From Candidatus Sulfidibacterium hydrothermale (GTDB lineage Bacteria > Bacteroidota > Bacteroidia > Bacteroidales > F082), in NCBI RefSeq assembly GCF_020149915.1, contig NZ_CP083760.1, positions 620,001 to 684,000 of the forward strand: a DNA stretch of 64,000 bases, in the 5' to 3' direction. Below are positions 1 through 64,000 of the stretch, piece by piece (positions within the stretch are counted from its first letter, which is position 1; each line of letters begins with the position of its first letter). The notes under the pieces were generated by a model. It did not search any database. It saw nothing but the letters and a program-made list of their open reading frames with translations, and had not been told where the DNA came from. Both the position numbers and the translations under genes were made by a program.

Positions 1-144
1 TCCTGTCGTTATACGCCTACCTGCTCGGTTTACAGTGTGGAAGCCATTAAAAAGTACGGGCCGTTTAAAGGCGGCTGGCTTGCTTTAAAAAGGGTTCTTT
101 CCTGTAATCCGTGGGGTGGCAGTGGTTATGATCCCGTTCCTTAA
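1..144 (+). CDS. yidD: YidD membrane protein insertion efficiency factor (3' end only)
   Basis: The window opens inside this gene; 47 codons and a TAA stop remain. The translated tail has the YidD pattern: a [10 protein letters not shown] block, then [12 protein letters not shown], then [17 protein letters not shown] at the very end. YidD is a small membrane-associated protein (usually 70-90 residues) thought to help YidC insert inner membrane proteins. In many bacteria it sits in the rnpA-yidC region; here the gene that follows 20 bases downstream is an S41 protease. The identification is firm although only the C-terminal half is visible. Confidence 0.92.
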
Positions 145-164
145 ACTTTAGAAAATTGAAAACA

Positions 165-1817
165 ATGAGAAAAAATATTTTATTATTAGGCTTTGTTTTT
201 ATTGCCTTTACCGGACTCAGAGCACAGGATTACAACAATTTTAAAGTAGCCAAAGGCATTGAGATTTTTTCCAGTGTAATGAATCAGCTGAACCTGAATT
301 ATGTAGATACTATTCAGCCGGTAAAATTAACCCAGACGGCCATAGAGCAAATGCTGGCGCACATGGATCCTTATACTATTTATGTGCCGGCTAAAAATAT
401 GGCTGATTTTAATTTGATGCTGAGTGGTGTTTATGGCGGGATTGGTGCCATGATTCAAAAACAGGGCGATTATGTGGTGATTACCGAACCGTATAAAGGT
501 TTCCCGGCTCAGAAAGCCGGATTGAAAGCCGGCGATAAAATTATTGCCATCAACGGAAAATCAGCAAAAGGACTCTCCTCGTTGGCGGTGAGTAAATTGC
601 TGAAAGGAAATCCGGGTTCGTCATTGAAGATGACCATCCGGCATTACGGAGCCAAAAAAGATACTACCCTTACGCTGGAACGGCAACAGATTAAAATACC
701 CAATGTTCCCTATTATGGTGTTGTGAAAAATCATATTGGTTATATCCGTCTTAACCAGTTCAATCCGAATGCGGCTAACGATGTGCGAAATGCCTTTTTG
801 GATTTGAAAGAAAATGATGACATTAAAGGAGTAATCATTGATTTGCGCGACAATGGGGGCGGATTATTGAACGAAGCGGTAAAAATTGCCAATATTTTTG
901 TCAAAAAAGGGCAGACCATTGTAACCACCAAAGGAAAAATTGCAGCCAACGATATTGTTTACAAAACACCCGGCCCGGTGATTGACCGTAAAATTCCGTT
1001 GGCCATTTTGGTAAATGGAAATACGGCTTCTGCCTCGGAAATTGTTTCCGGTTCCATGCAGGATTTGGATCGCGGAGTAATTATCGGACAGCGTACTTTC
1101 GGAAAAGGATTGGTGCAGAATACCGTTCCGATTCCTTACGGCGGAAAACTGAAAATCACCATTGCCAAATATTACATTCCCAGCGGACGTTGTATCCAGG
1201 CCCTGGAATATAAAAACGGCCGGCCTGTGCGGGTTCCCGACTCATTGACACATGCATTTAAAACGGCTGATGGTCGTATTGTACGTGACGGTGGTGGTAT
1301 TCAACCGGATATTGTGATGAAACCCCAGGTGTTTAGTCAGGTTTCGGCTGATTTGTATGCGCAAAATTATATTTTCGATTTTGCCAACGAGTTTTGTTTG
1401 CATCACAAAACCATTCCTGCCCCGACGAAATTCCGTATCAGCGATTCTACTTTTAATCAGTTTAAAGCATTTGTTCTTAAAAAAGGATTCAGTTACAAAA
1501 CAGAAACCGGAGAACTCATCGATCGCTTAAAACAAAGTGCAAAACGGGAAGATTACCTGAAAGCTCTGGAACCGACTATCGATACGTTGAAAAAAGAGCT
1601 GGAACAGGAAAAGAAACAGGATATCGATAAGCATAAAAATGAAATTAAAGAGATGCTGCGAGTGGAAATTGCTACCCGTTATTACTATCAAAGCGGGAAA
1701 ACAGCATCAAGCATCATTAACGATAAAGAGGTGGAAAAGGCAGTGAGTATTTTGAGCAATAAAGAAAAATATGACGCGATCCTTTCCGGGCCAAAAGACA
1801 GCAAGAAAAAGAAATAA
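165..1817 (+). CDS. Carboxyl-terminal processing peptidase, S41 family (CtpA/Prc type)
   Basis: An exported serine protease of 550 residues. The ATG at 165 is preferred over an in-frame TTG at 156 because it starts directly with a signal peptide (MRKNILLLGF..., cleavage near LRAQ). A PDZ domain with the GYGGIGA-like entry and a KAGLKAGDKI motif lies at about residues 85-160. The S41 catalytic core follows, with the serine in SASE near residue 291 and the lysine in FGKG near residue 314, the Ser-Lys pair of this family. A charged, lysine-rich tail ends the protein. Family members trim C-termini of periplasmic proteins or cut damaged proteins; the substrate here is unknown. Confidence 0.93.
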   Translation: MRKNILLLGFVFIAFTGLRAQDYNNFKVAKGIEIFSSVMNQLNLNYVDTIQPVKLTQTAIEQMLAHMDPYTIYVPAKNMADFNLMLSGVYGGIGAMIQKQGDYVVITEPYKGFPAQKAGLKAGDKIIAINGKSAKGLSSLAVSKLLKGNPGSSLKMTIRHYGAKKDTTLTLERQQIKIPNVPYYGVVKNHIGYIRLNQFNPNAANDVRNAFLDLKENDDIKGVIIDLRDNGGGLLNEAVKIANIFVKKGQTIVTTKGKIAANDIVYKTPGPVIDRKIPLAILVNGNTASASEIVSGSMQDLDRGVIIGQRTFGKGLVQNTVPIPYGGKLKITIAKYYIPSGRCIQALEYKNGRPVRVPDSLTHAFKTADGRIVRDGGGIQPDIVMKPQVFSQVSADLYAQNYIFDFANEFCLHHKTIPAPTKFRISDSTFNQFKAFVLKKGFSYKTETGELIDRLKQSAKREDYLKALEPTIDTLKKELEQEKKQDIDKHKNEIKEMLRVEIATRYYYQSGKTASSIINDKEVEKAVSILSNKEKYDAILSGPKDSKKKK

Positions 1818-1859
1818 TCCTTACCTTGCGCCGTTTTGTTATTCAGGAAATAAGTTTTT

Positions 1860-3533
1860 ATGGCAAGCGGCAGCGACAGTAAGATTTTCCGGAAAATCTA
1901 CCTCGGCATAATCATTTTTATTGCCATCAGTTTGCCTCTTTCTAAAAGTACCATGACACAGGGAATGGCACTTTTGCTGGCGCTGTGGATATGGTCTGAT
2001 TTCCAGATTAGTGTGGCCTTGCGTTTTTTTAAGCAAAAAGGCCTGTTCACCGGAACTTTTCTTTTGGTAAAATACTTTTACGTATTGGCCAAAGAGAGCA
2101 TTATCGAAAAAACAACCCTTTTTTTCAGAAACAAACCGGCCGTTGTCTTTGCATCCATTTATCTGATGGGTTGGCTGGGACTCCTTTTTACCGGAAATTT
2201 CCCCAAGGCTACTGATGTATTGCGGATTAAATTTCCTTTGCTGCTTTTTCCTTTGGTATTTGCCAGCCTTGATCCGGTAAACAAAAAAGAATTTCGGACC
2301 ATCATGCTGTTTTATGTGGCGGCACTGTTTGCCGGAACAATCATCGGCACAGCCAAAATGATCAGCGGGAATTTTGTGGATGTGCGGCAGTTTTCGCCAT
2401 TTATCTCTCCGGTGCGCTTTGGCCTGAACATTACTTTTGGAATCTTTGGGTTGCTCTATTTTTTAGCAAAAGACACCTCTTTCCGGTTCTGGCAAAAAGG
2501 AATCATGTCTTTTCTTGTGCTTTGGTTTGTCTGGTTTTTAGTGAAGATGGAATCCGTAACCTCGCTTAGCCTGTTGGTTATTATTTTGTTGGGGATGTTG
2601 TTCTGGCAGGGTATGCGGTCGAAAAAAAGAGTGGTAAAATTCACTACTGTCTTTTTGTTGGTTGCCATTCCTTTGGGGCTTGTTTTTTATCTTAAAAATG
2701 AGATTTATCAGATGACGCACGTCAAAGCTTCCGCGTGTATTTTTATCCCTAAAAAAACCGTACTGGGTCATCCGTATGTTTTTGATACGGTTCATTATGG
2801 TATTGAAGACGGGCGTTATGTGGGAGCCTGGCTTTGTCTGCCAGAACTGAAACAGGCCTGGAATGAGCGCAGTACTTTTTCGTTTGATGGAAAAGACAAA
2901 AATGGTAATCCGATAGCCATTACACTTATCCGGTATCTTACTTCCAAGAACCTGAAAAAAGATGCGGCCGGAGTCAGCAAGCTTTCGCAAAAAGATATTC
3001 AGAATATAGAAAATGGAATTGCAAACAGTTGTTATGTGAACCATCCCGGATTGCACAGCCGGCTCCTGGTGATGGTTAAAGGATGGCAGGTATATCAAAA
3101 AACCGGTAAAGCGGGAGGCAGTTCGATTTTACAGCGCTATGAGTATTTGCGGGCTGCCTTTCAGGTTATCCGGAAAAATTTCTGGACCGGTACGGGTACC
3201 GGCGATTTGTTTGATGCACTGGGCCATGAATATATTCGTTTAAATGCCGGTTTAGAGAATTACGTGGGGTTTCTGGCGCACAATCAGTATGTTGATACTT
3301 TTGCTGCTTATGGCATTTTCGGGTTTTTGTGGTTTTTGTTTGCGCTGGTTTATCCTCCGGTGAAAACCAAAAGTTTTCATGATTATTTCTTTGTTGTTTT
3401 TTACCTCATTATGCTGGGTTCCATGCTTTCGGATGATACGTTGGAGACTCATGCCGGGGTAACGCTTTTTTCCTTCTTTCTTTCTCTGCTGATGTTTGGC
3501 AAAGAAAAATCGAATGCCGTTCAATCCGGCTAA
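1860..3533 (+). CDS. O-antigen ligase/polymerase-like membrane protein
   Basis: A 557-residue polytopic membrane protein with about ten hydrophobic segments and one large soluble loop at roughly residues 285-440. The loop is followed by an RAAFQVIRKNFWTGTGTGD motif and AHNQYVDTFAAYGIFGF, matching the Wzy_C/O-antigen ligase signature in which the GTG-D and H-N-Y residues are conserved. Such proteins ligate or polymerise surface glycans on the outer face of the inner membrane. Assignment to ligase (WaaL) or polymerase (Wzy) cannot be made from sequence alone. It begins 42 bases after the protease gene, so co-transcription is possible. No other surface-glycan genes adjoin it; a sugar transferase lies 51 kb away. 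Confidence 0.8.
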   Translation: MASGSDSKIFRKIYLGIIIFIAISLPLSKSTMTQGMALLLALWIWSDFQISVALRFFKQKGLFTGTFLLVKYFYVLAKESIIEKTTLFFRNKPAVVFASIYLMGWLGLLFTGNFPKATDVLRIKFPLLLFPLVFASLDPVNKKEFRTIMLFYVAALFAGTIIGTAKMISGNFVDVRQFSPFISPVRFGLNITFGIFGLLYFLAKDTSFRFWQKGIMSFLVLWFVWFLVKMESVTSLSLLVIILLGMLFWQGMRSKKRVVKFTTVFLLVAIPLGLVFYLKNEIYQMTHVKASACIFIPKKTVLGHPYVFDTVHYGIEDGRYVGAWLCLPELKQAWNERSTFSFDGKDKNGNPIAITLIRYLTSKNLKKDAAGVSKLSQKDIQNIENGIANSCYVNHPGLHSRLLVMVKGWQVYQKTGKAGGSSILQRYEYLRAAFQVIRKNFWTGTGTGDLFDALGHEYIRLNAGLENYVGFLAHNQYVDTFAAYGIFGFLWFLFALVYPPVKTKSFHDYFFVVFYLIMLGSMLSDDTLETHAGVTLFSFFLSLLMFGKEKSNAVQSG

Positions 3534-3621
3534 AGTTTTAAAAAATGAGAAAAGCCGGGAAAGGAGAGCATGGAAAAGCATAAAACACGGTTATTTTTCC
3601 TATTTTAGCGCTAAATTTCGA

Positions 3622-4119
3622 ATGGACATGAAGAAGAAAGAATTAAAGATTACCATTAGCGAATATAACGGTGCGGAAGAGCTTCCCGCAGAAGATAAAA
3701 AATTATTACTGGAAGCAGTAAAAAGCGCTTCCCGGTCGTATGCTCCTTATTCTGAATTTCATGTGGGTGCAGCCGTGTTGCTCGAAAACGGAAAAATAGT
3801 GTGCGGTTCAAATCAGGAGAATGCGGCTTATCCGGCCGGATTGTGTGCCGAACGGGTTGCCCTTTTTTATGCGAACTCTCAATATCCCGGTGTGGCGGTG
3901 AAAGCGTTGGCCATTGCGGCCAAGGCTGATCATTTTGTTTTGGACAAACCCATTTCTCCGTGTGGAACCTGTCGCCAGGTGATTGCCGAAACGGAAAGTC
4001 GCCAAAAAAGCAAAATGAAAATTATTATGCAGGGAGAAACCGGGCCGGTGAATGTGACAGAAGGTATTGAAAACTTGCTGCCACTTACTTTTTATGAAGA
4101 AAAACTAAAGAAAAAATAG
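3622..4119 (+). CDS. cdd: Cytidine deaminase
   Basis: Zinc-dependent deamination of cytidine and deoxycytidine to uridine in pyrimidine salvage. The 165-residue product carries the two zinc motifs of the homotetrameric class: C75-A-E77 (in GLCAERVA), where Glu is the proton shuttle, and PC114GTC117. The substrate-contact segment APYSEFHVGAAV lies before them. The open frame extends upstream to 3496 inside the preceding gene, but the MDMKKKEL start at 3622 fits the family length and lies 88 bases past the preceding stop; ATG 3628 is an alternative. Small cytosolic enzyme, no unusual features. Confidence 0.95.
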   Translation: MDMKKKELKITISEYNGAEELPAEDKKLLLEAVKSASRSYAPYSEFHVGAAVLLENGKIVCGSNQENAAYPAGLCAERVALFYANSQYPGVAVKALAIAAKADHFVLDKPISPCGTCRQVIAETESRQKSKMKIIMQGETGPVNVTEGIENLLPLTFYEEKLKKK

Positions 4120-4130
4120 TTTTTCTTTAG
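4105..4130 (+). terminator. AT-rich hairpin at the end of cdd
   Basis: Perfect 11-bp arms CTAAAGAAAAA (4105-4115) and TTTTTCTTTAG (4120-4130) enclose ATAG and straddle the cdd stop codon. The stem is AT-rich and has no long following T-run, so it is a weak terminator candidate. Confidence 0.4.
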
Positions 4131-4133
4131 ACA

Positions 4134-4149
4134 ATTCATCCGGATGAAT
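4134..4149. repeat. 16-bp perfect palindrome between cdd and the ChaN-like gene
   Basis: ATTCATCC followed directly by GGATGAAT. It sits about 40 bases upstream of the next start codon, a place where a dimeric repressor could bind. No operator family was recognised; it could be chance. Confidence 0.35.
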
Positions 4150-4186
4150 AACCGCTTGTTTGCTTCATCCAATAAATATAAAACCA

Positions 4187-5050
4187 ATGAAAAAACTCTT
4201 TTTTGGAGTCGTTTTTTTGCTGGCTTTGACGGCATTTAAGAACGACAAACCGGCTTACCGTTTGTATAATGCCAAAGGCAAATTGGTAAAATACCAGAAA
4301 ATGATTAACGCTGCCAAAACAGCCGATGTGGTATTTTTTGGCGAACAGCATAATAATCCGATTGCTCACTGGCTTGAATTGCAGATTACCAAAGACCTTT
4401 ATAAAGCCCGTAATGGAAATATTATCGAAGGTGCTGAAATGTTTGAGCGGGATAACCAGTTGATTCTTGATGAATATTTGAAAGGGGAAATCACACAAAA
4501 GTATTTTGAAGAAGAAGCCCGGTTGTGGCCCAATTATAAAACCGATTATAAGCCGTTGGTTGAATTTGCCAAGAAACACCATGTGCCGTTTATTGCTACC
4601 AATGTGCCCCGCCGTTATGCCAATATCGTTTACAAACATGGTTTTAAAGCATTGGACACGTTGACTGCCGAAGCCAAATCGTATATGGCTCCGTTGCCTA
4701 TTCCGTATGATCCGAACGTAAAATGCTACAAAGATATGCTGGCCATGATGAAACAAATGGGACACAGTAATCCTAATTTACCGAAAGCACAGGCGTTGAA
4801 AGATGCTACAATGGCGGCTTCCATTGCACAGTATGCCGGAAAAGGAAAACTTTTTATTCATTATGAAGGCGCTTATCATTCCGATCACCATCAGGGAATT
4901 ATTTGGTATTTAAATCGATATAAACCCGGCCTGAAAATAGTTACCATTTCTACGGTAGAGCAAAAAGATATTGATACGCTCAACGAAAAAAATAAAAACC
5001 TGGCTGATTTTATTATAGTCGTTCCTGACGATATGACGACAACCTATTGA
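4187..5050 (+). CDS. ChaN-family (DUF399) putative haem/iron-associated exported protein
   Basis: A 287-residue exported protein. The ATG at 4187 starts a signal peptide (MKKLFFGVVFLLALTAF); an upstream in-frame codon at 4160 would only add residues in front of it. The N-terminal core VVFFGEQHNNPIAHWLELQI and the later HSDHHQGIIWYL segment match the ChaN fold, whose founding member (Campylobacter ChaN) binds stacked haems as a dimer in the outer membrane. Unlike classical ChaN there is no lipobox cysteine after the signal sequence, so the product is probably soluble in the periplasm. A role in iron or haem handling is inference from the family; no iron transport gene is adjacent. Confidence 0.8.
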   Translation: MKKLFFGVVFLLALTAFKNDKPAYRLYNAKGKLVKYQKMINAAKTADVVFFGEQHNNPIAHWLELQITKDLYKARNGNIIEGAEMFERDNQLILDEYLKGEITQKYFEEEARLWPNYKTDYKPLVEFAKKHHVPFIATNVPRRYANIVYKHGFKALDTLTAEAKSYMAPLPIPYDPNVKCYKDMLAMMKQMGHSNPNLPKAQALKDATMAASIAQYAGKGKLFIHYEGAYHSDHHQGIIWYLNRYKPGLKIVTISTVEQKDIDTLNEKNKNLADFIIVVPDDMTTTY

Positions 5051-5070
5051 TTTTTTGGAGATTTCCGGAA

Positions 5071-6609
5071 TCAGTCACCCCAGGTTTCACGGTCAAGACT
5101 GCGATATTGAATGGCTTCGGCAAGGTGGGCCGGCAGGATATTTTCGCTGTGATCCAGATCGGCAATAGTACGCGACACTTTAATGATACGGTCGAAAGCC
5201 CGGGCCGAAAGGCTTAACTTTTCCATAGCCGTTTTCAGTAACGTGCGGGATGTTTCGTCAAGCTGGCAGAACCGGTTCATGTCTTTGTTTGACATTTGTG
5301 CATTACAAAATATCTTTGGGTGATTGCGGAAACGATCTTCCTGAATTTTCCTTGCCTGGGTTACCCGTTTTCGTATCTCCTGACTTGATTCGCCCGGAGG
5401 GGCTTCTGAAAGATCTTTGAAAGGAACGGGAACAACTTCCACATGAAGATCAATACGGTCGAATAAAGGTCCTGAAATCCGGTTCAGGTATCTTTTTACG
5501 GTACCCGGAGAACAGGTGCAGGCTTTTGTGGGATGATTGTAATAACCACACGGACAGGGATTCATTGCGGCAATGAGCATGAATCCTGCCGGATATTCCA
5601 CCGTAATGCGTGCCCGGGAAATGGTAACTACACGATCTTCCATGGGCTGTCGCATGACCTCCAGAACCGTTCGTTTAAATTCGGGTAACTCATCCAAAAA
5701 TAAAACCCCGTTGTGTGCCAGCGAAATTTCACCCGGTTGCGGATAAGGTCCTCCGCCTACCAGTCCGGCATCGCTGATGGTGTGATGGGGCGACCGAAAC
5801 GGCCGGTGCAGAATCAGGGCTTCTTTTTTCTTTAGCAAACCGGCTACCGAATGAATTTTGGTCGTTTCAATGGCTTCTTCAAGCGACATGGGAGGTAAAA
5901 TAGACGGAATGCGTTTGGCCAGCATGGTTTTTCCTGAACCGGGAGGGCCAATCATAATTACATTATGTCCGCCTGCAGCGGCTATTTCCAAAGCCCGTTT
6001 AATATTTTCCTGTCCTTTTACATCGGCAAAATCCAGGTCGAAATGTTCGGTTTCTTCATGAAATTTCCGGATGTTTTGTGTTTCAAATTTTTGCAATGTT
6101 CCGGTTCCATCCAGGAAATCACAGACTTCGGTCAGATGGTGGGCGCCGTATACTTCCACCCCGTCCACAATGGCTGCTTCCGGGGCATTTTCAAGCGGGA
6201 CAACAACTCCTTTGAATCCGGCTTTACGAGCCATTAAGGCAATGGGTAAAGCCCCGCGGATGGGTTTTATGGTTCCGTCGAGGGATAATTCTCCCATGAT
6301 GACAAATTCGTGTAAATGTTCCGTGCTGAGTTGAGAAGATGCGGCCAGCAAGCCCAGAGCAATGGGAAGATCGTATGCCGAGCCTTCTTTTTTGATGTCA
6401 GCCGGAGCCATATTGATGACTACGCGCCGTTTGGGAAATTTTTTGCCCACATTATTTAAGGCTGCCAGTATTCGTTCATGACTTTCTTTTACAGCATTGT
6501 CGGGCAGGCCTACAAGAAAAAATTTGGAGCCTTTTCCTACGTTCACCTCAATGGTGATGATAAGTGCATCAATACCATAGATGGCACTCCCGTATGTTTT
6601 GGCAAGCAT
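5071..6609 (-). CDS. YifB/ComM family Mg-chelatase-like AAA+ ATPase
   Basis: A 512-residue AAA+ protein. The start at 6609 (MLAKTYGSAIYGI) is the family start; the frame stays open further upstream but the extra 79 codons look non-coding and cross the promoter. Domains in order: an N-terminal Lon-like ChlI fold (residues 1-180), an AAA+ module with Walker A GPPGSGKT and Walker B VLFLDELPEF, a zinc-type cysteine cluster in NPCPCGYYNHPTKACTC, and a C-terminal Mg-chelatase helical domain. In naturally competent bacteria ComM is a branch-migration helicase that promotes integration of incoming DNA; the role in Bacteroidota is not settled. It converges with the upstream ChaN-like gene with a 20-base gap. 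Confidence 0.95.
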   Translation of the reverse strand: MLAKTYGSAIYGIDALIITIEVNVGKGSKFFLVGLPDNAVKESHERILAALNNVGKKFPKRRVVINMAPADIKKEGSAYDLPIALGLLAASSQLSTEHLHEFVIMGELSLDGTIKPIRGALPIALMARKAGFKGVVVPLENAPEAAIVDGVEVYGAHHLTEVCDFLDGTGTLQKFETQNIRKFHEETEHFDLDFADVKGQENIKRALEIAAAGGHNVIMIGPPGSGKTMLAKRIPSILPPMSLEEAIETTKIHSVAGLLKKKEALILHRPFRSPHHTISDAGLVGGGPYPQPGEISLAHNGVLFLDELPEFKRTVLEVMRQPMEDRVVTISRARITVEYPAGFMLIAAMNPCPCGYYNHPTKACTCSPGTVKRYLNRISGPLFDRIDLHVEVVPVPFKDLSEAPPGESSQEIRKRVTQARKIQEDRFRNHPKIFCNAQMSNKDMNRFCQLDETSRTLLKTAMEKLSLSARAFDRIIKVSRTIADLDHSENILPAHLAEAIQYRSLDRETWGD

Positions 6610-6637
6610 TTGGGTTTTCTTTTTGAGCGTCTTCCAA

Positions 6638-6645
6638 CAAAGGTA
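6638..6645 (-). promoter_or_regulatory. Predicted -7 box of yifB
   Basis: On the minus strand the sequence is TACCTTTG, matching TAnnTTTG, 28 bases upstream of the yifB ATG. No exact upstream TTTG is present at 17-23 nt. Confidence 0.55.
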
Positions 6646-6721
6646 AAAAATTTTATTGATAGTAAGATTGCTTATCTTGCATTTAAAAAAGAAAGAACAC
6701 GACAAAATTCCTGCGGGTTTA

Positions 6722-6729
6722 TATCTTTG
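6722..6729 (+). promoter_or_regulatory. Predicted -7 box of the 6755 gene
   Basis: TATCTTTG, an exact TAnnTTTG match, 25 bases before the ATG at 6755. It also argues against the longer open frame that begins at 6656. Confidence 0.55.
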
Positions 6730-6754
6730 CAGAAAGAAAAGAAATAAGGGGGCA

Positions 6755-8317
6755 ATGAAAAAAATACTGTCAGCCGTATTGTTGTTTGGTTTTCTGTTGT
6801 CAGGAAACCTTTTGCTGTATGCCCAGAAAAAAGGAGCTCCCCGCATTATCCGTATGGAAGTGGCCAGTGGAAATACCGATAGTTTTCATATGGCACCTAT
6901 GGGATCGCACGGACTCTTGATTTTTTATGAATCTACGCAGGTTAATACGGAAGGCAAACGGCTATGGTATTTTGCTTTATTTGATAACATGCTTCGGCAA
7001 AAATGGTTGCGTCCTGTTCCGCTGACGGATCAGCTTTATTTTGTGAAAGAAAAAAGGAACAGTCAAAAAGTTTTCTTTGTTTTCCGGCACAGCAAAAAAG
7101 TAAAAAGGGGAAGTGGTTTCTATGATATCCTGGTTTATGATATCGGAAAACAAACTTTTAGCAGCGTACGGGGTACTATGCCGCTGAAAGCAAAGATTGC
7201 CGATTTTGCCATTTCGGGTAATGAACTGGCCTTAGGATTGAATCTGGAAAACCATAAAGCCGACATATTATTTGTTGATACACGATCGGGTTCTATCCGG
7301 GTAACCCATCTTACCCAACCCAAAAATGTTTTTATAGATGGTGTTTTTTCCAGTTCGTCAAATGGGGCGGTAATTGCTGTGGCAAACAACACGGAAAATA
7401 AGTCGACGGTATTGAACATGGTGTATGTTTTTAATCCGGACGGAACACTCCGCCAGAAGATCCCGGTTTCTTATTTCGATCCGATGAGCCGGTTAAGCCA
7501 GTTTGTTCTGGCTTCGGCTACCGAAAATCAAATTCAATTTTTTGGGGCGGTACACTTAGTGACCAAAGGCCGTTTTTTTGGTAATGATGAGGAAGATAAT
7601 CCGAACACCGAAGGACTTTTTTATTTGGATCTTGTTAATGGAAAACAAAAGAATCTCAGGGTTTTTAACTTTTTGGATTTTAAGAATATTCAGGGGACAT
7701 TTGGATTAGGAAGCTATCGCAAGGAGAGTGGAAAAGGTAAAAATGCGGCTAAAAAACCAACGACTCTTTCGTTGTTAAATATTACCCGTCCGGTGGTGCA
7801 TCGAACAATCGAAGGCTATCTGGTTTCGGCCAATGCGTATGTTGCTTATTATAAAACCGAAAGCCACATGCAATACGATTTTTACGGAAATATGTTTCCA
7901 ACCGATTATCGTGTTTTTGCCGGTTACCGGTTTTATGATGTGATTTTGGCAGGTTTTTCCAAAGATGGTAAAATGTTGTGGGATAATGATTTCCCTATGC
8001 AGAATATCCTGAGTTTCCGGATTGATGATAAAGCATTGGTATATCCCGACAGCAGTGTGGTGACGGTGGCGTATGTTTCGCAGGGACAGATTATCACACA
8101 AGATATTTACAGGGATAAGAAAATGGATGCCCGCGAAAAAGTAAATATTGTAAGTCGTTACCCGCGTGACCGTGCTGTGGGAAGCGGAGAAAATAAAATG
8201 ATTCATTGGTACGGACATTATTTTTTGGTTTTTGGATATCAGGAGCTGAAAAACAGAGCCTTACAAAATCAACCCTTGCGAACGGTTTTTTATGTAAATA
8301 AAGTTACTTTGCAGTAA
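6755..8317 (+). CDS. Exported protein of unknown function
   Basis: A 520-residue protein that I do not assign to a family. It starts with a signal peptide (MKKILSAVLLFGFLLSG..., likely cleavage near LYAQ). The rest is rich in beta-strand-like alternation with repeated blocks of the type (I/V)xVAxxNxTEN...VYVFNPDG and hydrophobic-aromatic strands about every 45-60 residues, which suggests a beta-propeller-like periplasmic protein. No catalytic motif, cysteine pair or lipobox was seen. The ATG at 6755 was chosen because it opens the signal peptide and lies just behind a -7 box. It runs tightly (14 bases) into the methyltransferase gene, so the two may be one operon with the TlpA lipoprotein after it. 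Confidence 0.7.
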   Translation: MKKILSAVLLFGFLLSGNLLLYAQKKGAPRIIRMEVASGNTDSFHMAPMGSHGLLIFYESTQVNTEGKRLWYFALFDNMLRQKWLRPVPLTDQLYFVKEKRNSQKVFFVFRHSKKVKRGSGFYDILVYDIGKQTFSSVRGTMPLKAKIADFAISGNELALGLNLENHKADILFVDTRSGSIRVTHLTQPKNVFIDGVFSSSSNGAVIAVANNTENKSTVLNMVYVFNPDGTLRQKIPVSYFDPMSRLSQFVLASATENQIQFFGAVHLVTKGRFFGNDEEDNPNTEGLFYLDLVNGKQKNLRVFNFLDFKNIQGTFGLGSYRKESGKGKNAAKKPTTLSLLNITRPVVHRTIEGYLVSANAYVAYYKTESHMQYDFYGNMFPTDYRVFAGYRFYDVILAGFSKDGKMLWDNDFPMQNILSFRIDDKALVYPDSSVVTVAYVSQGQIITQDIYRDKKMDAREKVNIVSRYPRDRAVGSGENKMIHWYGHYFLVFGYQELKNRALQNQPLRTVFYVNKVTLQ

Positions 8318-8330
8318 GCAAAGCCCTTTA

Positions 8331-9149
8331 ATGGAGATAGGGAAGAAAAAAATGATCAGGAATAAATATTGGCAGATAAAAAGTTATATCGGTTATTGGT
8401 TTAAAGCCAAAACCCGGTATGGCGTTCATTCGCCGTTTGTGTACGATCTGGTGGAAAAAGTGTTGAAAGACCGGACGGAATATCCCGAATATAAAAAGAT
8501 AGAACAGTACAAAAAAAATATCAGCAAAAGTAAAACGGTGATTGAAACGGTGGATTTTGGAGCCCGTTCAGACAACAAACCGTATAAAGAAACTTTTGAA
8601 AAAGTAGGGGATATCGTTAGAAAAAGGTCGCAGCGTAAACAACCGGCCCAGTTGCTTTTTCGTTTATCGCGATATTTTCAGCCCAAAAATATCTTGGAAT
8701 TTGGTACGGCAGCCGGTATCAGCACGGCTTACATCAAAGCCCCCGTACCCGACAGCCGGATGATCTCCATGGAAGGTTGTGCCAGCCTGGCGGATGTTGC
8801 TTCTAATAACCTGAAGAAGCTGGGAATAAAAAATGTGGAAATCAGTGTCGGAGAATTTGATGTCACTCTTCCTTTGGTTCTTAACCGTATGGATCAGCTT
8901 GATTTCGTGTTTTTTGACGGGAATCATCGTTATGAGCCTACGTTAGATTATTTTAATCGTTGTGCGGAAAAAGCACATGAACATACCCTTTTTATTTTTG
9001 ACGATATCCACTGGTCGCCGGGAATGGAAAAAGCCTGGGAAGCCATTAAAAATGATGCACGGGTTACGCTTACCGTAGATACTTTTTGGCTGGGATTGGT
9101 TTTCTTCCGCAAAGGAATGGAAAAACAACATTTTATTATCAAATATTAA
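8331..9149 (+). CDS. Class I SAM-dependent methyltransferase
   Basis: A 272-residue cytosolic protein with a Rossmann methyltransferase core. Motif I is ILEFGTAAGISTAYI (about residues 121-135), the ribose-binding acidic residue follows in RMISMEGC, and DFVFFDGNHRYEPTLDYF plus LFIFDDIHWSPGMEKAW are typical of the Methyltransf_24/O-methyltransferase-like group. The N-terminal segment RYGVHSPFVYDLVE is a feature I associate with Bacteroidota members of this group. The substrate is unknown. It sits 14 bases after the exported protein and 6 bases before the TlpA lipoprotein. Confidence 0.85.
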   Translation: MEIGKKKMIRNKYWQIKSYIGYWFKAKTRYGVHSPFVYDLVEKVLKDRTEYPEYKKIEQYKKNISKSKTVIETVDFGARSDNKPYKETFEKVGDIVRKRSQRKQPAQLLFRLSRYFQPKNILEFGTAAGISTAYIKAPVPDSRMISMEGCASLADVASNNLKKLGIKNVEISVGEFDVTLPLVLNRMDQLDFVFFDGNHRYEPTLDYFNRCAEKAHEHTLFIFDDIHWSPGMEKAWEAIKNDARVTLTVDTFWLGLVFFRKGMEKQHFIIKY

Positions 9150-9155
9150 AACCGG

Positions 9156-10325
9156 ATGATGGACAAAATCAGCAAAACCACATTCTTTTTAATGGCGCTG
9201 GTCTTTTTGCTGGGGAGTTGTTCGCAAAAACAGGAAAACCCGATAGCGCAAATTGACAAAGCCATGGCACAGCACCGGTCGGTGCATTACAAAATACTCG
9301 AAAAGTACACTTATTCTTATACGCCGGATACAACGGTCACTCCGTATGAGATTTGGGCGGTGAAAGATTCTGTGGATAAATTACATCACGGATATGTGTG
9401 GATCAACAATTATTACCGGCCCTACAACATGATTTATGACCGGGGAAACTTTTATCTTGTTATTCCGCCCAAAAAGACGACGTTGCTGTACAAAAATTTC
9501 TCGGAAGATTTTATCTCTCCGGTAGATTGGGTGGATGTTTTTCTTCAATCCGACGGACTGCAAAAGCTGGTGTCGCAACCCGGTGTGCAGTATTCGGTTA
9601 CTGATGTTACTTTTGAAAATAAAAAGTGTTTCCGGTTTCAGCTTCATTTTAAAAAAGAAAAAAAGGAGTATGTTTTTATTATCGATAAAAAGCAGCAGGT
9701 TCCTTTGTTGGCAAAGATGAAGCGGGATTACGGAAAATATACTTTTACAGAAGCGCTCTATTTTTCCGGCTTTCAGTTTGACGGCGTAAATAAAGCAGAG
9801 TTACAGAAAAAAGAAAAAGAAATCCTTGCTGCTAATCCGGTGCAACCGGGAACGGACTCGGAAATTTCCCGACTTGAGAAAATGTTGCATGTCGGGGACA
9901 AAGCACCGCTTTTTGACGGGAAGTTTTTTGCTTCCGGAAAACCTTTTCAGTTAAAAGACTATATCGGAAAAAAAGTAATTATTGTTGATTTTTGGTACAC
10001 GCATTGCCCGCCTTGCGTAAGAGCTATTCCGGAGTTGTCGAAACTTTACGCCGAACTAAAAGATAAAGGCCTGTTAATTTTCGGATTGAATTCGGTAGAT
10101 AACCGTCCGGCCAGTTTGGCAAACCTGAAAAACTTTATCGGCCGGAGGAACATCAGTTATCCGATTATTTTGACCCGGCCATCTGTTGACCGGCAATACA
10201 AAATCAACGGTTATCCTTCGATGTATGTCATTGACAAACAAGGAAAAATAGCTTTTGTCGATATTGGTTTTGATCAAGCAAAACTTTTTTTATTAAAACA
10301 AAAGGTGGAAAAGCTGCTCCGGTAA
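9156..10325 (+). CDS. TlpA-like thioredoxin-fold lipoprotein
   Basis: A 389-residue lipoprotein. The signal peptide ends in the lipobox LLGSC, so Cys about 23 is probably lipidated. Residues 40-230 form a beta-rich domain of the kind that precedes TlpA domains in Bacteroidota (DUF-type, unidentified). The C-terminal 140 residues are a redoxin/TlpA domain with the active-site motif CPPC in HCPPCVRAIPEL and a cis-proline segment NGYPSMYVID. It probably reduces disulphides or delivers electrons in the periplasm; partners are unknown. Either of two adjacent ATGs (9156, 9159) could be used. Confidence 0.87.
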   Translation: MMDKISKTTFFLMALVFLLGSCSQKQENPIAQIDKAMAQHRSVHYKILEKYTYSYTPDTTVTPYEIWAVKDSVDKLHHGYVWINNYYRPYNMIYDRGNFYLVIPPKKTTLLYKNFSEDFISPVDWVDVFLQSDGLQKLVSQPGVQYSVTDVTFENKKCFRFQLHFKKEKKEYVFIIDKKQQVPLLAKMKRDYGKYTFTEALYFSGFQFDGVNKAELQKKEKEILAANPVQPGTDSEISRLEKMLHVGDKAPLFDGKFFASGKPFQLKDYIGKKVIIVDFWYTHCPPCVRAIPELSKLYAELKDKGLLIFGLNSVDNRPASLANLKNFIGRRNISYPIILTRPSVDRQYKINGYPSMYVIDKQGKIAFVDIGFDQAKLFLLKQKVEKLLR

Positions 10326-10377
10326 GTGGCATGTGTAGGCCTCTGGAAGGAGAGTGAAAAATCGTATTGAAATTTTA

Positions 10378-10444
10378 GATCCTTCGCTCCGTTCTCCACC
10401 GGATTCTGTCAAGACATCACTTCATGACTACAGACAGGATGTCA
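10378..10444. repeat. Degenerate palindromic intergenic element, arm A
   Basis: GATCCTTCGCTCCGTTC at 10378 and AGGATGTCA at the end match the right arm of the elements at 10949-11047 and 11202-11281, with extra sequence inserted between the two blocks. No matching left arm was found directly upstream. Confidence 0.5.
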
Positions 10445-10575
10445 AAAAGTAAACCTAAATCATCTAATAATCAATCCGTTCCTTACTTATCCTTCATCTT
10501 TTCCAAGGACAAAAGTTTGAAATGCTTAAAGTTTAAAGTGCCTAAAATGGGAAATTCCCCAAAAACCAACCGGTA

Positions 10576-10603
10576 TGTTCTGCTGAGCAACGCGAAGCAT
10601 CTC
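10576..10603. repeat. Degenerate palindromic intergenic element, arm B
   Basis: A left arm (CTGAGCAACGCGAAGCATCTC) related to the left arms at 10949 and 11202. It is followed within 20 bases by the 28-nt hairpin repeat instead of the usual right arm. Confidence 0.5.
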
Positions 10604-10619
10604 GTTTAATGGTCTCCTT

Positions 10620-10647
10620 CATCGTTTGGGCGTCTGCTCGGACGATG
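10620..10647. repeat. 28-nt hairpin repeat, copy 1
   Basis: Arms CATCGTTTGGGC and GCTCGGACGATG around GTCT. It is the most diverged of four copies (others at 34573, 40658, 42576); most differences keep pairing through G-T wobbles. Confidence 0.7.
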
Positions 10648-10676
10648 AATTATCACTGAAGATGTAGTGTAATGGA

Positions 10677-10815
10677 GTCCCGGAGGGACGACTAATTACC
10701 ATTGACGCTGAATTTATTCAGAGGCCAGTGTTCAACCCCTTTGGGGTTGTGGTTTTCTTGTGCTTATTTCCCTGCACGTCGTACAGGGTTATTCCGGTTT
10801 AATCCCTTCGGGATT
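10677..10815. repeat. Series of three short GC hairpins
   Basis: GTCCC/GGGAC around GGA (10677-10689), AACCCC/GGGGTT around TTT (10734-10748) and AATCCC/GGGATT around TTC (10801-10815), spaced about 55-65 bases apart. Similar size and spacing suggest related repeats; none has a T-run that would make it a terminator. Confidence 0.5.
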
Positions 10816-10948
10816 AGTTATAAACACGAGATAAATACCTGGCTAACTTTAAGTATTTCACACTTTAAACTTTAAGTACTTTAAATGCCTAAAATGGGAA
10901 ATCACGAAAAACAAAAAAGCAAATGACAACTCCAAAAGCCAACTGTTT

Positions 10949-11047
10949 TGTCATGTTGAACGCAGTGAAACATCTCTTTTAACAACTGTAATTATTTTTG
11001 AGACCCTTCACTTCGTTCTTCATAGGAGTCCTACGGACAGGATGACA
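10949..11047. repeat. Palindromic intergenic element C
   Basis: Left arm TGAACGCAGTGAAACATCTC (10957-10976) and right arm GAGACCCTTCACTTCGTTC (11000-11018) are imperfect inverted repeats; the outer blocks TGTCAT (10949) and AGGATGACA (11039-11047) also pair. About 20 bases are inserted inside the right arm compared with element D. Confidence 0.65.
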
Positions 11048-11201
11048 GCAGAAACACGGTAAAATATTGATAATCAACCGTAAGCACTTGTCAATTATTA
11101 TTTATCCATTCCCAATGGCAATGACTAATGACCAAGATTGAAATCCCAAAAAACAAAAAAGCAAATCGCAAAAAATCCTAAACTCTAACCAACAACTGTT
11201 T

Positions 11202-11281
11202 TGTCTTTCTGAGCGTAGCGAAGAATCTATTTTAATTACCGTGATTATTTTTTGAGATCCTTTACTTCGTTCAGGATGGCA
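11202..11281. repeat. Palindromic intergenic element D
   Basis: Left arm with CTGAGCGTAGCGAAGAATCT (11209-11228) and right arm AGATCCTTTACTTCGTTCAG (11255-11274) are inverted repeats and would fold into a long hairpin. Elements C and D start 253 bases apart and are both preceded by CAACTGTTTTGTC, so they look like a diverged tandem duplication. Confidence 0.65.
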
Positions 11282-11483
11282 GCAAAAACACAACTAAAAC
11301 ACTGAAAATAAACCAATTACTAATGACCAATGACTTTTTCCTATTCATCGGTACATCATTCTACACTCATCATTCATCCTTTCCCAATGCCCCTTTTTCC
11401 CACTAAAAATAAAACATCAAAAATCTCCACATCGTCCATCGAACATCCAAACATCCTCCATCTCCCATCCAAAGTTTTGGCAT

Positions 11484-11520
11484 AAAAAAAGCCCTGCAAA
11501 GGAAGTTCCTTTACAAGGCC
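11484..11520 (-). terminator. Rho-independent terminator of tRNA-Lys
   Basis: Read on the minus strand, GCCTTGTAAAGGAA pairs with TTCCTTTGCAGGGC with two mismatches and is followed by a run of seven T. It lies directly downstream of tRNA-Lys. Confidence 0.85.
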
Positions 11521-11527
11521 TTAAAAG

Positions 11528-11600
<73 letters not shown>

Positions 11601-11623
11601 AACGCTTTTTGAAAAGAGTGCGG

Positions 11624-11631
11624 CAAAATTA
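11624..11631 (-). promoter_or_regulatory. Predicted -7 box of tRNA-Lys
   Basis: TAATTTTG on the minus strand, 23 bases upstream of the mature tRNA 5' end. No upstream TTTG at the usual distance. Confidence 0.5.
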
Positions 11632-11697
11632 CAATTTTTCGTTTATTTCTTTGGGCCTTTCCCGGAAAAATTTAGGATAAAACGCTCTTGGAAAATA

Positions 11698-12711
11698 TCA
11701 GGATCTGATGCGTTCCCAGACCCGTACCAGCAAACTGGTTACTACCATCAGCAAAACAAAAAAGATAATCAGCATCAGGTAGTTTTCTTTTTTCTGGTAA
11801 AATACGCCCATATTTCCGGCAATGATCATGAAAAGAACATAAAAAGCGGTGACATTTCTTCCCAAAAATTCAAGGTATCCGGTAATTTTATTTTGAAATC
11901 GGTCCACCAGTGCTTTGGCACTTAATAACCACCAAAACAGGAAGTTTACGCAAAACAGAAAAAACAGAATCCCGTGGTGGTAAAACAGCATGTGCCGGAT
12001 GGAAACGCTATATCCGAAAGGTAAACTGATGAGAAGCAGAATACCGGAAAGTATGGCCAAAACCATGTTCACGGTTTTGTTGTGCTTAAACTGATCGGAA
12101 ACGAAAAACTGCTTGAAAAGATAAAAAGTATAACCTGCCAATACATAAGCAAACCAGGGAATGAACGGAAACTGGGCTTGCGGATATTTACCGTAGAAAA
12201 ATGGCAGAATAATCGATTGCGGATGGGCTTTTTCGACCGGTGGAATAATGTATTGCAGCAACAAAAACACGATAATCAGCGTGAGATAAGCCAACACATG
12301 CCCACGCAACAGCTTGACAAGAAAAGCCATTACAATCAGGCTGATTCCGGCCAGAATTAAAATATCAGTACCAAAAATAATGTGCCAAATATCCTGTGTT
12401 ACTTTGCCGCTGGCAATTTCATACAACAGGTAAGCATTACGGGCAACGTTAAGAAAGATACCGAGAAAAATAAGTTTTATTCCGCGTATAACATGATACC
12501 GTATGGAATGTTGCTGATGGGCGATATAATATCCCATTACGGTTAAAAACAGCGGGGCTACGGGAGGTCCGCCAATGAAAAGTGAGATCTTTCCTGTCAG
12601 GCCGTTTAAAATTTCCGGCCGGGCAAAATATTCCACTAAAACGAGCTGCACCATGGCAATGATGGCTACTCCCTTTAAAAAATCGGCTGTTCTGCTTCTC
12701 ACTTGTTCCAT
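11698..12711 (-). CDS. Polytopic acyltransferase-like membrane protein (DUF1624/HGSNAT-like)
   Basis: A 337-residue inner membrane protein with about ten hydrophobic helices. The start RSRTADFLKGVAIIAM and the loop FPFIPWFAYVLAGYTFYLF resemble DUF1624/heparan-alpha-glucosaminide N-acetyltransferase-like and acyltransferase-3 proteins, which move acyl groups across the membrane to sugars. The usual histidine after the first helix (MxxxH) is replaced by VLVEYF, so activity is uncertain. The start at 12711 (MEQVRSR) was preferred to the longer frame from 12756 because a complete promoter lies between them. It is a monocistronic unit downstream of the acylase gene. Confidence 0.65.
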   Translation of the reverse strand: MEQVRSRTADFLKGVAIIAMVQLVLVEYFARPEILNGLTGKISLFIGGPPVAPLFLTVMGYYIAHQQHSIRYHVIRGIKLIFLGIFLNVARNAYLLYEIASGKVTQDIWHIIFGTDILILAGISLIVMAFLVKLLRGHVLAYLTLIIVFLLLQYIIPPVEKAHPQSIILPFFYGKYPQAQFPFIPWFAYVLAGYTFYLFKQFFVSDQFKHNKTVNMVLAILSGILLLISLPFGYSVSIRHMLFYHHGILFFLFCVNFLFWWLLSAKALVDRFQNKITGYLEFLGRNVTAFYVLFMIIAGNMGVFYQKKENYLMLIIFFVLLMVVTSLLVRVWERIRS

Positions 12712-12726
12712 CCGGTTTATTTTTAA

Positions 12727-12759
12727 CAAAAATAAGGAATCCGCCGGGTAATGCACAAA
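12727..12759 (-). promoter_or_regulatory. Complete Bacteroidota-type promoter for the 11698-12711 gene
   Basis: On the minus strand TTTG (12756-12759), 21 bases, then TATTTTTG (12727-12734), ending 15 bases before the ATG. This is a full match to TTTG-N17-23-TAnnTTTG. Confidence 0.75.
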
Positions 12760-12765
12760 ACAGGC

Positions 12766-15153
12766 CTAATTTTTTGTTTTTTCCGGCAGCAGGGTCAGCA
12801 TTTCCCCTTTTTTTATTTCTTTCAGCAACGTAATCTGTGTGCGGTATTTTCCGTTGACAAACAAGTGGGCCTGGTCGGCGTAATGCGGACTGAACACATT
12901 GCCCGATTGCCCGGTGGGAATCACCGAAAGGGCGTGATCCACATCGGCAAAATCAATTAAGAAACGTAATGCCGGTCCTGCAAGAACAGGATAAACGCCA
13001 TGCTCGTTATAAACAAAACTTTCTTTGTCAATTACCTCATTAGCTCCTGACATGGGGAAAGGTCCTACGTTAAAATATTTATCAAAAGGTTTCTTTTTCC
13101 CGATAAGATGCTCGTTGGTTAGCTGATGAACCCGCCCCCATTTCCAGGTTTTCATGTCTGTTCCCATATTTTGCTTAAGTGCAACAGATGTTTCTGAAAA
13201 AGCTTTAATAAAAATGTCGGAACGGGTTTCTTTGGCTTTGGTGTTTACGTTATCCCACCAAACCGAGTTTTTATCTGTCAGCAGATGCTCAATCGAACCC
13301 CGGAACATATAACTTTCCATCAGTTTCCTGAAATCTTTTGTTCCCACTTCATCCTGCATGGCATCGCGTAAAACAAAATACAACAACTGGGTATAAATAA
13401 CAGCACCGGTGCTAGCCGTATCATAATTGCCGTCCCAGTTTTGCAGCGCAGAAACAATTTTCGGATCCCCTTTATAGTTTCCCAGGTTATTCAAGATCAG
13501 ATTGGTTAATCTCAGGTCGCGGTCAGAATGTACATCGAGCTGTATTTTTTCCATCTCTTTCAGGCTCCATTTGGGTTTCGACAGCAACAGTTTTTTTACT
13601 CTTGCTGCCCGGTAGCCGTGAAAATAATATCCGGGATAAACAATGCCATCCACCGGAGGCGGTGCATTGTTGGAGGTATTCAGAATGCCGTCGGGCGGAT
13701 TGACTGACTGCGGGTTTTTGTCAAACGGATAAAATCCGGTAATATCGGCTTTGCCGGAAGCCCCGTTGAGAATCAGCCGTGGGTTAATTCCGGCGGGGTG
13801 AACAGGAATCCGCCCGGCACCCCACCAGGCAATATTGTCGTCCGTGTCGCCATAAACCACATTTAATCCCACGATGTCAATCAGAGAAACTCCCTTTTGG
13901 AAACTCTCCAGATCAGAAGCATGATTAATTTGATATAATGCCTCCATAGAAGTGGTTTTCAGGTGCATGGGAGCCCACCACAAGCTCACCGGAACATTCT
14001 TTTTCAGAGTAATACCGGACATGACCGAATTGAGTAGCGGTCCGTGAATAGTATAACGGATGGTAAACGGCACATCTTTTCCGCCTTTTACTTTAATTAT
14101 TTCCTTTTTTGTGGTATAATTCAGCCAGGATGAGTCGTGTCTGTATTGATTCGGATTATCCGGATTTTGTTGCTCGGCATACAAATCCATGTTGTCAAAC
14201 GGGAAAATGGTAAGTCCCCAGGCGTAATGGTCAGTATGGCCAACCAAAGCAAACGGGACACCGGCCAGATGATATCCGTAAATATGGAATCCCGGATAGC
14301 GGATGTCGGCTTCGTACCACACCGAAGGTTGTGAATATTTGATATGCGTGTCGTTGGCCAGCAGTACTTTGCCCGATTTGGAGTGCTCTTTACTGATTAC
14401 CCAGTTGTTGGAGCCTTCCCAGATGGGAATGGGAACCAGACTTTGAATTCCTTTAACTTTTTCAAGAAGGTCAGCCAAAATAGCATTTTTAGAAGCATTT
14501 CCGTTTCCGGAAACGGTTGTTGAATCGGCATCCAAGTCTTTCAAGTAAGCATTGCCGTATTTTTCGTAAATCCGGTAATAAAGCGGATCTTCGTGCAGGG
14601 CACAGGTAAACGTCAGCGAGATGTATGTAACAATGCCAAATACATCCTGAACCGTAAAAGGTTCCGGTTTGAATCCCATCAGGGTAAATTCAATGGGTAG
14701 ATGGCCGTTTTTGATAAATGCATTGATGCCGTCAACATAATCTTCCACTTCCTGTTTTACCGGTTCGTCGGCTTCTTTCATAAAACGTTCGGCACTTCTT
14801 TTGGCTATTTGATTTAGGGATAAAACCCGGAGATATTCATCTGTTTTCACCATGTTTTTCCCAAGGATTTCGGCCAGTCGTCCTTGAACAACCCGCCGGA
14901 TCATCACCATCTGGAACAAACGGTCCTGGGCATGAACAAATCCGAAAGCATAATAAGCATCATGCGCATTTTGTGCCTGAATATGAGGAACCCCATACGC
15001 ATCATAAGTAACTACGGTTTTTTTCTGTAATCCGCTAAGATGTAATTTTCCGGAATAGTCGGGAGCTGTGCTGCGCATCCAAAAATAAATAACGGCGGCA
15101 ATAACCACAATGATGACCAGCAAAGCCAAAAGAATGCGTTTTAAAATTTTCAT
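12766..15153 (-). CDS. Penicillin acylase family N-terminal-nucleophile hydrolase
   Basis: A 795-residue precursor with an N-terminal membrane/signal segment (MKILKRILLALLVIIVV...). Residues 45-245 form the alpha chain, beginning VVTYDAYGVPHIQAQNAHDAYYAFGFVHAQDRLFQM, a hallmark of the family. The predicted self-cleavage site is the glycine-serine in WEGSNNWVIS; the new N-terminal Ser is the nucleophile. The beta chain follows with the conserved NDTH and GHTDHYAWGLT motifs. These enzymes cleave amide bonds of penicillins, acyl-homoserine lactones or other N-acyl compounds; the substrate cannot be told here. It is transcribed divergently from the molybdenum hydroxylase operon. Confidence 0.93.
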   Translation of the reverse strand: MKILKRILLALLVIIVVIAAVIYFWMRSTAPDYSGKLHLSGLQKKTVVTYDAYGVPHIQAQNAHDAYYAFGFVHAQDRLFQMVMIRRVVQGRLAEILGKNMVKTDEYLRVLSLNQIAKRSAERFMKEADEPVKQEVEDYVDGINAFIKNGHLPIEFTLMGFKPEPFTVQDVFGIVTYISLTFTCALHEDPLYYRIYEKYGNAYLKDLDADSTTVSGNGNASKNAILADLLEKVKGIQSLVPIPIWEGSNNWVISKEHSKSGKVLLANDTHIKYSQPSVWYEADIRYPGFHIYGYHLAGVPFALVGHTDHYAWGLTIFPFDNMDLYAEQQNPDNPNQYRHDSSWLNYTTKKEIIKVKGGKDVPFTIRYTIHGPLLNSVMSGITLKKNVPVSLWWAPMHLKTTSMEALYQINHASDLESFQKGVSLIDIVGLNVVYGDTDDNIAWWGAGRIPVHPAGINPRLILNGASGKADITGFYPFDKNPQSVNPPDGILNTSNNAPPPVDGIVYPGYYFHGYRAARVKKLLLSKPKWSLKEMEKIQLDVHSDRDLRLTNLILNNLGNYKGDPKIVSALQNWDGNYDTASTGAVIYTQLLYFVLRDAMQDEVGTKDFRKLMESYMFRGSIEHLLTDKNSVWWDNVNTKAKETRSDIFIKAFSETSVALKQNMGTDMKTWKWGRVHQLTNEHLIGKKKPFDKYFNVGPFPMSGANEVIDKESFVYNEHGVYPVLAGPALRFLIDFADVDHALSVIPTGQSGNVFSPHYADQAHLFVNGKYRTQITLLKEIKKGEMLTLLPEKTKN

Positions 15154-15201
15154 TTTTCGTATTTTTTTTAAAAACAGGGTGATACGTCGTATTTACGCTT
15201 T

Positions 15202-15232
15202 CAAATATACAATCTTTTTTTGCAAAGCAAAA
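15202..15232 (-). promoter_or_regulatory. Complete promoter of the penicillin acylase gene
   Basis: Minus-strand TTTG (15229-15232), 19 bases, then TATATTTG (15202-15209), about 48 bases before the ATG at 15153. The whole 305-base divergent gap 15154-15458 otherwise holds only the box at 15424; no operator was recognised. Confidence 0.75.
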
Positions 15233-15423
15233 GGATAGGGCCAAAAGGAGAAAGCCGATTCGTGCAAATATTGTGGAAACGAGTGGCGGTATGTTACCGG
15301 ACGAATAAAACAAAAGGGTGCTAAATAGTTGTTCCTATACGAATGAATCACTATTTTTCGTTGTAGAAATAGTTGTTTTTTCTGAGTTGTGAACCGGTAA
15401 AAAAAGAAAATAGGATTATTATT

Positions 15424-15431
15424 TACCTTTG
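15424..15431 (+). promoter_or_regulatory. Predicted -7 box of the molybdenum hydroxylase operon
   Basis: TACCTTTG, an exact TAnnTTTG match, 27 bases before the ATG at 15459. No exact TTTG lies 17-23 nt upstream. Confidence 0.55.
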
Positions 15432-15458
15432 TCGGTTATACTTTAAAGATCTTATGCA

Positions 15459-16874
15459 ATGATTACGTTCATTTTAAATGATAAGTTGATTCAAACGGAA
15501 GAACCCGCGGGAAGTCTTTTGCTTGACTTTATCCGTTACAAAGCCCATTTGATGGGGACTAAAGCCGGTTGTCGTGAAGGCGATTGTGGTGCTTGTACGG
15601 TTTTGGAAGGCGTTCTTGAAAATGGCGAAGTTCGCTACAAAAGTATCCTTTCCTGCCTGACTCCATTGGGAAATGTACAGGGAAAACATATTGTGACTAT
15701 TGAGGGTTTGCAAAAAGAAAAAATGTCGCCCGTACAGCAGGCGATTATCGAAAACTCTGCTACTCAGTGTGGTTTTTGTACCCCCGGTTTTATTATGTCG
15801 CTTACGGCCCATTCGCTTGCTCCGGAAAAGTCTTCTCCGGAAAAAGTGGTAGATGCCATTAGTGGTAACATCTGCCGGTGTACCGGCTATCGTTCCATCA
15901 AACAGGCGGCCACAGATATTGCAACGGTTTTGGCAAAAAAAGACAAAAAAGACCCGTTGGGATGGCTCATCAAAGAAGCTTTTCTTCCGGAATATTTTCG
16001 GGATATTGCCTCCCGGCTGAAAGAAATTCAGCCTGCGGTACCGCAGGAAACAAAAGAAGGAAAATGGGTAGGCGGAGGTACGGATCTGTTTGTACAACAA
16101 CCGGATGCTTTACGTACCCGGCCGCTTCTTTTTCTGAAAAAAGAGAAAGACTTGCAACAAATAAAACGCGAAGGCGATACCATTCGTATTGGGGCGGCAG
16201 TTACGGCGGGTGATATTATGCAAAATACAATCATGCAGCAGCATTTTCCCCAAATTAAAACTTACTTTAAACTTATTTCTTCAGAACCTGTACGAAATAT
16301 GGGGACGGTGGCCGGAAACATTGTTAATGCTTCTCCTATTGCTGATTTAACCATATTTTTCCTGGCGTTGGATGCCGAATTGGTGTTGCAGGCAAAAACC
16401 GGTACGGAAAGAAAAGTGCCGTTGCGGAAGTTTTACACCGGCTATAAACAGTTAGTATTAACACCGGATGAGAAGATTACGGAAATCCGGTTTTCGTTGC
16501 CCCGGAATGTACATTTCAATTTTGAGAAAGTCAGCAAACGGCAACATTTGGATATTGCCAGTGTAAATTCGGCGATCTTGATCGAAAAAGAGGGAAATAT
16601 CATGACCAAAGTTCATCTTTCGGCTGGTGGCGTTTATCCGTGGCCTTTTTATGCCGAAAAAACCAGCACTTTTCTTACCGGAAAAGAACTTTCTGTGGAT
16701 GTGATCTTTGAAGCGGTGGAAATTTTGCTTTCTGAGATAGCCCCCATTAGCGATGTACGTGGAAGTAAGGCCTACAAAAGTTTATTGTTGCGGCAGCTTT
16801 TCCTGACTCATTTTGCCGGGATGTTCCCCGAAGATTTTACACCGGAATTGTTGTTTTCCAAACTGATGGCCTAA
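15459..16874 (+). CDS. xdhA: Xanthine dehydrogenase-family small subunit (2Fe-2S and FAD domains)
   Basis: A 471-residue electron-transfer subunit. The N-terminal plant-type ferredoxin domain has CREGDCGACT (around residues 39-48) and the second cluster domain has CGFCTPG and CRCTGY (residues 107-148). An FAD-binding domain follows (GGGTDLFV, then SSEPVRNMGTVAGNIVNASPIADL), and a CO-dehydrogenase-flavoprotein-like C-terminal domain ends it. The layout matches bacterial XdhA. It passes electrons from the molybdenum subunit encoded 37 bases downstream to NAD or another acceptor. First gene of a three-gene operon. Confidence 0.93.
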   Translation: MITFILNDKLIQTEEPAGSLLLDFIRYKAHLMGTKAGCREGDCGACTVLEGVLENGEVRYKSILSCLTPLGNVQGKHIVTIEGLQKEKMSPVQQAIIENSATQCGFCTPGFIMSLTAHSLAPEKSSPEKVVDAISGNICRCTGYRSIKQAATDIATVLAKKDKKDPLGWLIKEAFLPEYFRDIASRLKEIQPAVPQETKEGKWVGGGTDLFVQQPDALRTRPLLFLKKEKDLQQIKREGDTIRIGAAVTAGDIMQNTIMQQHFPQIKTYFKLISSEPVRNMGTVAGNIVNASPIADLTIFFLALDAELVLQAKTGTERKVPLRKFYTGYKQLVLTPDEKITEIRFSLPRNVHFNFEKVSKRQHLDIASVNSAILIEKEGNIMTKVHLSAGGVYPWPFYAEKTSTFLTGKELSVDVIFEAVEILLSEIAPISDVRGSKAYKSLLLRQLFLTHFAGMFPEDFTPELLFSKLMA

Positions 16875-16911
16875 ATGGTTTTATGGGTGAAGAAATAAAA
16901 AAATTGAAAAA

Positions 16912-19170
16912 ATGAAAAATATAGATTCGAAAGGACATGTTACCGGAAAATCAATTTATCTGGATGATATTCCTGTCCGGCAAAATACACTTTATGCCGC
17001 TGTTTTTGATGCAACGGTAGGACATGCCAAAATAAAAAAGCTGGATGTTTCCGAAGCGGAAAAAACACCGGGCGTTTTTGCGGTTTTAACTTACAAAGAT
17101 ATTCCGGGTGAAAACCAAATTGGTGGCATTATCCCGGATGAAACCCTGTTGGCAGAAACGGAAGTGCATTATCAGGGAGAACCGATTGCTGTGGTGGTGG
17201 CAGAAAGTGAAGCCATAGCCCGTGAAGCACGTAAAAAAATACATGTGGAATATGATCCCTTAGAAGTGGTGACCGATCCGCGTGAAGCGGCTGAAAAAGG
17301 AATGTTACTGGCTCCTCCCCGTACTTTTGCTATGGGCGATCCGGAAAAGGTTTGGGATAAATGTAAATATGTTTTTAGCGGCCGTGCCGATTTGAATGGC
17401 CAGGAACATTTGTATATTGAAACGCAGGGTGCGTATTGTATTCCCAAAGAGGGCGGACGGTTCATGGTTTATTCATCAACACAAAGCCCTACGGCTGTAC
17501 AGCGCGCCATTGCAAAAATTTTGGGAACCGGCATGCATACGGTTCAGGTGGATGTAAGGCGTTTAGGGGGTGCTTTTGGCGGAAAAGAAGATCAGGCTAC
17601 ACCCTGGGCATGTATGGCTGCACTGGCTTCCAGTCACTTGCAGAAACCGGTAAAACTGGTGCTCTCACGTGCTGATGATTTGCGGATGACCGGGAAAAGG
17701 CATCCGTATACTTCTGATTTTAAAATTGGTTTGTCGGAAGATTTGAAAATTCTGGCTTATGAAGTAATGTATTACCAGAACGGCGGGGCGGTGAATGATC
17801 TCTCTCCGGCTATTGCTGAACGTACGTTGTTCCATACGACCAATTCGTATTTTATTCCTGACGTAAAAGCTACACTTTACAGCTGTAAGACAAATCTTCC
17901 GCCCAATACGGCATTTCGTGGTTTTGGCGGACCGCAGGGGATGTTTGTCATGGAGTCGGCCATTGCCAAAGCAGCACAGGAGCTTGGCGTTCCGGCAGCT
18001 GCCATTCAGGAAAAAAACCTGCTGAAAGAAGGCGATCTGTTTTACTACGGACAAAAAGCCAAAAAGGTAAATACCCGGAAATCATGGAAAGCTGCTTTTC
18101 AGGAATTTAAAGTGAAAGAAAAACAAAAAGAAATTAAAGAGTTTAATCGGAATCATCCGTTTGTGAAAAAGGGGCTGGCACTCATGCCCATCACTTTTGG
18201 AATTTCTTTTACAGCTACTTTTCTCAATCAGGCCCGTGCGCTGGTACATGTTTATACCGATGGTAGTGTTGGAGTAAGTACCGGCGCCATTGAAATGGGG
18301 CAGGGGGTGAATACGAAAATGATTCAGGTGGCGGCATTGGCTTTTGGTATCGATCCGGCACGGATCAAGGTGGAAAGTACAAACACTTCGCGTGTGGCTA
18401 ATACTTCGCCTACAGCAGCCAGCTCGGGAGCCGATTTGAATGGTCAGGCTCTGCTTACGGCTTGTAAGGCTATTGTCCAGCGATTGAAAAAAGTGGCAGC
18501 AGGATTGACAGAAGCCCGGCCTTCTGCTATTGAACTGCATGACGAAAAAGTTTTTGTTGATGGAAAAGATGCCGGAATCCGCTGGGAACAGTTGGTTACA
18601 GAAGCTTATTTGCAACGGATTAAACTCTCGGAAACCGGTCATTATTCCACGCCGGAAATTTATTTTGATAAAAAAACCGAAAAAGGAAATCCGTTTGCTT
18701 ACCATGTCTACGGAACAGCCGTAGTTACGGCTACAGTGGATTGTTTACGTGGAACTTATAAGCTGGATGATGTGCAGATTATTCATGACTTTGGTGAAAG
18801 CATGAACCTGATTATTGATACCGGTCAGGTGGAAGGCGCTGTGATACAGGGAATCGGATATGTAACCATGGAAGAAATTGTTTATGATCAAACCGGACGG
18901 TTGTTATCGAACACGCTTTCTACCTACAAGGTGCCTGATATTTACTCGCTTCCGGAAACTTTTGTGGTGAAACCCTTAAAAACAACCGGGCCTAAGCATG
19001 CCATTCTGAAATCGAAAGCAGTGGGTGAGCCGCCGTTTATGTATGGCCTGGGGGCTTACTTTGCTATCCGCAATGCCATCCGGACCTTTAATTCGGGGTT
19101 TGATGGTTTTGATGCGCCGATAACTCCTGAAAAGGTATTATTGGGTTTGTACGAAAATAAAAAATCATAA
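16912..19170 (+). CDS. xdhB: Xanthine dehydrogenase-family molybdopterin-binding subunit
   Basis: A 752-residue molybdenum hydroxylase subunit. It begins with the short family entry KGHVTGKSIYLDDI, contains GGAFGGKEDQ and AFRGFGGPQGMF (cofactor loops), an MGQGVNTKMIQVAA motif and, near the end, KAVGEPPFMYGLGAYFAI, whose GEPP glutamate is the catalytic base. These enzymes hydroxylate purines or other N-heterocycles and aldehydes with water as oxygen source. The neighbouring FAD subunit and XdhC support a xanthine dehydrogenase type, but no purine catabolic gene lies in the window, so the substrate stays open. Confidence 0.92.
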   Translation: MKNIDSKGHVTGKSIYLDDIPVRQNTLYAAVFDATVGHAKIKKLDVSEAEKTPGVFAVLTYKDIPGENQIGGIIPDETLLAETEVHYQGEPIAVVVAESEAIAREARKKIHVEYDPLEVVTDPREAAEKGMLLAPPRTFAMGDPEKVWDKCKYVFSGRADLNGQEHLYIETQGAYCIPKEGGRFMVYSSTQSPTAVQRAIAKILGTGMHTVQVDVRRLGGAFGGKEDQATPWACMAALASSHLQKPVKLVLSRADDLRMTGKRHPYTSDFKIGLSEDLKILAYEVMYYQNGGAVNDLSPAIAERTLFHTTNSYFIPDVKATLYSCKTNLPPNTAFRGFGGPQGMFVMESAIAKAAQELGVPAAAIQEKNLLKEGDLFYYGQKAKKVNTRKSWKAAFQEFKVKEKQKEIKEFNRNHPFVKKGLALMPITFGISFTATFLNQARALVHVYTDGSVGVSTGAIEMGQGVNTKMIQVAALAFGIDPARIKVESTNTSRVANTSPTAASSGADLNGQALLTACKAIVQRLKKVAAGLTEARPSAIELHDEKVFVDGKDAGIRWEQLVTEAYLQRIKLSETGHYSTPEIYFDKKTEKGNPFAYHVYGTAVVTATVDCLRGTYKLDDVQIIHDFGESMNLIIDTGQVEGAVIQGIGYVTMEEIVYDQTGRLLSNTLSTYKVPDIYSLPETFVVKPLKTTGPKHAILKSKAVGEPPFMYGLGAYFAIRNAIRTFNSGFDGFDAPITPEKVLLGLYENKKS

Positions 19171-19189
19171 ACGGAATATTTCCGATCTT

Positions 19190-20152
19190 ATGCAATCCAT
19201 CTTCTCATTTATTCATTCCCATCTTTTGCAGGGGCAAAAGGTGATGCTGATGACGGTTATCGGTCGTGATGGCAGCAGTCCGGGAAAACAGGGTTTTAAA
19301 ATGGCCGTAGCTTCTGACGGGACTTTTACCGGTTCTATTGGAGGCGGTGTAATGGAACACCGGCTTTCGGAACAAGCCCGGCGTCTTTTAAAACAACCGG
19401 ATCTTCCGGCTCCTTTCATTGTATTTCAGGATCATGATCCGGAGGCCAAAGACAATCGTTCCGGAATGATCTGCTCCGGCGGGCAAACGATAGCCTTTAT
19501 CCCATTAACCCAGCAAGAGCTTGCCGTGGTCCGGCAAATTCTGGATGCTGTTGAAAAGGAAGAGAAAGGAGTGATGGCCCTGACAGAAAAAGGAATTGCT
19601 TTTCGGAAAGGAGAAGAATTGACGGTTCCGACAGAAAGCCAGATTCTTTCAGAAAGTCGATGGGAATATAAGCAACAACTCGGGATGCCCGATACGTTGT
19701 ACATTTTTGGCGGCGGCCATGTAGGACTGGCTTTGTCAAAAATATTTAGTCATCTCGATTTTAAGATTGTCTTATTTGATAACCGGAACGGGCTCAATAC
19801 CTTTGAAGAGAACCGTTTTGCCCATGAAAAACAGGTTGTCCGCTATACTGAAGTAACCGGTTTGGTACCGGAAGGTTTTAATGTGTATGTGGTCATTGTT
19901 ACTTTTGCTCACAAAAGTGATGAACAGGTATTGGAACAGATGCTGGGGAAAGACCTGAAATATCTGGGATTAATGGGAAGTGCAAAAAAGATAGAAACCA
20001 TTTTCGGAAATCTGAAAAAGAAAGGTTTTACGGATGAGCAGTTGTCGAAAGTTCATGCGCCCATCGGATTTCCAATCAACAGCGAAACGCCGGCTGAAAT
20101 AGCGGTGAGTATTGCTGCAGAGATTATCGCCGTGAAGAACGGCGCAAAATAA
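19190..20152 (+). CDS. xdhC: XdhC-family molybdenum cofactor maturation protein
   Basis: A 320-residue protein with an N-terminal XdhC/CoxI domain (VTIGRDGSSPGKQG-like entry, TGSIGGGVME, and the CSGGQ segment near residue 85) and a C-terminal Rossmann domain (LYIFGGGHVGLALSKI, then THAHKSDEQVLE-like and YLGLMGSAKKI). XdhC binds and sulphurates the cofactor and inserts it into the large subunit; it is needed for activity but is not part of the mature enzyme. It starts 19 bases after the large subunit gene and is followed by a strong terminator, which closes the operon. Confidence 0.92.
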   Translation: MQSIFSFIHSHLLQGQKVMLMTVIGRDGSSPGKQGFKMAVASDGTFTGSIGGGVMEHRLSEQARRLLKQPDLPAPFIVFQDHDPEAKDNRSGMICSGGQTIAFIPLTQQELAVVRQILDAVEKEEKGVMALTEKGIAFRKGEELTVPTESQILSESRWEYKQQLGMPDTLYIFGGGHVGLALSKIFSHLDFKIVLFDNRNGLNTFEENRFAHEKQVVRYTEVTGLVPEGFNVYVVIVTFAHKSDEQVLEQMLGKDLKYLGLMGSAKKIETIFGNLKKKGFTDEQLSKVHAPIGFPINSETPAEIAVSIAAEIIAVKNGAK

Positions 20153-20156
20153 AAAA

Positions 20157-20181
20157 AGCCGGGATTTCCCCGGCTTTTTTT
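20157..20181. terminator. Bidirectional terminator between xdhC and ppiD
   Basis: AGCCGGG/CCCGGCT around ATTTC, flanked by seven A on the left and seven T on the right. It can stop both convergent units. Confidence 0.92.
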
Positions 20182-20204
20182 ATTATCTGTTTTTTCCATT
20201 GATT

Positions 20205-22319
20205 TTAATAGAAAGTAATGCGGTTATCCTGAATATCGGCAGCATCTTTGATGGCGATGTACGGATAATCCTGAGCAACCCTTTGTTTGAATTCGTTCAG
20301 GTAAGGGCTGATAAAGGCTTTGTAGTTATGTAACTGACCGGCTTTGCGCAAGGCATCCAGGCTAACAACAAAAGTAGCTGCATTTCCTACGATGGGCTGG
20401 CTTACGGTTTTGTCTTTCATGCCAAATACTGTCCCGATAACTTTGTCTTCCATTCCAAATCCGACAATGTTACGCGAATTGAAAGTCAGGTTGTCCATCG
20501 ACTGTTTTTTGGTTTTGAAAGCAGCAGCCAGCTTATCTAAATTGCCGTGATATTTTTCCATTTCTTTGGCCAGGTATTTTCCTTTCACCTGGTTGATCAC
20601 AAACGGTTTAATGCGGTCTTTTACTTCGTCGAGCGAAGGAATACCGGCTTCATATCTTTTGGTTACCACTGCTACGGCGTATTGTCCTTCCAGATCGAAT
20701 ACATTGGAAACAGTTCCTACATCGGTACTGCTTTTGAAAGCCCAGCGTACAATGCTGCGGGCGTTTTCCAGTCCGGGAATGTAGTAAGTGTTTTCGTACA
20801 TCCGTGGCATAACATGTACTTGCAAATGCTCTTTTTTGGCCACTGCTTCAAAAGCTTTTTGATCGTGTGCTTCCGAAGCAATTTTACTGGCTTTGGCAAA
20901 TACGTTTTGATAAGTGGCGTTGCTCGGGATGATATCCTGTGCTACCACAGCCACTTTTACTTTTTTGTTAAAGTCTTTTTTGCCGGTTACTTTGATAACA
21001 TGGAATCCGAATTGCGATTCGGCAACCGTGAAATGTCCCACTTTGGTTTTTACCACCGCTTCGTTAAATGCCGGAACCATTCTTCCATCCATAAACCAAC
21101 CCAGATCGCCATGATTTTGCACTACAGATCCGTCATTGGAAAATTTATCAGCCAATGTTTTAAATTTAGCCGGATTCCGTTTTAAAACACGATACAGGCT
21201 GTCGGCCAGTTTTTTGGCTTCTTCTTTGGTGCGGGTTACCGACGGATCGGTACGGAAGGCTCCTTTGTAAGCGATGAGAATATGTTCGGCTTTCATAGAA
21301 TCAGGCCGGACAGCTACAGCCAGTAAACGGGCCATAACAAAGGTGTTGCCAATTTTTACCGGACCGGCAACGGTTCCCGGTTTAGCATGAAATACCACCG
21401 AATCAATAGGAGCCGGAAGAACGCCTTCTTTCAGCCAGGATGTGTCATAAATATGGTCGGAGTTGGCTTTGGCAAACTGTAAAGGATTATCGGTTTTTTT
21501 GAAATCTTCAGCCGTAAGGATAGCTTCTTTACGTGCCTTGGCAATATCGGCAGCCGATGGTAACACATTAAAAGAAACATACTCAATGGCACAGCCTTTT
21601 TTCTGTTTGAATTCGTTTTTGTGTTCTTCGTAATATTTTTCGTAATCGGCTTCCGTAACTTTAATTTTGCTTTCAGGCACATTAGAATATCGGGCAGCGA
21701 TATATTCGATGTCAGCCCGTGTGTTTTGGTTATCATACATCCGTTGGGCGATGGCTTTAGGAATATAATAGCCTTGTGCAATAAGGGCGTCGTATTTTTT
21801 CTGCATTTGGTCAGCACGAATGTAATCTTCAAGCATTAACCATTGCTGTTGGGCATTTTCGGGTAATTGGTTAAAATGTTGCAGGTATTGAATGACCAAA
21901 CTTCTGTCGTAACGTCCGGTTTTTGGATTGGTAAAGTAACGTTTGATCAGCGGATGAGGATTGGGACCCTGAATTAGGTTAAACATTTCGTCGGTACCCA
22001 CCTGAATGCCCAGGTCTTTGTATTGTTGATCCATTAAAATCTGTCTGACAAGCTGTTCCCAGGTTTGTTCACGCAGACGAAAAGTTTCGTTGGTACTCAG
22101 GCTTTTGGTATGTTGTTGCTGTTTGGCATTTGCAATGTTCTGGTCCAGTTTTTTATTGAAATCCATGATGGTAATTTCCACACCGTTTACTTTTCCGGCA
22201 TTTACTTCTCTGCGGTTTCTTCTTTTCATGAAGTCACCCAGAATAAAAGCGGCCAGAGCACCGCCAATTACAATCACCAAAAGAGTGGAATGTTTCCTAA
22301 TACTTCCTATAGCTGCCAT
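20205..22319 (-). CDS. ppiD: PpiD/SurA-like peptidyl-prolyl isomerase
   Basis: A 704-residue periplasmic chaperone anchored by an N-terminal transmembrane helix (STLLVIVIGGALAAFILGDF after a short cytosolic segment). A SurA_N-type chaperone region follows to about residue 330. A parvulin domain lies at roughly residues 340-460, with the signatures KAEHILIAYKG, DGSVVQNHGDLGWF and FGFHVIKV. The C-terminal 240 residues look like a further chaperone region, possibly a second degenerate rotamase. Such proteins help fold newly exported outer membrane proteins. The length and architecture fit PpiD of Bacteroidota, which are longer than the E. coli protein. Confidence 0.9.
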   Translation of the reverse strand: MAAIGSIRKHSTLLVIVIGGALAAFILGDFMKRRNRREVNAGKVNGVEITIMDFNKKLDQNIANAKQQQHTKSLSTNETFRLREQTWEQLVRQILMDQQYKDLGIQVGTDEMFNLIQGPNPHPLIKRYFTNPKTGRYDRSLVIQYLQHFNQLPENAQQQWLMLEDYIRADQMQKKYDALIAQGYYIPKAIAQRMYDNQNTRADIEYIAARYSNVPESKIKVTEADYEKYYEEHKNEFKQKKGCAIEYVSFNVLPSAADIAKARKEAILTAEDFKKTDNPLQFAKANSDHIYDTSWLKEGVLPAPIDSVVFHAKPGTVAGPVKIGNTFVMARLLAVAVRPDSMKAEHILIAYKGAFRTDPSVTRTKEEAKKLADSLYRVLKRNPAKFKTLADKFSNDGSVVQNHGDLGWFMDGRMVPAFNEAVVKTKVGHFTVAESQFGFHVIKVTGKKDFNKKVKVAVVAQDIIPSNATYQNVFAKASKIASEAHDQKAFEAVAKKEHLQVHVMPRMYENTYYIPGLENARSIVRWAFKSSTDVGTVSNVFDLEGQYAVAVVTKRYEAGIPSLDEVKDRIKPFVINQVKGKYLAKEMEKYHGNLDKLAAAFKTKKQSMDNLTFNSRNIVGFGMEDKVIGTVFGMKDKTVSQPIVGNAATFVVSLDALRKAGQLHNYKAFISPYLNEFKQRVAQDYPYIAIKDAADIQDNRITFY

Positions 22320-22350
22320 CTTCTAATTTTGTTTAATAAATTTTGAGCTG

Positions 22351-22358
22351 CAAATGTA
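22351..22358 (-). promoter_or_regulatory. Predicted -7 box of ppiD
   Basis: TACATTTG on the minus strand, 31 bases upstream of the ATG at 22319. Confidence 0.5.
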
Positions 22359-22456
22359 CAAATTGATATGATATATAAAAGAGGTATAACGAATTTTGAT
22401 TTTGTTAATCATTTGTTTACCTAAAATTGAGTTTTTACGGTTTGATGAAAGTCGAT

Positions 22457-23725
22457 TTAAGCGTGTTTTTTCATGAGTATTTCTTCTAACCGGTTACCGG
22501 AAGCTTTTAGAATCTTAAACGAAAACGGGGGAATTTCCACTACTTCATGAACCGGTGGAATACTTTCGGAGTAGTGTAAGATGAGACCTGCCAGCGTTTC
22601 ATATTCTTCTGATTCCGGCAGGTTAAGCTGATATTTTTCATTCAGATAATCTACTTCGAGCCGTGCCGAAAACTGGTATTCATTTTCGGAAAGTTGTTTT
22701 TCCACCACCTCGTCTTTGTCGTATTCATCTTCAATCTCACCAAAAATCTCTTCAATGATATCTTCCATGGTGACAATGCCGGAGGTTCCCCCAAACTCAT
22801 CCACGACAACCGCAACACTTTTATGCTTTTTAATGAAAAGGTTTAAAACGGTGCTGGCAGCCATCGTTTCCGGAAAAATTTCTACCGGCCGCATTACCTG
22901 CGATATGTTTTTTGGAAATTTGAACATATCGTAGGCGTGTACATAACCTAAAAGATTATCAATGGTTTCTTTGTAGATCATGATTTTTGAGTGTCCTGAC
23001 TCGGTAAAAAGCCGACGTAGAGTGGCTATTTCTTCGTCAATGTCAGCGGCAACGATTTCGGTTCGCGGAATCATGCAGTCACGCAATTTGATGTTCTTAA
23101 ACTCAATGGCGTTCTGCATCATTTGTATTTCCTGAACAAAGGTTTGATCTTCCGGTTTTTCCTGTTGCAGTTCCTGAACGTATTCGTCCAGATCAATGGC
23201 GCTAAAAGTGTATTTCTGCGAAGAAACATCCACCCTTAAGAAAAGCCGTATGATCCATTCCGAAATGCCGATATACAAGAAAATTAAAGGGTAAAACAGA
23301 TAATAGAAAATCCATACGGGGATGGCAAAGGTTTTTAAAATGGCATTGGGACGGATGCGAAAAAAAACTTTGGGCAGAAACTCTGAAACAATCAGAATGA
23401 GCAGTGTGGCCAAAATGGTTTGCAGAAAAAGAATATAAAACTCCGAATGCATCGAAGGGGGTAAAATGTTTTTAATGGCCGGTTCGAGTACCAAAGCCAT
23501 GGCGATGCCATAAACAACCAGCGCCATGTTATTCCCCAGCAGTAAAGCCCCGATAAATTTTGACGGATGATGGTAAAACGGAGCAAGAATCCGGGCTGGC
23601 AGAATGTTGCGCTTCAGATCGAGTTCGTGTTTTAAACGACTGGAGCTGACAAAAGCGATTTCCATTCCGGAAAAGAATGCAGACAACAACAATGATAGGG
23701 CTATAATAATCCAGATCGTACTCAA
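22457..23725 (-). CDS. CNNM/CorC (HlyC) family membrane protein with CBS domains
   Basis: A 422-residue protein. The N-terminal CNNM/DUF21 region (to about residue 180) has three to four transmembrane helices starting IIIALSLLLSAFFSGMEIAF. Two CBS motifs follow (MIPRTEIVAADIDEEI... and ...KKHKSVAVVVDEFGGTSGIVTMEDIIEEIFGEI), then a CorC_HlyC domain. The family includes magnesium exporters (MpfA, CNNM) and GldE of gliding Bacteroidota. Its place between lptC and ppiD is typical of the phylum and argues for a housekeeping envelope or Mg2+ role rather than haemolysis. It has its own predicted promoter. Confidence 0.9.
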   Translation of the reverse strand: MSTIWIIIALSLLLSAFFSGMEIAFVSSSRLKHELDLKRNILPARILAPFYHHPSKFIGALLLGNNMALVVYGIAMALVLEPAIKNILPPSMHSEFYILFLQTILATLLILIVSEFLPKVFFRIRPNAILKTFAIPVWIFYYLFYPLIFLYIGISEWIIRLFLRVDVSSQKYTFSAIDLDEYVQELQQEKPEDQTFVQEIQMMQNAIEFKNIKLRDCMIPRTEIVAADIDEEIATLRRLFTESGHSKIMIYKETIDNLLGYVHAYDMFKFPKNISQVMRPVEIFPETMAASTVLNLFIKKHKSVAVVVDEFGGTSGIVTMEDIIEEIFGEIEDEYDKDEVVEKQLSENEYQFSARLEVDYLNEKYQLNLPESEEYETLAGLILHYSESIPPVHEVVEIPPFSFKILKASGNRLEEILMKKHA

Positions 23726-23762
23726 AACAGCAGCTTTTTTACCATAAAATCTTTTTCATCTG

Positions 23763-23770
23763 CAAAAGTA
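23763..23770 (-). promoter_or_regulatory. Predicted -7 box of the CNNM/CorC gene
   Basis: TACTTTTG on the minus strand, 37 bases upstream of the ATG at 23725. Confidence 0.5.
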
Positions 23771-23778
23771 GGTATTAT

Positions 23779-23809
23779 CCGTTTTTATCAGACATCTTGT
23801 TAAAAACGG
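23779..23809 (-). terminator. Hairpin after lptC
   Basis: Arms CCGTTTTTA (23779-23787) and TAAAAACGG (23801-23809) around 13 bases. It lies between lptC and the CNNM gene. The lack of a T-run after it on the minus strand makes it a weak or partial terminator. Confidence 0.4.
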
Positions 23810-23819
23810 ATTTTTATCT

Positions 23820-24383
23820 TTAAAAACCAGTGGTGTCTTCCGAAACATCAACAGTACCGCGAATACCGTAAATGGTTCGTTGGGTGAATTTTTCACTGGC
23901 TTTCATACTATCGCCGTAAATGATACGGTCAGGACTGGTGATCTTCAGAAAACCCGGGGCATAAATAATGTGTTTTCGCTCGTTCCAAATCAGTTTGTTG
24001 GTGTTAAGTTGTTCGTGTGTTTTCAGGTTTTTAACTACAACACTATCTTTGGAAATAAGCAACCCTTTTTTGTCGTAACGAATACCAAAACCTGCACGGA
24101 TACTGGAAATTGCTTGTCCGGAGGTGTCATAAAAGATTACGTTGAAACCTTTTGGAAATTCGGTGTAAGGTTTGTCGCCTCCGTATTTTAATAACAGCGG
24201 ACTGGTTAAAACCAATTGTTTTCTCCCGGAATCTGTTCGAATGTAGTGAATATGAGTAGCTGTCAATTCGGCTAAGGTGTCTAAAGCACTGATTTGCTGA
24301 ACGACTTTAATGTTGTTTTCACAAGAAAAAAGCGTCCCCATTGCCAAAACAACAGCGACGCTTTTAAATAAATTCCGTATCAT
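23820..24383 (-). CDS. lptC: LPS export protein LptC (lipoprotein)
   Basis: A 187-residue lipoprotein. The signal peptide ends in the lipobox LFSC. The mature part is a beta-jellyroll of the LptC type: TATHIHYIRTDSGRKQLVLTSPLLLKYGG, then FYDTSGQAISSIRAGFGIRYDKKGLLISKDSVVVKNL and LNTNKLIWNERKHIIYAPG. The pattern of an element that describes old and new state of the strand is characteristic of LptC/LptA-like folds. It bridges the inner membrane LptBFG complex to LptA for LPS transport. E. coli LptC is membrane-anchored; lipoprotein forms are common in Bacteroidota. It follows the TPR gene by 19 bases. Confidence 0.88.
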   Translation of the reverse strand: MIRNLFKSVAVVLAMGTLFSCENNIKVVQQISALDTLAELTATHIHYIRTDSGRKQLVLTSPLLLKYGGDKPYTEFPKGFNVIFYDTSGQAISSIRAGFGIRYDKKGLLISKDSVVVKNLKTHEQLNTNKLIWNERKHIIYAPGFLKITSPDRIIYGDSMKASEKFTQRTIYGIRGTVDVSEDTTGF

Positions 24384-24402
24384 ATTTTTTATGCCGGCCT
24401 GT

Positions 24403-25797
24403 TTAGTTGGAAGGCCGTGCTATAGTGGTTACGTTAATCCAGCAGCCAACTTTGTATTTATCTCCCGGTTTGATGTTGTAGAAGAACATCGTTTCTTTGG
24501 TGGGGAAATATTTTTTGTAGATGGAAATCTTATGATTCATGGCATCGGTCATGGTCGGATCTACCTGTTTGGCTTTGCGGAACATATCCACGGCAGCCCA
24601 GAAAGCTACTTTTTTAGTCAAAGCATTTTTGCCGCATTTTTCGGCACTGGCTGCATACAGGTCGCCAATGAATTCGTAAGCTTTACCATTATTTGGCTGC
24701 AAGCGAATAACCTTACGGGCCATTTCACGAGCCATCGGGTAATCGTTCTTTGTCAGATAGGTTTGTGCCATGAGCAGATAATCATCTACCAAATCGGCAG
24801 TATCTTTCATGGTAGTACTTTTCTTCAGGTATTCCAGCGCTTGATCGTATTCTTTCTTTTGCAGTAACATTTTACCAATCAGGAAAGCGGAGTTAGGATT
24901 AGGCTCTATTTTATAGAGGCTGACCAGCGCTTTAAAGTATAACGGTTCGTTATAGCAATGTTTGCTGTCCAGTAAACCGACAATTTTCTTCAGCAGGACA
25001 GAATCGTTGGGGTTCTGATCATATTTTTTGCTGAAAACACGTGCAAGGTCACCACAATTGGCAAAAGGTTCGAAAGTCATTTCGATGTATCCTTTTACGT
25101 TTTTGTATTCGGTAGCACGGCGCATGTTGTTTTGTGCTTTGTAGCGGGCGATATTGGCATCAATATAGCCGGTAATGGTGTCGTAGGCATTAATTAACGC
25201 CAGGGTGTCCAATTTTCCGGCCTGTACCATACGGGCTACATCCCGGAAATAATAAGCCAATACAGCAGCAGTAGTTCTGTCTTTGTCCAGATCTACAGAT
25301 TTTTTAAGGATGTAGTAGGCTTTTTCAAATGATTCGGGAGATACCTGATAAAGGGCAATTCCTTCCCGGCCGCGTACATATCCTTCCTGAGGCAAGTGTG
25401 TGCGGTAATTATTGGGAAAATATTTGATTCGTTTGTCGAAAAGCATCATCAGGGTATCGACCAGCGCTTTCTTTTTATCCTGCGGAGCATGTTTGATTCT
25501 CCACCGCATGATTTTATCCCCATCTACATAAATAGCTTCGGTAGAACGCGGGCAATTGTTAAATACCCAAATCCAGGGCTGGATAGCATCTTTAATGGCT
25601 TCGTTTTTGTAATGACTTTGTCTCCATTGACGATACGATTCAGTGTATAAGGAGAGATTCATTAAACATTTGATGCTGTCTTTGCCGTATTTTGGGCCGT
25701 TGTTGTTCTGTGGCACAAAGCTTTTTACCGGATTGCCAGCCAGCGCTGAGAGGCTGAATACCAATCCCAAAAAGAAGATGAAAAGTTTTGCTTTCAT
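24403..25797 (-). CDS. Exported tetratricopeptide-repeat protein
   Basis: A 464-residue protein with a signal peptide (MKAKLFIFFLGLVFSLSALAG). The mature protein is helical with TPR-like repeats, clearest at residues 300-420 (SAFLIGKMLLQKKEYDQALEYLKKS; LLMAQTYLTKNDYPMAREMARKVIRLQPNNGKAYEFIGDLYAA). TPR domains mediate protein-protein contacts. It lies between an outer membrane protein gene and lptC, an arrangement I recall from other Bacteroidales, which suggests a scaffold role in envelope assembly. Function is inference. Confidence 0.8.
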   Translation of the reverse strand: MKAKLFIFFLGLVFSLSALAGNPVKSFVPQNNNGPKYGKDSIKCLMNLSLYTESYRQWRQSHYKNEAIKDAIQPWIWVFNNCPRSTEAIYVDGDKIMRWRIKHAPQDKKKALVDTLMMLFDKRIKYFPNNYRTHLPQEGYVRGREGIALYQVSPESFEKAYYILKKSVDLDKDRTTAAVLAYYFRDVARMVQAGKLDTLALINAYDTITGYIDANIARYKAQNNMRRATEYKNVKGYIEMTFEPFANCGDLARVFSKKYDQNPNDSVLLKKIVGLLDSKHCYNEPLYFKALVSLYKIEPNPNSAFLIGKMLLQKKEYDQALEYLKKSTTMKDTADLVDDYLLMAQTYLTKNDYPMAREMARKVIRLQPNNGKAYEFIGDLYAASAEKCGKNALTKKVAFWAAVDMFRKAKQVDPTMTDAMNHKISIYKKYFPTKETMFFYNIKPGDKYKVGCWINVTTIARPSN

Positions 25798-25818
25798 TTT
25801 TAAAAGTGTTTAGTTTAA

Positions 25819-27114
25819 TTATCTGTATTTACGTTTATAAAACCAAGTTTCTACAATATTTATACCTAACGAGAAATTAAAAAATGTTTTTTTGACAAGA
25901 TGATCTTTCAGAGCACCCCGACTTCCTAATTCCATGGCAAAGGTAATATTGTTTCTGGAATGTTTAAAAGGAAATGTAAATCCGCCGGTAATCGCAAATT
26001 CGTTGATAGAATATCCGTAAACCCTGACATAGGTTTGGTTGAACCGGGCACCCAAACGATAAGTCATCCTTTTACGAAGCGGCGAAATGGTGGTGTGTTT
26101 GGGAGTATAAGCGCCTCCAATCGCTACCCGCCAGGAATCCTGCAGGGAATCGGCCTCGCCGAACTTTCGGAATTTTGACCATTGTTGCCATTCTCCGTCC
26201 ATTCCTACAAGCCATCGATCGCCTTGCGAATAAGTAAATCCTAACCCGTAAGTGGCCGGGATATAAACACTTCCGCTTTCTTCCGGCGAATAGTCAATGG
26301 TATCTCTCGGATAATCAACAAAGTTGTCGTAGCCACCCGTTAGCGTGTAAGTGGTATTCGACCGTACGGCATGGACATTAATTCCATTGCGGTAGATGGC
26401 TCCCAACGTTAATTTTCTGCCTTTGGCAAGATGAATATCATATTGTACACCCCAGTCAAATAAAAAGTCACTTAACCGGATGTAGTTTTCCTGTTTGGTT
26501 CCAAAAATATAAATGGAATCGGGGAAATAAATGATGTTGTATCCCCGGCCATTTCCAAACAGATAATTGATATTTACGCCAAGTCGCAGGTTTTTGGTAA
26601 CCTTAAAAGCGTTTCCGAAAAACAACAGCGAAGTTCCTCCTTTTCCATAGCGGTCGTTATATACGCTGCCAAAAGGAGGGACCAATGCCGAAACACGCGT
26701 ATCGTATCCTACCTTACTAAAGGGGGTTACTCCGAATGCTACATGCCACCACCGGGTAGCCTGAAATCCCATGCTGATGTTGCTCAGCGTGGCGTAGTTA
26801 GAACTTTGTTTTTCCTGGGTGTTTTGCAGGGTGCTGACATTTCCGATAATTCCTGTTTGGAAAATATAGGTAAGCGAATCGAATACGCCGTAACTGGCCG
26901 GGTTGGCCATGTTCAAAATGTTTTTTTCGGTTACGCCGTAGGAAATTCCCCCCATAGCCTGTAGTTGTGAACTGATGTTTTCACCATACAATTGCCCTAT
27001 TCCATAGGCTGAAAACGGAGAGTTAATGTCTTGGGCATGAAGCCCTGTAAAAAACAGTAACAAAACCAAAACCAGCCCGCTCTTTTTAAACTTTATCCTC
27101 ACTTTTTTTTTCAT
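25819..27114 (-). CDS. Outer membrane beta-barrel protein of unknown function
   Basis: A 431-residue exported protein with a signal peptide (after a basic KKKVRIKFKKSG) cleaved near LHAQ. The mature N-terminus INSPFSAYGIGQLYGENISSQLQAMGGISYGV and NMANPASYG resemble the FadL/OmpP1-like outer membrane family seen throughout Bacteroidota. Alternating strands and a C-terminal aromatic residue region (NIVETWFYKRKYR) support a beta-barrel. Its start overlaps the end of coaX by 29 bases, so translation is probably coupled. Transport substrate unknown. Confidence 0.8.
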   Translation of the reverse strand: MKKKVRIKFKKSGLVLVLLLFFTGLHAQDINSPFSAYGIGQLYGENISSQLQAMGGISYGVTEKNILNMANPASYGVFDSLTYIFQTGIIGNVSTLQNTQEKQSSNYATLSNISMGFQATRWWHVAFGVTPFSKVGYDTRVSALVPPFGSVYNDRYGKGGTSLLFFGNAFKVTKNLRLGVNINYLFGNGRGYNIIYFPDSIYIFGTKQENYIRLSDFLFDWGVQYDIHLAKGRKLTLGAIYRNGINVHAVRSNTTYTLTGGYDNFVDYPRDTIDYSPEESGSVYIPATYGLGFTYSQGDRWLVGMDGEWQQWSKFRKFGEADSLQDSWRVAIGGAYTPKHTTISPLRKRMTYRLGARFNQTYVRVYGYSINEFAITGGFTFPFKHSRNNITFAMELGSRGALKDHLVKKTFFNFSLGINIVETWFYKRKYR

Positions 27115-27832
27115 TAAAATCCAATATCTCCTTCAGTCCTTGCAACACAAAATTGGGGAGTGCAAAGATGTTATTTTTTAACCGTTTATCAAAATATTTT
27201 TCGTCGCCGCCACTCAGCACAATTTTTAGCCCCGGAAACCGCTTTGCATAAGCCCGAATCATCCCTTCCATTTCAGCAGTTATTCCGTTTAAAACCCCTG
27301 AAGCAATAGAAGTATTTGTGTCATTTCCCACAAGGGGAGGCGTGGCAACAAGTTGTTTTATCAACGGAAGTTTTCCTGTAAAAGTATGCAGTGCTTTTAA
27401 TCGCATTTGTAATCCGGGACTAATTGCACCGCCGAGGTACTCTCCTTTATGGTTGACAATATCGTAAGTGATGGTCGTACCGGCATCAATGACCAGGACA
27501 TTTTCCCCGGGAGCAAAAGCCTGTGCCGCAGCGGCAATGGCCATGCGGTCTTTCCCCAGGGTTTGTGGCGTTTTGTATAAAAGCTTAACCGGTAAAGGGG
27601 TTTGTGAATCCAGTTTCAGGTAGTAAAATCTTTGGGATAAAAAAGTATCAATTTCTTTGGGATAGGTTGTTACGGAAGATAAGATTGCCGCATGAATATC
27701 CGGGTAGTCTTTTACAATATCCTTCAGTATATCTGTGGAAAGAGAAGTATAAACCCATACGCTCTCCATCTGTTTTTCAGAAAAAACAGCAATCTTGCTT
27801 CGTGTATTCCCAATGTCGATAATTAGTTTCAA
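27086..27832 (-). CDS. coaX: Type III pantothenate kinase
   Basis: Phosphorylates pantothenate in the first step of coenzyme A synthesis. The 248-residue product has all family marks: phosphate-binding DIGNTRSKIAVF at the N-terminus, GKDRMAIAAAAQ near residue 95, DAGTTITYDIV (residues 117-127) and GGAISPGLQMR. CoaX needs a monovalent cation and is not inhibited by CoA, unlike CoaA. It heads an operon with the outer membrane protein, TPR and lptC genes and has a complete promoter. Confidence 0.95.
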   Translation of the reverse strand: MKLIIDIGNTRSKIAVFSEKQMESVWVYTSLSTDILKDIVKDYPDIHAAILSSVTTYPKEIDTFLSQRFYYLKLDSQTPLPVKLLYKTPQTLGKDRMAIAAAAQAFAPGENVLVIDAGTTITYDIVNHKGEYLGGAISPGLQMRLKALHTFTGKLPLIKQLVATPPLVGNDTNTSIASGVLNGITAEMEGMIRAYAKRFPGLKIVLSGGDEKYFDKRLKNNIFALPNFVLQGLKEILDFNEKKSEDKV

Positions 27833-27853
27833 AGGCTATTTTTTGAACTGATG

Positions 27854-27885
27854 CAAAAATACACTTAAACCGGCCGGTGTGCAAA
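27854..27885 (-). promoter_or_regulatory. Complete promoter of the coaX-lptC operon
   Basis: Minus-strand TTTG (27882-27885), 20 bases, then TATTTTTG (27854-27861), 21 bases before the coaX ATG. Confidence 0.78.
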
Positions 27886-27930
27886 CAAAACATGGGCAGG
27901 GTAAATTTTTTAACTTTTTTAAAGAATTTT

Positions 27931-27960
27931 TTTGGAGAAATAAAAAAAAGCGTATTTTTG
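27931..27960 (+). promoter_or_regulatory. Complete promoter of tRNA-Phe
   Basis: TTTG (27931-27934), 18 bases, TATTTTTG (27953-27960), with the tRNA starting 14 bases later. It is divergent from the coaX promoter 45 bases away. Confidence 0.8.
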
Positions 27961-27974
27961 CCGCTCCAAAAGGC

Positions 27975-28047
<73 letters not shown>

Positions 28048-28051
28048 CTTC

Positions 28052-28081
28052 AACCTCCGGAAGTTTCTCCGGAGGTTTTTT
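28052..28081 (+). terminator. Rho-independent terminator of tRNA-Phe
   Basis: Perfect 10-bp arms AACCTCCGGA (28052-28061) and TCCGGAGGTT (28068-28077), then a T-run, five bases after the tRNA. Confidence 0.93.
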
Positions 28082-28236
28082 ATTTTCAGCCAGATCAAAA
28101 CCAACCATTTACTTTCATTTAAGTTTTTAGTGTATTCCGGATTTACCGGTGATGGAACAGTCCCGTAGTACTTTTTTATTCGAAAGTTTGTTTTATGGCT
28201 TGTTTTTTGTTTCTTTTGTAAAAAACCCTTGGCCCT

Positions 28237-28836
28237 ATGAGAAAACATATTCCTCTTTTATTAATGGTTGTTGCTATTTCGGTATTTCTTTCCCGGTGTG
28301 CTACCAGCAGCGTCGATTTTGTTACAAGCCAATATGATCAGGTAAAAAAAGAGAAAAGAATTCGTATGAGAATTACTTTTCCGTATGTACGAGAACGTTA
28401 TACAACGTTTTATTCGTTGCAAAAAGATATCTTGAAAATCATTAAGGCCAATGGCGAGACGCAGTATCAGGTGTTTGACCGGCTGAATGTGAGTATAGAC
28501 AGCTATCCTCTTAGTGATACCGTTTTTCTTATTGCCGATAATCAGGCTTATCCCATTGTTGTTCGTCACCGGAAAACAGAAATCTTTCACCATCCTGAAG
28601 TGGAAAAAAGCCAAGTTAGGAAAAACGATTCAACTACCGTTTCGGTAATTTCAGGGGTGAACGAAAAAGAATACAAAAGTATTCAGTTTCAATATCCGTT
28701 GACCCGGCAGGAAGTAAATGCCTTGCAACATGCCGATTCCGCATCGTTTCAGTACTATGCCAATCCGGATGTGTACAAGCTGAAGCTTTCGTACTATACG
28801 TTAAAACGGCTAAAGAAGTTTTTTGCCAAGCAATAA
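28237..28836 (+). CDS. Lipoprotein of unknown function
   Basis: A 199-residue product with a signal peptide ending in SRCATSS (lipobox cysteine at about residue 21). The mature part is a mix of short strands: KRIRMRITFPYVRERYTTFYSLQ, then VSIDSYPLSDTVFLIADNQAYPIVVRH and FQYPLTRQEVNALQHADSASFQYYA, ending in a basic helix KLSYYTLKRLKKFFAKQ. I do not recognise a family. It converges with asnS over a shared hairpin and appears to be a single-gene unit. Confidence 0.65.
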   Translation: MRKHIPLLLMVVAISVFLSRCATSSVDFVTSQYDQVKKEKRIRMRITFPYVRERYTTFYSLQKDILKIIKANGETQYQVFDRLNVSIDSYPLSDTVFLIADNQAYPIVVRHRKTEIFHHPEVEKSQVRKNDSTTVSVISGVNEKEYKSIQFQYPLTRQEVNALQHADSASFQYYANPDVYKLKLSYYTLKRLKKFFAKQ

Positions 28837-28839
28837 CGG

Positions 28840-28861
28840 TAAACCAAAATTCTTTGGTTTA
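28840..28861. terminator. Hairpin between the lipoprotein gene and asnS
   Basis: TAAACCAAA (28840-28848) and TTTGGTTTA (28853-28861) around ATTC, covering the asnS stop codon. Position between convergent genes suggests a shared weak terminator. Confidence 0.5.
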
Positions 28862-30298
28862 AAACTCCAGGTTTTGTGGTGTTCGTGGGAAAGGAATGAC
28901 ATCGCGGATGTTGCTCATTCCGGTTAAAAACAGAATAAGCCGTTCAAAACCCAATCCGAATCCCGAATGCGGAACCGAACCAAATTTTCTTGTTTCGAGA
29001 TACCACCACATCGAAGATTCCGGAATGTTCAGTGCTTTAATACGGTCATACAGTTTGTTGTAGTCTTCTTCGCGTTGAGAGCCTCCGATGATCTCACCGA
29101 TCTGAGGGAATAAAACATCCATGGCGCGGACGGTTTTCCCGTCTTCATTTTGTTTCATGTAAAAAGCCTTGATATCGGCCGGATAGTCGGTCAAAATTAC
29201 CGGACGTTTGAAATGTTTTTCTACGAGATACCGTTCGTGTTCCGATTGCAAATCGGCTCCCCAGGCTTCGATGACATACTGAAATCTTTTTTTCTTATTG
29301 GGTTTCGAGTTCATCAAAATCCGGATAGCTTCGGTATAGGAGAGCCGGACAAAAGGTTCGGCAAGAATAAAGTTCAATTTTTCAATCAGCTCCATTGAAC
29401 GTTCATTCTGTTTTTTGTTTTTTTCTTCCTCTTGCTGGCGTTTGCTTAAAAACTGCAAATCGTCCATACAGTGATCCAAGGCATAGCGAATGACATATTT
29501 CAGCATTTCTTCTGCCAGGTCCATGTTGTCGTCCAGGTCGTAAAAAGCCATTTCGGGCTCAATCATCCAAAACTCGGCAAGGTGCCGGGTGGTATTGGAA
29601 TTTTCAGCCCGGAAAGTAGGGCCGAAGGTGTAGATTTTTGACAAAGCCAGTGCAGCCAGTTCTCCTTCGAGCTGACCGGAAACGGTAAGGTTGGCCGGTT
29701 TGCCGAAAAAGTCTTTTTTGTAGTCCACTTTGCCATCTTCGGTTTTGGGAACATTTTCCAGGTTAAGGGTGGTCACCTGAAACATTTCACCGGCTCCTTC
29801 AGCATCCGAGCCGGTAATAATAGGGGTGTGGATGTTGTAAAAATTCCGTTCGTTAAAAAATTGATGAATGGCAAAAATCATGGCATGCCGTATGCGGGCG
29901 ATGGCGCTGAAAGTATTGGTACGAAAACGTAAATGGGCTTTTTCACGCAGAAACTCCAGACTGTGTTTCTTGGGTTGTAGCGGATATTCGTTAGGGTCAG
30001 CTTCCCCTAAAACGGTGATTTCTTTTGCCTGAATTTCCACTTTTTGCCCGCTTCCTAATGATTCGGCCAGTACGCCGTCCACAGAAAGAGCTGCTCCGGT
30101 GTGAATTCTTTCCAGGATTTTTTCAAAAACATCATTTACTTCCACCACAATTTGAACATTTTTAATGGTGGAGCCGTCGTTCAGGGCAATAAAGGCTACA
30201 TTTTTACTGGCCCTTTTGGTGCGAACCCAGCCTTTAACGTTTACAATCTCTCCAAAATCAGTGCGTTCCAGCAGATATTTAATTTCTGTTCTTTTCAC
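28859..30298 (-). CDS. asnS: Asparaginyl-tRNA synthetase
   Basis: Charges tRNA-Asn. The 479-residue class II enzyme has an N-terminal OB-fold anticodon-binding domain ([27 protein letters not shown], residues 15-105) and a catalytic domain with motif 2 [21 protein letters not shown] and motif 3 [15 protein letters not shown]. The AsnRS rather than AspRS identity rests on the overall pattern ([11 protein letters not shown]) and length. The start is taken at GTG 30298 ([10 protein letters not shown]), which matches the family N-terminus and follows AAGGATG; the longer frame begins with TTG at 30325. Confidence 0.94.
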
Positions 30299-30409
30299 AA
30301 TACATCCTTTTAAATGAATTTGCAAAAGAACTAAATTTCAGGGAAATGAAGAATGAAAAAGAAGATTTTTTGTTGGATTTGTCTCTTAAACCGTGAAAAA
30401 GCCTCCCGT

Positions 30410-31528
30410 TTATTGCAGCGCATGGAATACCATGAGCGGAATAGAAGTCTGAAAAAGAAATTTTTGCGTGACTCCCGGTGTGTAAAAACGGGTGATTAGG
30501 TTACGTTGACGGGTAGTCATTACCACTAAATCAATCTTTTTTTCTTTAATGAAATCTTCCAGCCCGAGTTGGGGGTCAAGACATTCGAGTAAACCACATT
30601 CCAGTTTTTCCACGTGTAAGGTTTCCTGCAGGAATTTTTTGAGTTTGTGCAGATAAACCTCTTCTGATTTTTCAATCTCTTCCGAAACATGAAGACAGAA
30701 AATTTTTGCCCCGAAAGGTTTGACAAAAGTACTCAGCTTGCTGAGTGCCCAGTAGTCTGAAGAATCCAAATCGGTAGCGTATAAAACTTTTTGGGGCGGT
30801 TTTAAATCATCCGATCGGTAATCTTTGGGGACGGCCAGAACGGGGACGGCAGCTTTTTTCATGATTTTGGCCGTTACACTGCCAAATGAACGAAATCTTT
30901 CCAGTTCGCTGCCGCGGGTGCCCATGATGACAACCCCCGGTTTGTAAATTTTGATATACGACAAAATATTACTGACGGTGCTGCCTTTTACCAAATCGTA
31001 AAAAACGTTGACTCCTTTTACATGGTGTTGTTTTAAAATCTTTTGCAACTTTTGAGAGAAAGCCTCCAGCTTTTCTGCGGTTTCTTTTTCCATCTCTTTT
31101 TCGGTATCATCAGGAAACAAAGGGAGACTGAAACTTTCAAATTGTGAAAAAGGAATGATTCCGGGATCGAAATAAACGTGCAAAAGCTGGATGTCTGCTT
31201 TCATTTTGGCGGCAATTTTCAGCGCGTAAAATGCAGCGTTCTCTGCGTGGAGAGTAAAATCAAAAGGAACCAGGATGCGCCGGGCGATGCGCATGAAATT
31301 GATGGCCGGTTGTTTTTCACTGCCGTAGGCTTTCAGAAAATCATCCCGAATGGAAAATGCTTTTGCGGCATCTTTGGAGCGGATGATGATTTCCACACCG
31401 CCGGGGCCCTCTTTTATCCGGTTTACATGGGTCATGAAACAGGCAATTTTTTCTTCTTCCAGCCTGGCACAAAGCAACTGGGCCCGCATGTAAGTAAGAG
31501 TAGCCAGTGTAATGAATTCTTTATTCAT
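30410..31528 (-). CDS. DUF2007-like domain fused to two universal stress protein domains
   Basis: A 372-residue cytosolic protein. Residues 1-75 (FITLATLTYMRAQLLCARLEEEKIACFMTH, ...GGVEIIIRSKDAAKAFSIRDDF) resemble the DUF2007 putative signal-transducing domain. Residues about 83-227 and 233-372 are two UspA domains, each starting RILVPFDFT or KVLYATDLD. The first ends in the nucleotide-binding GTRGSELERFRSFGSVTAKIMKKAAVPVLAV, a clear G-x2-G-x9-GS/T match; the second ends in TTRQRNLITRFYTPGVTQKFLFQTSIPLMVF, which lacks the glycines. Only the first domain is thus likely to bind ATP. Role in stress response is inferred. Confidence 0.85.
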   Translation of the reverse strand: MNKEFITLATLTYMRAQLLCARLEEEKIACFMTHVNRIKEGPGGVEIIIRSKDAAKAFSIRDDFLKAYGSEKQPAINFMRIARRILVPFDFTLHAENAAFYALKIAAKMKADIQLLHVYFDPGIIPFSQFESFSLPLFPDDTEKEMEKETAEKLEAFSQKLQKILKQHHVKGVNVFYDLVKGSTVSNILSYIKIYKPGVVIMGTRGSELERFRSFGSVTAKIMKKAAVPVLAVPKDYRSDDLKPPQKVLYATDLDSSDYWALSKLSTFVKPFGAKIFCLHVSEEIEKSEEVYLHKLKKFLQETLHVEKLECGLLECLDPQLGLEDFIKEKKIDLVVMTTRQRNLITRFYTPGVTQKFLFQTSIPLMVFHALQ

Positions 31529-31597
31529 GGGTAAACCGGTAAAAAATCAGGTAAATATACTGAATTCCGCCGGAATTATCAAGCCGGATGGCATGAT

Positions 31598-31632
31598 TTT
31601 GTGTCTTACGTCGTTAAAAATGACTAATTTTG
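31598..31632 (+). promoter_or_regulatory. Complete promoter of the pseudouridine synthase gene
   Basis: TTTG (31598-31601), 23 bases, TAATTTTG (31625-31632), 21 bases before the ATG at 31654. The longer open frame starting at 31630 lies inside the -7 box and is not the real start. Confidence 0.75.
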
Positions 31633-31653
31633 CAGGCTCATTTTAAGAAGGTT

Positions 31654-32478
31654 ATGAAAAAACGTAAAGAACGGTATTCCAAAGAAAAACAAACCGGACC
31701 ATCAAAAAAAAGAACTTTTCGCAAAGTGTCGAAAAAGAACTTTCCGGCGGCGGAAAAAACAACGGAAGGAATCCGTTTGAATAAATATCTGGCCAATGCC
31801 GGTGTGGCTTCGCGGCGGGCTGCTGATCAACTTATTGAAAGCGGTGCCGTAAAAATTAACGGAAAAGTGGTAACCCGTTTGGGAACCAAAGTGCTGCCCG
31901 GCGATAAGGTGGAATTTGGCGGTGAAACGCTCCGCGAAGAAAAACATCGTTACCTCTTATTGAACAAACCGAAAGGTTATCTGACCACCTCCGATGATCC
32001 TTTTAATCGCCGTACGGTGATGCACCTGGTAGAAAAGGCTTGTCCCGAACGGATTTATCCGGTAGGACGTCTCGACCGGAACACGATGGGGCTTTTGCTT
32101 TTTACCAACGATGGAGAGTTGGCTAAAAAACTGATGCATCCCAAACATAATGTCAAAAAAATCTATCACGTTTACCTGGATAAAAACCTGACCAAAAATG
32201 ATATGCTCCGGATTGCCGAAGGATTGGAGCTGGAAGATGGAAAGATTATTCCCGATAGTATTGCTTACGTGGCCGGTGCCGACGACAAAAAACAGATTGG
32301 TATTGAATTACATTCGGGTAAAAACCGTATTGTCCGTCGTATTTTTGAACATCTCGGTTATCAGGTCATTAAACTCGACCGGGTTTTTCTGGCCGGTCTG
32401 ACCAAAAAAGATTTGCCCCGCGGAAAATGGCGGTTTCTGACACAGAAAGAGATCAATATGCTGAAGCGGCTCGGATAA
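31654..32478 (+). CDS. RluB/RsuA-family rRNA pseudouridine synthase
   Basis: Isomerises a uridine in ribosomal RNA. The 274-residue protein has a lysine-rich N-terminal extension (first 40 residues), an S4 RNA-binding domain (IRLNKYLANAGVASRRAADQLIESG), then the synthase core with the catalytic aspartate in GRLDRNTMGLLLFTNDG and a motif LHSGKNRIVRRIFEHLGY. The RVFLAGL segment near the end is typical of RluB, which acts on 23S U2605 in E. coli, but the exact position is not established here. The basic extension is common in Bacteroidota. Confidence 0.93.
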   Translation: MKKRKERYSKEKQTGPSKKRTFRKVSKKNFPAAEKTTEGIRLNKYLANAGVASRRAADQLIESGAVKINGKVVTRLGTKVLPGDKVEFGGETLREEKHRYLLLNKPKGYLTTSDDPFNRRTVMHLVEKACPERIYPVGRLDRNTMGLLLFTNDGELAKKLMHPKHNVKKIYHVYLDKNLTKNDMLRIAEGLELEDGKIIPDSIAYVAGADDKKQIGIELHSGKNRIVRRIFEHLGYQVIKLDRVFLAGLTKKDLPRGKWRFLTQKEINMLKRLG

Positions 32479-32488
32479 AATTCCGGAA

Positions 32489-33115
32489 TTATACGGTTTG
32501 AATCGTAACCGCCGGATTGTCTTTTATTTCTTCGTAAAAATGGGCTTCCGTAACATTTACCCACGGAATAAACCAAAGGAAACCAATGCCCAATGTGAGC
32601 AAACATAAAATGGCACCGAGGAAAAATAACATCAGCAGCCCGAAATATTTCCACTTGTAGCCTTTCATCATTTGTTTGCTTTTATCCAAAGCATCTGTCG
32701 GTTTAATGTTCGGATCATCAGCCAGAACATAAAAGGTCATGGAGTAGGAAATGGCGGCAATAATTCCCGGAATGATCAAAAGCAGTGACCAGGCAAAAAC
32801 AATGAGTATAAGTAAAAGATAGGTAACCAGAGAACGTTTAAAGTCTTTGAACCCTTCGAATACTTCTTCAAAGCGTGGTTCCCGGTCTCGTACGAATGAC
32901 AGTGAAAAAATACTGGTTCCCAGTGAAAAAGGGCCGCCAACAGCCAAAGCGGCTAAATAAGGAATAAGTCCTGACAGGTTGCCGGCATCTTTGCCGATAG
33001 ATTGCAGACCGCCCTGAATAATGGTGACGACCAAAAAGGCACCAATAGCCAATCCCCATCTGCCTTTGATCGACAGCCGGGCTTTTTCAATTAAATCCAT
33101 GTTTGAAGAAATCAT
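32489..33115 (-). CDS. DUF975-like membrane protein
   Basis: A 208-residue integral membrane protein with about five hydrophobic segments. The N-terminus IEKARLSIKGRWGLAIGAFLVV, the segment GPFSLGTSIFSLSFVRDREPRFEEVFEGFKDF and the end GIGFLWFIPWVNVTEAHFYEEI match DUF975-type proteins of unknown function. The start at 33115 (MISSNMDLIEKA) is likely; ATG 33100 is an alternative, and the frame upstream overlaps the next gene. It converges with the pseudouridine synthase gene. Confidence 0.75.
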   Translation of the reverse strand: MISSNMDLIEKARLSIKGRWGLAIGAFLVVTIIQGGLQSIGKDAGNLSGLIPYLAALAVGGPFSLGTSIFSLSFVRDREPRFEEVFEGFKDFKRSLVTYLLLILIVFAWSLLLIIPGIIAAISYSMTFYVLADDPNIKPTDALDKSKQMMKGYKWKYFGLLMLFFLGAILCLLTLGIGFLWFIPWVNVTEAHFYEEIKDNPAVTIQTV

Positions 33116-33185
33116 ACCATGTAGGGTTTTAAAGGTTTGGTGTAAAATTACAGTTTTTTTTGAGAAAAACGATTTGATGATTTTT

Positions 33186-33656
33186 TTACATCTTTCCAAA
33201 AAAACGGGTCAGCCGGTGGTCATCGTTTGGCGAAATAATAGGTGTGATATGGTTTTTGCGGCAAAAATCCAGGGTGATTTGTTCAAAAAGAACATCGTCC
33301 TTTTCAGAGAGAATAATTTTACAGGGAGAACAAGAGGTAATGACGTACGCTTCCTGAAGAAATTTTTTTGAGAAAAGCGGATCTCGCGGTTGTCTGAACG
33401 GGTCGATCACCAGGCTGTAAAGTACTTTTGGGAGCGGAAACTGGCAGGCGACCAAAGCCCCGGTGGAAGAAGCATGGATTTCAGAAACCGGATTTTCTTC
33501 CAGAATTTTTGCTGCTGCGGTGATCCATTGCGTTAGTCCCTTATCGTAATCGGGAAGCAGAGCCAGAACATTCCAGCCCCTTTTTTGCCGCAGGGTTTCG
33601 GCTTTGCCTCCTTTCGAGCCGTAGCCGCCGATAAATAAAATGGTTTTTCGTTTCAT
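33186..33656 (-). CDS. Putative small alpha/beta-hydrolase-like protein
   Basis: A 156-residue protein. ILFIGGYGSKGGKAETLRQK at the N-terminus, EIHASSTGALVACQFP in the middle, a strand KIILSEKDDVLF and a final NDDHRLTRFF resemble the small YqiA/RBBP9-like alpha/beta hydrolases, with a possible Ser in SSTGA, an Asp in KDDV and a His in DDHRL. The nucleophile elbow does not match G-x-S-x-G, so catalysis is unsure. Its end is 70 bases from the DUF975 gene; the two could be co-transcribed. Confidence 0.55.
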   Translation of the reverse strand: MKRKTILFIGGYGSKGGKAETLRQKRGWNVLALLPDYDKGLTQWITAAAKILEENPVSEIHASSTGALVACQFPLPKVLYSLVIDPFRQPRDPLFSKKFLQEAYVITSCSPCKIILSEKDDVLFEQITLDFCRKNHITPIISPNDDHRLTRFFGKM

Positions 33657-33730
33657 TAAAATTTTTCTGTGGGTTGTGGTTGTTTTCTGAAACCCTTAAT
33701 TTTACCAAAATTAAACAAATGGGTTGTATG

Positions 33731-34525
33731 ATGGAAAAACAAGTTGATTTTCAAGGAAAAAAGATAAATTATTCCGTAACGGGAACCGGTCTACCGGTAG
33801 TTTTGTTGCATGGATTTTTAGAAAACCTGCATATTTGGGATGACTTGACCGGTTTTTTACAGTCCGGTTTTCAGGTGATTGCTGTCGATTTGCCCGGTTT
33901 TGGGAAAACACCGGTGTTTGCTGAAAATCACACGATGCCGTTTATGGCTGATGCTGTAAAAGCGGTTTTAGAGGCTGAAAAGGTGCAGCAAGCGGTTCTG
34001 GTAGGACACTCTATGGGCGGCTATATTTCGCTGGCTTTTGCCCACCGGTTTCCGGAAATGATGAAAGCACTGGTACTGTTCCATTCGCATGCTGCCGGCG
34101 ATGATGAGCAGGGCAAGCAAAACCGTACACGGACCATTGAAGTGGTAAAAAAAGACCATAAAGATTTTATAGCACAATTTATTCCGTTGCTTTTTGCGGA
34201 AGAAAATGTTTCTAAGTATTCTGCAGAAATCAATCGTTTGCGTGAAGTTTCGCTGGAAACATCCAAGGAGGGTGTGATTGCAGCGATGGCCGGAATGCGC
34301 GACCGGGATGATCATCTGGCTTTGTTAAAAGATGCCGGTTTTCCGGTCTTTTTTGTGGTAGGCAAACAGGACTCCCGTATTCCGACTGAAAAGATAATGA
34401 AACAGCTGGCCTTGCCGGAGCATGCCGAAGCCATTATTCTTGAACACGTTGGCCACATGGGCTTTATTGAAGCGCCGGACAAAATCTTTCCGGCAGTTAA
34501 GGCATTTTTGGAAAGATGCCGGTAA
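33731..34525 (+). CDS. Alpha/beta-fold hydrolase
   Basis: A 264-residue cytosolic hydrolase. LPVVLLHGFLENLHIWDDL carries the oxyanion-hole HG, the nucleophile elbow is VGHSMGGYIS (Ser about residue 100), the acid is likely the aspartate in VVGKQDSRIP and the histidine lies in VGHMGFIEAP. Substrate unknown; sequence style resembles 2-succinyl-6-hydroxy-cyclohexadiene carboxylate synthase-like and ester hydrolases. ATG 33731 was chosen, with upstream ATGs at 33728 and 33719 possible. It diverges from the preceding small hydrolase gene; a 28-nt hairpin repeat follows it. Confidence 0.88.
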   Translation: MEKQVDFQGKKINYSVTGTGLPVVLLHGFLENLHIWDDLTGFLQSGFQVIAVDLPGFGKTPVFAENHTMPFMADAVKAVLEAEKVQQAVLVGHSMGGYISLAFAHRFPEMMKALVLFHSHAAGDDEQGKQNRTRTIEVVKKDHKDFIAQFIPLLFAEENVSKYSAEINRLREVSLETSKEGVIAAMAGMRDRDDHLALLKDAGFPVFFVVGKQDSRIPTEKIMKQLALPEHAEAIILEHVGHMGFIEAPDKIFPAVKAFLERCR

Positions 34526-34572
34526 ACAGAGTTTGCTAAAGAAAAACCACCTTACGGAAATAAATAAACTTT

Positions 34573-34600
34573 CATCGTCCGGGCGGATGCCCGAACGATG
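34573..34600. repeat. 28-nt hairpin repeat, copy 2
   Basis: Arms CATCGTCCGGGC and GCCCGAACGATG with loop GGAT; one mismatch in the 12-bp stem. It lies between the hydrolase gene and the GH130 gene. Confidence 0.85.
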
Positions 34601-34688
34601 TCTGTAGCACAGACAGGATAAAAATGAGTGCTTCCGGGTTGTAAAATTCACGCAAAATATCCTATCTTAGCTGTAAAAAAACAGGGCC

Positions 34689-36170
34689 ATGAATTATGCT
34701 CATAGCAAAGTGAAAATTTACAGGCAGAAAATTTCTTTTCTTCCTGATGAAAGCCGGGTGATTACCAAACTCTTTGGCTTAGATAAAGTGCGCATTTATA
34801 AGGTGATAGACCGTGTGCTAAAGCTTTCTGAAAAAGAGAAAGGCCGGATTTTGGAACAAATTATTTCCAATTTTGAAAAAAGGCACAAAAATGTAAAACG
34901 TATTTTTAAGGATAATTTCGATGAGATTATCAAACATCTTGATATTACCATTTACAATGAGCTTTCGTTGGAAAACAAATTGTTGGTAGGGGCTTATTTT
35001 ACGTTGGAATATTCCATTGAGTCGGCTGCTTTGTTCAACCCATCCATTGTACCGCATCCTTTTCAAACACCGGAAGATATGGCTGCACGGCGATTGAAAG
35101 TCATTATCAGTTTTCGTGCTGTCGGCGAAGGGCACATGTCGTCGGTGGTTTTCCGGAGTGGCACGCTGGATGAAACCGGCGATATCGAAATGGATGAGTT
35201 GAGCCACCTGGTGGAAAAAGCCAAAATCATTCATTCGGCGGAGTACAGCAAACAGGATTTTATCATGAAACTGTCGGATATGGGGCAATATGAATGGGTA
35301 AAGTCCATTTTTGATGATTTGCTGGATAACTTTACGGCCGAGGAACTGGAAGAAAGTATTAAACATTTTCGCGAAAAAGGAATCCTTACCCCCAAAGAAG
35401 AACAAGCCATTGATACGCTGTACTGGATTTTACGGTCAAATTACGAGATAGAATTTCATGATGATTCCGATATTTCGGAAAGAGTGATCTTCCCCCGTTC
35501 CACTACCGATATCCGCGCTATAGAAGATGCCCGGTTTGTGGCTTTTAGTGGCGGAAACGGAAAATACACCTATTATGCCCCTTATACGGCTTACAACGGG
35601 ATTACCATACTTCCGCAGTTGATTGAAACCAAAGACTTTTTCCGTTTCAAAATCAGCACTATGACCGGCCCGGGTTCGCAAAATAAAGGAATGGCCCTTT
35701 TCCCGGAAAAGATCAACGGGAAATATGCCATGATTTCGCGCAACGACAACGAAAACCTGTACATCATGTACAGCGACAGCCTGAATTATTGGGAAAATCC
35801 GGTGTTGATTCGTGAACCCAAATTTTTCTGGGAATTTATCCAAATTGGGAACAGCGGTTCTCCCATCAAAACCCCGAAGGGATGGTTATTACTGACCCAT
35901 GGTGTAGGTCCGGTACGTACGTATTCGCTGGGTGCTATTTTGCTGGATTTGAACGATCCGTCAAAAGTGATTGGCGAATTGAAAGACCCGCTGCTGGTAC
36001 CTCGCGAAACCGAACGAAACGGCTATGTCCCGAATGTAGTATATGCCTGTGGCGCCCTGCTGCATAACGAATGGGTAATATTGCCTTATGCGGCTTCTGA
36101 CACCCGTTCCGGAATTGTAAAATTTAAGCTGAATGACTTACTGAATCAGCTCACACCGGTAAAAAACTAA
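34689..36170 (+). CDS. GH130-type glycoside phosphorylase/hydrolase, long form
   Basis: A 493-residue protein. Residues 1-175 are an extension of mainly helices with no recognised family. The rest is a five-bladed GH130-like propeller: VIFPRSTTDIRAIEDARFV holds the catalytic acid (Asp of IEDARF), YTAYNGITILPQLIETKDF follows, then GMALFPEKINGKYAMISRNDNENLYIMYSDSL, and GNSGSPIKTPKGWLLLTHGVG, with the lysine and histidine that bind phosphate in GH130 phosphorylases. GH130 acts on beta-mannosides, including beta-1,2-mannooligosaccharides. Phosphorylase or hydrolase cannot be decided by eye. It converges with the three genes of the GT4 operon. Confidence 0.8.
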   Translation: MNYAHSKVKIYRQKISFLPDESRVITKLFGLDKVRIYKVIDRVLKLSEKEKGRILEQIISNFEKRHKNVKRIFKDNFDEIIKHLDITIYNELSLENKLLVGAYFTLEYSIESAALFNPSIVPHPFQTPEDMAARRLKVIISFRAVGEGHMSSVVFRSGTLDETGDIEMDELSHLVEKAKIIHSAEYSKQDFIMKLSDMGQYEWVKSIFDDLLDNFTAEELEESIKHFREKGILTPKEEQAIDTLYWILRSNYEIEFHDDSDISERVIFPRSTTDIRAIEDARFVAFSGGNGKYTYYAPYTAYNGITILPQLIETKDFFRFKISTMTGPGSQNKGMALFPEKINGKYAMISRNDNENLYIMYSDSLNYWENPVLIREPKFFWEFIQIGNSGSPIKTPKGWLLLTHGVGPVRTYSLGAILLDLNDPSKVIGELKDPLLVPRETERNGYVPNVVYACGALLHNEWVILPYAASDTRSGIVKFKLNDLLNQLTPVKN

Positions 36171-36193
36171 GAAATAGCCGTGACGCCGGGTTT

Positions 36194-37240
36194 TTATTGC
36201 CCTGATGATACCTGTTCCAAAATTTTCCGGTAAACATTTACATAGCCGTCAATCATTTTGTTGATGCTGAAATGACTGAGGGCATGTGAGCGGCAATCGT
36301 TTCTCCGGAGTTGTTTTACCTGGGGCAAAACCGCTACTGCTTCGTGAACGTTTTGCACCAGAAATCCTGTTTTTTCATGTAAAATAAGTTCCGGCATTGA
36401 ACCGCGGTTGAATGCGATCACTGGCGTTCCGCACATCATGGCTTCGGCTACGCTCAGTCCGAATGGTTCTTCAAAACGGATGGGATGGAGCAAAGCATAA
36501 GCCTCGCCAAGCAGCTTATCGCGTTGTTTCGGGCCGGAATTCCCCACGTACACAATCTGTTCTCCGTCAATTTGTGGCTTTACTTTTTCGTTAAAGTATT
36601 TTTCGTCCTGGATGAGTCCGGAAATGATCAGTCGCATTCCGGCCTGACGGGCAATTTCTATCGCTTCTGTTGTTCCCTTTTCGGGATGAATACGTCCAAA
36701 GAAAAGCAGATAGTCGCCATGATTTTCTCTGAAATGAAAATCGTCGGGATAGATGCCGTTGTACACCGTGGCTATATAATCCAGTTCCGGACTGCGGTCG
36801 GAATTGCTGATGGAGACATACCAGCCCGTGGAATTGTATTTTTTGTAAACCGGAATGATCTTGGGAGAAGAGAAACCATGAATGGTGGTGACCATCGGGG
36901 TTTTGATCAGTCGTGAATAGGTCAGCGGAAGAAAATCGTAGTTGTTGTGTAAGATATCAAACTGATCCGCCATTTCCATAAAATGAGAAATGTGCAAGGA
37001 CTCACACACTTTGGCATCCATTTCGGGATGTTCGCCGTAAGGTTTGTCACATACTGCTTCCAGTTTTCCTTTGGTCAGCGAATCGGCTGTGGCAAAAAGG
37101 GTGACATCGTAGCCACGGTTTACCAATCCTTCGGCAATATTGGATGCCACCTGTTCCCACGGGCCGTATTTTCGTGGCGGGGTGCGCCAGCAGGCCGGTG
37201 ATAAAATAGCGATCTTTTTGTTTTTCAGAATATCATCCAT
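36194..37240 (-). CDS. GT4-family glycosyltransferase
   Basis: A 348-residue GT-B enzyme. The N-terminal domain starts KIAILSPACWRTPPRKYGPWEQVASNIAEGL, a GT4 entry with the acceptor-side glycine loop, followed by HNNYDFLPL. The C-terminal domain has FFGRIHPEKGTTEAIEIARQAGM and the donor-site EPFGLSVAEAMMCGTPVIAFNRGSMPEL, which is the E-x7-E motif of retaining GT4 enzymes. The sugar donor is not evident from sequence. It begins one base after the GH130 gene ends (37242), so the two are translationally close and surely one transcript. Confidence 0.88.
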   Translation of the reverse strand: MDDILKNKKIAILSPACWRTPPRKYGPWEQVASNIAEGLVNRGYDVTLFATADSLTKGKLEAVCDKPYGEHPEMDAKVCESLHISHFMEMADQFDILHNNYDFLPLTYSRLIKTPMVTTIHGFSSPKIIPVYKKYNSTGWYVSISNSDRSPELDYIATVYNGIYPDDFHFRENHGDYLLFFGRIHPEKGTTEAIEIARQAGMRLIISGLIQDEKYFNEKVKPQIDGEQIVYVGNSGPKQRDKLLGEAYALLHPIRFEEPFGLSVAEAMMCGTPVIAFNRGSMPELILHEKTGFLVQNVHEAVAVLPQVKQLRRNDCRSHALSHFSINKMIDGYVNVYRKILEQVSSGQ

Positions 37241-37241
37241 A

Positions 37242-38174
37242 TCAGGGAATGGCTTTTCTTGAGTGGGTTAAACACATTTCTACCAAATCGTCAATTCGTG
37301 CGGTTCCGGTACACATCACGGTGTCTGCTCCGCCCCAGTAAAGGCGAATAATACCGTTATCTTCCGGAACGGCAGCGCAGCTGAATACCACATTGTGCAC
37401 GTAACCGGTGATTTCCCACGGATCTTCAGGCTGTAAAATCCAGTCATCGCTTACGCCTATGATTTTGGACGGATCATTTAAATCGTGTAATGCCACGCCC
37501 AGCCGGTAAACACTGCCATCCATCGTAGGGAAAACACCATGATAGATGTTCAGCCAGCCTTTGTCGGTTTTTATGGGAGGCGCTCCCGGACCAATTTTCA
37601 TTTCATCCCAATGGTACGGAACAGGATTCATAATCCGTTTCGATTCGCCCCAATAGCGCAAATCAGGAGAATAGGAAATCCAGATCGACCAGGGGCTGAT
37701 TTCGGAATGAGGCCGGTCGAGACGGGCATATAAACCGTTGAACTTTTCCGGGAAAATGACCACATTGCGATAATCGGCTTCAGTGATCATGGAAAAGCGT
37801 TCCACTTTCTCAAAATCACGGGTTTTGGCCAGCCCTATCCGTATTCCGTGTGGCGAGTAAGCGCTATAAGTAATGATGTATTCCCCGTCAATAAAAGTAA
37901 TTCGAGGATCTTCGATACTCCATGATTCATATTCCTGGTATGGACTTTTGTCTTCCGGAGTCATAAAAGGTTTTTTCCTGACTTTAAAGTCCGTTCCGTT
38001 TTCACTGTCGGCAATGCCGAGGATGCTTCTTCCGTTATGAAGATGTGATCGGAAGATCATCACGTATTTTCCGTTGTGTTTTACCACGGCAGCATTGTGT
38101 ACGGTAGCTACCGGATACGGCACATCCTCTTTCGTCAGGATGGGATTTTTTGCATAGCGGATCACGGGTTTCAT
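37242..38174 (-). CDS. GH130-type beta-mannoside phosphorylase-like protein, short form
   Basis: A 310-residue single-domain GH130 protein. The substrate-side RSHLHNGRSILGIADSENGTDF is followed by YESWSIEDPRITFIDGEYIITYSAYS, in which the Asp of EDPR is the family's proton donor. The segment GLYARLDRPHSEIS supplies an arginine and GPGAPPIKTDKGWLNIYHGV supplies Lys and His; these are the residues that hold phosphate in GH130 phosphorylases, so phosphorolysis is more likely than hydrolysis. The middle gene of a three-gene unit; a phosphorylase next to two GT4 enzymes suggests turnover of a mannoside made by them. Confidence 0.85.
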   Translation of the reverse strand: MKPVIRYAKNPILTKEDVPYPVATVHNAAVVKHNGKYVMIFRSHLHNGRSILGIADSENGTDFKVRKKPFMTPEDKSPYQEYESWSIEDPRITFIDGEYIITYSAYSPHGIRIGLAKTRDFEKVERFSMITEADYRNVVIFPEKFNGLYARLDRPHSEISPWSIWISYSPDLRYWGESKRIMNPVPYHWDEMKIGPGAPPIKTDKGWLNIYHGVFPTMDGSVYRLGVALHDLNDPSKIIGVSDDWILQPEDPWEITGYVHNVVFSCAAVPEDNGIIRLYWGGADTVMCTGTARIDDLVEMCLTHSRKAIP

Positions 38175-38192
38175 GATAAGCTCCTTTCGTGT

Positions 38193-40427
38193 TTATATGG
38201 TTTTTTCTTTTTCAAAAGCTTCTAGTACCGTAAGATGGGATAGCAGATAAGCCAGCATGCTTTCTGCTCCCTGGTTGCGGTTCACGCCCTCTTTTTCCAG
38301 TCCGTCACAACATCCTTTGGTTTCGTAATCAAACAAAGGAATACGCAAATCGTTTTCGCCAAGGAACCACATGTACGAAGTAAACATTCTACGGAGATAA
38401 TCTTTCTTTGTTTCGCTTACCAGGTAAGCTTTTTCGTACATCAGCACCATGGCCATAGCATCAATAGGTTGTTGTGAGAAACGAGCCCTTTCTCCTCCTT
38501 TTTTAAACCAGCCTTCGTTGCCGATGAGAGAGATATGATCGCCTTCGAAAATGGTTTTGTCAAGAAAAGAAAGGCTTTTTTCAGCAATTTGCAGATATTT
38601 TTCCTGTTCGGTTTTTTCGTAAGTGCAAAACAGGGATGCCGGCAGAAGTCCGTTATCGTAAGTAAGAATCGGTTCGAACCATTGCCATTCGGCATCACTT
38701 TCTTTTTCAAAAGCTTTCACCAGTTTATCGGCCATGCCGGCCATGATGTTTACCATGCCTTCATCCCACGGAAACCGTTTCAGATAATAGTTGATCCCCA
38801 TCAATGTGTTGGCAATCCCGCGCAGACTTTGCAAATCGTTGAACTGCTGAATGGAACGGCTGAACAAGTGCTTGGCAATTTGAAAAAAGGCGTCGTTGGG
38901 GGCATGGGCCAATAAAAATCCCAAAGCCCATACGGCCCGGCCAAAAGCATCTTCCGAACCTTTTTTATCCAGATACTGATGGTCGTATCCCATAAAATTA
39001 TGGAAGGAGCCATCTTCGTTTTGCATATAATTGATAAAAGAAAGATAAGTGGACATCAAATCGATGGCTTCCGGTTCTTTTTGCCGTTCGTGTACCATGG
39101 TCATCACCAGCAACGCCCGGGCATTGTCGTCAAGACAATAGCCGTGATGATAGTCCGGAATATTATATTTGGCATGTTGTAAGATGCCGGTGGCATCGGT
39201 CAGTCGTTTTACATGACTCAGGTTGAGTGACGGCAGCAGGGTGGGGTCAATAATTTTTTCATTGTAATTTTTAGGCTTTTGGTGTTTTCTGATGGCTGTT
39301 TCAGCTGTTTTTAGATATTTCTTTCCCTGTAACGGCCAGGTGACTTTTTTACCGTAATTAAAGGCTTTATTCCGGATCTCTTTCATTTTTGCCGGGTTTT
39401 CCAGCAGGTCGATGAGTACATCGGCTAATGCTTCATGGTCGTTGAACGGAAAGAGAACCCCACGACCTTTGTCGAGTAATTCAACCGCATGCCAATAAGG
39501 CGTAGAAACAACGGCTGCTCCGGCTCCCACAGCATACGTCAGGGTGCCGCTGGTAATTTGTGCTTCGTTGGGATAGGGTGTAATGTAAATATCGGTAGCT
39601 GACAAATAGGCACACAGGTCTTTTTCTTCCAAAAAACTGTCGATAAATACGACATGTTTTCCCAGCTTGTTTTTTTGCACCAGCCGTTTCAGAAAATGGC
39701 GGTATTCTTCTCCGGAAACCCTGACTACGCCCGGATGGGTCTTTCCAATAATGAGGTATTCTACCTGCGGGAATTTCTCCACCACGCGGGGCAAAGCCCG
39801 GATAACGGTTTCAATGCCTTTTCCCCGGCTCAGCAGCCCGAAAGTCATAAGAGAAATTTTGTCTTCGAGATGGAACTTTTTCTTGTAATCATCGTGGTTT
39901 TGGTAGTCAAATTCAGGGAATCCATGTTCGATAATGGTGATTTTCCGGCGTGGAATCTGGTAAATTTCTTCCAGGAAATTTACCGCCATTTTACTCATCA
40001 CCACGATCTTATCCGCCTTTTTTCCAATTTCGGTGATGATGGCTTTTTCGCTAAAAGTGGGTTCTTTCAGTACGGTGTGAAAGGTAACCATCAACGGAAC
40101 TTTTAACCGGTTGATGAGTGGCAGGATATAAACGCCGCTGTTCCCGCCGAAAATGCCAAACTCATGTTGCAGAATACAAATATCCGCACTGTAGTTGATA
40201 AAGTCAGCTGCTTTTAAATAGTCTTTCTGGTGGCTTTCGCGGATGCTGTACTTGACAATGTCAGGATAGGCATAAGCTCCGTCTTTATCCGTCATGGCTA
40301 CCACAAAAATGTTGTTTTCCTCTTTTTTTCCGTCAGCTTCATGCGGAATAGACCGGATCAGGTTTTCTGTAAATGTGGCAATTCCGCATTCGCGCGGCGG
40401 ATAGGTTGTTATGACAGCTGCTTTCAT
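38193..40427 (-). CDS. GT4 glycosyltransferase fused to a C-terminal helical-barrel-like domain
   Basis: A 744-residue protein in two parts. Residues 1-375 are a GT4 GT-B enzyme: TYPPRECGIATFTENL, LQHEFGIFGGNSGVYI, FGLLSRGKGIETVIRALP, and TYAVGAGAAVVSTPYWHAVELL with Glu316 as the conserved donor-site glutamate. After a linker, residues about 400-744 form a helical region with repeated W/Y/F and acid motifs (HGYCLDDNARALLVM, GRAVWALGFLL, ARFSQQPIDAMAMVLMYEKAY, NRNQGAESMLAYLL). These resemble (alpha/alpha)6-barrel carbohydrate enzymes, but I cannot name the family. First gene of the unit with GH130 and GT4, 18 bases upstream of GH130. The 5' start at 40427 opens directly with the Rossmann strand. 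Confidence 0.8.
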   Translation of the reverse strand: MKAAVITTYPPRECGIATFTENLIRSIPHEADGKKEENNIFVVAMTDKDGAYAYPDIVKYSIRESHQKDYLKAADFINYSADICILQHEFGIFGGNSGVYILPLINRLKVPLMVTFHTVLKEPTFSEKAIITEIGKKADKIVVMSKMAVNFLEEIYQIPRRKITIIEHGFPEFDYQNHDDYKKKFHLEDKISLMTFGLLSRGKGIETVIRALPRVVEKFPQVEYLIIGKTHPGVVRVSGEEYRHFLKRLVQKNKLGKHVVFIDSFLEEKDLCAYLSATDIYITPYPNEAQITSGTLTYAVGAGAAVVSTPYWHAVELLDKGRGVLFPFNDHEALADVLIDLLENPAKMKEIRNKAFNYGKKVTWPLQGKKYLKTAETAIRKHQKPKNYNEKIIDPTLLPSLNLSHVKRLTDATGILQHAKYNIPDYHHGYCLDDNARALLVMTMVHERQKEPEAIDLMSTYLSFINYMQNEDGSFHNFMGYDHQYLDKKGSEDAFGRAVWALGFLLAHAPNDAFFQIAKHLFSRSIQQFNDLQSLRGIANTLMGINYYLKRFPWDEGMVNIMAGMADKLVKAFEKESDAEWQWFEPILTYDNGLLPASLFCTYEKTEQEKYLQIAEKSLSFLDKTIFEGDHISLIGNEGWFKKGGERARFSQQPIDAMAMVLMYEKAYLVSETKKDYLRRMFTSYMWFLGENDLRIPLFDYETKGCCDGLEKEGVNRNQGAESMLAYLLSHLTVLEAFEKEKTI

Positions 40428-40783
40428 GGTTTATTTTTTTATATTTTACGTTACACAGAACAATTCATGGTTGAAAATTATTCGATACACGAATGTCCAA
40501 TGGAACATCATGATTTAAATGAACATATTCTCCAAAGTTAGGAAAGTTTTCACAAAAGCCGTACCATTGGCGAAAACAGAAATCCTAAAAAAACAAAAAG
40601 ACCGTTGTTGTCCTTTTGCTGGATCCACTTTAAAAGTGCCTGCTGGTTTTTGCCCTTCATTGTCCAGGCGGATGCCCGGACAACAGTTTCTATGTGAATT
40701 TTCCAGTTAAATTAAACCGAACAATATTTTCAGTTTTTTCTTAACTTTACAGCAACCAAAAAACCAAACCCTTGCAGCCATGA
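40428..40783. other. Gene-free stretch upstream of the GT4 fusion gene
   Basis: It contains the start region of the minus-strand GT4 unit and one hairpin repeat (40658-40685). No exact TAnnTTTG box was found for the GT4 unit. A 63-codon open frame at 40519 runs through the hairpin and has no family features, so it is not called a gene. Confidence 0.6.
40658..40685. repeat. 28-nt hairpin repeat, copy 3
   Basis: CATTGTCCAGGC - GGAT - GCCCGGACAACA. Same orientation as copy 2 by its GGAT loop; the stem ends are slightly degenerate. It marks the left edge of the AT-rich segment. Confidence 0.8.
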
Positions 40784-40909
40784 ATGGTCTCACAGTATTT
40801 ATTTGGGAAGAGCACAATTGTCCGGGAGTATTTCGGGGATAACCGTATTGTATTAAGATATAAGGAGTTAGCCAGCATATTGAAGATGATGACAAGTAAA
40901 TCATACTAA
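40784..40909 (+). CDS. Short ORF (41 codons) before the FISUMP gene
   Basis: ATG 40784 to TAA 40909, ending one base before the lipoprotein ATG. The sequence starts MVSQYLFGKSTIVREYFGDN and has amphipathic residues typical of real coding sequence, but no family was recognised. A second short frame starts 4 bases upstream and ends at 40842, so a frameshifted remnant of a longer gene is as likely as a true small protein. No ribosome-binding site is evident. Confidence 0.3.
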   Translation: MVSQYLFGKSTIVREYFGDNRIVLRYKELASILKMMTSKSY

Positions 40910-40910
40910 A

Positions 40911-41675
40911 ATGAAAAAACAAAATAAAGATTTAATAAATCTGATTCTTATAATTGGATTTATTATAATAACAGTGACAAGTTGCGAAAAAAAGAATGTC
41001 GACTTGGTAAATTTAACCAAGGGGAAAACCACAGCCGCCTTTAATCCTAATCTTAAATATGGAACGATGACTGACCAAGATGGAAATGTCTATAAAACAA
41101 TTAAAATTGGTTCTCAGATATGGATGGCTGAAAATCTGCGTACAATTCATTATCGGAATGGAGATCCGGTCATTAATGTAACTGAAAATGCAAAATGGGA
41201 CACCACCACTTCTGGTGCATATTGTAGTTATAATAACATAAAGAATGCAGATTCTATTGCTACGTATGGAATGTTATATAACTGGTATGCTGTTTCTGAC
41301 CCAAGAAGATTAGCACCAACGGGTTGGCACATACCTACAGATAAAGAATGGGGAATTTTAATTAACTATTTGGGTGGAGATAGTATTGCAGGTGGAAAAT
41401 TAAAAGAAAGAGGAACTGAACATTGGGAGAGTGAAAATGTTGGTGCTACCAATGAAAGTGGTTTTACTGCTTTACCAAGTGGGGCTAGAAATTATTATGA
41501 TGGAAGTTTTAATTGGATTAATGATAACACTTTTTGGTGGTCTTCTACAGAAGAAGACAATACTTACGCTTGGTACCGGTATATTAACCATAAGTCACCA
41601 AGTGTCGAAAGATTTTCATTGTATGTTGGAAATAAAAGATCAGGATTTGCTATTCGATGTATAAAAGATTATTAA
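40911..41675 (+). CDS. FISUMP-domain lipoprotein
   Basis: A 254-residue lipoprotein; the signal peptide ends in VTSC (Cys about residue 25). Residues 50-254 form a Fibrobacter succinogenes major paralogous (FISUMP) domain: DQDGNVYKTIKIGSQIWMAENLRT, YGMLYNWYAV, PTGWHIPTDKEWGILINYLGG, GFTALPSGARNYYDGSF, FWWSSTEE and GFAIRCIKD are its standard blocks. The domain is surface-exposed in gut and marine Bacteroidota and Fibrobacteres and may bind glycans or help attachment; the function is not settled. Codon use is AT-rich compared with neighbouring genes, and it lies between the inverted hairpin repeats, so horizontal gain is likely. Confidence 0.9.
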   Translation: MKKQNKDLINLILIIGFIIITVTSCEKKNVDLVNLTKGKTTAAFNPNLKYGTMTDQDGNVYKTIKIGSQIWMAENLRTIHYRNGDPVINVTENAKWDTTTSGAYCSYNNIKNADSIATYGMLYNWYAVSDPRRLAPTGWHIPTDKEWGILINYLGGDSIAGGKLKERGTEHWESENVGATNESGFTALPSGARNYYDGSFNWINDNTFWWSSTEEDNTYAWYRYINHKSPSVERFSLYVGNKRSGFAIRCIKDY

Positions 41676-41744
41676 CAGAGAAATGGAAATAATAACAACG
41701 TTGGCTAACATACCGATGCTTCATGCTGAAAAAAACGCAACAAA

Positions 41745-42185
41745 ATGTATAATGATCTAAAAAATATTTCTTCAACAATTAATAAGCTATCAAAAAAAGA
41801 CTGGAAGAAATTATTTGACTTAATTCCTGAAATTGAACAAACGGAAGACTTTATAGAAAGTGGCGGGTGGGTTGAAACCGCCGATAATCCGGAAGGTTTT
41901 GTAATAGAACCGATTATTGAAAAAAAGATTGTCTGGGATTTAATAGATACATTGGATAAACTTGATTTATTAATTGCGTTTAATTGGGTTAATTGGAAAG
42001 AAGGCAGAGAAATAGCCTCTAAAAAAGATTTTGAAAATCGAGATACGATCACGTTGTTAAAATTGATCTCAATGTTTATTAGAGTTAACCGGTTTTTTGA
42101 TGGGGAATTGGAAGGGAGATTTTCAGATCGAAGTATGGAAAGAATTTTAAAGCAAATCAAAAAAAACGTTGAAAGTAAGCTGTAA
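41745..42185 (+). CDS. Small protein, possible DUF6508-like
   Basis: A 146-residue acidic cytosolic protein. Helices and loops include IINKLSKKDWKKLFDLIPEIEQTEDF and AFNWVNWKEGREIASKKDF; the (D/N)W-x-NWKEG phrase recalls DUF6508, a small family of unknown function. No catalytic motif, signal peptide or membrane segment. Only three bases separate it from the zinc-ribbon gene, so they are probably one transcript. Identity is tentative. Confidence 0.6.
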   Translation: MYNDLKNISSTINKLSKKDWKKLFDLIPEIEQTEDFIESGGWVETADNPEGFVIEPIIEKKIVWDLIDTLDKLDLLIAFNWVNWKEGREIASKKDFENRDTITLLKLISMFIRVNRFFDGELEGRFSDRSMERILKQIKKNVESKL

Positions 42186-42188
42186 ATT

Positions 42189-42488
42189 ATGGGACAGCGG
42201 TGGACATACCAGTGTAAAAAATGCGGCTATTCTACGCTTGTTTCCGGTGGGCAAGATGTTGGCATGATGATAAAGACAGATACGTTTATTTGCTTGAAAT
42301 GCAAGGAAGTGGTAGATGTTGTGATTGAATACCGGACAGGCGAAAAATTTAAAAAATTGAATGCAGGAAAATGTCCCCTCTGTCATTCAAAAAAGCATTT
42401 GGTAAAATGGGATACGCAACTACGTCCCTGTCCTAAATGTGGCGGAAAGTTAGAAAAAACATCCGGAACTCATCTGCTTTGGGATTGA
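42189..42488 (+). CDS. Small zinc-ribbon protein
   Basis: A 99-residue protein with four CxxC knuckles: CKKC (residues 9-12), CLKC near 37, CPLC near 62 and CPKC near 81. Two zinc ribbons, each made of two knuckles, are the likely fold. Such small ribbons bind nucleic acids or proteins; here the role is unknown. It begins three bases after the previous gene, and the 28-nt hairpin follows 88 bases after its stop. Confidence 0.7.
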   Translation: MGQRWTYQCKKCGYSTLVSGGQDVGMMIKTDTFICLKCKEVVDVVIEYRTGEKFKKLNAGKCPLCHSKKHLVKWDTQLRPCPKCGGKLEKTSGTHLLWD

Positions 42489-42575
42489 AATGAACCAAAT
42501 GAACCAAGCCGTATTTTGATATCCAACCAATAAAATTGCGTCACGGCTTTATCTGTTGCCGCATGGCACGCTCTT

Positions 42576-42603
42576 CATCGTCCGGGCATCCGCCCGGACG
42601 ATG
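42576..42603. repeat. 28-nt hairpin repeat, copy 4 (inverted)
   Basis: Perfect arms CATCGTCCGGGC and GCCCGGACGATG around ATCC, the reverse complement of the GGAT loop in copies 2 and 3. It closes the AT-rich segment on the right. Confidence 0.9.
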
Positions 42604-42667
42604 ATTTTATGGGGATTTTCAGGTAAATTAAAACCGTGCTGACAAAATAGAATTATCTTTTTCGCCT

Positions 42668-42675
42668 TATCTTTG
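42668..42675 (+). promoter_or_regulatory. Predicted -7 box of xseA
   Basis: TATCTTTG ends only five bases before the ATG at 42681, so the transcript may carry little or no leader. The GTG at 42675 overlaps the box and is unlikely to be the start. Confidence 0.5.
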
Positions 42676-42680
42676 TGCCT

Positions 42681-44060
42681 ATGCCGGAAACAGAAAATAA
42701 CCGTAAGATTTACAGCCTGCTGGAGCTTTCTAAAAGCATTAGCCGGATGATACAGCATACCTATCCGGATGCATATTGGATTAAAGCCGAAATTGCCAAG
42801 TTGAATTATTATCCCCAAAGCGGCCATTGTTATCCCGATTTGGTGGAAAAGCAGCAAGGAGTGGTTAAAGCCCAGATTCGTGCGAACCTGTGGGCCGGAA
42901 ATTATGGCCGGATCAATCAAAAGTTTGTGGAGGTGACGGGTGAACCGTTAAAAGACGGACAAAAAATCTTGTTCCTGGCAAAAATCAATTTTCATGAACG
43001 TTATGGCTTGGCGTTGAACATCCTGGATGTGGAGCCATCTTTTACTCTGGGCGAAATGGCCCGCGAAAAACAGCTCACCATTGAAAAGCTGAAAAGAGAA
43101 AACCTCTTGGATGAAAACAAAAAACGGACTTTGCCATTGTTGCCTAAACGGCTAGCCGTTATTTCTGTGGAAACGAGCAAGGGATACAGCGATTTCCGGA
43201 ATATTTTGGAAAATAATGCGGAAGGTTATCGGTTTCAGCTGACATTATTTCCGGCTTTGTTACAAGGTGATGGTGCAGTACAATCCATTCGTTCGCAGCT
43301 GAACGCCATTGCTGACCGCTCTCATCAGTTTGATGCCGTAGTTATTATCCGGGGTGGAGGTGGTGATGTGGGATTGAATGCCTACGATCATTATCTTCTT
43401 GCTAAAGCCGTGGCACAGTGCCCTTTGCCTGTAATTACCGGAATAGGTCATTCTACCAACCTGACCGTTGTGCAGATGGTGGCCTATGCCAACAAAATTA
43501 CACCTACCGAAGCGGCTCATTTTTTTCTCCGGCGATTTCAGGATTTTGAAAATCGTGTAGATGAGGCTGCAGAAAAGCTGATACGGTTTTCACAAAATAA
43601 ATTGAAGACTGAAAAACAGGCTTTTCTTCAAATGGCTGGTATGTTTGAAAATCAAACCCGGAATCTTTTTCAATATTATGAAACACACTGGAATTATGTG
43701 TTGAAAAATTTTGAACAGCAAAGCGTACAGTTTCTTTCCCGGCAACAAAATCATTTTTATCGTGTTATTTCATCTTTAAAATATGCTCCGATACAACAGA
43801 CACAATTTGAAAAAGAAAAGCTGTTGAATGTGCAAAAGTTGTTGCAAATATATGTTCAGCAGCGATTTAGGCGGGAAAAAGACCGTGTTGACCACGTGGA
43901 GAGCAAGGTTGACCTGATGAAGCCGGAAAATATCCTAAAAAAAGGGTACAGTATTTCCACTATGAATGGAAAACTTTTACAATCGGTAAAGCAGGTAGAA
44001 AAAGGCCGGGAAATGATTACCCGTCTGTTCGACGGTGAAATAAAAAGTATTATCAAATAA
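42681..44060 (+). CDS. xseA: Exodeoxyribonuclease VII large subunit
   Basis: The 459-residue large subunit of a single-strand DNA nuclease. An OB-fold N-terminal domain (YSLLELSKSISRMIQHTYPDAYWIKAEIAK... VKAQI RANLWAG) is followed by the catalytic region LAVISVETSKGYSDFRNIL, VVIIRGGGGDVGLNAYDHYLLAKAVA and VITGIGHSTNLTVVQMVAYANKITPTEAAHF. A long coiled coil (about residues 280-430) and a C-terminal KGYSISTMNGKLL strand complete the family architecture. It is followed eight bases later by xseB. Roles in mismatch repair and DNA damage are known for the family. Confidence 0.94.
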   Translation: MPETENNRKIYSLLELSKSISRMIQHTYPDAYWIKAEIAKLNYYPQSGHCYPDLVEKQQGVVKAQIRANLWAGNYGRINQKFVEVTGEPLKDGQKILFLAKINFHERYGLALNILDVEPSFTLGEMAREKQLTIEKLKRENLLDENKKRTLPLLPKRLAVISVETSKGYSDFRNILENNAEGYRFQLTLFPALLQGDGAVQSIRSQLNAIADRSHQFDAVVIIRGGGGDVGLNAYDHYLLAKAVAQCPLPVITGIGHSTNLTVVQMVAYANKITPTEAAHFFLRRFQDFENRVDEAAEKLIRFSQNKLKTEKQAFLQMAGMFENQTRNLFQYYETHWNYVLKNFEQQSVQFLSRQQNHFYRVISSLKYAPIQQTQFEKEKLLNVQKLLQIYVQQRFRREKDRVDHVESKVDLMKPENILKKGYSISTMNGKLLQSVKQVEKGREMITRLFDGEIKSIIK

Positions 44061-44067
44061 AAAAGGC

Positions 44068-44277
44068 ATGAAAAAGTTAAATTATTCACAAGCGCTTGAA
44101 GAGCTGGAAGAGATTGTCTCAGAGATAGAAAATGAAAATATTTCGGTTGATGAGTTGTCCGGAAAGGTAAAAAGAGCGGCAGAATTAATCCGTATTTGCA
44201 AAGCCGTTTTACATCAGACCGAAAATGAAGTCAACGCGGTATTTAAAGAGCTTCAGGATGGTTTATCGGAACAGTAA
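44068..44277 (+). CDS. xseB: Exodeoxyribonuclease VII small subunit
   Basis: A 69-residue helical protein, the usual length for XseB. NYSQALEELEEIVSEIENENISVDELSGKVKRAAELI matches the family pattern of an LE-rich hairpin of two helices. Several copies bind one XseA subunit and regulate its activity. It starts seven bases after the xseA stop. Confidence 0.95.
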   Translation: MKKLNYSQALEELEEIVSEIENENISVDELSGKVKRAAELIRICKAVLHQTENEVNAVFKELQDGLSEQ

Positions 44278-44514
44278 AACGGTAAAATTCTGATTGACAA
44301 TTTCTTATTTTGTATGGTTTCGAAAATTTAAATATTTTTTTCGACTTTTGAACAAATTGACGTAAAAATAACCTTCTTTTATTCAGTTTTTTAACATACG
44401 GTTCACTTCCATTTGTTAATAACCGTTAAAATTTAACAAAAAAAACGGATTAACGTAAGTGAATATTTGCTATACCTTTCGATCCTTTATTTTTTAATCC
44501 AAAAATTAACGCTT

Positions 44515-47500
44515 ATGAAGTTATTTTTACGTTTTTCAATGCTCCTGCTTGTTATGTGGGGGTTAAGTACATCAGTTTATTCGCAGGGGGTAACCACTGC
44601 AGCATTAAAGGGACAGGTGGTTGACCAAAATGGCAAACCGCTTTTTGCCGCTACGGTTTTAGCCATCCACACACCTACCGGAACACAATACGGAACAATT
44701 ACCTCGGAAGATGGGTTGTTCTATATCCGGAACATGAAAATTGGCGGTCCGTATACCGTCAGAGTGAGTTCTGTGGGGTATAAAACAGAAGAAGTCAAGG
44801 GCCTTTACCTTGACCTGAACAAAACCGCTGATATTAAAGTGGTTTTAACCGAAACCTCTGTAAATATCGGAGAGGTGGAAATTAAGGGTAATACTACCGG
44901 CGTGATCAATGCAGACCGTACGGGGGCCATGACCAGCATCAGTCACAAAGAAATTGAGGACATGCCTACCATTAAACGAAGTCTGAAAGATATTACCCGG
45001 CTTACCCCCGAATCAGACGGGTATAGTTTTGGCGGTAATAACGACCGTTATAACAACTTCTCTTTGGATGGTTCGGTTTTTAATAACTCCTTTGGTTTGG
45101 GTGATGCCACGCCGGGCGGACAAACCGATGCCCAGCCGGTTTCCCTTGATGCCATTGCTCAGGTTCAGGTTTCTTTGGCTCCGTTCGATGTGCGGGAAGG
45201 AGGTTTTACCGGTGCCGGTATTAATGCGGTAACCAAATCAGGAACCAACACCTTTAAAGGAAGTATTTATACCTTTTTCCGTGATAAAAACATGGTGGGT
45301 ACAAAAGTAGGGGATGTTGATGCTCCGAACTTATATTTTAATACCCAGCAATATGGGGTTAGCTTTGGCGGGCCGATTATTAAAAACAAACTTTTCTTCT
45401 TTGTAAATGCCGAAGGAGAAGCCCGTGACGAATTGGCTCATAACTGGGTGGCTTATAACGATCAGAACATCGGACAATCCAATGTGACTACTGTATCGGA
45501 AGATAGTATCCGGATGGTTCAGGAACGCTTTAGAGATTACTGGGGTTACGACCCGGGAGCTTATCAGGGATATAATCATCAGAAACAGAATTATAAAATC
45601 CTGGCAAAAATTGACTGGAACATTTCAAAAAATCACAACCTGACGGTTCGGTATAATATGCTTCATTCATGGCAGGATAAACTTCCTCATCCTACAGCCA
45701 TTATTGGACGTGGCCCGACCAGCTACCGTTTGCCGTTTGAAAATTCTTCGTACAGAATTTATAACAACCTGCAATCGATTGTAGCCGAGTTAAACTCTAT
45801 TTTTTCCAATAAAGTTTCAAACAAAATAATTGCCGGTTATACGGCTTTTCGTGACTATCGTATTCCTTTTTCAAAACCTTTTCCGGTAGTTGATATTTTT
45901 AACCAGTACGGACAGTTGGCAATTACTGCTGGATCCGAAATGTTTTCAACACATAATATTTTGAATCAGGATGTTATTCAGTTCTCGGATAACTTAAGCT
46001 ATTATGCTAATAAACATACCATCACCGGGGGAGTAAGTTTCGATTATTTCCGATTTGAAAATTCCTTTAACTTATTTTATTATCCCTGGGATAAGTTTTA
46101 CAGTGTAAAAAGCTTTTTGGAAAACGACTCCATTACCGGAATAAACTTTAACGAGCAGGTTCGGGAATCACAAAAAAAACCATACCAGGTTTCTTATTTG
46201 AAAGTTGGACAGTTGGCACTGTATGCTCAGGATGAATGGCAGATTAGTGACCGTTTTAACCTGACTTATGGTTTACGTATTGATGTTCCTATCTATTTCA
46301 ACCAGATTCCTGAAACAGAAGCTACCGATGTGGTTAAAAATTTTGACGGCTGGGTAGACGAAAATGGTAATCCGGTAAAAGTGGATGCTACCAAATGGCC
46401 GAAGTCGAAAATCATGTGGTCGCCACGTATTGGCTTTAACTGGGATATTAAAGGTGACAAAACCATGCAGTTGCGGGGAGGTTCCGGAATTTTCAGTGGA
46501 CGAATTCCTTTTGTATGGCTCGGAAACCAGTCGACCAACGCCGGTATTTATCCGGGATACACCTATCAGGTAAATGCTACTGTGGATGATTTCCGCTGGC
46601 CACAAGAATGGAAAAACGATTTGGCCATTGATATGAAACTGGGTAAAAACTGGATGGTGACTATCGAAAATATTTATTCCAAAACCATTACCGGAATTAT
46701 TCACCACAATTACAACATGAAACCGCCTACCGGTAATTTGACTGGAACCGGGGATACCCGTCAGATTTTTACCAGCTTTGCCGAAAGAAATATCTATTCA
46801 TCAAGTCCGGATGCCATTGGTTATCTTGATGCCGGAACCATTGTTATGGATAACTCGAGCAAAGGATACCAGTATACTTTTACGGCTAAAGTGTCGAAAA
46901 CCTGGGATTTTGGTTTGAATTTGATGGCTGCTTATAGTTATCTGGATGCCAAAGACATTACCTCTTTAACATCGAAAATTGCTGCCAACGCTTTTCAGAG
47001 TCGTCCTGTAGTGGGCAATCCCAATCATTCTATGTATTCCTGGTCTGGTTTTGGATTACAACACCGGATTATTGCCAGTGCTACTTATAGCATTCGGTAT
47101 GGCAGAATGGCTTCCACTTTCTCTTTCTTTTATGAAACCGGAAAAGGCGGTCGTTATTCGTACGTATATGCCGGTGATTTAAATCAGGATAATATTATAA
47201 ATAACGACCTGATTTATGTACCGAAAGATGAAAATGATATTCATTTTGGAACCGTTGATGCTGATGGAAATGCCACCGTAGCTCCTGATGCCGCCGAACA
47301 ATGGGCTGCCCTGAATGCATTTATTAATCAGGATGATTATCTGAAAACCCGTCGTGGAAAATATGCTGAACGGAATGGCGCGATGTTGCCCTGGTACAGC
47401 CAGCTTGATTTTAGATTCTTGCAGGATATTGCTGTGGACAAAAATAACAAACATAAGTTCCAGATTTCAGTGGATATCTTGAACCTGGGGAATATGATCA

Positions 47501-47682
47501 GTTCAAAATGGGGTGTTCGTAAGTTTGCCACCACTACCGAACCGATTACGGTTACCGGTGTGGATAAAAACGGTGTTCCTTATTTTAAATTTGATCCTAA
47601 CCTGAAAAGCTCGTACGTAGATGACGTTTCTTTGCGTTCCAAATGGCAAATGCAGATCGGACTCCGGTACATTTTTAACTAA
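44515..47682 (+). CDS. Oar-like TonB-dependent receptor with carboxypeptidase regulatory-like domain
   Basis: A 1055-residue outer membrane protein. The ATG at 44515 starts a signal peptide (MKLFLRFSMLLLVMWGLSTSVYSQ); an upstream in-frame start at 44467 is less likely. Residues 30-115 are a CarboxypepD_reg-like domain (LKGQVVDQNGKPLFAATVLAIHTPTGTQYGTITSEDGLFYIRNM). A plug domain follows (SLDGSVFNNSFG; VSLAPFDVREGGFTGAGINAVTKSGTNTFKGSIYTFFRD) and then a long beta-barrel ending WQMQIGLRYIFN, with the final aromatic residue expected. Such Oar-type receptors in Bacteroidota import unknown substrates or secrete proteins. No SusD partner is adjacent. Single-gene transcript with its own terminator. 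Confidence 0.93.
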   Translation: MKLFLRFSMLLLVMWGLSTSVYSQGVTTAALKGQVVDQNGKPLFAATVLAIHTPTGTQYGTITSEDGLFYIRNMKIGGPYTVRVSSVGYKTEEVKGLYLDLNKTADIKVVLTETSVNIGEVEIKGNTTGVINADRTGAMTSISHKEIEDMPTIKRSLKDITRLTPESDGYSFGGNNDRYNNFSLDGSVFNNSFGLGDATPGGQTDAQPVSLDAIAQVQVSLAPFDVREGGFTGAGINAVTKSGTNTFKGSIYTFFRDKNMVGTKVGDVDAPNLYFNTQQYGVSFGGPIIKNKLFFFVNAEGEARDELAHNWVAYNDQNIGQSNVTTVSEDSIRMVQERFRDYWGYDPGAYQGYNHQKQNYKILAKIDWNISKNHNLTVRYNMLHSWQDKLPHPTAIIGRGPTSYRLPFENSSYRIYNNLQSIVAELNSIFSNKVSNKIIAGYTAFRDYRIPFSKPFPVVDIFNQYGQLAITAGSEMFSTHNILNQDVIQFSDNLSYYANKHTITGGVSFDYFRFENSFNLFYYPWDKFYSVKSFLENDSITGINFNEQVRESQKKPYQVSYLKVGQLALYAQDEWQISDRFNLTYGLRIDVPIYFNQIPETEATDVVKNFDGWVDENGNPVKVDATKWPKSKIMWSPRIGFNWDIKGDKTMQLRGGSGIFSGRIPFVWLGNQSTNAGIYPGYTYQVNATVDDFRWPQEWKNDLAIDMKLGKNWMVTIENIYSKTITGIIHHNYNMKPPTGNLTGTGDTRQIFTSFAERNIYSSSPDAIGYLDAGTIVMDNSSKGYQYTFTAKVSKTWDFGLNLMAAYSYLDAKDITSLTSKIAANAFQSRPVVGNPNHSMYSWSGFGLQHRIIASATYSIRYGRMASTFSFFYETGKGGRYSYVYAGDLNQDNIINNDLIYVPKDENDIHFGTVDADGNATVAPDAAEQWAALNAFINQDDYLKTRRGKYAERNGAMLPWYSQLDFRFLQDIAVDKNNKHKFQISVDILNLGNMISSKWGVRKFATTTEPITVTGVDKNGVPYFKFDPNLKSSYVDDVSLRSKWQMQIGLRYIFN

Positions 47683-47700
47683 AAAGTATTTTATATAAAA

Positions 47701-47735
47701 AAGGCTGTCCGGAATTATGCCGGACAGCCTTTTTT
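47701..47735 (+). terminator. Rho-independent terminator of the TonB-dependent receptor gene
   Basis: Perfect 12-bp arms AAGGCTGTCCGG (47701-47712) and CCGGACAGCCTT (47720-47731) with a seven-base loop and a T-run. Confidence 0.95.
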
Positions 47736-47792
47736 GTTTTGTTTTTGTGAAAAAGATTTTCCACTAAAACCATGCCACTTTAAAAAACTTTT

Positions 47793-47800
47793 TACATTTG
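47793..47800 (+). promoter_or_regulatory. Predicted -7 box of rpoN
   Basis: TACATTTG, 22 bases before the ATG at 47823. No TTTG at 17-23 nt. Confidence 0.5.
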
Positions 47801-47822
47801 TAATACGACTAATTGGTAAACT

Positions 47823-49310
47823 ATGTTACGGCAGCGATTACAGCAAAAATTATTGCAAAAGCTTTCTCCTCAGCAAATTCTGTTGATGAAACTATTGCAG
47901 ATTCCTGCCAACGAACTGGAGCAACGGATAAAACAGGAAATTGAAGAGAACCCCGCTCTTGAAGCCGACACTTTTGAAAACCAATCGGAAGATTTTGAGG
48001 GAAACAAAGCCGAAGAAAGTCCGGATGAACCGGATATTCAGGAATCGACCGATGATCTGCATGACGATTTTGATGTAGAGGATTATTACAAAAGTGAAGA
48101 TGAAATTCCGGAGTATAAGCTGCAAATTGATAACCGGAGTCGTGATGAAGAACGCAAAGAAATTCCGTTTTCCACCGGTATCAGCTTTCATGAATTGCTG
48201 AAACAGCAATTGGGAATGCAACACCTCGACGAGAAAAAACGCAAAATCGGAGAGTATATCATTGGAAATATTGACGATTCAGGATATCTGCAACGGTCGG
48301 TGGATGCCATGGTGGATGATTTGGCTTTCATGCAAAATCTCGAGGTGAAAAAAGAAGATGTGGAAGAAGTGCTCTCCATCATTCAGGAATTTGATCCTCC
48401 GGGCGTGGGTGGCCGCAATTTGCAGGAGTGCCTGCTGATTCAGCTGAAACATAAAATGAAAACCGAAGATTCGGAAACCCTGGAGATTGCGTATAAAATC
48501 CTAAAACGCTACTTCAATGAATTTACCAAAAAGCACTATGAAAAAATCATGAAACGGCTCAATATTACGGAACAGCAACTTAAAGAAGCGCTGGATGTAA
48601 TATTGTCGTTAAATCCGAAACCTGGAAATTCTTTGGGCGAAACCTCCCGTACCAACCAATACATTATCCCCGATTTTACCATTACCAACAATAACGGTGA
48701 ACTTGAACTTACGCTGAATACCTGGAATATGCCCGAACTACGGGTGAGTCAGACGTATTCTGCTATGCTCAACGATCTGGCCAAGAGTAAAAAAAGAAAG
48801 GCGGAAAAAGAAACATTTAGCTTTATTAAAAAGAAAATGGATTCGGCCAAGTGGTTTATTGAAGCAGTAAAGCAAAGGCAGAATACGCTTTATATTACCA
48901 TGAAAGCCATTATGGATTACCAGCGGGAATATTTTTTGACGGGCGATGAAACCAAGTTGCGTCCCATGATTCTGAAAGATATTGCCGATATTGTGGGAAT
49001 GGATGTCTCTACCATCTCGCGGGTGGCCAACAGCAAATACGTACAAACGCCTTTTGGGACTTTTCTGCTGAAAAGCTTTTTTAGTGAGTCGATGAAAAAA
49101 GACGATGGCGAAGAAGTGTCGACCCGGGAAGTAAAAACCATTTTAAAGAATTTGATTGAAAACGAAGACAAGAAAAAACCTCTTACCGATGAACAACTGA
49201 TGAAAGCGCTTCGCGAAAAAGGTTATCCTATTGCCCGCCGCACCGTGGCCAAATATCGTGAACAACTGGGTATTCCGGTTGCCCGGCTTCGGAAAGAACT
49301 GAATAATTAA
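47823..49310 (+). CDS. rpoN: RNA polymerase sigma-54 factor
   Basis: The 495-residue alternative sigma factor. Region I is the Q/L-rich activator-interacting domain at the N-terminus (LQQKLLQKLSPQQILLMKLLQIPANELEQRIKQEIEENPALE), region II is acidic (residues 50-110), and region III holds the core-binding and DNA-binding parts, with ADIVGMDVSTISRVANSKYVQTPFGTFLLKSFFS and the RpoN box ARRTVAKYR near the C-terminus. Sigma-54 needs an AAA+ enhancer-binding protein; none is in this window, and no clear GG-N10-GC promoter was noticed. Confidence 0.96.
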   Translation: MLRQRLQQKLLQKLSPQQILLMKLLQIPANELEQRIKQEIEENPALEADTFENQSEDFEGNKAEESPDEPDIQESTDDLHDDFDVEDYYKSEDEIPEYKLQIDNRSRDEERKEIPFSTGISFHELLKQQLGMQHLDEKKRKIGEYIIGNIDDSGYLQRSVDAMVDDLAFMQNLEVKKEDVEEVLSIIQEFDPPGVGGRNLQECLLIQLKHKMKTEDSETLEIAYKILKRYFNEFTKKHYEKIMKRLNITEQQLKEALDVILSLNPKPGNSLGETSRTNQYIIPDFTITNNNGELELTLNTWNMPELRVSQTYSAMLNDLAKSKKRKAEKETFSFIKKKMDSAKWFIEAVKQRQNTLYITMKAIMDYQREYFLTGDETKLRPMILKDIADIVGMDVSTISRVANSKYVQTPFGTFLLKSFFSESMKKDDGEEVSTREVKTILKNLIENEDKKKPLTDEQLMKALREKGYPIARRTVAKYREQLGIPVARLRKELNN

Positions 49311-49329
49311 AAGTGGTTTTTACTGTAAA

Positions 49330-49950
49330 ATGAAATCCATGGAAAAAACGTTGGCGCGCATCTTTTCTTTCCTTTTCCACCCGCTGTTGGTTCCCTCTTA
49401 TTTCTTGTTGGTTCTTTTCAGGTTGCCGTTGTATCAGTTGCTGGGTATTCCTGCACATATCAAACGAACGGTGTTGCTTTTTGTTTTTATTCTCACATTT
49501 GTTTTACCGTCTCTTGTTGCTGTAGGGATGTGGTTGTTTAAAATAATAGAGAGTCTGGAAATGCGCCGCAGAAACGAGCGGTTTTTCCCGATGATGATTA
49601 TCGCAACCTTTTTTTATGTTGCCTTTTATTCGTTAAAACAATTACCGGTTTTTCAGCCGGCTACCCTTTTTATGTTGGGTTCTACTGTGTTGGTGTTGCT
49701 GGGGATAGTTTTGAACTATTTTTATAAGATCAGCCAGCACATGATGGCCTGGGGCGGATTCACCGGCGCATTGATAGCTTTTGGGATTACATCCGGAATC
49801 CCGCTTTATTTTTACCTTTTTGGTGTAATTATCATTTCCGGATTAACCGGTTATGCCCGGTTAAAATGCAAAGCCCATACCCCTTTTGAAGTTTACTCGG
49901 GATGGCTCCTCGGCGTAGGCGTTATGAGTACGCTTTTCTTTTTACTCTAA
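49330..49950 (+). CDS. PAP2-like integral membrane protein
   Basis: A 206-residue protein with about six membrane segments. The motif KISQHMMAWGGFTGALIAF, with its histidine, and ARLKCKAHTPFEVYSGWLLG near the C-terminus resemble the phosphatase motifs of PAP2-type proteins (K..R, SxxH and R..H) only partly, so lipid phosphatase activity is possible but not shown. Starts 19 bases after rpoN; its stop overlaps the convergent porin gene by four bases. ATG 49339 is an alternative start. Confidence 0.6.
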   Translation: MKSMEKTLARIFSFLFHPLLVPSYFLLVLFRLPLYQLLGIPAHIKRTVLLFVFILTFVLPSLVAVGMWLFKIIESLEMRRRNERFFPMMIIATFFYVAFYSLKQLPVFQPATLFMLGSTVLVLLGIVLNYFYKISQHMMAWGGFTGALIAFGITSGIPLYFYLFGVIIISGLTGYARLKCKAHTPFEVYSGWLLGVGVMSTLFFLL

Positions 49951-50630
49951 AAAGGAGTAAGCGTGATACCAATTGACATGGGATGGAGCTGCGGACCATG
50001 GTCAACACGGAATACAGTGCCCAGTGAATAAGAGAAAAACAGATTGAATGATTTGTATCCCAGTCGGAAAGTCGGGCTATAGGAAAAAGTGTTTACCTGG
50101 CTGATTCGTTTCCTTTTTATTACTTGTGTAGATTCGTAAGCCGTAGTGTTTCCCACATATTTTTCTTTGCTGTCAATCAGGTATCCCAATTTGAAACCAA
50201 GACTTATTTTAAATCCTTTGGGGCTCTTAAACCGTAATTCCATCGGAAATTCAAGATAGGTAACCGATAATTTCGAACGTTTCATGTCCACGTCAGAATC
50301 AACCGGAACATAACGGATGGTATCGGCTTTTATATTTTCAATTACCCCATCGTTGCTGTACATGTTGTGATTTCCCACACCCACTCCAATACCAAAAGTG
50401 AGATTTTTACTGTTTCCTACAACAAAATTGTAAGTCAGATAAGTATTGGCTGATGGGTTTATTGCTCTGATATCCACATTTGTAGGAGCATTAACCCACA
50501 CATCGGTAAATATATCCAGTCCGATGGTTACTTTTTTCATGGCACTTTCGGTAAGTGATGATTGGGCCTGGACATACTGGATGCCTGAAAACAGAACGAT
50601 TAAAGCAAGGATTAACGGAAGACGTTTCAT
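49947..50630 (-). CDS. PorT-like outer membrane beta-barrel protein
   Basis: A 227-residue exported protein with a signal peptide (MKRLPLILALIVLFSGIQYVQAQ). Mature sequence has eight or so alternating amphipathic strands: GLDIFTDVWVN, TYLTYNFVVG, LTFGIGVGVGNHNMYS, YLEFPMELRFKS, ISLGFKLGYLIDSKEKY, FSYSPTFRLGYKSFNLFFSYSLG, SIGITLTPF, ending in a final Phe as expected for an outer membrane protein. It resembles outer membrane beta-barrel domain (PorT-type) proteins; no function is assigned. Confidence 0.75.
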   Translation of the reverse strand: MKRLPLILALIVLFSGIQYVQAQSSLTESAMKKVTIGLDIFTDVWVNAPTNVDIRAINPSANTYLTYNFVVGNSKNLTFGIGVGVGNHNMYSNDGVIENIKADTIRYVPVDSDVDMKRSKLSVTYLEFPMELRFKSPKGFKISLGFKLGYLIDSKEKYVGNTTAYESTQVIKRKRISQVNTFSYSPTFRLGYKSFNLFFSYSLGTVFRVDHGPQLHPMSIGITLTPF

Positions 50631-50663
50631 ATTTTTCTGTTTAAAATTTTACAAAGATTTTTA

Positions 50664-50671
50664 CAAAGATA
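50664..50671 (-). promoter_or_regulatory. Predicted -7 box of the beta-barrel gene
   Basis: TATCTTTG on the minus strand, 33 bases before the ATG at 50630. A second partial copy (ACAAAGAT) lies 13 bases closer to the gene. Confidence 0.45.
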
Positions 50672-50690
50672 TAACAAATCATATACCCTT

Positions 50691-51299
50691 TTATTGTTTA
50701 ATAAGCTGTTCAAGTAGCTTTTTTACTTTGCCGGCATTCCAGCGTGCGGCTCCTTTTTTTATTAAAACCACTTTCCCTTCTTTTGAAATGATAAAGGTGG
50801 CCGGAATACTTTTGGTAGAAAAGTCAGGGGGCAAATAATGATACCGAAAAAAGGGTAAATCGTTATAATGATGCTTTTGGGCAAATGTGGTGATGAGATT
50901 TGTTGTTTCGTTGGTTAACAAGATAAACTGAACCTGGTTTTTATACTCTTCGTACAGCTTTTGAATGCCGGGCAGTTCTGCACGGCAGGGCGGACACCAT
51001 GTTGCCCAGACATTTACAAACACAGGTTTTTTTAAGAAGGAGGAAAACGGAACGGTTTTCCCTGATAAATCCTGAACCGGCCATTGCAGGGTATTTTCCG
51101 AAAGTTGATATTGTTTATCGGCTTTTAATTCTGACGGTGCAAACGAGGTAAGCCGAATAAAAAAAGCAGAAACCGGAACCCGTGTAGAAGGAATAATGAG
51201 CAGGATGATCAGTCCCCAAAACAAGATATCGGTAGCAATAGCGAATGGTTTTCGCTTTTTAAAATAATTCCTGAAATAACGTTTGATTTTTTCAAACAT
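50691..51299 (-). CDS. TlpA-family thioredoxin-like membrane-anchored protein
   Basis: A 202-residue protein anchored by one N-terminal helix (IATDILFWGLIILLIIPSTRV) after a basic stretch. The periplasmic part is a TlpA-type redoxin with VFVNVWATWCPPCRAELPGIQKLY (active site CPPC) and the cis-proline segment SIPATFIISKEG. A disulphide-reducing or cytochrome-maturation type role is likely; it is a smaller, simpler relative of the lipoprotein at 9156. Upstream on the same strand lies the coiled-coil gene, 41 bases away. Confidence 0.88.
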   Translation of the reverse strand: MFEKIKRYFRNYFKKRKPFAIATDILFWGLIILLIIPSTRVPVSAFFIRLTSFAPSELKADKQYQLSENTLQWPVQDLSGKTVPFSSFLKKPVFVNVWATWCPPCRAELPGIQKLYEEYKNQVQFILLTNETTNLITTFAQKHHYNDLPFFRYHYLPPDFSTKSIPATFIISKEGKVVLIKKGAARWNAGKVKKLLEQLIKQ

Positions 51300-51340
51300 A
51301 GGCAGGCCGGAGGTTCCGGATCATTTTTTAATGAGAAAAC

Positions 51341-51778
51341 TTATTTTAGCTGTGAACGGCGGTCGAGCAAGGCATCAATTTGTTCCGGTGTCAGATTTGG
51401 ATTTTTCAGCATCTCGTCAATTTCTGCGATCTCTTTTTCCGGATCTGTGGTTCCTCCCTGTGGAGTAGGTGTATGGGAAATCTCAGCCTGAGGCTCCTCT
51501 TCCTGTGCAATCATCCAGTCTTCTTCTCCCAGTTCGTCACGTAATTGCCGGATGAGGGTTTCCACCATCTCTTGAATGGAGTCGCCAAACTGACCTTGTA
51601 ACTGGTAGGCAATCTGGTCTTTCATGCTTTCGTAGTTGGTGAAAAACACTTTAAACTGTTCGACCATCATTTTATTGATGCCCGGAATGTTTTCCATTTC
51701 TGAGCCCTGTTTTTCCATTAGCTTGTTAAAAAGCCGGAAAAGTTCGTCCAGTTCCTGTTTAAATTTTTCGATATCCAT
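51341..51778 (-). CDS. Small acidic helical protein of unknown function
   Basis: A 145-residue protein without signal peptide. Two helical parts (residues 1-95, charged and mostly alpha) are joined by a low-complexity linker (QEEEPQAEISHTPTPQGG) to a short helix NPNLTPEQIDALLDRRSQLK, which looks like a docking motif. No family recognised. The -7 box lies seven bases before the ATG. Confidence 0.6.
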   Translation of the reverse strand: MDIEKFKQELDELFRLFNKLMEKQGSEMENIPGINKMMVEQFKVFFTNYESMKDQIAYQLQGQFGDSIQEMVETLIRQLRDELGEEDWMIAQEEEPQAEISHTPTPQGGTTDPEKEIAEIDEMLKNPNLTPEQIDALLDRRSQLK

Positions 51779-51785
51779 AGCGCTG

Positions 51786-51793
51786 CAAAATTA
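51786..51793 (-). promoter_or_regulatory. Predicted -7 box, close to the start of the 51341-51778 gene
   Basis: TAATTTTG on the minus strand, seven bases before the ATG at 51778; a leaderless or very short-leader transcript is expected. Confidence 0.45.
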
Positions 51794-51870
51794 CGAATAA
51801 AATAAAATCGATATACACGAAAAAATTTTATTGAATTGACAGGCCGGTATGCTGCACAAAAAATTTCATG

Positions 51871-51878
51871 TACATTTG
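51871..51878 (+). promoter_or_regulatory. Predicted -7 box of fabG
   Basis: TACATTTG, 28 bases before the ATG at 51907. Confidence 0.5.
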
Positions 51879-51906
51879 ACCCTCGAAACTTTAAAATCCA
51901 AAGAAT

Positions 51907-52653
51907 ATGAATTTACTTACTGGAAAAGTTGCTCTTATCACGGGAGCAGCAAGAGGAATAGGTAAGGCAATTGCCCTGAAATTTGCTGCTGAAGGTGCCG
52001 ATGTGGCTTTCAGCGATTTGAATTATGATGAAAATATGGCGGCTACAGAAAAAGAAATTGCGGCTTTGGGTGTAAAATCCAAAGGGTATGCCTCCAATGC
52101 GGCCTCTTTTTCCGATAGCGAGAAATTGGTAAACCAAGTGGTAAAAGATTTTGGAAAAGTAGATATTTTGGTGAATAATGCAGGAATCACGCGGGATAAT
52201 TTGTTGCTTCGTATGACCGAACAGGACTGGGATGCTGTTTTGACGGTAAACCTGAAATCGGCTTTTAATCTTACAAAAGCTGTTCAGCGTTATATGATGA
52301 AACAACGCAGTGGTTCGATTATTAACATGAGTTCGGTGGTGGGCGTGAACGGAAATGCCGGCCAGGCAAATTATTCTGCTTCTAAAGCCGGACTGATTGG
52401 TTTTACCAAATCGGTGGCCAAAGAGCTGGGCTCCAGAGGAATCCGTTGTAATGCCATTGCTCCGGGGTTCATCGAAACCGAAATGACTAAAAAGCTGTCG
52501 GAAGAAGTGCGTGAAGCATGGATAAAAACCATTCCGTTACGTCGTGCCGGAAAACCGGAAGATGTTGCTGATGTGGCTACATTTCTGGCATCAGAACTCT
52601 CGTCTTACGTAAGCGGACAGGTGATTAATGTGTGTGGTGCCATGAGTACCTGA
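51907..52653 (+). CDS. fabG: 3-oxoacyl-ACP reductase
   Basis: NADPH-dependent reduction of 3-oxoacyl-ACP in fatty acid synthesis. The 248-residue SDR has the TGAARGIGKAIA cofactor loop, NNAG, the catalytic serine in INMSSVVGVNGNAGQANYSASKAG and Tyr-Lys in the YxxxK motif. The C-terminal phrase INVCGAMST differs from the usual INVDGGM; the change is outside the active site. Its gene is followed by a YdcF-type gene 85 bases later. Other SDR activities are possible, but FabG is the best match. Confidence 0.9.
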   Translation: MNLLTGKVALITGAARGIGKAIALKFAAEGADVAFSDLNYDENMAATEKEIAALGVKSKGYASNAASFSDSEKLVNQVVKDFGKVDILVNNAGITRDNLLLRMTEQDWDAVLTVNLKSAFNLTKAVQRYMMKQRSGSIINMSSVVGVNGNAGQANYSASKAGLIGFTKSVAKELGSRGIRCNAIAPGFIETEMTKKLSEEVREAWIKTIPLRRAGKPEDVADVATFLASELSSYVSGQVINVCGAMST

Positions 52654-52738
52654 TCCGGATTTCATTTCCGGATTTCCCGATAGGTGATGTTGCTGTTTTG
52701 ATTCCCGGTGTTTTGCTGGGGACCGTATTTTTTGTGCC

Positions 52739-53497
52739 ATGTTTTTTATTGTATCCAAAATACTTACTTATCTTTTTCATCCTTTGGTGTGGATTGTGGG
52801 ATTGCTGGCTGTTGCCATTTTCTCACGAAAAGCTAAAACAATACGGCGTTGTACGGTAACCGCTTTTGTATTGTTGTTTTTGTTTTCCAACACTTTTTTG
52901 GTGAATAAACTGGTTTCGTTGTGGACGATTCAGCCGGTACCTGTTCACCGGAAATATGATGTGGGAATAGTATTAGGCGGTTCAACAGCTACTTATGATG
53001 CAAAAGTTCACCGGGTAACTTACAAAGGAAATATTGACCGGTTGCTGCAGGCCGTAGAAATGTATAAACAGGGAAAAATCAAAAAGATAATGGTAACCGG
53101 AGCTTCCGGAAACCTGATGTATTTGCAGGTGAAAGAGGGCCGGTTATTGCATGATTTTTTGGTGCGCATCGGAATTCCTGAAAAAGATATTTTGACGGAT
53201 ACACTGGCGGAAAACACCCATGAAAATGCGGTTTATGCCAAAAAAATCCTTCGTCGCCATCCCCGTCTCCATTCTGTTTTGCTGTTTACTTCTTCGTTAC
53301 ATATGCGTCGTGCTTTGGCCTGTTTCAGACATGAGGGAATAAAAGTAACGCCTTATGTTACCAATTTGCTCAATACGGATGTGCAATGGAATCCGGAGTA
53401 TTTTTTGATTCCGGATGCGGCTAATTTTCTGATATGGAACGGAATGGTTCATGAAGTTTTTGGGTATCTGGTTTATCGGATTGTAGGTTATATCTAA
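52739..53497 (+). CDS. YdcF/SanA (DUF218) family membrane protein
   Basis: A 252-residue protein with two N-terminal transmembrane helices (ILTYLFHPLVWIVGLLAVAIF; VTAFVLLFLFSNTFLVNKL) and a Rossmann-like DUF218 domain: YDVGIVLGGSTATYDAKVHRV, KIKKIMVTGASGNL, IPEKDILTDTLAENTHENAVYAKKIL and VLLFTSSLHMRRALACFRHEGIKV. SanA/ElyC members are implicated in envelope integrity and cell-wall precursor handling. Location in front of an M48 protease gene (11-base gap) supports a shared envelope role. Confidence 0.88.
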   Translation: MFFIVSKILTYLFHPLVWIVGLLAVAIFSRKAKTIRRCTVTAFVLLFLFSNTFLVNKLVSLWTIQPVPVHRKYDVGIVLGGSTATYDAKVHRVTYKGNIDRLLQAVEMYKQGKIKKIMVTGASGNLMYLQVKEGRLLHDFLVRIGIPEKDILTDTLAENTHENAVYAKKILRRHPRLHSVLLFTSSLHMRRALACFRHEGIKVTPYVTNLLNTDVQWNPEYFLIPDAANFLIWNGMVHEVFGYLVYRIVGYI

Positions 53498-53507
53498 AAA
53501 AATAAAA

Positions 53508-54767
53508 ATGGCTCATCTGTTGTTTGAACTGATATTGTGGATTCTTGTTTTGGATTTCGTGTTTGAACGGTGGCTCGACCGGTTGAATTTAAAACATCTT
53601 AGTCCGGAGCTTCCTGCAGCATTGTCGGGTATTTACAATGCAGAAAAATATGCGGCATCACAGCAATATCTGAAAGCCAACAGCCGGTTGTCGATGGTGC
53701 AATCCGCTTTTGTGTTTTTGTTGGTGTTGGCCATGTTGCTTTTTCATGGTTTTGCTTTTTTGGATGAGGTAGTCAGAAAGCTTACTCCCAATCCGTACGG
53801 GCAAACCCTTTTGTTTTTTGGAATTTTGGGTTTTTCTCTTGATGTACTTACGTTGCCGTTTCAATGGTATGGTACTTTTGTTATTGAAGAAAAATTTGGG
53901 TTTAACAAAACAACAGTTCCTGTTTTTGTTACCGATAAGCTGAAAATGTGGCTCGTCAGTGGTGTTGTTGGTGGCGGATTGCTTTTGTTTATACAATGGG
54001 CTTATACTGCCGGCGGAGCAGTTTTTTGGCTTATTGCCTTTGCCGGAGTGAGCCTTTTTATGATTTTTATGGCCATGTTTTATACTTCGCTTATTGTTCC
54101 CCTGTTTAATAAATTGCGGCCACTTGAAGAAGGAGAACTCAAAACGGCCATCGAAAAATTGGCCGCACAGACCGGATTTCCCCTCACCGGAATTTATATT
54201 ATGGACGGCTCTAAACGAAGTACAAAAGCAAATGCTTATTTCAGTGGGTTAGGTCCGAAAAAGAAGATTATTTTGTACGATACCTTGCTGGAAGAACTTT
54301 CCACAGAAGAGATTGTTGCCGTATTGGCTCATGAAATCGGGCATTACCGCAAGAAACACATTTACAAAGGGCTTGTAGTTTCGCTGGCCGAAATGCTGGT
54401 TTTATTTTTCCTGTTGGGCAAAGCGTTGTCCATGCCGGAATTTTCGCAGGCAATTGGTGTGCAGAACGCTTCATTTTATGCCGGATTGCTGGCTTTCTCG
54501 CTGCTTTATGCTCCGGTTTCATTTATATTGGGGATTGTGGAGAATGTTCTTTCGCGCCGTCATGAATATCAGGCGGATGCTTTTGCCGTTTCTGCCGGGT
54601 TGGGAAAAAGTCTGGTCAATGCTTTGATCCGGTTGTCAGTATCCAGTTTAAGTAATTTGCAGCCGCATCCGCTGTATGTTTTTTTCCATTACTCGCATCC
54701 CACGTTATTACAACGTAAAAGTGCCATTGAAAAACAAATAGAGAAGCTTAATACGACACCTTCCTAA
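53508..54767 (+). CDS. M48 family (Ste24-type) membrane metallopeptidase
   Basis: A 419-residue integral membrane protease. About seven membrane helices; the zinc motif HEIGH occurs in IVAVLAHEIGHYRKKH (about residue 280) and the third ligand is the Glu in SRRHEYQADAFAV. IYIMDGSKRSTKANAYFSGLGPKKKIILYDTLLE is the strand-rich region of the family. The full length and helices preceding the zinc motif fit CAAX prenyl protease 1-like Ste24 rather than the short HtpX form. The C-terminus overlaps the convergent sugar transferase gene by 20 bases. Confidence 0.92.
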   Translation: MAHLLFELILWILVLDFVFERWLDRLNLKHLSPELPAALSGIYNAEKYAASQQYLKANSRLSMVQSAFVFLLVLAMLLFHGFAFLDEVVRKLTPNPYGQTLLFFGILGFSLDVLTLPFQWYGTFVIEEKFGFNKTTVPVFVTDKLKMWLVSGVVGGGLLLFIQWAYTAGGAVFWLIAFAGVSLFMIFMAMFYTSLIVPLFNKLRPLEEGELKTAIEKLAAQTGFPLTGIYIMDGSKRSTKANAYFSGLGPKKKIILYDTLLEELSTEEIVAVLAHEIGHYRKKHIYKGLVVSLAEMLVLFFLLGKALSMPEFSQAIGVQNASFYAGLLAFSLLYAPVSFILGIVENVLSRRHEYQADAFAVSAGLGKSLVNALIRLSVSSLSNLQPHPLYVFFHYSHPTLLQRKSAIEKQIEKLNTTPS

Positions 54768-55605
54768 ACCGGAAAAAGGTAATAATGGTCTTGAGAATGA
54801 TTTTCAGATCGGTGCCAAAACCGGCAATCATGGCGTATTGGTTGTCAAAAGCAATCCGTTCTTCCGGGTTATGGACTTCGGAAGCATGAATTTGCCAGAG
54901 TCCGGTAATGCCGGCAGGAGCCATAAACCGGTAAGCCCATTCATCGGTAGTCAGGTGCTCGGCTTCGTACAATGGCAGCGGGCGGTTTCCCACAACCGAC
55001 ATGTCACCGCGTAAAACATTATAGAATTGTGGAATTTCATCCAGGTGGTATTGCCGTAAAAACCGTCCTACTTTAGTGATGCGCGGATCTTCCTTTACTT
55101 TGAAAAAGGTGTTCTGGAGCAGGTTAAGTTTCCGGAGCCGGTGGTAATTGTTCTCGCATATCTCAACACCGTCAATGTAAAGAATGGGTGAACAGGCATG
55201 GCCAAGGCGTTTACATTCGGGGCAGTCATCGAGTTTATATTTCTTAAGCTGTAGTTCCGGATTATGTTCCTGTTTCAGGTATTCATTTAAATTGGAAAGA
55301 TGTTGTTTTTCTTTATCCGCATCTTTCCGCATGGTGCGGAATTTATAAAATGTAAAGATATCGTAACCGGTTCCTACTCTTTTCTGAGAAAAGATTACCG
55401 GCCCTTTACTTTCCAGCTTGATGGCTATGGCAATCAGGATGATAACCGGTAAAAAGAAGAGCAAAGCAAAAATGGAAAAGACAATATCGAATACTCTTTT
55501 TCCGAAGCTGATCTTATATTTAAGATATTCGCCCTCCGTTTTTCTCTTTTTTTCTTTTTCTTTCAAATCGCCCCCTAAAAAATGATAAAAACCAGTTTTT
55601 ATCAT
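54748..55605 (-). CDS. Bacterial sugar transferase with four-cysteine insertion
   Basis: A 285-residue polyprenyl-phosphate sugar-1-phosphate transferase that starts exopolysaccharide or O-antigen repeat synthesis at the inner membrane. One helix (VFDIVFSIFALLFFLPVIILIAIAI) is followed by KFRTM, the catalytic-side KVKEDPRITKVGRFLRQYHLDEIPQFYNVLRGDMSVVGNRPLP and a C-terminal amphipathic segment. Between KFRTM and DPRITK there is an extra loop of about 70 residues with C128, C131, C138 and C150 that could bind zinc or a cluster. The start overlaps the stop of the upstream protease gene (ATGA). Confidence 0.9.
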   Translation of the reverse strand: MIKTGFYHFLGGDLKEKEKKRKTEGEYLKYKISFGKRVFDIVFSIFALLFFLPVIILIAIAIKLESKGPVIFSQKRVGTGYDIFTFYKFRTMRKDADKEKQHLSNLNEYLKQEHNPELQLKKYKLDDCPECKRLGHACSPILYIDGVEICENNYHRLRKLNLLQNTFFKVKEDPRITKVGRFLRQYHLDEIPQFYNVLRGDMSVVGNRPLPLYEAEHLTTDEWAYRFMAPAGITGLWQIHASEVHNPEERIAFDNQYAMIAGFGTDLKIILKTIITFFRFRKVSY

Positions 55606-56639
55606 GGTATTTGATCGAAAACTGTCTGAATATCAACCCCTTGTTTTTTCAAATCAGCTTTCTTTTCTTCGACAAACTTAACAATTTCTTCTATTGAAAC
55701 CGAAAAAGTAATTCCATAATTTATCATCTTTTTTTTGTTAATATGTAGTATGCCATGGTAGGGAGCTGCCGGATTATACTGGTTTTTGTTGTTTATTGCC
55801 GGTTCCAGATAAAAGATATCGGTCGCGGGAGATGATTTGACCATCCCTACCCATTCAAAACCATTGCTTCCGTCGCGTAAAGCAAAAACGGGTCCGCCAC
55901 TGATGCCCCGGTTAAAAACAGCATTGATCAGAAAAAACGGGCTGTTGGGTTTTTCGGGCTTGCTAACAATGCCGCTTTCCACCATTTTTTGTCCTTTCGG
56001 AAATCCCATCACGTAAACAAAAGTTCCCCAGTTTAATTCGTTTGTATTTCCCGGCTTAAATGGAATTGCCTGCATTTTTTCGTTTGGGGTATGTCGGGCT
56101 TTCAACAGGGCAATGTCATTTACCGTATCGGCTGCCAGCAAAACGGCTTCCGGATATTCCAGTCCGGCAACATAATTTTTTTGTTTTACTTTAATGGAGA
56201 TGCTGCTGATAACTCCGGGATGATCAGGAAAATAGTTGATGACAGTATCCGGAAAATGAACTACGTGGGCACAGGTTAAAAACAGGGTCTGTTGTTCATT
56301 ACTTCCGATAACCGAAGCCGTACCCAAAACCGATTTGCTGGCAATGGATGAAGCATAAATTTTTTCGGTAGCTATTTTCTTCCGGAAAGCCGGCAGCGTC
56401 ATTTTTTCTTCCGGATAAAAAGCGTAACTTTTATAAAAAGCAATTACGTTGAGTTTGTAAACGGATTGGGCAATTTGACTTAAGGCCGAAGAAACCCCGG
56501 CGGCCGGCGGAGCGGCATCGTATTTTCCGTTAGCAGAAGAAAAAGTTTGTTTTTCTACTGGCAAACCTTTTCTTGAACAGGAGGCAGCGGCCATCAGGAG
56601 GAGCAGGATGAATGAAAAAGAAAAATATTTTTTTAGCAT
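55602..56639 (-). CDS. Trypsin-like serine protease lipoprotein
   Basis: A 345-residue lipoprotein. The ATG at 56639 opens a signal peptide with lipobox Cys21 (AAASC). The trypsin-like catalytic triad is visible: His125 in LTCAHVV, Asp175 in VNDIALLKA and Ser247 in GISGGPVF. The N-terminal 90 residues before the protease domain have no recognised family. No PDZ domain is seen, unlike DegP. Coupled by ATGA overlap to the sugar transferase, an uncommon pair, which may mean a role in surface polysaccharide export or just polarity. Confidence 0.8.
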   Translation of the reverse strand: MLKKYFSFSFILLLLMAAASCSRKGLPVEKQTFSSANGKYDAAPPAAGVSSALSQIAQSVYKLNVIAFYKSYAFYPEEKMTLPAFRKKIATEKIYASSIASKSVLGTASVIGSNEQQTLFLTCAHVVHFPDTVINYFPDHPGVISSISIKVKQKNYVAGLEYPEAVLLAADTVNDIALLKARHTPNEKMQAIPFKPGNTNELNWGTFVYVMGFPKGQKMVESGIVSKPEKPNSPFFLINAVFNRGISGGPVFALRDGSNGFEWVGMVKSSPATDIFYLEPAINNKNQYNPAAPYHGILHINKKKMINYGITFSVSIEEIVKFVEEKKADLKKQGVDIQTVFDQIP

Positions 56640-56710
56640 GGGTATGAACCGTTTTGTATTTGTTAGTGACATTAAAAAATTTACCGGTTGTTCCGGTCAG
56701 GGAGATTATA

Positions 56711-57514
56711 TTATAAATCCCGATTCTTTAGATAAAGATAAATCAGTACGGAGAACAGCAGAGAATAAGTGAAACAAGCAACAACATCTGCCATTGAAAT
56801 GGTTGTCCTGAATTGTACTCCAAAAAGTTTCATCAAAGCTGAATTGGGAACATCAATAAGATGGGTAATGGATTTTACAGGAAGATAGCGGGCCACATGA
56901 GCCGGAAGCCGATAGCCCAAAATCGGTTCTAGCACGTAATAATAAAGGGCAAAAATGCCGATGGCCAATCCTTGTTTTTGAAGCACAAAGGCAAACAACA
57001 GTGCCAACAATAAAAAGGTGAATATTTCCAGAAAATAAGCGGCTACAAATTGCATTTGTGAAAAAACAGAAACAAAAGTAATTTTTTCGGTATTGGCCAG
57101 TCCCAGTATCCCTCCGGATAACAACAAAATCAAGGTGGCTGCCAAAGCAATCATTCCGGCAAAAATGATTTTAGAACCGATAAATTCTGTGCGGCTCATT
57201 CCGGACATCACATTTTGACGAATGGTTTTGTATTGAAATTCATTGGTCACAAAAATGATAACAATAAGCGCGAGGAAAATCTTAAAAAACCCGGCCAGAT
57301 AGGCTAAGTTGTGCCAGACATACGGAAAACTATACAACGAAAATTGGGGAATGGCAACGGAAGAATTTTTCCCGGCATTGATAACGGCATGATTTAAAAA
57401 AGACTGAATGACCACAAAAACAAAAACCATGAGTACCAGATACAATATCCCCAAAGTCCAGAAAGTCCGGTTGTGTGAATATTTTCGAAAGTCGATAAGG
57501 AGGAGTCTTTTCAT
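56711..57514 (-). CDS. ABC-2 type transporter permease
   Basis: A 267-residue membrane protein with six hydrophobic segments. IRQNVMSGMSRTEFIGSKIIFAGMIALAAT is the connecting helix pattern common to ABC-2 permeases of the NatB/multidrug type. The start overlaps the ATPase stop by four bases (ATGA), so the two are translationally coupled and likely form a homodimeric exporter. Substrate unknown. Confidence 0.85.
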   Translation of the reverse strand: MKRLLLIDFRKYSHNRTFWTLGILYLVLMVFVFVVIQSFLNHAVINAGKNSSVAIPQFSLYSFPYVWHNLAYLAGFFKIFLALIVIIFVTNEFQYKTIRQNVMSGMSRTEFIGSKIIFAGMIALAATLILLLSGGILGLANTEKITFVSVFSQMQFVAAYFLEIFTFLLLALLFAFVLQKQGLAIGIFALYYYVLEPILGYRLPAHVARYLPVKSITHLIDVPNSALMKLFGVQFRTTISMADVVACFTYSLLFSVLIYLYLKNRDL

Positions 57515-58410
57515 GATTTGTCGGATAAAAGTTCCAAAAAATAGTTTTCGAGTGTTTTTTGTTGCTCGGTTAAATGGGTCAGGAAAATGTTTTTTTCGGC
57601 CAGCATTTTGTTGAGCCGGTCCGGTGTCAGCTGCTCTTCTGTTTCGATAACAAATTTTTCATTTTTTTGGACAATGGATTTGATTTCCGGAATGGTCTGA
57701 AGTGCCTGATGCAGTTCTTCGGGCAATGAAGCGGCTACTTCCATGATGTTGGCTTTTCCAAGGGCTTCTTTTACCGGTCCGGCATACCGTTTTTTCCCTT
57801 TTTCGAGAACCAAAACATGGGTGCAAACCTTTTCCACTTCATCTAAAAGATGGCTGGCAAGAATGATGGTGGTTCCCTGCCGGGCTATCCGGATGATCAG
57901 GTTCCGGATGTCGGCAATTCCGCGCGGATCCAGTCCGTTGGTGGGCTCGTCCAGGATAAGTACTTCCGGATTTCCAAGCAGTGCGGCAGCAATGGCCAGG
58001 CGTTGTTTCATTCCCAAAGAGAACGTACTGTATTTATAAAGCTTTTTTTCTCCCATGCCGGTTTGTTCCAGTACCTGGTCGATTTGGTTGTACGGAACAC
58101 GGCGAATGTCGGCTACGATTTTCAGGTTGTCCACAGCCGATAAAGTCGGGTAGAACAGGGGTTGCTCCAGCAATGCGCCAATGCGCCGGCGAAGCCGGGC
58201 ATCCGGATCTTGTCCGAACCAGCGAAAACTTCCACTGTCAGGCTTAATAATGTCAAGTAAAATTCCCAATGTGGTGGTTTTCCCACTACCGTTAGGCCCT
58301 AAAATACCATAAACATTTCCCTTTTCAACCGTCAATGTCAGATTGTCCAGTGCTTTTAGCCTACCGTAAGATTTACTGAGTCCGTTAATTTTAAGAATGG
58401 TATTTTGCAA
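57511..58410 (-). CDS. ABC transporter ATP-binding protein
   Basis: A 299-residue ATPase. Walker A GPNGSGKTTTLGILL, Q-loop LLEQPLFYPTLSAVDNLKI, ABC signature FSLGMKQRLAIAAALLGNP, Walker B EVLILDEPTNGLD and the H-loop in ILASHLLDEVEKV are all present. The C-terminal extra region (about residues 220-299) is typical of CcmA/YxlF-type ATPases that pair with ABC-2 permeases. Partner: the permease gene at 56711. Confidence 0.93.
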   Translation of the reverse strand: MQNTILKINGLSKSYGRLKALDNLTLTVEKGNVYGILGPNGSGKTTTLGILLDIIKPDSGSFRWFGQDPDARLRRRIGALLEQPLFYPTLSAVDNLKIVADIRRVPYNQIDQVLEQTGMGEKKLYKYSTFSLGMKQRLAIAAALLGNPEVLILDEPTNGLDPRGIADIRNLIIRIARQGTTIILASHLLDEVEKVCTHVLVLEKGKKRYAGPVKEALGKANIMEVAASLPEELHQALQTIPEIKSIVQKNEKFVIETEEQLTPDRLNKMLAEKNIFLTHLTEQQKTLENYFLELLSDKS

Positions 58411-58565
58411 GGCTTTCTCGTTTTAAGTTTTGGTAAAATGGCTGTAAATTAAACTTGTTTATGGAATTTTACATTAACCCGTGAAAATTAAATACTTATT
58501 TCGTGAAAAAGAAAGGAATTTACTGCAATTCTTTCTCGTTTTCATAGCACAAAGATAATTATACC

Positions 58566-58573
58566 TACCTTTG
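58566..58573 (+). promoter_or_regulatory. Predicted -7 box upstream of the FKBP gene
   Basis: TACCTTTG, 130 bases before the ATG at 58704; this implies a long leader. The 293-base gap 58411-58703 also holds an AT-rich imperfect hairpin near 58507-58542 and a 28-codon frame starting at 58599, neither of which I can support as a gene. Confidence 0.45.
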
Positions 58574-58703
58574 CATCCGCTTTATTTCAGATTTTTAATG
58601 AAAATTTTAGAAATACCCGTGATTGGTTTTGATATTGCCTTTTTAAGGAAATGTTTGTCGGTCATGGTAAATTCATATAGTCAATAACAAAAATTATAAA
58701 CAA

Positions 58704-59210
58704 ATGAAAGCAGGAAATAACAAGGTGGTTACCATGACCTATACCTTACGCCTGAATGATGAAAATGGAAAAATTATTCAACAGGTTGACGAAAGCCGGC
58801 CTTTTGTACAATTATTTGGCGTGGGAGCATTACTCCCCGCTTTTGAAAAAAATATCAACGGTTTGGAAGCCGGTGATACGTTTGGTTTTCAACTTTCAGC
58901 CGAAGAAGGATATGGTAATCCTTCGGACGAAGCCATTTTGAAACTGGATAAAAAGATCTTTGAAATCGATGGAAAATTTGATCCTGAAATGGTTGCTGTT
59001 GGAAAAACCATTACCATGCAGGACAATCAGGGTAATCCGTTGGATGGCAAAGTGCTGGCCGTAGAAGATGACAGCGTGATTATGGATTTTAATCATCCGT
59101 TGGCTGGTGAAAATCTTTATTTTTCAGGCACCGTACTGGATGTGCGCGATGCTACGGAAGAAGAGTTGGCCCACGGACATGCCCATGCCGGTGGTCACCA
59201 CCATGAATAA
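58704..59210 (+). CDS. SlyD-like FKBP-type peptidyl-prolyl isomerase
   Basis: A 168-residue cytosolic isomerase. The FKBP fold begins VVTMTYTLRLNDENGKIIQQVDESRPFVQLFGVGALLPAFEKNINGLEAGDTF and is interrupted by an IF domain (FEIDGKFDPEMVAVGKTITMQDNQGNPLDGKVLAVEDDSVIMDFNHPLAGENLYF). The tail HGHAHAGGHHHE is histidine-rich and can bind nickel or other metals, as in SlyD. Chaperone and metal-handling roles are typical. Confidence 0.92.
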   Translation: MKAGNNKVVTMTYTLRLNDENGKIIQQVDESRPFVQLFGVGALLPAFEKNINGLEAGDTFGFQLSAEEGYGNPSDEAILKLDKKIFEIDGKFDPEMVAVGKTITMQDNQGNPLDGKVLAVEDDSVIMDFNHPLAGENLYFSGTVLDVRDATEEELAHGHAHAGGHHHE

Positions 59211-59250
59211 AAAAACAAAAGGGTAACGGCTGTTTGCGGTTGTCTTTTTT

Positions 59251-59970
59251 TTATGAAAACAAAATGAAAACGGCAGGCTTTTTATGAAAGTCTGCTTTTT
59301 CTTTTTTCCATTGGCCAATAGTTTTTGATATAATCCATTCGTCCGGAAGGGTAAGATTACAGGCAATACAAAGTTGTGTTTGGGGCCGGCATACTTTTAA
59401 CAGGGTTTCCAGCATTTGACGGTTCCGGTAAGGAGTTTCGATGAACAATTGGCTTTCGTTGTACTTTTGGGCATGCTGTTCCAGCTCGCGGATCTTTTTG
59501 GCCCTTAGATTTGAATCTACCGGAAGATAGCCGTGAAAACGAAATTGCTGTCCATTGAATCCTGATGCCATTAATGCCAGTATCAGCGAGTTGGGGCCGG
59601 TAAGCGGAACCACGCGTATGTTTTGCCGGTGGGCTTCCTGAACAACCTGTGCTCCGGGGTCGGCCACCGCCGGTGTGCCGGCTTCCGATAACACACCCAT
59701 ATCTTCTCCTTTTGTTAATGGTTTCAGAAAAGAAGCAATCTTTTCTTCGGGTGTGTGTTTGTTCAGCTCGAAAAACTGCATGTCGTCAATGGGTAAAGGA
59801 TGTCCGCTTTTCCGGATAAAGCGCCGGGCTGAGCGGATATTTTCTACTACAAAATACCGGATTGTATGTAAAATTTGATGATTCCATTCCGGAATAACAT
59901 GATGAATCTGGTCGTTGTTTCCCAGTGTTACCGGAAACAAATACAAAGTTCCTTTTTTGTTTTTTGTCAT
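59251..59970 (-). CDS. RsmI-like tetrapyrrole-methylase family methyltransferase
   Basis: A 239-residue SAM methyltransferase. GTLYLFPVTLGN, ENIRSARRFIR, DMGVLSEAGTPAVADPGAQVV and VPLTGPNSLILALMASGF are the signatures of the RsmI/YraL group. RsmI 2'-O-methylates C1402 in 16S rRNA. A second, more divergent RsmI-like paralogue exists in many Bacteroidota, and this shorter 239-residue form could be that paralogue. It shares an operon, same strand, with the PLP dehydratase upstream. Confidence 0.82.
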   Translation of the reverse strand: MTKNKKGTLYLFPVTLGNNDQIHHVIPEWNHQILHTIRYFVVENIRSARRFIRKSGHPLPIDDMQFFELNKHTPEEKIASFLKPLTKGEDMGVLSEAGTPAVADPGAQVVQEAHRQNIRVVPLTGPNSLILALMASGFNGQQFRFHGYLPVDSNLRAKKIRELEQHAQKYNESQLFIETPYRNRQMLETLLKVCRPQTQLCIACNLTLPDEWIISKTIGQWKKEKADFHKKPAVFILFS

Positions 59971-59982
59971 AAAACAGGTATT

Positions 59983-60927
59983 TTACCAGGGCAGATGTCC
60001 TAAGTCAACATTTCCTCCCGAAAGGATAATTCCGGTTTTTTTGTGGGCGATGTCTATTTTTTTCTCCAGCACGGCAGCCAGTGGCACGGCAGCCGAAGGT
60101 TCAATTACAATTTTCATTCGCTCAAAAACCAAACGCATGGCCTGGATAATGCTTTCTTCCTTTACGGTTACAATTTTTGATACAAACTGCCGGATGATGG
60201 GGAACGTGATATCGCCCAACGAAGTTAACAGGCCGTCGGCAATGGTTTTGGGTTGTGTGCTGGGAATGATTTTCCCCGCAAGAAAAGAGCGGTATGCATC
60301 ATCGGCTCTGGCAGGCTCACAGGCAATTACCGTTGCTTTCTGTGAAAAGTAATGGGCCGCCAATGCCGTGCCACTCAGCAATCCGCCGCCGCCTACAGGA
60401 CAAAGCAATAAATCGATGTCCGGATGTTCTTCCAGAAGTTCCATGGCTGCGGTTGCCTGTCCTTCAATAACCTGTAAATTGTTATACGGATGTATTTCTG
60501 TAGCGCCGGTTTTGCGGATAATCTGTTTCAGAGTAGATTCGCGGGCTTCCAGGGTAGGTTTGCAAAAGGTGATTTGTCCGCCGTAGCCTTTTACGGCATT
60601 GATTTTTACTTTCGGTGCATTTTCGGGCATTACAATGTAAGCCGGAATTTTTCTTAAAGCGGCAGCACGGGCAAGAGCCTGTGCATGATTACCGGAAGAA
60701 TGAGTGGCTACTCCGTTTGCCGCGGCTTCGTCGGAGAGTGAAAAAACAGCATTGATTGCCCCCCGCGACTTAAAAGCCCCGACTTTTTGAAAGTTCTCGC
60801 ATTTGAAAAAAAGATCTGAACGAAAAGTGTGGTTAAAATAACCGGATTGCAAAACCGGTGTATGGTGAATACCAAAAGCAATCCGGTTTGCAGCATCTTT
60901 TAATTGCTCCCGTGAAGGATACCTCAT
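59983..60927 (-). CDS. Threonine/serine dehydratase-like PLP enzyme
   Basis: A 314-residue fold-type II PLP enzyme. GAFKSRGAINAVFSL provides the PLP lysine, THSSGNHAQALARAA binds the substrate carboxylate, CPVGGGGLLSGTALAA binds the PLP phosphate. The short form without a regulatory ACT domain fits catabolic threonine ammonia-lyase or serine racemase/dehydratase. Exact substrate cannot be decided. It ends 12 bases before the RsmI-like gene and starts three bases after the LMW-PTP-like gene. Confidence 0.88.
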   Translation of the reverse strand: MRYPSREQLKDAANRIAFGIHHTPVLQSGYFNHTFRSDLFFKCENFQKVGAFKSRGAINAVFSLSDEAAANGVATHSSGNHAQALARAAALRKIPAYIVMPENAPKVKINAVKGYGGQITFCKPTLEARESTLKQIIRKTGATEIHPYNNLQVIEGQATAAMELLEEHPDIDLLLCPVGGGGLLSGTALAAHYFSQKATVIACEPARADDAYRSFLAGKIIPSTQPKTIADGLLTSLGDITFPIIRQFVSKIVTVKEESIIQAMRLVFERMKIVIEPSAAVPLAAVLEKKIDIAHKKTGIILSGGNVDLGHLPW

Positions 60928-60930
60928 ATT

Positions 60931-61401
60931 TTATGCATTCTGTTTTTCTGCCCGGGCCAGCTCCACAATTTTGTCTGTGGCTTTATCGAGTAGTTCAAAA
61001 ATATTTTCACAATCCGATTCACCGGTATTGTATGGATTGGGAACGGTTTTGTTCTTTCCGTCGTCCAGTACATCCAGAAGATATTCTACTTTTTCTTTGT
61101 GCTGATCCTTCTTGGCCAGGGCCATTACGTCGTTATAGTTTTGGGTATCCATCACATAAATCTTATCGAAAAGGTCGAAATCTTCTTTTCGGAAGATCCG
61201 GGCCATTCCTTCGGGAGCATAGCCATGTTTTAAGGCTACGTTTACCACCCTTTTGTCCGGAGGTTCGTTAATGGTGAACGATTCAAATCCTGCCGAGTCT
61301 ACCTCTCCATGAATATGATGCTCTTTGAATTTCTTCTTCAGGATGGCTTCTGCCAGTGGAGAACGGCAAACATTTTCCAAATCAACAAATAAAACATTCA
61401 T
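60931..61401 (-). CDS. LMW protein-tyrosine-phosphatase homologue lacking catalytic residues
   Basis: A 156-residue homologue of low-molecular-weight PTP. The P-loop region reads VLFVDLENVCRSPLAEA, where the family has (V)C(L)GN(I)CRSP; the nucleophilic Cys is Asp7 and the first Gly is Glu9, while Arg13 is kept. The general-acid DPY loop is NPY (Asn122). Other family features (DSAGF, PDKRVVNVALKHGY, FDKIYVMDTQNYNDV) are intact, so the fold and perhaps phosphate or ligand binding remain. A catalytic phosphatase is unlikely; a regulatory pseudophosphatase is possible. It opens a run toward the PLP dehydratase. Confidence 0.85.
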   Translation of the reverse strand: MNVLFVDLENVCRSPLAEAILKKKFKEHHIHGEVDSAGFESFTINEPPDKRVVNVALKHGYAPEGMARIFRKEDFDLFDKIYVMDTQNYNDVMALAKKDQHKEKVEYLLDVLDDGKNKTVPNPYNTGESDCENIFELLDKATDKIVELARAEKQNA

Positions 61402-61481
61402 AAGCCTTGTTTTTAAATTTTTTTATTTGCCCCAATTTACAAAAAAAATGCGAATCAAATGACATGCCAAAAGGCCGGAAT

Positions 61482-61517
61482 AAAAAAATCCCGCAAAATT
61501 TTCATTCCGCGGGATTT
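61482..61517 (-). terminator. Rho-independent terminator of dnaA
   Basis: On the minus strand AAATCCCGC pairs with GCGGGATTT, 61486-61517, followed by a run of seven T. It lies 21 bases past the dnaA stop. Confidence 0.88.
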
Positions 61518-61537
61518 GAATTCTGTCAAAAAAAGTG

Positions 61538-62974
61538 TCATAGTTTCAATTTTTTGTCAATTTCATCGACATAATTACGAAAGCGACGATCGGTTTCTAT
61601 CAGATTGTTTACTGTACGGCAAGCATGTAAAACCGTGGCATGATCTTTATTTCCGCATTGCAGGCCAATGGTGGCCAGCGAGTTTTTGGTGTGTTTTTTT
61701 GAGAAATACATAGCCAGTTGCCGGGCCTGTACAATTTCACGTTTCCGTGTTTTTGAGTTCAAAACATCCAGCGGAATATTAAAATAATCGCAAACTACTT
61801 TTTGAATATAGTCGATGGAGATTTCGCGTGTGGTATTTTTAACAAACTTGTCAATCATCTGTTTGGCCAGGTCGAGTGTAATGGTTTTTTTGTTGAGCGA
61901 AGCCTGGGCAAGAATGGAGATCAGTGCGCCTTCCATTTCGCGGATGTTGGTGGTGATGCTGTAAGCAAGATATTCCACCACTTCGTCGGGCATTTCAATG
62001 CCGTCAGTATACAGTTTGCGTTGCAAAATGGCAATGCGGGTTTCCAGATCCGGAACCTGAAGGTCAGCTGCCAGTCCCCATTTAAACCGGGAAAGCAAAC
62101 GGGGTTCCATCCCTTTTAGTTCAACCGGTGGTTTGTCGGATGTGAGGACAATTTGTTTGTTGTTTTGGTGTAAGTGGTTGAAAATATGGAAGAAGATGTC
62201 TTGTGTTTTTTCTTTTCCGGCCAAAAACTGAATGTCATCAAGAATCAGCACATCAATCATTTGGTAGAAATGAACAAAATCATTCTGGTTGTTGTTCCGA
62301 ACGGAGTCGATATATTGATTGATGAATTGCTCTGTTTGAAGATACAGCACAGTTTTATCAGGAAAATTGGCTTTTACCTGTAATCCGATGGCGTGGCCAA
62401 GGTGGGTTTTTCCCAGTCCGACCTGACTGTAGATTAACAGCGGATTAAAAGCGGTTTTTCCCGGGTTTTCTGCAACCGCCCATCCGGCCGAACGGGCCAG
62501 GCGGTTACAATCTCCTTCTACAAAATTGTCGAACGAGTATGATTCTACCAACTGCGATTCGATTTTTAATTTTTTCAGACCGGGGATGATAAACGGATTG
62601 GGAATTTCGCGTGAACGACCTTTGTTCAGGTCAAGTGGCATGTTAATCGGCTTGTTTTTAATGCCTTTGTGGGTTGAAGTGGGGTAGTTAACGGTTACCG
62701 GCTTTTGACTCAGGGTTGAGTTGTCCATGATGATACTATACTCCAGTCTGCCTGACGGACCCATTTCGCGCTTGATGGTTTTGCGGAGCAGATTAATGTA
62801 ATGGTCTTCCAGCCATTCATAAAAAAACTGACTCGGCACCTGTACCACCAAAATATTATTCTCAATTTTGAGAGGGACGATCGGTTCAAACCAGGTTTTG
62901 TAACTTTGGTAAGGAATGTTGTCTTTAATTACCGCAAGACATCTTTCCCACACCTCAACATGTTTTTTTTTCAT
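61538..62974 (-). CDS. dnaA: Chromosomal replication initiator DnaA
   Basis: A 478-residue protein. Domain I (residues 1-90) begins VWERCLAVIKDNIPYQSYKTWFEPIVPL, the linker domain is short, and the AAA+ domain has Walker A in IYSQVGLGKTHLGHAIG and Walker B VLILDDIQFLAGKEKTQ. Arginine finger and sensor regions follow (LLSRFKWGLAADLQVPDLETRIAIL). Domain IV has the helix-turn-helix and the DnaA signature CGNKDHATVLHACRTV. It starts DNA replication and regulates its own gene. Confidence 0.97.
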   Translation of the reverse strand: MKKKHVEVWERCLAVIKDNIPYQSYKTWFEPIVPLKIENNILVVQVPSQFFYEWLEDHYINLLRKTIKREMGPSGRLEYSIIMDNSTLSQKPVTVNYPTSTHKGIKNKPINMPLDLNKGRSREIPNPFIIPGLKKLKIESQLVESYSFDNFVEGDCNRLARSAGWAVAENPGKTAFNPLLIYSQVGLGKTHLGHAIGLQVKANFPDKTVLYLQTEQFINQYIDSVRNNNQNDFVHFYQMIDVLILDDIQFLAGKEKTQDIFFHIFNHLHQNNKQIVLTSDKPPVELKGMEPRLLSRFKWGLAADLQVPDLETRIAILQRKLYTDGIEMPDEVVEYLAYSITTNIREMEGALISILAQASLNKKTITLDLAKQMIDKFVKNTTREISIDYIQKVVCDYFNIPLDVLNSKTRKREIVQARQLAMYFSKKHTKNSLATIGLQCGNKDHATVLHACRTVNNLIETDRRFRNYVDEIDKKLKL

Positions 62975-62989
62975 TCGTTGGTAAAGTTT

Positions 62990-63017
62990 TTATCAACAAT
63001 CTATCGTTTTATTAACA
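62990..63017. promoter_or_regulatory. Two DnaA-box-like 9-mers upstream of dnaA
   Basis: TTATCAACA (62990-62998) and TTATTAACA (63009-63017), 10 bases apart in the same orientation; each differs from TTATCCACA by one or two bases. They could serve autoregulation of dnaA. No larger cluster indicating an origin was seen. Confidence 0.45.
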
Positions 63018-63154
63018 ACTTTTGTATAAACCGCTAAAAATCAAGCCGGAATTTTGAACAGTTTTGCTTTGTAATTTTTCAACAAATAAATAACATATCG
63101 GGTTTAAAAAAAAGGGATAACCCTCTTGACTTTTTCCTTTTTTTGTCGTATATG

Positions 63155-63183
63155 GGGAAACAGTTTCCCATTATGGGAAACTG
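63155..63183. promoter_or_regulatory. Three-half-site palindrome in the dnaA upstream region
   Basis: GGGAAAC (63155-63161), GTTTCCC (63163-63169) and GGGAAAC (63175-63181) alternate in direction. The last two are part of a perfect 11-bp inverted repeat CAGTTTCCCAT-T-ATGGGAAACTG (63161-63183). It has no T-run and lies 12 bases past the IMPACT gene stop, so an operator is more likely than a terminator. Confidence 0.6.
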
Positions 63184-63194
63184 CTGATAATCTT

Positions 63195-63791
63195 TTACTT
63201 CACTGTTAATCCTGTGACGGTTTTAAATTTTTCAACCAGTTTTTTCTCTTGATTTCTTTCTACCTGTAAAATGAGTTTACAGCGCATGTTAAAATCCTGT
63301 TTTAATACCTTGATATGCTCCTCTTTTACGATGCGCATTACCGGGTTCATTAATGGGTATTCAAATTCCAGTTCGATGGTCCGGGTAATGGTAGAAGTGA
63401 TGATTTTTGCGTTTTGAAGTGCCTCGCGCGTGGCGGTTTTATAGGCACGGATAAGACCGGAAACGCCCAGCTTGGTTCCGCCGAAATAACGAACGACCAC
63501 AACAAGCACATTAAACAATTCTTCTGAAAAAATCTGATTTAAGATGGGTTTTCCTGCCGTTCCGGAAGGTTCTCCGTCATCACTGCTCCGGAAAAACTCA
63601 TTTTCCGGATTGATTCGGAAAGCATAGCAATGATGGCGGGCATCGTGGTATTCTTTTTTTACTGCGGTCAATTGTTGTTTGGCTTCCTGTTCTGTTTCGG
63701 TGTGAAAAGCCAAAGCAATGAATTTGCTTCCTTTTTCCTTGTAAATTCCCTGTGATGTTCCTTTTATGGTTTTGTAATGGTCGGACGACAT
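63195..63791 (-). CDS. YigZ/IMPACT family protein
   Basis: A 198-residue cytosolic protein. The N-terminal UPF0029/Impact domain starts GTSQGIYKEKGSKFIALAF and includes HHCYAFRINPENEFFRSSDDGEPSGTAGKPILNQIF and VVVRYFGGTKLGVSGLIRAYKTATREAL. The C-terminal DUF1949 region has LEFEYPLMNPVMRIV. Conserved in bacteria and eukaryotes; the eukaryotic protein modulates GCN1/GCN2, the bacterial function is unsettled. Located immediately upstream of dnaA on the same strand. Confidence 0.92.
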   Translation of the reverse strand: MSSDHYKTIKGTSQGIYKEKGSKFIALAFHTETEQEAKQQLTAVKKEYHDARHHCYAFRINPENEFFRSSDDGEPSGTAGKPILNQIFSEELFNVLVVVVRYFGGTKLGVSGLIRAYKTATREALQNAKIITSTITRTIELEFEYPLMNPVMRIVKEEHIKVLKQDFNMRCKLILQVERNQEKKLVEKFKTVTGLTVK

Positions 63792-63837
63792 TATTTTTGT
63801 TGTTTCGGATTGGGATATTTAGAGATGGTTGTGGAAT

Positions 63838-63868
63838 AAAAAAGCCATTCCGCAGGAATGGCTTTTTT
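63838..63868. terminator. Bidirectional terminator upstream of the YigZ gene
   Basis: GCCATTCC (63844-63851) and GGAATGGC (63855-63862), flanked by A-run and T-run so that it works on both strands. It ends the transcript from the partial gene to its right. Confidence 0.92.
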
Positions 63869-63884
63869 ATTGAATATCAATAAA

Positions 63885-64000
63885 CTATAAAACAGGATAT
63901 TGTTTAAATATTTCGGCCGAACGCATCAGGATATCCACATATTGTGCACGCCGGTAGGCAAAGGGATCTTTTACATTTTTCATGGAAAGTTTTCCTCTGA
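63885..64000 (-). CDS. C-terminal end of an unidentified protein
   Basis: The gene runs off the window; 38 codons to a TAG at 63885-63887 remain. The tail reads SMKNVKDPFAYRRAQYVDIL and ends in EIFKQYPVL. I recognise no family from this short part. It lies upstream of the terminator and the IMPACT gene. Confidence 0.55.
   Translation of the reverse strand, partial: RGKLSMKNVKDPFAYRRAQYVDILMRSAEIFKQYPVL

Follow-up and report, generated by a model that had tools for sequence, protein, structure and literature searches.

A recurrent pairing of a GT4-barrel fusion with GH130 proteins: a possible bacterial module for building and recycling a mannose-containing glycan

The nearest described system found is the GDP-mannose salvage cluster of Thermoanaerobacter sp. 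X-514 (Teth514_1785-1796; PMC4264767), which, like the locus analyzed here, combines two GH130 proteins with a GT4 glycosyltransferase. In the accessible portion of that report, the GH130 proteins are beta-1,2-mannoside phosphorylases, the cluster has its own ManC, and an ABC transporter and a GH5 protein are also encoded, an arrangement read there as salvage; a GT4-barrel fusion is not mentioned in that portion. A further point of comparison is the mannogen cycle of Leishmania, in which, according to an excerpted account, GT108 enzymes with a GH130-like fold both make and break a mannan, with synthesis and recycling in one cell (PMC8950772). That cycle is eukaryotic, relies on GT108 rather than GH130, and has a proven beta-1,2 chain. 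The parallel with mannogen drawn in the first-pass annotation of this DNA thus survives as a functional analogy and does not extend to the linkage. No description of a module coupling a GT4-barrel fusion to GH130 appears in the titles and abstracts searched, which came from openly licensed papers.

The locus resides in a 64,000-nucleotide stretch of the Candidatus Sulfidibacterium hydrothermale genome, referred to as the window, and comprises four open reading frames (Table 1). The two GH130 and two GT4 genes, one of the latter with a helical-barrel fusion, are real and were correctly placed at the outset, and Pfam and NCBIfam profiles agree with the families assigned. The three minus-strand genes (GT4-f, GH130-S, GT4-g) are separated by gaps of 18 and 1 bp, and GH130-L is convergent to them. 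GH130-L and GH130-S are the sole GH130 genes (n=2, Pfam profile) of the host genome, a single contig of 3.27 Mb. The interpretation favored here, at a probability of roughly 45%, is that the products of the locus act in the cytoplasm to assemble an oligo- or polysaccharide containing mannose and to dismantle it again. The analysis itself establishes the genes, the repeated pairing of GT4-f with GH130, the GDP-mannose genes around the plasmid relatives, a predicted fold for GT4-f and the conserved positions; for the proposed module we infer all substrates, all linkages, the direction of the reactions and a physiological role in storage or protection.

Table 1. Genes of the window locus, with positions counted from the first nucleotide of the window
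Gene	Product	Position	Strand	Matches
GH130-L	GH130 protein, 493 aa	34689..36170	+	Pfam PF04041 7.2e-30; best PDB match (phmmer) 9fj8 1.5e-35
GT4-g	GT4 glycosyltransferase, 348 aa	36194..37240	-	PDB 7fg9 5.8e-76; next family 1.6e-26
GH130-S	GH130 protein, 310 aa	37242..38174	-	Pfam 2.9e-55; PDB 1vkd 4.2e-59, 9fj8 2.8e-51
GT4-f	GT4 domain fused to (alpha/alpha)6-barrel domain, 744 aa	38193..40427	-	

Comparison of gene neighborhoods, which the first-pass annotation had proposed as a check, recovers the GT4-GH130 linkage repeatedly. A GH130 gene, detected with a profile built from 14 proteins (E 1e-10), lies within 1.5 kb of 98 of the 122 distinct GT4-f relatives of at least 700 aa (55/72 + 21/27 + 7/8 + 15/15), a count that, like those of residues, GT4-g and motifs below, concerns relatives and not independent events. 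Shorter GT4-f reading frames and near-identical ones were removed beforehand, leaving 15 of the 23 plasmid loci described below. The pairing occurs in records from Bacteroidota, Ignavibacteriota, Fusobacteriota, Deinococcota and Pseudomonadota. The remaining 24 relatives have no GH130 gene within that distance, which counts against an internal mannoside cycle; four of them have one 1.6-7.2 kb away, and for one genus among the misses (L133-L136, L145) the fetched stretches contain none. Of 395 genomes sampled from the phylum, the host's own included, 74 encode GT4-f (E up to 1e-50) and 56 encode GH130-L (E up to 1e-40); with the host excluded, 46 genomes carry both, 9 carry GH130-L only and 27 carry GT4-f only, and those with neither may number 312, as the total appears to include the host. 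Partners of the GH130-L type are convergent to GT4-f in 24 of 48 cases and on the same strand in the other 24, and all other partners share its strand (50/50).

GT4-f occurs on 28 plasmid records, of which 23 were examined (H3, H6, H12, H20 and H28 left out), some of them near-copies of one another, and GH130-L-type genes are present in 21 of these 23 loci. ManC adjoins the pair or lies one gene away in 6 loci, mannose-6-phosphate isomerase adjoins it in 9 (and lies within 7 kb in 2 more), phosphomannomutase in 3 and an AGE-family protein in 2. The fullest row, in Sphingobium and Sphingomonas, reads ManC, isomerase, GT4-f, GH130-L and phosphomannomutase. Because at least one of ManC, the isomerase and phosphomannomutase directly adjoins the pair in 12 of the 23 loci (none of the three in 9), mannose is likely the sugar of the module, which upholds the mannose-based character originally proposed. 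That the evidence for mannose is drawn from Pseudomonadota plasmids, a number of which are closely related, counts against the internal-cycle interpretation, as do the 9 plasmid loci lacking all three genes. Near the fetched Bacteroidota loci, blastp with three Sphingobium queries (1e-8) recovers no mannose-supply genes, a further point against it, although remote versions could escape this search. Those of the host are found elsewhere in the genome and none inside the window; the host isomerase matches PF20511 and not PF01238, a model restricted to the C-terminal region of the enzyme.

Of the two GH130 proteins, both above the Pfam GH130 cut-off, GH130-S more closely resembles a phosphorylase. 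Its nearest relatives by sequence are TM1225 (1vkd) and then the 1,2-beta-oligomannan phosphorylase 9fj8, and the basic-residue set of solved phosphorylases is complete: the catalytic D89 and the basic R136, R154, K193 and H212 are present in 12 of 12 aligned sequences, in agreement with the earlier claim that the short GH130 keeps the Lys and His tied to phosphorolysis. By the numbering of the B. fragilis enzyme, we take these basic residues to be phosphate ligands. Three basic residues are described for GH130 enzymes in the part of PMC4599007 consulted. In the alignments with solved enzymes, E88-D89 resembles the beta-1,2 enzymes and R136-N137 resembles 1vkd and Uhgb_MP, mixed signatures from which the linkage is not readable. 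Among short GH130 proteins (<335 aa), those with the R-N signature have GT4-g nearby in 16 of 16 cases, and GT4-g is absent nearby in 20 of 21 with K-D.

GH130-L is extended at the N terminus and interrupted by an insertion, and retains E279-D280, K333, R351 and H404. The full basic set is incomplete: Gln385 occupies a position that is Lys or Arg in every solved phosphorylase aligned, so phosphorylase activity should probably not be assumed. Gln is present there in 85 of 89 long GH130 proteins (>=405 aa; Lys in 3, Arg in 1), and the remaining checked positions are kept in 89 of 89, the first being Lys instead of Arg. The nearest solved relatives are 9fj8, 7fip (Teth514_1788/1789) and Uhgb_MS (9eqq, 9erg, 9erh); Uhgb_MS and Teth514_1788/1789 share Lys at the K333 position but have Lys or Arg in place of the Gln, and the extra N-terminal and inserted regions are those of GH130-L. 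A third partner type of intermediate length (335-404 aa) has Tyr or His at this position in 21 of the 23 proteins adjoining GT4-f. The missing Lys or Arg in GH130-L and most mid-length partners counts against an internal mannoside cycle. Assignment of GH130-L as a BT3780-type beta-1,2-mannosidase was rejected; neither GH130 protein has Glu at the positions aligned with the BT3780-type pair, which from their spacing are probably Glu227 and Glu268 of that enzyme, and no signal sequence is discernible by eye.

GT4-g, which 31 of some 150 scanned loci carry, is closest to the glucosylsucrose synthase TeGSS (7fg9, 7fga), a UDP-glucose:sucrose alpha-1,2-glucosyltransferase and its nearest solved sequence relative. 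The E-x7-E motif of GT4 enzymes is represented by E258 and E266 in 14 of 14 sequences. Y25 and R183, likewise in 14 of 14, align in 7fg9 with the active-site Tyr and Arg named for TeGSS in the accessible part of PMC9909042. The TeGSS gene adjoins one for sucrose-phosphate synthase, whereas the host genome has no match to the sucrose-6-phosphate phosphatase family, and glucosylsucrose is accordingly probably not the obvious product here, although sucrose taken up from outside might serve as acceptor.

GT4-f consists of a GT4 family domain (residues ~1-385), with a predicted GT-B fold, and an (alpha/alpha)6-barrel (~390-744). It departs from the E-x7-E motif, placed by alignment to MshA: Tyr298 replaces the second Glu in 124 of 126 relatives, with Glu288 kept in 61 and Arg201 in 51, so the donor is not readable from canonical GT4 enzymes. 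The barrel resembles the putative exported protein 7tem, cellobiose 2-epimerases and the GH76 alpha-mannanase BT2949, all of which are stand-alone, whereas here the barrel is fused to GT4; only 7tem is also matched by sequence profile. Among the matches listed, the predicted fold is like that of the cellobiose 2-epimerase/AGE family, but sequence profiles give an AGE epimerase assignment no support. In Bacteroidota loci, an exported protein family is homologous to this barrel (hhalign 99.8%, E 2.8e-30, 330 columns).

Enzymes of family GT4 are retaining. They should thus not make beta-mannosidic bonds, and the initial idea that the GT4 genes form a beta-mannoside has been discarded; the beta-mannoside step should belong to GH130. 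The nearest relative of GT4-g is a glucosyl- and not a mannosyltransferase. GT4 phosphorylases are also described as retaining in the excerpt of PMC8950772. Alpha bonds from retaining GT4 enzymes and the inverting GH130 chemistry, which relates beta-mannosyl units to alpha-mannose-1-phosphate, could be reconciled by an alpha core bearing beta-mannosyl units, and Uhgb_MS is listed with a product of this type from alpha-1,2-mannobiose. In the favored scheme, the ManC, isomerase and mutase of the cell would supply GDP-mannose to GT4-f, which would place alpha-mannosyl units on a primer, and GT4-g would attach a further sugar in alpha linkage, possibly glucose donated by UDP-glucose. Beta-mannosyl units would pass from alpha-mannose-1-phosphate to the chain and back by the action of GH130-S and perhaps of GH130-L, such that stored mannose could be returned as mannose-1-phosphate with no kinase step. 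The barrel of GT4-f would act on this chain as well, by cutting, trimming or remodeling it.

A different role is suggested by related loci. Around GH130-L or GT4-f in Bacteroidota, an ABC permease recurs in 11 loci, a second permease and a solute-binding protein in 10 each, a GH2 protein in 9 and the exported barrel-like protein in 11, sets of loci that overlap to a large extent though not completely, with families taken from Pfam matches of examples and permeases named by eye. About a dozen loci look catabolic, as import-and-degrade clusters, and count against an internal mannoside cycle. Through the exported homologue, these loci connect the barrel with mannoside chemistry, and they offer the strongest evidence for salvage, in which external mannosides are degraded, GH130 yields mannose-1-phosphate for GDP-mannose, as proposed for the Thermoanaerobacter cluster in the accessible portion of PMC4264767, and the GT4 genes reuse the sugar elsewhere; four of the 11 loci with the exported protein (L041, L066, L067, L088) carry GT4-f as well. 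Such families do not recur around most other pairs, and neither an importer nor an exported hydrolase is seen adjoining the window locus, as first noted; the operons in which ManC, isomerase, GT4-f, GH130 and mutase follow one another look like supply for synthesis. Salvage is judged rather unlikely as the function of the locus, yet a serious rival, and the proposal that the substrate is made and used inside the cell is one reading among others, weakened by the importer-bearing relatives.

It is less probable still that the module is a compatible-solute or stress pathway around GT4-g, in which stress would trigger the synthesis of a glucosyl or mannosyl oligosaccharide that GH130 would recycle. 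Salt and heat stress raise the levels of TeGSS products (PMC9909042), six sphingomonad plasmid copies adjoin GroEL, Hsp20 or DnaK genes, and one GT4-g relative shares an operon with GH130 and a GH13-type protein (its GH13 NCBIfam matches all below cut-off). Against this stand the missing sucrose-6-phosphate phosphatase match and the many GT4-f/GH130 pairs without GT4-g, the six chaperone-adjoining copies among them. GT4 enzymes are common in lipopolysaccharide and capsule pathways, and there is weak NCBIfam similarity to exopolysaccharide GT4 proteins, as expected if the GT4 genes served a surface glycan whose precursors the GH130 neighbors recycle or edit; no listed NCBIfam model reaches its cut-off, however, and none of the 28 most recurrent neighbor families resembles a flippase, polymerase or initiating transferase by eye, and this reading is judged very improbable.

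If a make-and-recycle cycle is indeed encoded, bacteria would possess an internal reserve or protectant of mannose, kept up by GH130 enzymes and standing beside glycogen and Leishmania mannogen, and it could help to explain GH130 genes outside mannan-degradation loci. Because the host also encodes a member of the GT35 phosphorylase family, it may already possess a reserve of the glycogen type, which counts against the cycle. An unlikely elaboration of the favored reading is a bacterial equivalent of mannogen, in which a widespread and mobile module would make an internal mannan-like chain with a non-canonical GT4 fused to a chain-editing barrel; GH130 would move beta-mannosyl units in and out of this chain, and the long GH130 would have turned from phosphorylase into synthase or transferase. 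The pairing also travels on plasmids, 17 of the 28 records being typed conjugative. All four window families lie in one row on a plasmid of this type in Ilyobacter (Fusobacteriota), and GT4-f and GT4-g occur together with a relative of GH130-S on a plasmid from Deinococcus. A quick GT4-f tree groups the window copy with rows of the same genus and leaves transfers between phyla unsettled. Carriers with named cultured strains include Pedobacter, Hufsiella, Sphingobium and Ilyobacter.

L numbers denote loci of other genomes and plasmids; GT4-f is a GT4 glycosyltransferase fused to an (alpha/alpha)6-barrel domain, and GT4-g a shorter GT4 protein. The GH130, GH13-type and GT4-g-relative operon on a Sphingomonas parapaucimobilis plasmid might mean that the product of GT4-g is an alpha-glucoside.

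Gene arrangements and their coordinates
Feature	Position	Source	Remarks
Split GT4-f	L071:5532-7874		GT and barrel genes separate (natural split), next to GH130-L (long GH130)
GH130, GH13-type protein, GT4-g relative	L113:5300-9005	Sphingomonas parapaucimobilis plasmid	Operon
GT4-f, two GH130-L-like genes	L104:14968-30893	Sphingomonas sanxanigenens plasmid	Several pentose-phosphate genes alongside
GT4-f, GH130-L, AGE-family epimerase/isomerase	L110:5986-10791	Rhizobium	Row
GT4-f, GH130-L, AGE-family epimerase/isomerase	L121:5986-10788	Rhizobium	Row
Alpha/beta hydrolase	33674-34525	Window	Same strand as GH130-L, immediately upstream

An ABC transporter, GH130-L and a relative of the short GH130 are combined in import clusters at L083, L066, L081, L086, L094 and other loci, most of which also contain a GH2 gene. 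The exported (alpha/alpha)6-type proteins of these clusters score above no Pfam cut-off and are candidates for an uncharacterised glycanase family.

Relatives of the alpha/beta hydrolase adjoin the GT4/GH130 module in L032, L033 and L034, all three same-genus loci. The sphingomonad plasmid copies at L100, L111, L114, L115, L119 and L122 are adjoined by GroEL, DnaK/GrpE or Hsp20 genes. Many pairs of GT4-f with a mid-length GH130 (L155-L177), chiefly from one genus, lie beside an apparent MCE/permease lipid-transport set, its genes having been judged by eye.
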